DNA of 25,999 nucleotides from a virus, in the IMG/VR virus record IMGVR_UViG_3300023178_002735, positions 1 through 25,999 of that record. One strand, 5' to 3'. This document shows, one piece after another, positions 1 to 25,999 of the stretch (position 1 is its first letter; every line of letters begins with the position of its first letter). Both the position numbers and the translations under genes were made by a program. The notes beneath the pieces were generated by a model that was not told where the DNA came from, ran no database searches, and saw only the letters and a program-made list of their open reading frames with translations.

Positions 1-171
1 GTTGTTGCTTAAACGTTTAGGATCCATTGAACCTCTTGCACGTTCAAACTCTACATCACAACTGTCACAACGAAACACACACATCGTTAATTCACGCTTG
101 TAGGTGTGTTCCTTGCCTGTTTTGCTAATGCGAACGTGTCGGGTTTGCTTTTTATATTCGTTCAAATACAT
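1..171 (-). CDS. Zinc-ribbon-like conserved phage protein (5' part only)
   Basis: Leftward reading frame that starts at ATG (complement of 169-171) and runs open for 57 codons off the window edge. It begins MYLNEYKKQTRHVRISKTGK and contains Cys31, Cys35 and Cys38; the Cys35-x-x-Cys38 pair followed by a basic stretch (ERARGSMDPKRLSNN) looks like the first knuckle of a zinc ribbon, with a second pair expected beyond the window. From memory this resembles small conserved hypothetical proteins of T4-like cyanophages, sometimes placed near HNH or zinc-finger families; the function is unknown. It is the only gene on the minus strand and diverges from the IscA-like gene across a 61-bp gap. No clear ribosome binding site is visible before its ATG. 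The coding sense is well supported by the open frame and composition; the functional name is not. Confidence 0.72.
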   Translation of the reverse strand, partial: MYLNEYKKQTRHVRISKTGKEHTYKRELTMCVFRCDSCDVEFERARGSMDPKRLSNN

Positions 172-232
172 AATTATATTTACATTAAGATTATAAAATT
201 ATCTAATAAATAGTAATAACGAAAGGAAAAAT
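172..232. promoter_or_regulatory. Divergent intergenic promoter region
   Basis: This very AT-rich 61-bp gap separates the leftward zinc-ribbon gene from the rightward IscA-like gene, so it must hold signals for both. On the plus strand it contains a late-type octamer (205-212) and the ribosome binding site AAAGGA (222-227). I see no clear sigma-70 pair for the leftward gene. Confidence 0.5.
205..212 (+). promoter_or_regulatory. Putative T4-type late promoter (AATAAATA)
   Basis: AATAAATA lies 20 nt upstream of the IscA-like ATG. The T4 late sigma factor (gp55) recognises TATAAATA and no -35 box, and marine T4-like phages are known to use looser versions. Five further copies at equivalent positions in this window support it. 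It would drive the IscA-like gene and the giant fibre gene behind it. Confidence 0.55.
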
Positions 233-598
233 ATGAGTATCTGCACCTTGACTGACGCTGCAAAAGCACAAATTGATTTATTATGTGAAGAAAATGCGTG
301 TTATGCAATTAGTTTAAACTTAAAAGGCGGAGGTTGTGCAGGATTCGAGTATGAATGGGGAATGATGATGTCCCCTGAAGAGCTTGAAGAAGGTGACGAA
401 GTAATTAAAACAGACAATAACTGTACTTTTGTAATAGGTAAACACTCATTAATGTTCTTAATCGGTACAGAAATAGACTACAAAAAAGATCTAATGGGAT
501 CTATGTTTGAAGTAAACAATCCTAACGCACAATCAGCTTGTGGATGTGGTGTTAGTGTAAACTTTGATATGGATAAATTAGCAGATCCTGCAATATAA
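233..598 (+). CDS. IscA/HesB-like A-type iron-sulfur carrier protein
   Basis: A 121-aa protein of the HesB/IscA/ErpA family, which carries and delivers Fe-S clusters to apo-proteins in the cytoplasm. The family signature is present: a glycine-rich GGGCAGFEY segment (residues 32-40) with Cys35, and a C-terminal CGCG with Cys103 and Cys105, so all three cluster-binding cysteines are kept. Length is typical for the family. The start is chosen from AAAGGA at 222-227 and the late-type octamer at 205-212. The stop lies 14 nt before the giant fibre gene, so the two are probably co-transcribed late in infection. HesB-like genes are known in marine T4-like phages as auxiliary metabolic genes. What it serves here (host Fe-S proteins, phage enzymes or a virion part) is inference. 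Confidence 0.88.
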   Translation: MSICTLTDAAKAQIDLLCEENACYAISLNLKGGGCAGFEYEWGMMMSPEELEEGDEVIKTDNNCTFVIGKHSLMFLIGTEIDYKKDLMGSMFEVNNPNAQSACGCGVSVNFDMDKLADPAI

Positions 599-612
599 AC
601 GGAGCAATATAA

Positions 613-3600
613 ATGGCAAAGCAAGAAATTGATATCGGCATTGAAGGTAACGACGGCACAGGCGATAGTATTCGCGAGTCGTTTCGTAAAGTAAACGAAA
701 ACTTTCAAGAACTTTATGCTGTATTTGGAATCGGAGGTCAGATATCATTTACTGATCTAAGTGATACACCAAACAACTATGAAGGAAATGAAAATAAAGT
801 TGCCATTGTTAGATCAGACGGTAGTGGAATAAACTTATTAGAACTTGCGTCAGACAACAGTTTAAATGGTGATGCAGATACTATAGGTTTTGACTTTAGT
901 GTTGACGGTAAGGTAATATTAAGACAGCTAGTATCTAAAGTATCTAATGACCCTGCTCCGGTATTAGGTGGACCTTTAGATGCAGCTACACAACCAATTG
1001 CAGCAGTAAGTGTAGACCAAGATGCAGTTGACACTTTTAATGCTGTTCATAGAACTCCAGATAGTCTTATTACAATAGATGATTTAGTTATTAACAAAGC
1101 ATTTGCTGATAGAAACTATCAATCAAAAGACGTTGCAGGCGGTGGTTTACGTTTAGGTGATGAACCAGAAAGTGCAAGCATTTATACATTGACTGCAACT
1201 GGTATTTCTATTGGTAACCTTACTATACCAGGCCACGGATTAACTGAAGCATATAATGGCGCAGGATTTATTTTTAATTCAACAGGCGACGATCCGTTTG
1301 GAGTTGTAACTGGACAAACCTATTATATAAAAATCGTAAATGCTGATGCTATTGCATTATACGAAACAGAGCAGAATGCAATTAATTCTACAGGACGTAT
1401 ACCTCTAGCAGGAGGAACAGGTGTTTTTAGCATTGTTGATGCAGCGTATGATCCGGAATTAGAAGGTAATTGGTTAAGCAATATTGCTCTTCCAAGAAAA
1501 TCTATAGTCAGACGTCAAGGCGATTCAATGACAGGTGCTCTTAACTTGTTTGACCATCCAGGCGAACTTGTTGGTACGGGCTTACCAAATGGACCTGATG
1601 ATTTACAGGCTGCAACAAAACTTTATGTAGATAATGCAGCATCGTTTACTAATGTTAATCTTTATGTAAGCACTAGCGGCGACGACAGAATGATAGGTGT
1701 GCCAAAAGGTAAAGAAGGTAGAGCACCTGCATATTCTTATAGAACTGTTAATGCCGCAGCTCGCAAAGCAGAAGAAATAATGATTGCTGCACCTGCAGAG
1801 CCAGGACCATATATGCAAACAATGACATATGGAACAGGTGCAAATAATAGTGCTATCGTGACTGCCGGTGTTGGAGCACCTAATGCAGAAGCTGTAAATG
1901 CAAGAGCTTTAATTACAGCTAACAAAGAATTTATTGCAAAAGAAGTTACAGGTTATATTGATGCAACATATCCTAGTTTTGCAGGAACATACAATGTTGA
2001 AACTTGTCAACGTGATGTTGGATATATACTAGACAGTGTTACGTTAGATTCATTGTTAGGTGAAAACGCAAACTACCTGTCACGCTGGTCCGGCATAAGA
2101 TATTATTCAAATGTTAGTGCGCAAAAAGCAATTGGTTCTCAACTTGTTGAAACTGTAGCAGGTATAGAATATGCCAAAACTCTTGTAAATCAAATTGTAA
2201 CTGGTACACCTATTACAACGCTATATCAAACTCGTGTTACGCAAGTAGCAGGAACACTTCCTGATCCAGTCGCACAGATAGATGATAGACTAGATGCTAA
2301 GTTTGATATTATTTTAGGAATTATCGATGGTCCGACAGCAGGTGTTCTTAATGCACCGAGTATAGTAGACGGAACAACTGTTTACAAAATTAATGCAACG
2401 AACGGCAACTTAGGATTTATCGACCAAGCTGATCCTGAAAATACAGATATTATTCCAGGTAAAGTAGTTCGTGGGAAAAATTCAGGAGCAATTGGACGTA
2501 TTATTGATTACAGATACGAAGCTGGGCCACGAGTAGTTGGCGTTTCTGAAACAGATGAAATAGAAGTGCAACTACTTGAACCTGTAGAGTTTGAGCCAGG
2601 TGAAGAACTTGAATATGGTAACTATGTAAGAAATACACAAATAAGTATTAGAATTGAATCAGGTATATATGAAGAAGATTATCCAATTCGTGTGCCTGCT
2701 AACGTATCTGTAAAAGGTGATGAATTTAGACGAGTTATTATACGTCCAAAGGATCGTGTTTCACAATCACGCTATGCAAATACTTTTTTCTATAGAGATG
2801 CAGAATTCGATGGCTTAATTTTAGGACCTAGCAGCATCCAGAATATTTCATTTACTCCACAGCCAGATGCATTACGACCTGCTGCTGTTTATTCTATATC
2901 ACAATACTCAACCGATAAGTTAGGTAAAAATGCAGAATTTGATATAACAATAGATAGTAATGGTGCTGTAGCAAATGTAGTAGTAACTAATGTAGGTAAG
3001 GATTTCCAAGCCGGCGAACGTATTGTAATTGATGATGAATTTTTAGGTAATCAAGGTGCAGCAAATGTTCTTATAGAAGTCACTGATGTGCCTGCAGGAA
3101 TTAAGTATGTAAATCCTCTTACTGATGCAGTAGATGGATATTTTGGTTACCACTATTTAACTAAACCAGACAGCTTGGTTAATACAGGATCAGGATATGA
3201 AAATGTAGGTAACTGGGAAACCAATGCACTTACATTAATTGATAATAAAGAATTTATTCAAGAGCAAGTTGTTAACTATGTCGAAACTACATATCCTTCA
3301 CTTATTGGTAGTGCAGGATATTCTAGAGCAAAATGTTCAAGAGATGCTGGACTTATTGTTGATGCACTTATAAAAGATTTCCGTAACGGCGGCAACGAAT
3401 TTAGTTTAGAAGCCCAAGGTCAATACTATGCAGGTGCAGTTGAAGCAGGAACTGAAGATGAAACAGTTGCAGGAATAGAACACATTTACACAATTGTTTC
3501 AAAGTTAATAAAAGGCGAAGCACCAACTACGCTTTACGGACCAAATGGTGATGTTCCACAAACAGGTGTAAATCTAGACTATGCCGTAGATTTGTTTAAT

Positions 3601-5697
3601 GGGTCAGGCGAACCAGATTTTTGGGAAGCAGGCAAAACGTATAGATTAGGAAATGTAGTTAAATTTACAGCCGCACAGGTTGATCGTTATTATACTCCAT
3701 CTAAAGAACATACCTCTGGTACACAATTTGATGCTCCTGAGGTTGCACAATTTTGGAGGGAAATTGACGGACCTACTACTGTAACTAGAAACTTAATTAA
3801 TACAGTACAGTTTGCATTTAATTCGGAATACAATCCACCGTTACGCAATGACGAAATGGATGTGTTCTTAATGAATGATGCAACTATTTTGCGTAATATT
3901 ACTGTACAAGGACACGGTGGATTTATGCTTGTACTTGATCCTGAAGGACAAGTGCTTACTAAATCTCCTTATGTACAAACAGGATCCAGTTTCTCGCAAT
4001 CGGTAAACAAACAAGATTTTAGAGGTGGATTGTTTGTTGACGCATTTGTTGGTAACTCAGCTGTACAAGTAACTGAAAAGGTTGACGGAAGCAACTTTAG
4101 ATTAGCAATAAAAAGTTTAGGAAGTCAATCAGAACCACAAGGATTGTTTGTAAGACGTCCGCAAGTACCTTGTGCATTTTATGTGGACGGAAGACGATTC
4201 CAGGTCAATGCTGTTACTAATTACAACCCAGCAGCAGGCACAGCAGAAATTATCTTAGATCCTAGTTCAAATGATGGAGTTGGATTTACTGGAGTAACAA
4301 GTCAATTATCTACAGGTATTGATTTGGACAGTGTAGGAACATTTGAATTTAACGAAGAAAAGTGTGCTAGAGATTCAGGATACATTATTGATGGTGCAAA
4401 ATATGATACAGTATTAGGAACCAACTATAACAGCACTTACAACGGACTTGCATATCAAAGAGCAACAGGTGACTATGTGCAATCTAATCAACAATCACAA
4501 ACTACCGGTGCTATAGAATTTGCAAGAGATGAAGTGCTTGCACTTACAGAAGTAGATGATTATGTTCTTGCAGAAACTAGAGTTACTGCTGCATTTGATT
4601 CGGTTGTCTCCATAATCCAAATTGATGCAGACAATGCAGATCCATTACTAGCTGATATAACAATCGGCGGAAATAATATTCCTGCACTAGTCTTTCCTGC
4701 GCCTGATAACTTACCAACACCGGCTGCTGAAAATGCAGCATTAAGATTGCAAGCAAACAGAGAATTCTTAGCTGATGAAGTTGTTGCCTTTGTAAATGCA
4801 GGTTCACCTCCTGCAGGATATGATGAAGATAAATGTGCAAGAGATGTAAGATATATTGTTGACGCACTAACATATGACATTTTATATGGTGGTAATAGTG
4901 CAACTATTACTAATGCAAGGGCATATCTTGACGGTGCAGTAGCACAATTACCTGTAGATCAAAGAACAGCAACTGGTGATGCTTATGCACATCTTGCTAC
5001 AGTAGTAGCAACAGTAGTTACAGATGCTACAGGTGTACCAACAGTAGTACCAACAGCAGGAAACGCTACAGGTCAGTCAGCAGCAGGAGCAGCTGGTACA
5101 GCAACAGAAACAGCTATTTTGACACAAAGAATTGGGTTAATTGAAACAGTTGCAAGAGATGCAAATTTAAATTCAGTTCCTGATAATCCAACTTATCCTG
5201 ACTATGAAACTTTAATGAATGATACAGATCTACACGCAGCAGCTAATGACATTGCTGCAAATAGAACTCTTATTGTGCATAGAACAGTACAAAGTGTAGA
5301 TTCGCCGATTCCTATCACCCTACAAACAGCTGGTAACAGAAGTATGTTAGGCAATGACTTTACACAAATTAATGATTTAGGATACGGATTGGTTGCTGTA
5401 AACGGTGCATTGTCAGAAATGGTTAGTATGTTTACATACTATTGTTATGCATCTTACTATAGTAAAAACGGTGCTGAAATTAGATCACTAACAGGCTCAT
5501 CGTGTTATGGTGAATTTGGTCTAGTTGCTGAAGGTGCTGATCCAAACGAAATTCCAGACGGAGTTGAACTTTATGAAGATATGGTTCAACCTGCAAAAGC
5601 TTTTACTAATGATGTAATTTTACATCTTACAGGACCAATAATTGCCGGTGAAGGAGATGTTTTAGTTCAAGATATTACTTTAGCTCAAGGAGTGTAG
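613..5697 (+). CDS. Giant tail-fibre/virion protein, N-terminal part (frame-split)
   Basis: This 1,694-codon frame begins MAKQEIDIGIEGNDGTGDSI and carries the ~36-residue N-terminal module shared with the genes at 9903 and 16588, probably the docking end on the tail. Further along are a fibre-type ATKLYVD motif (~residue 340), a conserved LYVSTSGDDR block, a pectate-lyase/DUF1565-like beta-helix segment (SGIYEEDYPIRVPANVSVKGD region, nt ~2650-2730), and four copies of an EF...KC.RD..YI.DA repeat near residues 430-500, 875-935, 1245-1285 and 1375-1440. It stops at TAG 5695-5697, but typical coding sequence resumes at once in the -1 frame and continues to 9755, so this is almost surely the first part of one ~3,047-aa gene. 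ACGGAG at 599-604 is the ribosome binding site. Extracellular, virion-borne host recognition is the likely role. Confidence 0.85.
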   Translation: MAKQEIDIGIEGNDGTGDSIRESFRKVNENFQELYAVFGIGGQISFTDLSDTPNNYEGNENKVAIVRSDGSGINLLELASDNSLNGDADTIGFDFSVDGKVILRQLVSKVSNDPAPVLGGPLDAATQPIAAVSVDQDAVDTFNAVHRTPDSLITIDDLVINKAFADRNYQSKDVAGGGLRLGDEPESASIYTLTATGISIGNLTIPGHGLTEAYNGAGFIFNSTGDDPFGVVTGQTYYIKIVNADAIALYETEQNAINSTGRIPLAGGTGVFSIVDAAYDPELEGNWLSNIALPRKSIVRRQGDSMTGALNLFDHPGELVGTGLPNGPDDLQAATKLYVDNAASFTNVNLYVSTSGDDRMIGVPKGKEGRAPAYSYRTVNAAARKAEEIMIAAPAEPGPYMQTMTYGTGANNSAIVTAGVGAPNAEAVNARALITANKEFIAKEVTGYIDATYPSFAGTYNVETCQRDVGYILDSVTLDSLLGENANYLSRWSGIRYYSNVSAQKAIGSQLVETVAGIEYAKTLVNQIVTGTPITTLYQTRVTQVAGTLPDPVAQIDDRLDAKFDIILGIIDGPTAGVLNAPSIVDGTTVYKINATNGNLGFIDQADPENTDIIPGKVVRGKNSGAIGRIIDYRYEAGPRVVGVSETDEIEVQLLEPVEFEPGEELEYGNYVRNTQISIRIESGIYEEDYPIRVPANVSVKGDEFRRVIIRPKDRVSQSRYANTFFYRDAEFDGLILGPSSIQNISFTPQPDALRPAAVYSISQYSTDKLGKNAEFDITIDSNGAVANVVVTNVGKDFQAGERIVIDDEFLGNQGAANVLIEVTDVPAGIKYVNPLTDAVDGYFGYHYLTKPDSLVNTGSGYENVGNWETNALTLIDNKEFIQEQVVNYVETTYPSLIGSAGYSRAKCSRDAGLIVDALIKDFRNGGNEFSLEAQGQYYAGAVEAGTEDETVAGIEHIYTIVSKLIKGEAPTTLYGPNGDVPQTGVNLDYAVDLFNGSGEPDFWEAGKTYRLGNVVKFTAAQVDRYYTPSKEHTSGTQFDAPEVAQFWREIDGPTTVTRNLINTVQFAFNSEYNPPLRNDEMDVFLMNDATILRNITVQGHGGFMLVLDPEGQVLTKSPYVQTGSSFSQSVNKQDFRGGLFVDAFVGNSAVQVTEKVDGSNFRLAIKSLGSQSEPQGLFVRRPQVPCAFYVDGRRFQVNAVTNYNPAAGTAEIILDPSSNDGVGFTGVTSQLSTGIDLDSVGTFEFNEEKCARDSGYIIDGAKYDTVLGTNYNSTYNGLAYQRATGDYVQSNQQSQTTGAIEFARDEVLALTEVDDYVLAETRVTAAFDSVVSIIQIDADNADPLLADITIGGNNIPALVFPAPDNLPTPAAENAALRLQANREFLADEVVAFVNAGSPPAGYDEDKCARDVRYIVDALTYDILYGGNSATITNARAYLDGAVAQLPVDQRTATGDAYAHLATVVATVVTDATGVPTVVPTAGNATGQSAAGAAGTATETAILTQRIGLIETVARDANLNSVPDNPTYPDYETLMNDTDLHAAANDIAANRTLIVHRTVQSVDSPIPITLQTAGNRSMLGNDFTQINDLGYGLVAVNGALSEMVSMFTYYCYASYYSKNGAEIRSLTGSSCYGEFGLVAEGADPNEIPDGVELYEDMVQPAKAFTNDVILHLTGPIIAGEGDVLVQDITLAQGV
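5652..5697 (+). other. -1 frame break inside giant fibre gene
   Basis: The upstream frame ends at TAG 5695-5697, while the downstream frame is open from 5652 (after a TGA at 5649-5651) to 9755. The reading frame must therefore shift by -1 somewhere in 5652-5697. Re-adding one base, for example a third G at 5694, joins the two halves without loss. No canonical X-XXY-YYZ slippery heptamer in the upstream frame is visible. A one-base deletion or sequencing error is the simplest reading, with a programmed shift as the alternative. Confidence 0.8.
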
Positions 5698-8600
5698 CAG
5701 TTTCGACAAGTAACACAGGCGGATCTCAAACAGTTTACTTAACTTCTATTAATGGTGCTTTTGATACAACAAATCCAATTGTTAATCAAACAGGACCAGT
5801 TAACTACGGTGCACCAAGCATTCCTGTAAGAGTTGATAGTACAGGTTATAGAAATGATGCAGAAAGTCTTAACATTTATGTATACGATATGAAAGATCCT
5901 CCATCAAATAGATCTGAGTTCGACGTGTACCATCCTGCTCGTCCAGCTTTTGCAAGATATGAAGTTGCTAATGTTGAACAATCTGATCACATACTCGGTT
6001 CATATCAAAATGTAGGTGATGAACCTACAAGCGAAGTAGCTGCTACCTTTACAGGTGGACCTAATGCAACTGCGTCTGAAATCAATGCAAACTTTACAAT
6101 TACAAAAACTATTAATGGTGGTTACGGAGTTATTGTAACTAACGCAGGTTCGGGCTATAGAGCAGACGACTCATTTTTAATTACTGGCGATTTGTTAGGT
6201 GGTGCTACACCAGCTAATGATGCGACTATTACTATTACAGAAGTAGACGGAGGCACACCTACAACTGGAGCAATCAGTGGTGTTACAATTACTGGTACAA
6301 TTGCAGTGGAAGATAGTACACCATACTATACTGGAACAGTATACAAATTAAACTTTAGTACAGGGGATGCACAATTTAGTCAAAATGGTTTGTTGAACGA
6401 AGTTCCTTTTGGTACTATGATACAATATCGTAGAAACCAAACTCACATTATCAGCGATCTAGCAAGACCTGATGTACTTACAATACGTCCTTCAACTGCT
6501 GTGATATTTGACGAAAACCCAAATTTTGTTTACAGATCAATTAGTTTCTTAACATCTAACAGTTTGGGCGAGGCATTACCAGCAAATACTTCTCAAGCAG
6601 GATTTGACGAAGGTTATGACTATATTAGAATGTTAATAGAGAGTTCCAAAGCTCAAGAAACAATAGATACTGTATATGACACTGACGGAACAACGAAACT
6701 TACAGGCGGAACAACTAAAGGTGGCACAGCTGGGGACGTTGTACTTGCTTTACAGCCTGTATTAGATGACAATGAGATTTTTAGATTAAACAATAACCTT
6801 AGAACTCCAATTACTAATAGACCTATTGGATGGAATGTAGATAGTTTAGCAACATTTGCTCCAATCATAACTTGGCAAGGTAAGAAGCATTATGTTTATA
6901 ATGCAAGAGGTGTTAAGGCAACTGCTGTCAACACAAATATTACAAGTACTACACAGGCAAATCCTGTAGTTGTAACATACGATACTGACATTAATTTAGA
7001 AAATGGACAACTAGTTTCATTTAGTGGTGTTGTAGGAATGACCGAATTAAATGGTAATAGCTACTATATAGGAAATGTAACTAGCACAACAGTAGAATTA
7101 TATACTGACAGCGGTTTATCAACAGGGGTAGACGGTACAGTTTTTGCATTACCGGCTACAGCAGGAACATTAAGTACAGTTAGAGATTTAATTGTTCCTA
7201 CAGCAGAAGATAACGATTATCAGCTAGTTGATCTTTTTGATATTGATACTATTAACCAAACTAATGCTACAGGTATACATACTCCTGTCGTTTTAGGTTC
7301 TGAATTAGTTACTATTAGAGCAGGTCTAAAAGCAGGATCACTTGCAGACGTTACAGTTAATATTTCAACTTGTCGTGCAACAGGACACGACTTCCTAGAT
7401 ATTGGTACTGGTGGATTTAACACAAGTAACTATCCGAATGTTATTTTTGGTGAACCAGGAGAAAAAGACGAATCTAAAGAAACTGTTGAACGTGGTAAAG
7501 GTCGTGTGTTCTTTGTAAGTACAGACCAAAATGGTATCTTTAGAGTTGGTAAGTTCTTTAGCGTTGACCAAGGTACTGGTACAGTTACATTTAGTGCGTC
7601 AATTGCGCTGTCAGATGTTGACGGCTTAGGCTTTAAACGTGGTGTTGTTGTTACTGAATTCTCAACAGATACAGCAATGACTGATAATGCATCAGACTCA
7701 GTACCAACAGAAGGTGCTGTTCGTGGTTACGTGAATAGACGTTTAGGTTATGATGTAAACGGTAATCCAGTTTCGAACAAACTAGGACCAGGTGTTCTTG
7801 CTCCAAACGGTGCTGTTCCGATGACGGATGATCTTAATGCAAACAATAACACTATTACTAACTTAAAAGCACCGAATTCAGATTCAGATGCAGCAACTAA
7901 AGCATACGTTGATGCAAGTACTGCTGGCTTAGACGAATTAAAAGATCTACGTTCTATAGAATACAATGATTATGATCAAGGTCAATTAATAGTTGCTACA
8001 GGTTTAAAGAAGCTGATATTATCAGCTGGATCAATTGTAGGCAATTCTTTTGATGTTTGCGATGTTATTACAGGCAATGAATCAGGAGCTACTGGAAATA
8101 TTGTAGATATTGAAGAAGGTCTTGTTGCTAGTGAAGGCGCTATTGTAGTTGTTACATATACCCCAGTTACTGGAGAATTTAGTGACGGTAAACCAGTAGG
8201 CAATTCTCTTCCTGCAGATACAATTACAGCACCAGGAGGCAAGCAAGGTTTAGTAGTAGATGGTCCTGTAGATGAATGGGCAAATGGTGTATATTCTTCT
8301 GCAAGTGATGTTACTGTAACAACTAATAGAATAATCACACAAGATTTGAATGGAGATGTAACCGACCGTTACACTGAAATTGATGTACAGATTAAAGCTA
8401 ACACTATCCGTAATGCAGATATAGCAGCAGACGCAGCAATTGCACAAAGTAAACTGAATTTAAATGCAGCAACTACTAGAGCAAATCCTGTAAACATCAA
8501 TCAAAGTGATTTAGGTGTTGCAAGTTTTGATAGTAATATCTTTACTTCTACTAATGGCTGGTTAACTATTGAAAATGGTGATTTACCTCTTAGAACAATA

Positions 8601-9755
8601 CAACGTATATCAGACGGTACAGTACTAGGAAATTATAATGGAGATAGTTCAGATAATGATATAGACGAAATTCCATTTAGTGTAATTATTTCAGAAGGCG
8701 GCGGCCTTACAGATGATGATTTTGTTACATTAGTACCAAGTGTAAACGATCCTGGCCAGGCACTAATAAGAACAGGTACAGGTACTTATGGCATTTCTAA
8801 TGTTACAACTACAGGTGAAGTCAACAGTCTTGTAAAAACAGATGCATCTGGAAGTATTCAAGTAAACTCACTAATATTAGGTGGTGACTCAAGTTATGAA
8901 GTGTTAAGTCTTGATACACTTGAACTAGTATTTAAAACTCCAGCACAAGGAGAGATACTAAGAGCTGTTGGACAAACTGGTGTATCAGCTGGCGGTCCTG
9001 ATATAGAAATTCCTGGTTGTGTAAATATTGGCTCAACTGGTGTTGCAGAAAGTACACTACAAGGTATATCAAACCTAAACGGTGAAGCAGCATTAGCGGT
9101 AGATTGGATTTACAGTAGCTTTATAGAAGCGCCAGGTGAAAAAGGTGCAGCGTCAACAGGTTTAGCTATTGGTGCCAATACTGGTAAAACAACACAAGGA
9201 GAGGTAGCAATTGTTACTGCTGACGCAGGATCTAGTGCAAGCTTATCACCTGCAATATTTAGTGCATCAGGATTTGTTCCTGATACAGATGACGCATATG
9301 ATATAGGTGGCGCAACAGCAAAATATGCAAATGTATATGCAACTTATTTTAGAGGTACTGCTACTGAAGCTTACTATGCTGACTTGGCAGAGAACTATAC
9401 TGCTGATGCAGCGTATGAACCAGGAACAGTTGTTGTGTTTGGAGGAGAGCAAGAAGTTACAGTTTGCTCTGCTAAAGGACAAACTAGTGTAGCAGGTGTT
9501 GTATCAACTAATCCAGCATATTTGATGAATTCACACGCAGAAGGTGATAATATTGTTGCTCTAGCATTACAAGGTCGTGTGCCGTGTAAGGTAATTGGCA
9601 AAGTTAAGAAAGGCGATATGCTTGTTTCAAGTGCTGTTCCAGGATATGCTATTGTTGACAATAGTGCAAAAGTTGGTACTGTAATAGGTAAAGCATTAGA
9701 AAATAAAGAAGATGGCGATCGCGGCATTATCGAAGTAGTTGTAGGAAAGCACTAA
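5697..9755 (+). CDS. Giant tail-fibre/virion protein, C-terminal part (frame-split)
   Basis: This continuation of the giant fibre gene is in the -1 frame. The first ATG is at 5889, but 5697-5888 already reads as typical fibre protein (YLTSINGAFDTTNP, then YGAPSIPVRVDSTGYRNDAE) with no start codon, so 5889 is probably not a true start. Downstream features are a conserved block containing FFVSTDQNGIFRVGKFFSVD (nt ~7510-7570), the fibre motif NTITNLKAPNSDSDAATKAYVD region (nt ~7848-7916), and a C-terminal domain from YYADLAENYTADAAYEPGTV (nt ~9373) to GIIEVVVGKH. That last domain recurs at the ends of marine phage fibres and loosely recalls Peptidase_G2-type terminal domains; this match is from memory and uncertain. 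The joined product would be ~3,047 aa. Its TAA overlaps the ATG of the next small ORF. Confidence 0.82.
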   Translation, partial: AVSTSNTGGSQTVYLTSINGAFDTTNPIVNQTGPVNYGAPSIPVRVDSTGYRNDAESLNIYVYDMKDPPSNRSEFDVYHPARPAFARYEVANVEQSDHILGSYQNVGDEPTSEVAATFTGGPNATASEINANFTITKTINGGYGVIVTNAGSGYRADDSFLITGDLLGGATPANDATITITEVDGGTPTTGAISGVTITGTIAVEDSTPYYTGTVYKLNFSTGDAQFSQNGLLNEVPFGTMIQYRRNQTHIISDLARPDVLTIRPSTAVIFDENPNFVYRSISFLTSNSLGEALPANTSQAGFDEGYDYIRMLIESSKAQETIDTVYDTDGTTKLTGGTTKGGTAGDVVLALQPVLDDNEIFRLNNNLRTPITNRPIGWNVDSLATFAPIITWQGKKHYVYNARGVKATAVNTNITSTTQANPVVVTYDTDINLENGQLVSFSGVVGMTELNGNSYYIGNVTSTTVELYTDSGLSTGVDGTVFALPATAGTLSTVRDLIVPTAEDNDYQLVDLFDIDTINQTNATGIHTPVVLGSELVTIRAGLKAGSLADVTVNISTCRATGHDFLDIGTGGFNTSNYPNVIFGEPGEKDESKETVERGKGRVFFVSTDQNGIFRVGKFFSVDQGTGTVTFSASIALSDVDGLGFKRGVVVTEFSTDTAMTDNASDSVPTEGAVRGYVNRRLGYDVNGNPVSNKLGPGVLAPNGAVPMTDDLNANNNTITNLKAPNSDSDAATKAYVDASTAGLDELKDLRSIEYNDYDQGQLIVATGLKKLILSAGSIVGNSFDVCDVITGNESGATGNIVDIEEGLVASEGAIVVVTYTPVTGEFSDGKPVGNSLPADTITAPGGKQGLVVDGPVDEWANGVYSSASDVTVTTNRIITQDLNGDVTDRYTEIDVQIKANTIRNADIAADAAIAQSKLNLNAATTRANPVNINQSDLGVASFDSNIFTSTNGWLTIENGDLPLRTIQRISDGTVLGNYNGDSSDNDIDEIPFSVIISEGGGLTDDDFVTLVPSVNDPGQALIRTGTGTYGISNVTTTGEVNSLVKTDASGSIQVNSLILGGDSSYEVLSLDTLELVFKTPAQGEILRAVGQTGVSAGGPDIEIPGCVNIGSTGVAESTLQGISNLNGEAALAVDWIYSSFIEAPGEKGAASTGLAIGANTGKTTQGEVAIVTADAGSSASLSPAIFSASGFVPDTDDAYDIGGATAKYANVYATYFRGTATEAYYADLAENYTADAAYEPGTVVVFGGEQEVTVCSAKGQTSVAGVVSTNPAYLMNSHAEGDNIVALALQGRVPCKVIGKVKKGDMLVSSAVPGYAIVDNSAKVGTVIGKALENKEDGDRGIIEVVVGKH

Positions 9756-9910
9756 TGTCAGAACAAGAAAGAGATCAAAAAAAGAATATTGAAAACTTGA
9801 TCAAAAAAGGTGCACCTACTGCTTTTGATTTAAAAAATCCACAGCCTAGACAAGTGGTTGCAACATCAGGTAAAATAAGAATTAAAGTGGGGAATCCAGC
9901 AAATGGCTAA
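9755..9910 (+). CDS. 51-aa hypothetical protein between fibre genes
   Basis: A small ORF, MSEQERDQKKNIENLIKKGA at its start, ending in GNPANG. Its ATG overlaps the TAA of the giant fibre gene (TAATG at 9753-9757) and its own TAA lies inside the next gene's ATGGCTAA (9903-9910). A good ribosome binding site (AGGAAAG, about 9743-9749) precedes it. The N-terminal half is charged and probably helical; there is no signal peptide or membrane segment. Tight coupling on both sides and the absence of any other use for this stretch argue for a real gene. I do not recognise the family. A role as a small tail assembly factor or fibre chaperone would fit the position, but that is a guess. Confidence 0.68.
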   Translation: MSEQERDQKKNIENLIKKGAPTAFDLKNPQPRQVVATSGKIRIKVGNPANG

Positions 9911-11495
9911 ACAAATAATTGATATAGGTACTAGTGCTAATAAAGGCGATGGTGATCCATTACGCACAGCATTTAGAAAAATAAATGAAAATTTTACAGA
10001 GCTTTATGCTGCAAATGGTGACGCAGATGGTGCTGCAACCAGTGTTTTGCCTAGTGCAGATGCAACTTATAACTTAGGTAGTGCTGATAAACAATGGGCT
10101 GATGTTTTTATTGCAGACTTCATATACTTAAACGGTACACGAATTGAAGTTAATTCTAATGGTGCTTTACTTGTAGGCGGAAGCAATCCAATACAAACAC
10201 AAGACACTATGGGCAGTGTGTTTGGCGACGATTCAACATTACTTGTAGACGGTGTAAACAATTTAATACCTAGTTCAGTAATACAAGGTACTGAAGCAAC
10301 TAACTGGGACACAGCGTTTAGTTGGGGCGATCACGCAACAGCAGGATATGCACCACAAGCAACAACATATACTAAAGTAGAAGTAGACGCAGCTATAGCA
10401 GCAGTTGACCCATTTAGTGGCGATGTTACTGGTTCAGTATTTGCTGATGATTCAACACTATTAGTTGATGGTGTAAATGGCAAAATTACTGGCGAAGTTA
10501 CAGGAACAATATCTAGCACAAACTGGCAGGCAGCAAGTGACAGTTACCTAACTATTGCAAATGGTGGCTCTACTGGTCCAGGACCTATTCAAATTGTAGC
10601 ATCAGCAAATTTAGATCTTTCTGCAGGCGCGGGACAAGTAATTAATGCAAATAGAAATATTGTAGCAGCAGAAGGTGTAACTGGCGATGTAACTGGTAAC
10701 GTTTCGGGTAATGTTACAGGTGATGTCAAAGGTAGCGTGTTTGGCGACGATAGTACACTATTAGTTGACGCAGTAAATAGCGTTATACCTAAAGCAGTAG
10801 TAGAAGATAGTGCAAATTGGGATACAGCATTTGCGTGGGGAGATCATAGTGCAGCAGGTTATGCAGATGGTACTAATGAAGCAAATTGGGATACAGCGTT
10901 TAGTTGGGGTGATCACGCAGCAGCAGGATACCTAACAAGCGAAACAGACAGTCAAACACTTAGTTTAGTAGGCACAGATTTATCTATTACAAACGGCAAC
11001 ACAGTTGACCTAAGTGGATTTTTAACAAGTTACACTGAAACAGATCCAGTAGTAGGTGCGATTACAGGTATTGTAAAAGCAGACGGTGCTGGAAATATTA
11101 GTGCGGCAGTAGCAGGAACAGATTACTTAACAAGTGTAGCATTTGCAGATCTAACTGCAACTCCTACTACAATTTCAGGTTATGGCATAACTGATGCATT
11201 TGATGGAACTTATGCTTCGTTATCAGGATCACCAACAGCACTAAGCGACTTTTCAAACGATTTAGATTACGCAGGTATTGTAGGCGGAGCAATACAAGCA
11301 AACGGTTTACCTAGCGGTACAACATTTACAGACACACTTACATTACCTGTATTAACAGCAGAGCCTAGTAGTCCAGTAAACGGAATGGTTGCAGTTGCAG
11401 ATGGTACAAGTTGGGATCCGATGTTAAACGCTGCACAAACTATGGTAGTGTATCTAGCAGGTGCTTGGAGACAAATTGCACAAGGTGGCGTATAA
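9903..11495 (+). CDS. Tail-fibre protein with shared anchor, DDST and SWGDH repeats
   Basis: A 530-aa protein starting MAKQIIDIGTSANKGDGDPL; residues 1-36 closely match the N-terminus of the giant fibre protein at 613. It has three copies of a GSVF(G/A)DDSTLLVD module (about residues 103-120, 176-193, 276-293) and three copies of an NWDTAF(S/A)WGDH..AGY module (about 133-149, 304-320, 327-343), the latter widespread in phage tail fibres. A G-x-V repeat run (residues 260-277) suggests beta-solenoid rungs. The C-terminus (VLTAEPSSPVNGMVAVADGT, then VVYLAGAWRQIA) is a common fibre end. It starts inside the preceding small ORF, with GGGGA about 10 nt upstream. The likely role is a tail fibre or baseplate-attached adhesin. 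Confidence 0.82.
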   Translation: MAKQIIDIGTSANKGDGDPLRTAFRKINENFTELYAANGDADGAATSVLPSADATYNLGSADKQWADVFIADFIYLNGTRIEVNSNGALLVGGSNPIQTQDTMGSVFGDDSTLLVDGVNNLIPSSVIQGTEATNWDTAFSWGDHATAGYAPQATTYTKVEVDAAIAAVDPFSGDVTGSVFADDSTLLVDGVNGKITGEVTGTISSTNWQAASDSYLTIANGGSTGPGPIQIVASANLDLSAGAGQVINANRNIVAAEGVTGDVTGNVSGNVTGDVKGSVFGDDSTLLVDAVNSVIPKAVVEDSANWDTAFAWGDHSAAGYADGTNEANWDTAFSWGDHAAAGYLTSETDSQTLSLVGTDLSITNGNTVDLSGFLTSYTETDPVVGAITGIVKADGAGNISAAVAGTDYLTSVAFADLTATPTTISGYGITDAFDGTYASLSGSPTALSDFSNDLDYAGIVGGAIQANGLPSGTTFTDTLTLPVLTAEPSSPVNGMVAVADGTSWDPMLNAAQTMVVYLAGAWRQIAQGGV

Positions 11496-14340
11496 GTTGA
11501 TTACGATAAATATGTATAACAATAGGATTTTGAAGAATGGCAAATAGATTTCCACTAGTACTCGATACTACAGACGGCAATAAAATTAAAGAATTACCCG
11601 CTACTGATAATTTAGATTTGCGTGAAAATTCAATTGTCAATGTACAAAATATTAATTCTTTAGGTACAATCAATGCTCCTAATATAACGGTCAATGGACA
11701 AAAATTAGTTGCACAAAATTTTAGAGACTTAGCTGATACTCCTAGTACATTTATAGGAAGTGAAAATTATTTTGTCAAAGTAAATGAAACAGGTTCAGGT
11801 ATCGAGTTTCGTCCATTAAGCGAAATCGGAACTATTAGTGTTGCTGGTATAACATCAACTGAAAACATTGTTCCAAACACTAGTGGAATTGGTCAAGTAG
11901 GCACTATTGATAAAAAATACCACAGGGTTGTTTCAGAAGAATTAGTAGGCGATCTTGTAAGCTACGGCGGTTCTACTGTTTTTGATGCTACTACAGGAAA
12001 AATTAGTTATGCTGCACTACAAGGTGCGCCAGGGTTCCTTTCAGAATTCCAAGATGATATTGGATTTTTAAGAGCAGCAGATTTAAACACAGAAATTGCA
12101 GGTTTATTTGACGAAGGAGTTCCATTCCAGTCTGATATTAAAGGTTCAGTGTTTGCAGATGATTCTACTGTATTAGTTGACGGGACGTCTGGTGTTATTG
12201 TTGGCCCTGTTGCTACTACAACAGTTGAAGCAGGGCAAATTACAGGTTCTGTACAAGTTACAGCACCGATTGTAAACTTGGAATTTTTAGAAGGTACGAA
12301 TGGAAGCAACCTTAAAATAGAAGCGACAGAAAATTATGATGTTGTTATAGGTCAAGAAAATACTGGTAATGTTAAAATTTACAACGCTCAAGCAGAAAAC
12401 TTTACAGCAGGTATTGATTTAGGAATAGGCGAAATAATAGGAGCGACAGATTTAATTTTAGGAGCAGCCAACAGAATAAAACTTGTTAATGGTATTCCTT
12501 TTACTTTTTCTTCTGTAGCACAGTCTGATCTTAATCAAACAGTACCAGCAAACGGCGATTTTATTTACAACACAACTACTAATCGATTCCAAATGTATCA
12601 AAACGGTGTATGGGATGATGTAAATGGTAATGTACAAGCAACAACTGGAACATCAAACTTAAACAATCTTATTGTTGCAGGTGATCTAACTGTACAAGGA
12701 ACAACTACAAGTGTAGAAACGACAAATACAACAATTACTGATAATGTTATAACATTAAATAACGGTGAAGTTGGTGCTGGTGTAACCGCTACAACATCTG
12801 GTATTGAAATAGACAGAGGATCAGAATCTAATGTATCGTTAGTATGGGACGATAGCGTTGATAAATGGACAGTAGGCTCTCAAACACTTGCAGCAGATGC
12901 ATTTGAATCAGTAGCAGTCCGAACAGCATTAATTGATACAGCAGTTCCAGGACCTTTACAGATTAAAGCAGGTGACGTGGCTGATACTGGAAATGTAATT
13001 TTTATTAATCCTTACGGTAGTGGCACATTTATCACAATGCAGGCTGAAAATTATGTACTAAAAACAGGCCCATATTTGTCAAACACAGATCCATTCATAG
13101 ACTTTACAACTTCAGGATCATTTAAAACTTATCAGGGAGCATTCTTTGAAGGTAACTTAACTGGTGATATTACTGGTTCAGTTTTTGCTGACGATTCAAG
13201 TCCAATGGTAGATGCTGTTGGAAATAGTATGACCGCAAATTCTGCTACTTTTACAACTACAACTTCACCTACTATAATTGGAACCAATATCAATCCTGTA
13301 ACAGGACAGACTATTGTAGTAGGTGGTTCAGCAGGTAGCTTTAATTACAATGATGCCACAGGTGCAATACAAGTTGCTTCTACAGGTCCTGTGAGTATTG
13401 AAGGTGCAGCAAGCGCAGCAGTCAATATAGGCACTGGAACAAGTGGCGCAGTTACATTAGGAAGCGGAACAAACAACATAGTTGTTGCAGCAGGCACATC
13501 TGTAGATTTATCTAATGTAAACGTTCAAAACGCTGCATTCGATTTAGTAGGCAATGTAGACAATACTGCATTAGCACTAGGTGACACTGCAACTACAGTT
13601 ACAATTGGTAATAGTTCAAGCTCAACAACCATATCAGGTAACTTGCAATTAAACAGCGCACTAATTGTAAACAACATTACAGCAGATGACAGTATTAGTA
13701 TACTAACAGGCGGTAATACTGCAAATGAAGCAATTAGTTTAGGACCACAAGGTACTAACACTGCTATTAACTTAACAGCTACTAATTTAAGATTTAATGG
13801 TAATGTAACAACAACAATAAATGCAACAGGCGGAATAGTTGGCGATTTGCAGGGTAGTATCTATGCTGATGATAGTTCTGTAATGATTGACGGTGTAAAT
13901 GCTCAAGTAGTAGGTAATGTAAGTTCTAATTTAGTTAGAACTCCCGAAATTAAAAACTTATCATCAGGCACAGACATTGATATAGAAGCACAAGGTTTCT
14001 TAGAATTGTTTGGCGGAGCAGCAAATGCTGGTTTGAGCAAAATACAACTTGATACAGCTGGTATTAATTACATAGAACTACAAACAACACCAAACACTCC
14101 TGCAGACCCAAATGACACTGCAACTATTTTAGTGAACGGACAAACAGACTCAGGTGATGTAATTATTGGTAACAGTGCTACAACAAGAAATCAAACAGTT
14201 GAAATATACAATGCTACTGTAACAGGTGATGTGATCGGTACAGTGACAGGTACCGTTTACGGAGTAGTACAAGGTGATGTAAACGGATCAATTTATGCAG
14301 ACGATTCAACACTATTAATTGATGGTATTAATGGTAAAAT
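10204..14340 (+). repeat. DDS(T/S) protein-level repeat family across two genes
   Basis: Seven copies of a G-S-(V/I)-(F/Y)-(A/G)-D-D-S-(T/S) module ending in a (V/I)D(G/A) turn occur in two adjacent genes. They lie near nt 10210, 10430 and 10730 in the 530-aa protein, and near 12144, 13174, 13851 and 14281 in the 1,043-aa protein. DNA between copies has diverged but words such as GACGATTCAAC recur. The copies are dispersed coding repeats, not a tandem array. Confidence 0.75.
11505..11512 (+). promoter_or_regulatory. Putative T4-type late promoter (GATAAATA)
   Basis: GATAAATA lies in the 41-bp gap after the 530-aa fibre gene, with 24 nt between it and the ATG at 11537. Sequence and spacing match the other five copies in the window. 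Confidence 0.65.
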
Positions 14341-14668
14341 AGTCGGGCCATTTGAAGGATCTATAAGTAAACTTGTAGGTGATGTGCAACAAATTGTAGG
14401 ACCAGGAGTAATTAGCCTCGACACATTACACACTGAATTAACTACTACAGGAAACCCAGATGCATTTACACTAGCAAACGGAACGCTTGGACAAATTAAA
14501 ATAATAACACGAGTAGGAGGAGTTGCAGGTGATGCAAATATTACGCCAGCAACATTTGCAAATGGATCATCTATTACAATGGGTGATACTGCTGATAGTG
14601 TTACACTAATTTATACTACTATAGGTTGGGTTGTGACAGCTGCACAAAGCATAACAGTAAATCCATAA
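11537..14668 (+). CDS. Large repeat-rich tail-fibre/virion structural protein
   Basis: A 1,043-aa protein starting MANRFPLVLDTTDGNKIKEL, an N-terminus I associate with structural proteins of marine T4-like phages and distinct from the MAKQ-type anchor. Four DDS(T/S) modules lie near residues 203-220, 546-560, 772-790 and 915-935. Between them are long Thr/Asn/Gly-rich beta-repeat stretches (for example VTIGNSSSSTTISGNLQLNS) and G-x-V runs before the last modules. Cysteine is nearly absent, as is usual for fibres. A late-type octamer at 11505-11512 lies 24 nt upstream, and AGGA is at about 11523. The C-terminus (SITMGDTADSVTLIYTTIGW onward) resembles short terminal domains of other phage fibres. 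It is probably an elongated trimeric fibre or baseplate appendage; the exact position in the virion is unknown. Confidence 0.8.
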   Translation: MANRFPLVLDTTDGNKIKELPATDNLDLRENSIVNVQNINSLGTINAPNITVNGQKLVAQNFRDLADTPSTFIGSENYFVKVNETGSGIEFRPLSEIGTISVAGITSTENIVPNTSGIGQVGTIDKKYHRVVSEELVGDLVSYGGSTVFDATTGKISYAALQGAPGFLSEFQDDIGFLRAADLNTEIAGLFDEGVPFQSDIKGSVFADDSTVLVDGTSGVIVGPVATTTVEAGQITGSVQVTAPIVNLEFLEGTNGSNLKIEATENYDVVIGQENTGNVKIYNAQAENFTAGIDLGIGEIIGATDLILGAANRIKLVNGIPFTFSSVAQSDLNQTVPANGDFIYNTTTNRFQMYQNGVWDDVNGNVQATTGTSNLNNLIVAGDLTVQGTTTSVETTNTTITDNVITLNNGEVGAGVTATTSGIEIDRGSESNVSLVWDDSVDKWTVGSQTLAADAFESVAVRTALIDTAVPGPLQIKAGDVADTGNVIFINPYGSGTFITMQAENYVLKTGPYLSNTDPFIDFTTSGSFKTYQGAFFEGNLTGDITGSVFADDSSPMVDAVGNSMTANSATFTTTTSPTIIGTNINPVTGQTIVVGGSAGSFNYNDATGAIQVASTGPVSIEGAASAAVNIGTGTSGAVTLGSGTNNIVVAAGTSVDLSNVNVQNAAFDLVGNVDNTALALGDTATTVTIGNSSSSTTISGNLQLNSALIVNNITADDSISILTGGNTANEAISLGPQGTNTAINLTATNLRFNGNVTTTINATGGIVGDLQGSIYADDSSVMIDGVNAQVVGNVSSNLVRTPEIKNLSSGTDIDIEAQGFLELFGGAANAGLSKIQLDTAGINYIELQTTPNTPADPNDTATILVNGQTDSGDVIIGNSATTRNQTVEIYNATVTGDVIGTVTGTVYGVVQGDVNGSIYADDSTLLIDGINGKIVGPFEGSISKLVGDVQQIVGPGVISLDTLHTELTTTGNPDAFTLANGTLGQIKIITRVGGVAGDANITPATFANGSSITMGDTADSVTLIYTTIGWVVTAAQSITVNP

Positions 14669-14676
14669 TGACAATG

Positions 14677-14684
14677 AATAAATA
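14677..14684 (+). promoter_or_regulatory. Putative T4-type late promoter (AATAAATA)
   Basis: AATAAATA lies in the 35-bp gap before the protease gene, 19 nt from its ATG at 14704. It would start an operon of the protease and the 236-aa structural gene. Confidence 0.6.
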
Positions 14685-14703
14685 TATAAAATAGGAAGCA
14701 ACA

Positions 14704-16575
14704 ATGAGCGAAAAAGAATATATTGTAAGTTTAAATAAAGGTGTAGACTACGAAGCATTCAATGCAGAAATGATCGCAACCACTGGAGCTGGAGCAATTC
14801 CAAGCAGAAGTGCTACTGTAGCAAACGCTCGTCCTGCTTCACAGCGTAATACACATTATATGCTTACAGACGAAGAAGCAGACACATTACGTCAAGACGG
14901 TCGAGTTTTTGGTGTGACGCTACGTCCTGACTTGGATCCTTCATTAATTATATCAAACCGTGCTTTGCAAATATCAAACTTTGATAAAACTACAGAAGAT
15001 AGAGGAGACTTTGTCAATTGGGGCTTAAGAAGAATGAACGCAAAAAACAATCCATATGTAGGCACAGGAGTGTCTGAAGGTTATGGATATACATTAGACG
15101 GGTCGGGTGTTGATATTGTAATACAAGATAGTGGTTTGCAAATAGATCATCCAGAATTTCAAGACTCTGCTGGTAATAGTAGAGTCGTAGAATTAGATTG
15201 GTATGACGGCTTCAGTGGAGGCGGGTCTATGCCAACAGATCATTATGCAGATTATGACGGTCACGGAACTCATTGTGGTGGAATAGCCGCAGGAAAAACT
15301 TACGGATGGGCTAAAAATGCTAGAATCTATGCAGTCAAAGTAGCAGGCTTAGAAGGGTCATTAGATCCAAACAGCGGAATACCTGTTTCTGACTGTTTTG
15401 ATGTTATTAAAGAATGGCATCAAAACAAGCCAGTAGATCCAACAACTGGTGTTAAACGTCCTACAATAGTTAATATGAGTTGGGGATATAATAGATTTTA
15501 TAATAGTGTTATTAATTTGACCTATAGAGGAACGCTATATACTGGTACTGACATTGATTCATCTACAGAGCGTTTAGCGTTTGGACTTGTGCCTTTAGCA
15601 GGAAGCAGTGGGTTTACTTATAAAACTAATGTAAGAGTTGCATCTGTTGATACAGACATTGAAGAACTTATAGACGCAGGTGTACACGTTTGTATTGCTG
15701 CAGGCAATAATTATCATAAGATTGATGTTACTGGCGGCTTAGATTTTGATAACTTTATTGCAGCTGATACAGGTTCAGTATCTTATCATAGAGGATCAAG
15801 TCCTTATAGTGAAAATGCATTAAATGTAGGAAATATAGATAGTTTAGTAACTTCGGATGGTTTTGAACAAAAAGCATCTAGTTCAGAAACAGGCCCAGGT
15901 GTTGATTGCTGGGCTCCAGGTACAGACATAATGAGTGCAGTAAGCACAACAAATAGATTTACAGATGGTCCGTATCCTCAAGATGAAAACTTTAGAATTT
16001 GTAACATCAGCGGAACATCAATGGCTGCACCACAAGTTGCAGGTATGCTATCATTATGGCTACAATTAAATCCAAGTGCTACTCCAGCGCAAGCTAAAAC
16101 ATTTATACAATCTTCTTCGCAGAGTGACAATATTTTATCAAGCGGGCTAGACAATGATTATAGTAACTATAGAAGTTTATTAGGTAGCGGAAATAGATTT
16201 TCGTATAATAAATTTAACAGTTCGGTAAAATTAAGATTAGGAGAAAGCGTAGTTGAAACTGCATATCAACGTCCTACTTTCACACTTTCTGCTAATGGAG
16301 CAAGCATAAATGAAGGTCAAAATTTAATTATAACTTTGACTACAACTAACATTGCTGATGGCACTACTGTACCTTATACAATAAGCGGTGTCCAGATTGC
16401 CGATATTAATGATGCGCTAACTGGAAGTTTTACTATCAGTAATAACACAGCATCAAAAACATTTTTATTAGCATCCGATACAACTACAGAAGGAAATGAA
16501 ACATTCACACTTTCATTAGACAGTATAGACGAAAGTGTAAGTGTTACAATAAATGACACAAGCACTACACCATAA
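14704..16575 (+). CDS. Subtilisin-like serine protease (peptidase S8) with Calx-beta-like C-terminus
   Basis: A 623-aa protein of peptidase family S8. The full catalytic set is visible: Asp142 (VIQDSGLQIDHPEF), His187 (DGHGTHCGG), oxyanion Asn335 (AAGNN) and Ser439 (SGTSMAAPQVAG). Residues ~1-80 (EYIVSLNKGVDYEAF... to ...GVTLRPDL) look like an inhibitor-I9-type propeptide. Residues ~525-618 (SINEGQNLIITLTT, then EGNETFTLSLD) match a Calx-beta-type beta sandwich, a common adhesion module. There is no signal peptide, so it acts in the infected cell or as part of the virion, not as a Sec-secreted enzyme. It sits among fibre genes under a late octamer (14677-14684), with AGGAAG before the ATG. 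Possible roles are fibre maturation or digestion of host surface protein; the sequence does not decide between them. Confidence 0.92.
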   Translation: MSEKEYIVSLNKGVDYEAFNAEMIATTGAGAIPSRSATVANARPASQRNTHYMLTDEEADTLRQDGRVFGVTLRPDLDPSLIISNRALQISNFDKTTEDRGDFVNWGLRRMNAKNNPYVGTGVSEGYGYTLDGSGVDIVIQDSGLQIDHPEFQDSAGNSRVVELDWYDGFSGGGSMPTDHYADYDGHGTHCGGIAAGKTYGWAKNARIYAVKVAGLEGSLDPNSGIPVSDCFDVIKEWHQNKPVDPTTGVKRPTIVNMSWGYNRFYNSVINLTYRGTLYTGTDIDSSTERLAFGLVPLAGSSGFTYKTNVRVASVDTDIEELIDAGVHVCIAAGNNYHKIDVTGGLDFDNFIAADTGSVSYHRGSSPYSENALNVGNIDSLVTSDGFEQKASSSETGPGVDCWAPGTDIMSAVSTTNRFTDGPYPQDENFRICNISGTSMAAPQVAGMLSLWLQLNPSATPAQAKTFIQSSSQSDNILSSGLDNDYSNYRSLLGSGNRFSYNKFNSSVKLRLGESVVETAYQRPTFTLSANGASINEGQNLIITLTTTNIADGTTVPYTISGVQIADINDALTGSFTISNNTASKTFLLASDTTTEGNETFTLSLDSIDESVSVTINDTSTTP

Positions 16576-16587
16576 GGAAAGTAAGAT

Positions 16588-17298
16588 ATGGCAATTCAAT
16601 TAATTAATATCGGTAATGTAGCTAACGACGGCACTGGAGATGATCTTCGTGAAGCAATGATCAAAATAAATCAAAATTTTGAAGAATTAGATTTACGAGA
16701 TGATGAACAAACTACTGCAAGTAATATTGGATTTGGCGGCGTTGGATTATTTTCTAATAAAATTAACTACAATTTACAGTTCAAAAGTCTAAATGCAGGA
16801 AATGATGTTACTATAACTGAAGCAAATGATTTGATTACAATAAATGCTTCGGGAGGTGTTCAAACATTAACCCTGCAATCAGACGTAAACTCGACAGAAT
16901 ACGAAGATGATGCGATTGTAAAAATTGTTGGTGGTGATTATATAGATACTGTAATTATTGATGGAGGCTTAAGAGTTAATTATACTGGGCCTACCAGAGT
17001 GCAAGATGATCCAACTCCTCAGTTAGCAGGATCTTTAGATGCTAACTTACAAAATATTACAAATGCAGCTATTATTTCTGCAAATAGATTTGAAGGTAAT
17101 TTTGTAGGTAATTTGAACGGAACAGTTCACGGTATTGATGTTAGAAATATCAACTCAACTGAATTTGATTTTGGTTCAACATTTGCCGGTATAAATGTTA
17201 CTACTGCATTAAATTGGTTCTTATATTTAAATGATGTAGATTACGGCAGTTTCTCAAATCCAACACCTGTACAAAGTGATTTTGGTACATTTGTTTAA
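16588..17298 (+). CDS. Small tail-fibre/baseplate-type structural protein with shared anchor
   Basis: A 236-aa protein starting MAIQLINIGNVANDGTGDDL. Its first ~36 residues (ending INQNFEELDL) are a diverged copy of the N-terminal module of the genes at 613 and 9903. The middle is beta-rich, and residues ~170-185 (EGNFVGNLNGTVHGIDV) resemble the G-x-V rungs of the neighbouring fibres. It follows the protease by 12 nt, with AAGGAAAG upstream and no promoter of its own, so it is probably co-transcribed with the protease. Because it consists of little more than the anchor plus a short body, it may be a short fibre or an adaptor at the baseplate; this is inference. Confidence 0.75.
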   Translation: MAIQLINIGNVANDGTGDDLREAMIKINQNFEELDLRDDEQTTASNIGFGGVGLFSNKINYNLQFKSLNAGNDVTITEANDLITINASGGVQTLTLQSDVNSTEYEDDAIVKIVGGDYIDTVIIDGGLRVNYTGPTRVQDDPTPQLAGSLDANLQNITNAAIISANRFEGNFVGNLNGTVHGIDVRNINSTEFDFGSTFAGINVTTALNWFLYLNDVDYGSFSNPTPVQSDFGTFV

Positions 17299-17308
17299 TA
17301 CTTAATCC

Positions 17309-17316
17309 GATAAATA
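17309..17316 (+). promoter_or_regulatory. Putative T4-type late promoter (GATAAATA)
   Basis: GATAAATA lies in a 40-bp gap, 22 nt before the ATG at 17339, and is followed by the ribosome binding site AAGGAAA. It would drive the YHYH/He_PIG gene. Confidence 0.65.
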
Positions 17317-17338
17317 CGTTGTATAAGGAAAATCTACT

Positions 17339-17653
17339 ATGACGTTTGACCCATCTGTATTAGGATTGATATCAACAACTGGTTTATTTAAAAGTGAAAC
17401 CATTTTTACAAAAAACCAAAATCTACTGAATGTTACAAGTGACGGTGTTCCATTACCTGCTAGAGTGGATACTAGCAGCATAACTAGACAAGATTATAAT
17501 TATAACTTTGTATACCGAGCAGGTGATAACACTCAATATCCACAAGAAAGTAAGAATTTAGATCTAGGTATCTTTGCCAATGGCGTTTTGTTTAATTTAG
17601 ATATAGGAACAAAATATCTACCTAAATATAAAGATGCAAGTCCTGTAATTTAA
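17339..17653 (+). CDS. YHYH-domain virion protein, N-terminal part (frame-split)
   Basis: This 104-codon frame, starting MTFDPSVLGLISTTGLFKSE, has a good ribosome binding site (AAGGAAA) and a late promoter upstream. The segment LGIFANGVLFNLDIGTKYLP (residues ~76-95) corresponds to the early part of a YHYH domain, where a beta strand ending in a NGV turn is typical. The frame stops at TAA 17651-17653, and the rest of the same domain continues immediately in the -1 frame. This is therefore very unlikely to be a complete 104-aa protein; it is the N-terminus of a ~1,467-aa gene product. Confidence 0.78.
   Translation: MTFDPSVLGLISTTGLFKSETIFTKNQNLLNVTSDGVPLPARVDTSSITRQDYNYNFVYRAGDNTQYPQESKNLDLGIFANGVLFNLDIGTKYLPKYKDASPVI
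17632..17653 (+). other. -1 frame break inside YHYH domain gene
   Basis: The downstream frame opens at 17632 (after TAA at 17629-17631) and the upstream frame closes at 17653, so the shift must fall in this 22-bp window. Adding one T to the TTT at 17649-17651 restores a continuous frame reading SPVILTFNKNHFPN. A homopolymer deletion, either real or from sequencing, is the simplest explanation. No canonical slippery heptamer is visible. Confidence 0.82.
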
Positions 17654-20600
17654 CATTCAATAAAAATCATTTTCCTAATCTTTTTAATTATGATAGCGAC
17701 TACGGTAATATAACAAACGGAAAGTATGTTTACAGATCCGGAAGTTTTCTATCTAATGGATGGAATTATGCAAATGTTTGGGGTAGTAAAGTATACTATA
17801 GCGAAACTCAATATAACAATGACTATTACAGACATAGTGATGGACATAGTAAAATATTAGGATTTTGTTTCGATGGGTATCCTATTTACGGACCTTATGG
17901 ATATACAGCGGCAACAGATAGTAATTCAGGCACTTCGTTAATTAAGTCAAGCTATAGAAAAAAATTAGGCGATAGTCATAGAAATCCTTTATGGAAGTAC
18001 GATAGCAAGTTAACTCTTACAGATGGTAGCGAAATTACACTTACAGCAGGATCTTTTTTAGAAGATTATGAGTATAGTAGATCAAAAAGCAGTCTTGATG
18101 AATTTAATGGACGTTATTGTGTTACACCAGATTTTCCTGATGGAACTTATGCGTACTTTTTAACATTTGAAGATGAAACATTATCGGAACCTGCTTATCC
18201 GTATATAGTTGGATCTAGCACAAAACAACAAAGGTCTTTCCCTCAGCCATTATCAGAAGAAGCAATTTTAAGCCAATCTCTTTGGTCAATAGCAACCGGC
18301 GCAAGAATTACAACTCTTATAGAAAGAAATGTTGTTTATATTCCTCTTCCTTTAAATAATTTTAATGGAATAACTGTTGAATTAATTAGTGGTTCTATAC
18401 CTAATGGTTTAAGATTTGAAGGAAATGTAATTGTAGGTACAGTATACGAAGTTTCATATAATAAAACATTCAATGCTGTAATTAGAGCTAATTACGAAAA
18501 TACATTTGAAGATAGAACAATAGAAATAGTTGTCACAGGACCTGATGCACCTGAATGGATAACTGCACAAGGATTATTACCAGTTGGTCCTAATAATACG
18601 TTTTATATTTTAGACAGTGAAATTGTTGACTTTCAATTGACGGCTATAGATAGCGATATAAGTGCAGGAGACAGTTTAAGTTATTATATAGCAGATGGAG
18701 ATGGAGAATTACCTCCCGGCATAACACTTACTGAAGACGGTAGAATATATGGTATGACTGAGCCTCTTTTAGCATTAGATAAAAGATACGCAGGCGGCCG
18801 TTATGATATGGCACCATTTAGTGCATTACCAATGGATTTTGCTGCTGCAAGTGATTATTACGGAACACGAGAAGAAGGAACTATTAATCCTGATAGTAAT
18901 TTAATTAAATTAAATAGGTACTATCCTTTTGCAGTAACAGTAACAGACGGAGAAACCTTTGTAAAAAGAGAATTTAGGATTTTTGTTGTAGGTGATGATT
19001 TCTTAAAAGCAGACAATACTGAAATGGAGGCAGGAACTACCCTATTTAATGCTGATGCTACACACGTTAGAAATCCTACCTGGATAACTCCAAGAGATTT
19101 GGGTTATAAGAGAGCAAATAATTATACAACTATTTCATTAGATGTTATAAACAATCCTACATTAGAAGGTGCTATTACGTATACATTAGAAAATGTAAAT
19201 GACGATAATAGCAAAAGCGAGCTACCTCCAGGACTTAGTATTGATAAAAACACAGGTGAACTATACGGCGTTATACCTTATCAAACAGCAATAGTACAAG
19301 ATTACAAGTTTACAGTAAGAGCAACAAGACGTGTTTCCGATTTAGAAACACTCTCGATATTTGGCACTTATTATGAGGATACGCTCTTAGGTAAAACAAG
19401 TTTTAAAATTTATAAAACTGATTTAACTGGTACAGCTGATGGCATAAATGATTTATTTGAACTTGTTGGAAAAGAAATTCTATTAGAAGATAATGTATAT
19501 ACAGTTATTAGTGTAGATGATAGAAATCCAGATTTTGATGTGATTGTTATAGATCAATCTCTAGCACCTAAAATTAACTTATTAGCATCCAGAACGTCTT
19601 CAGCAGGACAAGATCATTTTTATGTTGCTCGGTTATCTGAAAAAGATAAAAGTAAATATCAAGGCAGAACACTAAAATTTGCAGAAAATGAAGAATATGT
19701 CATTGCAGATATAACACCTTATATTGAATATAATATTAGACAAACTAACCCATCAAATGATGATATATTGCCATCCCAATCTCCAACAATTATGACTATA
19801 GGTGAAAACTATTATCTTGGGGATTTTGCTATCTGGCCTAGTTCAGCAAATGGTAATGATCGTATATTCAAATGTGTAGAAGCACATACTATGAATCAAT
19901 TTTTAGATGACGACGGTATAGCTCAACCATTATTTGATCAAACAAAATGGGTAGAAGTTGCAGAAGACCTAAGTGGATTAAGTATAGCTGATAGGGTAGC
20001 AGCAACAAAACAGGCATTAGATAAAGTTTACGGAACCTCATATGTAAGAAGAGTTATACAAGGTGTTTGGAACATAAGACTACCTAGTACTAGCCAAACA
20101 AGAATTATAGAAAATATAAGGTCTTTCTTTGTAGGGGTTGATAGTACAGAATTTAATATCGAACTTGTTAGAGATAATGAAGACAGAATTTTACTAGATA
20201 GAAATTTATCAAGACAAATATCAGGTGGAAATAATTATGGTATAGGATTATTTAAAAATGATTTCTTCTTTAAAAACATAATTGTTACAAGTGAAGATCC
20301 TGTCAATATTCCATCTAGCATAAAAACATTTGAAATCAAAATTTTAGGTGAAGTAGATACAGAAATTACTTGGATAACTAGTAGTGACCTAGGAATAATT
20401 CCTGCAAACTTTGATAGTACCTTAAAGGTTGTTGCTCAATCAACAGTGCCTGATACTAAAATGATTTATACAATTACAGATGGAAAACTTCCAAATGGTT
20501 TGACATTAAGTTATACTGGAGAAATTTTAGGCGCAGCAAAACAATTTGGGACATTAGAAAGTCCTGGTTTAACAATTTTTGAAAATAAAACAGTAACTTG

Positions 20601-21741
20601 GGACGGTAAAATTCCTGGCGATACAACATTTGATAGAGATTACAGATTTACTGTAAAAGCCAGAGATAGATTCAATTTCAAATCTATTGAAAGAGAGTTT
20701 CTTTTAAAAGTTGAAGATTTAGATAACACCCAATATACAGATATTGTAGCCCGACCTATGTTACCTAGACAACAAAGAATACTTTACAAAGATTTTACAA
20801 GTAACACAGATGTTTTTGTTCCTAGTTATATTTACAGACCCACTGATATTAAGTTTGGTGTGCAAAAAAATATAGAAATGCTAGTTTATGCAGGTATCGA
20901 AGCAACTGAAATAGATCGATTTGTAGCTGCGGCTGCAAAAAATCATAAAAGGAAAAAATATATACTAGGTGATTTTAAAACTGCAAAAGCGATCGAACCA
21001 ACAACTAAAGAGATAGTTTACGAAGTTGTATACATAGATGTTATAGATCCTGCTGTGCCTGCAACTGGTGAAGTAAGGAATAGTTTTAGAATAAACACAC
21101 AGCGTGATATTACAGTAGATAGTATACAATATGCTGGAAAAGATGATGTAACAAAATACGGTTTAGGCACAGACGAACTTCCAGTTTATGGACGACAAAT
21201 TGTAAAATTTGTGTTTGCGGAAAATGAAACACTTGTAATTGAAACAAGATCTGGTGATGATGTTGGTGTAAATGTAGACAACAGCGATTTTGAGTTAGAA
21301 ATAAGAAATGGTAATGATTTTAATGTTGTTTTACAAACAAGTCCTGCAGAATCGATGAGATTACGCCCTTCACCTACTAATACAATTAAGGCAGATTCAG
21401 ACGCAATAAAAGTAAGTAATTCTAAAGACGATGTAAGATACTTGTCTAATATTCCTAATATGAGAAATCAAATTAAACAAATAGGAAAAAATGAGAGAAA
21501 CTTTTTACCTTTATGGATGAGAACGGCACAAGAAGGATTTTATGAATTAGATTATGTGAGTGCTATTCCTGTATGTTATTGTAAGCCAGGATATTCAGAT
21601 GATATATTAAGACTCATAAATAAAAGTGGTTTTGATCCAAAAGATATAAATTTTGATATAGACAGGTACATTGTAAAACGTACACAAAATTCTAATGACG
21701 AACAGTATGTATTGTTCGCAAATTATCAATTCAATGTTTAA
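17650..21741 (+). CDS. YHYH and He_PIG-repeat virion protein, C-terminal part (frame-split)
   Basis: An open frame of about 1,363 codons continuing the gene begun at 17339. There is no ATG for the first kilobase; the first formal start is a TTG at 18637, in the middle of a beta domain, so a start there is not credible. The N-terminal part completes a YHYH domain: DGHSKILGFCFDGYPIYGPY (nt ~17839-17898), then FNGRYCVTP..PDGTYAYF (nt ~18100-18160), with YAYF in place of the literal YHYH. Four He_PIG-like putative Ig repeats follow, marked by (L/I)P(P/N)G(I/L)..-G-...G (nt ~18390-18440, 18710-18755, 19225-19270, 20485-20535). The C-terminus (LPLWMRTAQEGFYELDYV, then CYCKPGYSDDIL and QYVLFANYQFNV) is one I associate with marine T4-like virion proteins. 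The likely role is a tail or baseplate adhesin. Confidence 0.8.
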   Translation, partial: LTFNKNHFPNLFNYDSDYGNITNGKYVYRSGSFLSNGWNYANVWGSKVYYSETQYNNDYYRHSDGHSKILGFCFDGYPIYGPYGYTAATDSNSGTSLIKSSYRKKLGDSHRNPLWKYDSKLTLTDGSEITLTAGSFLEDYEYSRSKSSLDEFNGRYCVTPDFPDGTYAYFLTFEDETLSEPAYPYIVGSSTKQQRSFPQPLSEEAILSQSLWSIATGARITTLIERNVVYIPLPLNNFNGITVELISGSIPNGLRFEGNVIVGTVYEVSYNKTFNAVIRANYENTFEDRTIEIVVTGPDAPEWITAQGLLPVGPNNTFYILDSEIVDFQLTAIDSDISAGDSLSYYIADGDGELPPGITLTEDGRIYGMTEPLLALDKRYAGGRYDMAPFSALPMDFAAASDYYGTREEGTINPDSNLIKLNRYYPFAVTVTDGETFVKREFRIFVVGDDFLKADNTEMEAGTTLFNADATHVRNPTWITPRDLGYKRANNYTTISLDVINNPTLEGAITYTLENVNDDNSKSELPPGLSIDKNTGELYGVIPYQTAIVQDYKFTVRATRRVSDLETLSIFGTYYEDTLLGKTSFKIYKTDLTGTADGINDLFELVGKEILLEDNVYTVISVDDRNPDFDVIVIDQSLAPKINLLASRTSSAGQDHFYVARLSEKDKSKYQGRTLKFAENEEYVIADITPYIEYNIRQTNPSNDDILPSQSPTIMTIGENYYLGDFAIWPSSANGNDRIFKCVEAHTMNQFLDDDGIAQPLFDQTKWVEVAEDLSGLSIADRVAATKQALDKVYGTSYVRRVIQGVWNIRLPSTSQTRIIENIRSFFVGVDSTEFNIELVRDNEDRILLDRNLSRQISGGNNYGIGLFKNDFFFKNIIVTSEDPVNIPSSIKTFEIKILGEVDTEITWITSSDLGIIPANFDSTLKVVAQSTVPDTKMIYTITDGKLPNGLTLSYTGEILGAAKQFGTLESPGLTIFENKTVTWDGKIPGDTTFDRDYRFTVKARDRFNFKSIEREFLLKVEDLDNTQYTDIVARPMLPRQQRILYKDFTSNTDVFVPSYIYRPTDIKFGVQKNIEMLVYAGIEATEIDRFVAAAAKNHKRKKYILGDFKTAKAIEPTTKEIVYEVVYIDVIDPAVPATGEVRNSFRINTQRDITVDSIQYAGKDDVTKYGLGTDELPVYGRQIVKFVFAENETLVIETRSGDDVGVNVDNSDFELEIRNGNDFNVVLQTSPAESMRLRPSPTNTIKADSDAIKVSNSKDDVRYLSNIPNMRNQIKQIGKNERNFLPLWMRTAQEGFYELDYVSAIPVCYCKPGYSDDILRLINKSGFDPKDINFDIDRYIVKRTQNSNDEQYVLFANYQFNV

Positions 21742-21745
21742 GTGT

Positions 21746-21753
21746 GATAAATA
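21746..21753 (+). promoter_or_regulatory. Putative T4-type late promoter (GATAAATA)
   Basis: GATAAATA begins just after the stop of the YHYH gene and lies 21 nt before the ATG at 21775, followed by the ribosome binding site AGAGGAA. Confidence 0.65.
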
Positions 21754-21774
21754 CTTAACTAAAGAGGAACAAAA

Positions 21775-22431
21775 ATGGCTAGTAACATTATATCAACAAC
21801 GATTGACGCAACTTATCCAGTAGCAGGTGTTGACAACGACACTCAAGGGTTTCGTGATAACTTTCAAATTATCAAAGATGCATTAACAACTGCAAAAAGC
21901 GAGATTGGTGCATTACAAGATCAAACTTGTAAGGTAACAAATAGCGCCGAGGGTGTTGTAGAAAATAATTTTAATGAAAGTAGTATTCTTGATGCATCTT
22001 TAGACAATGTTACCTTTAGATTAAAACCAAACGAAAATCAAAATTTATTGCAAACAGTAAATGTAGATGTTGGTAGAGGACATTACCAAGTTTATACTAT
22101 CGGTGCTGATATAGGTTCTGACCAAACAATAGATTTTTCTTTACAAAACTGGCCAGTTCGTAATACAAATGATGGAGTAGCAAGAGTTACTTTACATTTG
22201 TATGGCAACGGCAATAATAACACTGCTAAATTAATGGCAGCAAATAGTGGCGCAATATTTAAAACAAGTGCTTGGCCAACTCCTGTAGGAGATGATTCAA
22301 TAGACGATTCAGCATCTGTTGTTGTAACTAGTCAAACACAACCTACTATCATAGATCTATGGAGTTATGATAGTGGTACAACTGTTTATGCTAATTATTT
22401 AGGTTCGTTTGCTAAGTCATCAGATGCATAA
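21775..22431 (+). CDS. Virion structural protein (short tail-fibre/baseplate type)
   Basis: A 218-aa protein starting MASNIISTTIDATYPVAGVD. The N-terminal region, with NDTQGFRDNFQIIKDAL (residues ~21-37), is a more distant version of the anchor found at 613, 9903 and 16588: a polar-glycine loop followed by an (R/F)..(I/F)..NF..(L/I) amphipathic helix. The remainder is beta-rich and includes LYGNGNNNTAKLMAANSG and a C-terminal SYDSGTTVYANYLGSF strand. I recall close relatives annotated as structural proteins in T4-like cyanophages. It has its own late octamer and AGAGGAA ribosome binding site. The stop overlaps the ATG of the next gene (ATGCATAA). Confidence 0.75.
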   Translation: MASNIISTTIDATYPVAGVDNDTQGFRDNFQIIKDALTTAKSEIGALQDQTCKVTNSAEGVVENNFNESSILDASLDNVTFRLKPNENQNLLQTVNVDVGRGHYQVYTIGADIGSDQTIDFSLQNWPVRNTNDGVARVTLHLYGNGNNNTAKLMAANSGAIFKTSAWPTPVGDDSIDDSASVVVTSQTQPTIIDLWSYDSGTTVYANYLGSFAKSSDA

Positions 22432-22669
22432 TAATCCTTTAATAGATACTTTAGATGATTTATCAATAAATGAGATTGAACAGAAAATTGTTATTTTACA
22501 AAGAAGATATTTTTCTGCAACAAATCCATCTGTTCAATCTCAAATCGTAAACTTTTTGAATATATACAAAGAAGAATTATCAACACGTAGAGCTATAGAG
22601 GCTCAAAAACAAAGACAAAATCAAGATGATGGTGAAAATTCACTTGACAATTTGATTAATGTGTCATAA
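22424..22669 (+). CDS. Conserved small coiled-coil phage protein
   Basis: An 81-aa protein starting MHNNPLIDTLDDLSINEIEQ. I chose the ATG at 22424, which overlaps the preceding stop as ATGCATAA; an in-frame TTG at 22409 would add five residues but is less likely. The protein is almost wholly helical and charged, with heptad-like spacing across IVILQRRYFSATNPSVQSQI and YKEELSTRRAIEAQKQRQ, and ends in an acidic segment DNLINVS. Similar small proteins lie beside structural genes in T4-like marine phages; none has a function I can name. It shares an operon with the 218-aa structural gene and lies 9 bp before the DnaE-like gene. Confidence 0.7.
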   Translation: MHNNPLIDTLDDLSINEIEQKIVILQRRYFSATNPSVQSQIVNFLNIYKEELSTRRAIEAQKQRQNQDDGENSLDNLINVS

Positions 22670-22678
22670 AATACAATT

Positions 22679-23236
22679 ATGCTTATGAGAACAGACGAAC
22701 TAGGAATACCACGATTCTCTAATCGCGATTTAATCGATATGATCTATTCAGGTCAATCAGATAAAGTTCACGTGGTTCTATGTAATCCCTCAGACGAAAT
22801 AGATAAGTTTAATAGTGTAATGGAGGAACAAGGTTTATCGCCATTACAAAAGTATATCCCATTAGATGTAGATCAAAAGACTTTTGACGGTGTATGTCAA
22901 AGTGAATGGTTTATGCCTGAAGAATATAAAGCACTTGCTATAGAAGAATGGCTATTCGCAAAAGTAATGGAGGAAAAACAACACGCTGGTGTTGACTTTG
23001 TTTATAACTCTGAAGAATGGATGCGAGTAGAACAAGAACTAGAAGCGTTTCACGAACGTGGTATGTATGATTTATTGCGCTATATGGTTTACCTTGTAGA
23101 CTTTATGCGTGAAAATGGTATTGTATGGGGCGTAGGACGTGGTTCAAGTGTAGCAAGTTATGTACTATATTTGATTGGTGTACATAGGATAAATTCAATT
23201 CAATATGAACTAGATTGGCGTGAGTTCTTACGATAA
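22679..23236 (+). CDS. DnaE-like protein lacking the catalytic segment (DNA pol III alpha NTPase-domain-like)
   Basis: A 185-aa protein whose C-terminal ~60 residues (MYDLLRYMVYLVDFMRENGI, GVGRGSSVASYVLYLIGV, YELDWREFL) line up with the start of the bacterial DNA polymerase III alpha (DnaE) palm, where the equivalent segment reads GPGRGSGAGSLVAY...ERFLNPER. The phosphate-contacting GxGRGS loop is present at residues 152-157. The protein ends at WREFLR, just before the place where DnaE carries its catalytic PDxDxD aspartates, so it cannot be a working polymerase by itself. The N-terminal ~120 residues (RFSNRDLIDMIYSGQSDKV onward) are reminiscent of the region between PHP and palm. Neither the ATG at 22679 nor the one at 22685 has a good ribosome binding site. 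The stop lies inside the next late promoter. Function unknown; nucleotide or DNA binding is an inference. Confidence 0.7.
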   Translation: MLMRTDELGIPRFSNRDLIDMIYSGQSDKVHVVLCNPSDEIDKFNSVMEEQGLSPLQKYIPLDVDQKTFDGVCQSEWFMPEEYKALAIEEWLFAKVMEEKQHAGVDFVYNSEEWMRVEQELEAFHERGMYDLLRYMVYLVDFMRENGIVWGVGRGSSVASYVLYLIGVHRINSIQYELDWREFLR

Positions 23237-23239
23237 ATA
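23232..23239 (+). promoter_or_regulatory. Putative T4-type late promoter (GATAAATA) overlapping a stop codon
   Basis: GATAAATA begins inside the last codon of the DnaE-like gene; its TAA at 23234-23236 is part of the octamer. It lies 24 nt before the ATG at 23264, followed by the ribosome binding site AAGGAGA. Confidence 0.65.
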
Positions 23240-23263
23240 TACGTATATAATAAGGAGACAATT

Positions 23264-23665
23264 ATGTCAAAAGTAGCAGCCGGAAAAAAACAGCATAGAA
23301 GTATGCGAGGCAAAACAGTAGATATGGATTTGTTACGAAAGCGTAATGAATTAACACCAGCAGTAGGTAATGCAAAAGTTAATGCAAGAGGTGATGAAAT
23401 TGGTCCTGGCGGACAAATTGTAAAGAAGCGTGAGGATATTGTTGCGGAACATTATGCTACTGCTAATGCATCAGCTCGTAAGCAGCCTGTTGAAGCAGTT
23501 GTAGAAGAACAACAACCTGTTGAAGAACCTGTAGTAGCAAAGCAAACAAGAACTACTAAGAAATCAGCAGCACCTGCAGAAGTAGCAGCAGAAGAAGCAG
23601 CACTTGATGCAGAAGAAGAATGGGTCGAAGACGAGGACGGCAATTTTGTAAAAAAAGGTGAATGA
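23264..23665 (+). CDS. Conserved phage protein with basic head and acidic Ala/Glu tail
   Basis: A 133-aa protein starting MSKVAAGKKQHRSMRGKTVD. The first ~65 residues are basic and look well folded or conserved (MDLLRKRNELTPAVGNAKVN, then GPGGQIVKKREDIV). The second half is low-complexity, rich in Ala, Glu, Val and Gln (residues ~73-110), and ends in an acidic segment EEEWVEDEDGNFVKKGE. I recall near-identical N-termini in T4-like cyanophage proteins annotated as hypothetical or virion-associated. Expression from a strong late signal (GATAAATA plus AAGGAGA) fits a virion or assembly role. There is no enzyme motif, signal peptide or membrane segment. Its TGA overlaps the start of the oxygenase-like gene. 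Confidence 0.75.
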   Translation: MSKVAAGKKQHRSMRGKTVDMDLLRKRNELTPAVGNAKVNARGDEIGPGGQIVKKREDIVAEHYATANASARKQPVEAVVEEQQPVEEPVVAKQTRTTKKSAAPAEVAAEEAALDAEEEWVEDEDGNFVKKGE

Positions 23666-24369
23666 TGTATAGTGTAAAGGAATGGAAAAAGTTTTATCAT
23701 CCCTACACTGAATATCATAGCAGTAAGTTTGATATGAGAGAACTACCAGAACATTATGATGTTGACTTAGAAAAGCTTGATAAAGGTATTCAAAATACTT
23801 TGAATAACTTTGAAATGTATCAATATCAAACTCCAAATGGAGATTTTTGGCCAGGATACTTTGGATTAAATTTTAAATCAACACCAGATGCAAAAAATCC
23901 TTTACAAGATGGAAACTTTAGTAACAGTTTAGCAAGTGACTGGAGCAAAGATGATTACATTGATCCTAATTTTACAGAAAAAACAGATGCTTGGTTTTCT
24001 TATTTAGATACTATTGTAAATAAATTTAGAGGTACTGTCACTCAACTTAAATTAATCAAATTAGAAGCAGGATGTAATATAGGCATTTACCCATCAGATG
24101 ATAATCCTTATGCACACCATATAGATTATCCTTGGTATCAAGGTGTAAGATTACATATTTGTCTGACTCCAGATATTGAATATGTGTGGAATATTTTAGG
24201 CACAGATCATTATGCAGAAAGAAATGGTAAAATTTATTTTTTAGACGCAGGAAAACCTCACGACGCAAAAAACAAGCAAAACAATGTAGATAGGTATGTA
24301 CTTAATATCAATCTAATTCCGATGAGAGACAATAGTATCGATTATCAAATCGAAAACTCTTTATTATAA
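23665..24369 (+). CDS. 2-oxoglutarate/Fe(II)-dependent oxygenase-like protein (Asp/Asn beta-hydroxylase type)
   Basis: A 234-aa protein with the double-stranded beta-helix pattern of Fe(II)/2OG oxygenases. Counting from the upstream ATG at 23662, the iron-binding HxD is His153-Ile-Asp155 (AHHIDYPW), the distal His is His200 (FLDAGKPHDAKN), and Arg211 (NVDRYVLNINL) sits where the 2OG carboxylate is bound. The segment VRLHICLTPD between them resembles the RLH(I/L)-L strand of aspartyl/asparaginyl beta-hydroxylases (PF05118). Such enzymes hydroxylate protein side chains or small molecules; the substrate here is unknown. Two adjacent ATGs exist (23662, 23665); I prefer 23665 because AAGGTG at 23655-23660 is too close to the first. 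It overlaps the upstream stop and lies 14 nt before the co-chaperonin gene. Confidence 0.75.
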   Translation: MYSVKEWKKFYHPYTEYHSSKFDMRELPEHYDVDLEKLDKGIQNTLNNFEMYQYQTPNGDFWPGYFGLNFKSTPDAKNPLQDGNFSNSLASDWSKDDYIDPNFTEKTDAWFSYLDTIVNKFRGTVTQLKLIKLEAGCNIGIYPSDDNPYAHHIDYPWYQGVRLHICLTPDIEYVWNILGTDHYAERNGKIYFLDAGKPHDAKNKQNNVDRYVLNINLIPMRDNSIDYQIENSLL

Positions 24370-24383
24370 CTAAAAGGTGAAGA

Positions 24384-24788
24384 ATGGCAATTAATTATAA
24401 CACGATAAAAGGCAAGCCGCGAGCAATTGGTAATAGAGTTCTTGTATCTGATATGTATTTTGGTGAACAAACTACAGCAAGCGGCTTAATCATAAGCACA
24501 GATGATGGTAAAGAACGTGGCATTTATCCAAGATGGGGTAAAGTTTATTCAAAAGGACCAGACAATAACGATGACTATTCTGTAGGTGAATGGATACTAG
24601 TAGAACACGGAAGGTGGACACGTGGTATCAAAATCGAGACAGAAGAAGATGGTGAAATAGAAGTTCGTATGGTAGAAGCAGAAAGCGTACTAGCATATAG
24701 TGATGAAAAACCAAGCGGTATATCTATTGGTAACACTACAGAAAACGGTGGATCAATATCAGTACCAAATTATTCAGGAGAAGTTTAA
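24384..24788 (+). CDS. GroES-like co-chaperonin (T4 gp31-type role)
   Basis: A 134-aa protein with a GroES-type fold. The N-terminus has KPRAIGNRVLVS (residues ~10-21), the usual first strand of Cpn10, followed by a loop TASGLIISTDDGKERG that corresponds to the GroEL-binding mobile loop and its flank (canonical SAGGIVL... in GroES). Next come WGKVYSKGPDN and YSVGEWILVEHGRWTRG, the equivalents of G.V...G and VG..V.F. It is somewhat longer than bacterial GroES (~97 aa) because of a C-terminal extension of ~30 polar residues. T4 gp31 replaces GroES to help fold the major capsid protein, and marine T4-like phages are known to carry such homologues; the same use is likely here. AAGGTGA lies upstream of the ATG. 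It is followed directly by the MazG-like gene. Confidence 0.83.
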   Translation: MAINYNTIKGKPRAIGNRVLVSDMYFGEQTTASGLIISTDDGKERGIYPRWGKVYSKGPDNNDDYSVGEWILVEHGRWTRGIKIETEEDGEIEVRMVEAESVLAYSDEKPSGISIGNTTENGGSISVPNYSGEV

Positions 24789-25175
24789 TTGACAAATCCA
24801 TTTGCAGACATTGAACGCTTTGGCTCGGCGTGTGATCAAGAGCCTAATGAAGCAAATTACAATATGTATCTAAAACTTATTGAAGAAGAGTATGAAGAAC
24901 TTAGTGTAGCAGTTGCTGAAAATGATCGTGTAGAACAACTTGATGCACTTGTTGACATCCTTGTTGTTACTATGGGTGCTATTCGTGCAGGCGGCTTTGA
25001 CGGAGAAGGTGCGTGGCGAGAAGTAATGGACACAAACTTTGCAAAGATTGATCCGGAAACAGGCAAAGTACGCAAACGTGAAGACGGTAAGGTATTGAAA
25101 CCAGAAGGCTGGCAACCACCTCAATTAGCTCAATTCTTATCAAAAGAAATTGACATTGAAGGTGTTCCGGTATAA
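24789..25175 (+). CDS. MazG-like nucleotide pyrophosphohydrolase
   Basis: A 128-aa protein of the all-alpha NTP-PPase (MazG/PRA-PH) superfamily. The metal-binding pattern is seen as EEEYEEL (residues ~32-38), an E-x-x-E-type motif, followed by EQLDALVDILVVTMG (residues ~49-63) with the paired aspartates of the second helix. The segment NFAKIDPETGKVRKREDGKV and GWQPPQL near the C-terminus is usual for phage members. The start is a TTG immediately after the preceding TAA (TAATTG), supported by AGGAG at 24776-24780, 8 nt away; no in-frame ATG exists before residue 25 or so, which would remove part of the fold. In the cell it would hydrolyse (d)NTPs or alarmone-like nucleotides; MazG genes are common in marine phages, though their substrates are debated. 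Confidence 0.85.
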   Translation: MTNPFADIERFGSACDQEPNEANYNMYLKLIEEEYEELSVAVAENDRVEQLDALVDILVVTMGAIRAGGFDGEGAWREVMDTNFAKIDPETGKVRKREDGKVLKPEGWQPPQLAQFLSKEIDIEGVPV

Positions 25176-25202
25176 TTTTCCTTTATTAAAAAATAAAAAC
25201 AC

Positions 25203-25231
25203 TTGACTCCTTACAGTTTATGCGTTATAAT
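25203..25231 (+). promoter_or_regulatory. Near-consensus sigma-70 promoter
   Basis: TTGACT at 25203-25208, a 17-bp spacer, and a perfect TATAAT at 25226-25231, in the 83-bp gap after the MazG-like gene. This is a textbook host-polymerase promoter, unlike the octamer promoters of the tail genes. Transcription would start near 25238 and serve the membrane protein, the exonuclease and the gene after it, most likely early in infection. Confidence 0.85.
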
Positions 25232-25258
25232 ATGTATAAAATGTAAGGAGATCTCTTG

Positions 25259-25429
25259 ATGTTAATACCAGCACCACAGTCGGCAGGAATCGGTACTACA
25301 GGCGCAGCAGGAATTGCGCTAATGATACTACACATTACAGGATATTTAACAGGATGGGCTTGGCCTTTACTGTATGTATTTTTAATTATTTCAGGCATTG
25401 GACAGGAAAATCGTAAGGCGAAAAAATAA
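25259..25429 (+). CDS. Small membrane protein
   Basis: A 56-aa protein starting MLIPAPQSAGIGTTGAAGIA and ending in a basic GQENRKAKK tail. Residues ~13-31 and ~33-48 (GWAWPLLYVFLIISGI) are hydrophobic and could form one helical hairpin or two short membrane helices, with the basic C-terminus in the cytoplasm by the positive-inside rule. AAGGAG at 25245-25250 is 8 nt from the ATG, and the sigma-70 promoter at 25203-25231 lies directly upstream, so it is the first gene of that transcript. Its TAA overlaps the next ATG (TAATG). I do not recognise the family; early phage membrane peptides often act on host membrane proteins or lysis timing, but nothing in the sequence shows which. Confidence 0.75.
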   Translation: MLIPAPQSAGIGTTGAAGIALMILHITGYLTGWAWPLLYVFLIISGIGQENRKAKK

Positions 25430-25956
25430 TGGCAATTCACGCAATGATAGATCTAGAAACTCTACACACAACACCTAGAGCATCAGTGTTAACTGTAGGC
25501 GGAGTTAAATTTGACCCATTTAGTAATACAGAACCTCACAGCGAATTTTATTATAAACTTGATTTAGATAGTCAAGATCGAGACGTAAGTGACGACACTA
25601 TTGCGTGGTGGGGGAATCAAGATGCTAAGGTTCAAGAAGAAGCATTTAGCACAGAAGGGCGCGAACACATTGATGTATTCCTAGACAGCCTGCCAAAATG
25701 GATGGTAGGAGTTGATGTCCTTTGGGGACACGGTTATGGTTTTGACATTACTATTATTGAAGATATGTTAAGACAACGTCAAAAGCCTATTCCGTGGCAA
25801 TTTTGGCAAGTACGTGATAGCCGTACGTTGTTTTCGATAGCAAAAGTAGACCCTCGCAAAGCAATGCAAACAGATTTACACAATGCATTAGCAGATGCAT
25901 ATTTCCAAGCAAAAGGTGTGCAAATGGTGTATAAAGAACTGGGAGTACTACGGTGA
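25429..25956 (+). CDS. DEDD-family 3'-5' exonuclease (DexA-like)
   Basis: A 175-aa protein of the DnaQ/RNase-H-fold exonuclease superfamily. The metal ligands are visible in order: Asp8 and Glu10 in MIDLETLHT (ExoI, DxE), Asp106 in GHGYGFDITII (ExoII), and His151 with Asp156 in HNALADAYFQ (ExoIII, HxxxxD, the DEDDh subtype). Length and the PRASVLTVGGVKFDP segment after the first motif match phage exonucleases related to T4 DexA and the Rv2179c-like/exonuclease VIII group (PF16473). It would degrade DNA or RNA 3' ends in the cytoplasm, for example in host DNA breakdown or repair. It is translationally coupled to the membrane protein (TAATG) and to the next gene (GTGA), all behind the sigma-70 promoter. 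Confidence 0.88.
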   Translation: MAIHAMIDLETLHTTPRASVLTVGGVKFDPFSNTEPHSEFYYKLDLDSQDRDVSDDTIAWWGNQDAKVQEEAFSTEGREHIDVFLDSLPKWMVGVDVLWGHGYGFDITIIEDMLRQRQKPIPWQFWQVRDSRTLFSIAKVDPRKAMQTDLHNALADAYFQAKGVQMVYKELGVLR

Positions 25957-25999
25957 GAATCGACGGGTTGACTACTGAACAATGTAATATGCTTGATGA
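25953..25999 (+). CDS. Conserved small phage protein (N-terminal 15 codons only)
   Basis: A GTG at 25953 overlaps the exonuclease TGA (GTGA) and opens a frame reading (M)RIDGLTTEQCNMLD up to the window edge. GGGAG at 25941-25945 lies 7 nt upstream at a good distance. From memory, small proteins starting MRIDGLT-EQ are conserved in T4-like cyanophages; the function is unknown. The fragment is short, so support comes mainly from the ribosome binding site, the overlap and this resemblance. Confidence 0.6.
   Translation, partial: MRIDGLTTEQCNMLD

Follow-up and report, generated by a model that had tools for sequence, protein, structure and literature searches.

The coding sequence at 613-9755 of the window (the whole stretch of 25,999 bases from a virus record that was analyzed) raises the question of whether one fibre gene or two genes are present and, if there is one, how it came to be broken. 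When open reading frames were called, a frame from 613 to 5697 (frame A) and an ORF from 5889 to 9755 (1,288 aa counted from its ATG) were obtained, in agreement with the coordinates and frames given in the preliminary description. The frame of the second ORF (frame B) ends at 9755 and is open upstream to 5652; thus, frames A and B overlap at 5652-5697. The features of this gene and of a second broken gene are as follows:

613..5697, + strand: 5' part of the fibre gene in frame A, 1,694 codons from ATG to the TAG at 5695-5697; T4 gp9/10-like N-terminal domain followed by repeated CxRD modules
5652..5697, + strand: stretch in which both frames are open; near 5690 the window lacks one base that its relatives have
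5697..9755, + strand: 3' part of the same fibre gene, in frame B (-1); because homology already begins at the junction, the ATG at 5889 is not a real start
17339..17653, + strand: 5' part of another virion gene that is also broken and is baseplate wedge-like by PHROGs
17656..21741, + strand: 3' part of this second broken gene, continued in a different frame; contig L022 has the gene intact, with 1,471 aa from stop to stop

Viral contigs were searched for homologues with one query from the end of half A (frame A) and another from the beginning of half B (frame B). The search found 20 loci from 19 distinct viral contigs with identities of 32-85 %. Judged by identity pattern, the 19 contigs represent about 11 lineages, fewer than the contigs because several of these are copies of the same virus. 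A single uninterrupted ORF crosses the junction in each of the 19 contigs, and halves A and B matched it in order and in one frame. The complete homologues measure 2,622-3,047 aa between stops. The closest intact ones, L003 and L002, are 80-85 % identical to the window and measure 3,047 and 3,041 aa between stops; the combined halves, at about 3,047 aa, are of the same size. Both halves also matched PHROG 9851 (tail fibre, 1,092 columns), where residues 1572-1653 of half A correspond to profile positions 557-639 and residues 557-682 of half B follow in order at positions 950-1078. The collinear match of the two halves to one ORF and to PHROG 9851 is far beyond chance, and frames A and B are two halves of one fibre gene.

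The ORF caller output, taken as it stands, describes two separate genes with the second starting at ATG 5889. When the halves of the window were entered as separate rows in the protein alignment of the junction, which is collinear, the last residues of half A and the first of half B fell in nearly adjacent columns, and the stop at 5697 was absent from every homologue. Frame-B homology therefore begins directly after the frame-A stop, at about 5697 and not at 5889, which speaks against a second gene. The Met of 5889 is likewise not conserved, being replaced by Ser, Ala, Phe or another residue in many homologues, and an AGGAGG-like site was not seen upstream of this ATG. The outcome that the preliminary description had named beforehand as speaking against a single gene, homologues terminating at this point with a new, conserved start near 5889, was sought by alignment and not found. 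As a start near 5889 is not conserved in the alignment of the relatives, two separate genes were rejected, and we give this reading next to no probability.

The site of the break was located by DNA alignment across the junction, in which the window has a single-base gap near 5690 relative to the two closest relatives. Together with the 19 intact contigs, this gap upholds the earlier proposal of one fibre gene carrying a single -1 shift within 5652-5697. Nonsynonymous change was low on either side of the junction and also in the 64 codons that separate the stop from ATG 5889 (pN/pS for 5697-5888 of 0.23-0.30 against L003 and L002; 0.15-0.29 for other segments of the gene). This stretch would be untranslated in a real and long-lived short form, yet its pN/pS is low, so the break should be either very recent or not real.

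A second virion gene, at 17339-21741, is split in the same manner by the loss of one base at about 17646. In this case a near-identical contig from another metagenome (L022) could be compared, which is 99.93 % identical to positions 15262-24173 of the window and contains the gene intact as one ORF. Over 8,913 bases, five substitutions and one indel separate the two sequences, and this sole indel lies at the break (about 17646). Of the contig's two frame breaks, at least one is therefore missing from its nearest sister. As to the five substitutions, four were clustered within 10 bases (21911-21920). Among the other window ORFs that could be compared, none showed a further break of this kind.

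The preliminary description had listed a sequencing or assembly error, a natural one-base deletion and programmed recoding as options for the break. Error is the best supported of them: a 26-kb contig in which two large virion genes have each lost one base, with every homologue intact, is best explained in this way, and the window shows the signs of an indel (intact homologues, one base short at one point, a further break absent from near-identical L022). We consider it probable, with good confidence, that the break near 5690 is such an error in an otherwise ordinary fibre gene; most likely the base was lost in the data and not by mutation in the sampled virion. Indels are a known cause of split genes in viral metagenome contigs, and 22.78 indels per 100 kb remained in polished long-read assemblies of a mock community (PMC6487183). 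As in those viral metagenome genes, one-base indels split the gene calls in the window, although the sequencing platform of the window may differ. A possible but unlikely alternative is that the sampled virus itself lost one base and, as a defective or altered strain, makes a fibre cut short at 1,694 aa. Such a loss is what the sequence as given shows, one-base deletions do occur in nature, and exact DNA patterns found no near-identical contig over 5690 in the viral collection, the nearest homologues being about 80-85 % identical, so that a recent deletion at 5690 keeps some probability. Against it, the 3' part, including the 64 codons from the stop to ATG 5889, is still under purifying selection in the old frame, so any deletion would have to be very recent, and, with the break at about 17646, a single genome would have to carry recent null alleles in two of its virion genes. 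That a strain-specific deletion left a viable phage with the 1,694-aa truncated fibre, for example as a host range switch, is in our judgement very improbable.

Programmed -1 frameshifting, which would produce a short and a long fibre, draws on the 45-base overlap of the frames and on a shift in the usual -1 direction. However, no slippery heptamer of the form X XXY YYZ was found in the overlap (5652-5697). The four such heptamers of frame A lie upstream of the overlap (at about 861, 2784, 5163 and 5166), and a shift at any of them would therefore run into the frame-B stop just before 5652. Nor was a notable RNA structure detected downstream, as the 111 bases at 5690-5800 folded no better than shuffled sequence (z -0.38, pseudoknots not included). 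The absence of a frame break from all 19 homologue contigs, in which nothing of the kind is conserved, counts strongly against recoding. This option was rejected for want of a heptamer in the overlap, of RNA structure and of conservation, and we regard it as extremely unlikely. Of the options listed earlier, error is thus preferred, chance deletion is retained at low probability and recoding found no support.

Concerning the protein itself, a T4_gp9_10_N domain (PF07880) was matched at residues 3-39 (27.4 bits; cut-off 25) and the N-terminus matches phrog_677 at 5e-11. Half A also matches PHROG 4527 and 5342 (tail fibre and short tail fibre families). By these domain and family matches, we assign the gene product to the tail fibres of T4-like phages with a gp9/10-type N-terminus. 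In the phage, an uncultured marine T4-like one, the gene is presumably intact and would encode a single protein of about 3,050 aa, whose gp9/10-like N-terminus may attach to the baseplate and whose remainder would form the fibre.

Half A also contains four copies of a helical module at 1870-5178 with the motif CxRD..YIxDA...D...G.N. The copy number of this module varies among the relatives, L004-L007 being without about 290 residues (1240-1529 of half A). The first copy gave a weak match to the Pfam Phycobilisome family (22.6 bits; cut-off 22.2), and an AlphaFold2 model of the module is all-helical (pLDDT 82.6).

The same T4 gp9/10-like N-terminal domain opens three genes of the window (at 613, 9903 and 16588), which would fit a common attachment part in several fibre proteins. 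A subtilase gene (PF00082) lies amid the fibre genes at 14704-16575, and its Synechococcus phage counterparts are 30-37 % identical. Its length between stops is 623 aa in the window, 518 aa in L024 and L028 and up to 1,353 aa in some relatives (L023, L025 and L026); thus, the C-terminal part varies. The neighbouring genes, which encode other gp9/10-type proteins, the subtilase and a baseplate-like protein, are consistent with a structural module from a marine T4-like phage. Further downstream, the 185-aa protein of 22679-23236 matches only part of a DNA polymerase III alpha domain (PF07733). All relatives that cover it carry the protein in this short form, and similar stretches are present in large phages such as PA5oct.

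For annotation, we suggest treating the locus as a single fibre gene that probably contains a one-base error, and not as two genes or as a recoding site. Its value is mainly as a caution, and the fibre adds a new member to a known kind. At the DNA level the window matched no annotated phage. The tblastn search gave weak similarity to cyanophage tail fibres, and PHROG 9851, 5342 and 4527 are each matched by the window fibre only in segments of the profile. Among annotated proteins, the tail fibre Syn1_101 of Prochlorococcus phage Syn1 (YP_004324472.1; 3,380 aa, 10,143 bp; Kyanoviridae, marine T4-like) is, like the gene of the window, a very long single-ORF tail fibre adjoining other virion genes. 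It aligned with the 3' region of half A (residues 47-258 of the query 4213-5694, 28 % identity, E-value 3e-10). Unlike the window gene, Syn1_101 is intact in one frame, and only a part of it aligns, at low identity. The preliminary description had called the joined gene one of the largest of such a phage. This holds for its size but not for its being unusual, Syn1_101 being 10,143 bp long; with annotated relatives of up to 3,380 aa, about 3,050 aa is a usual size for such a fibre.
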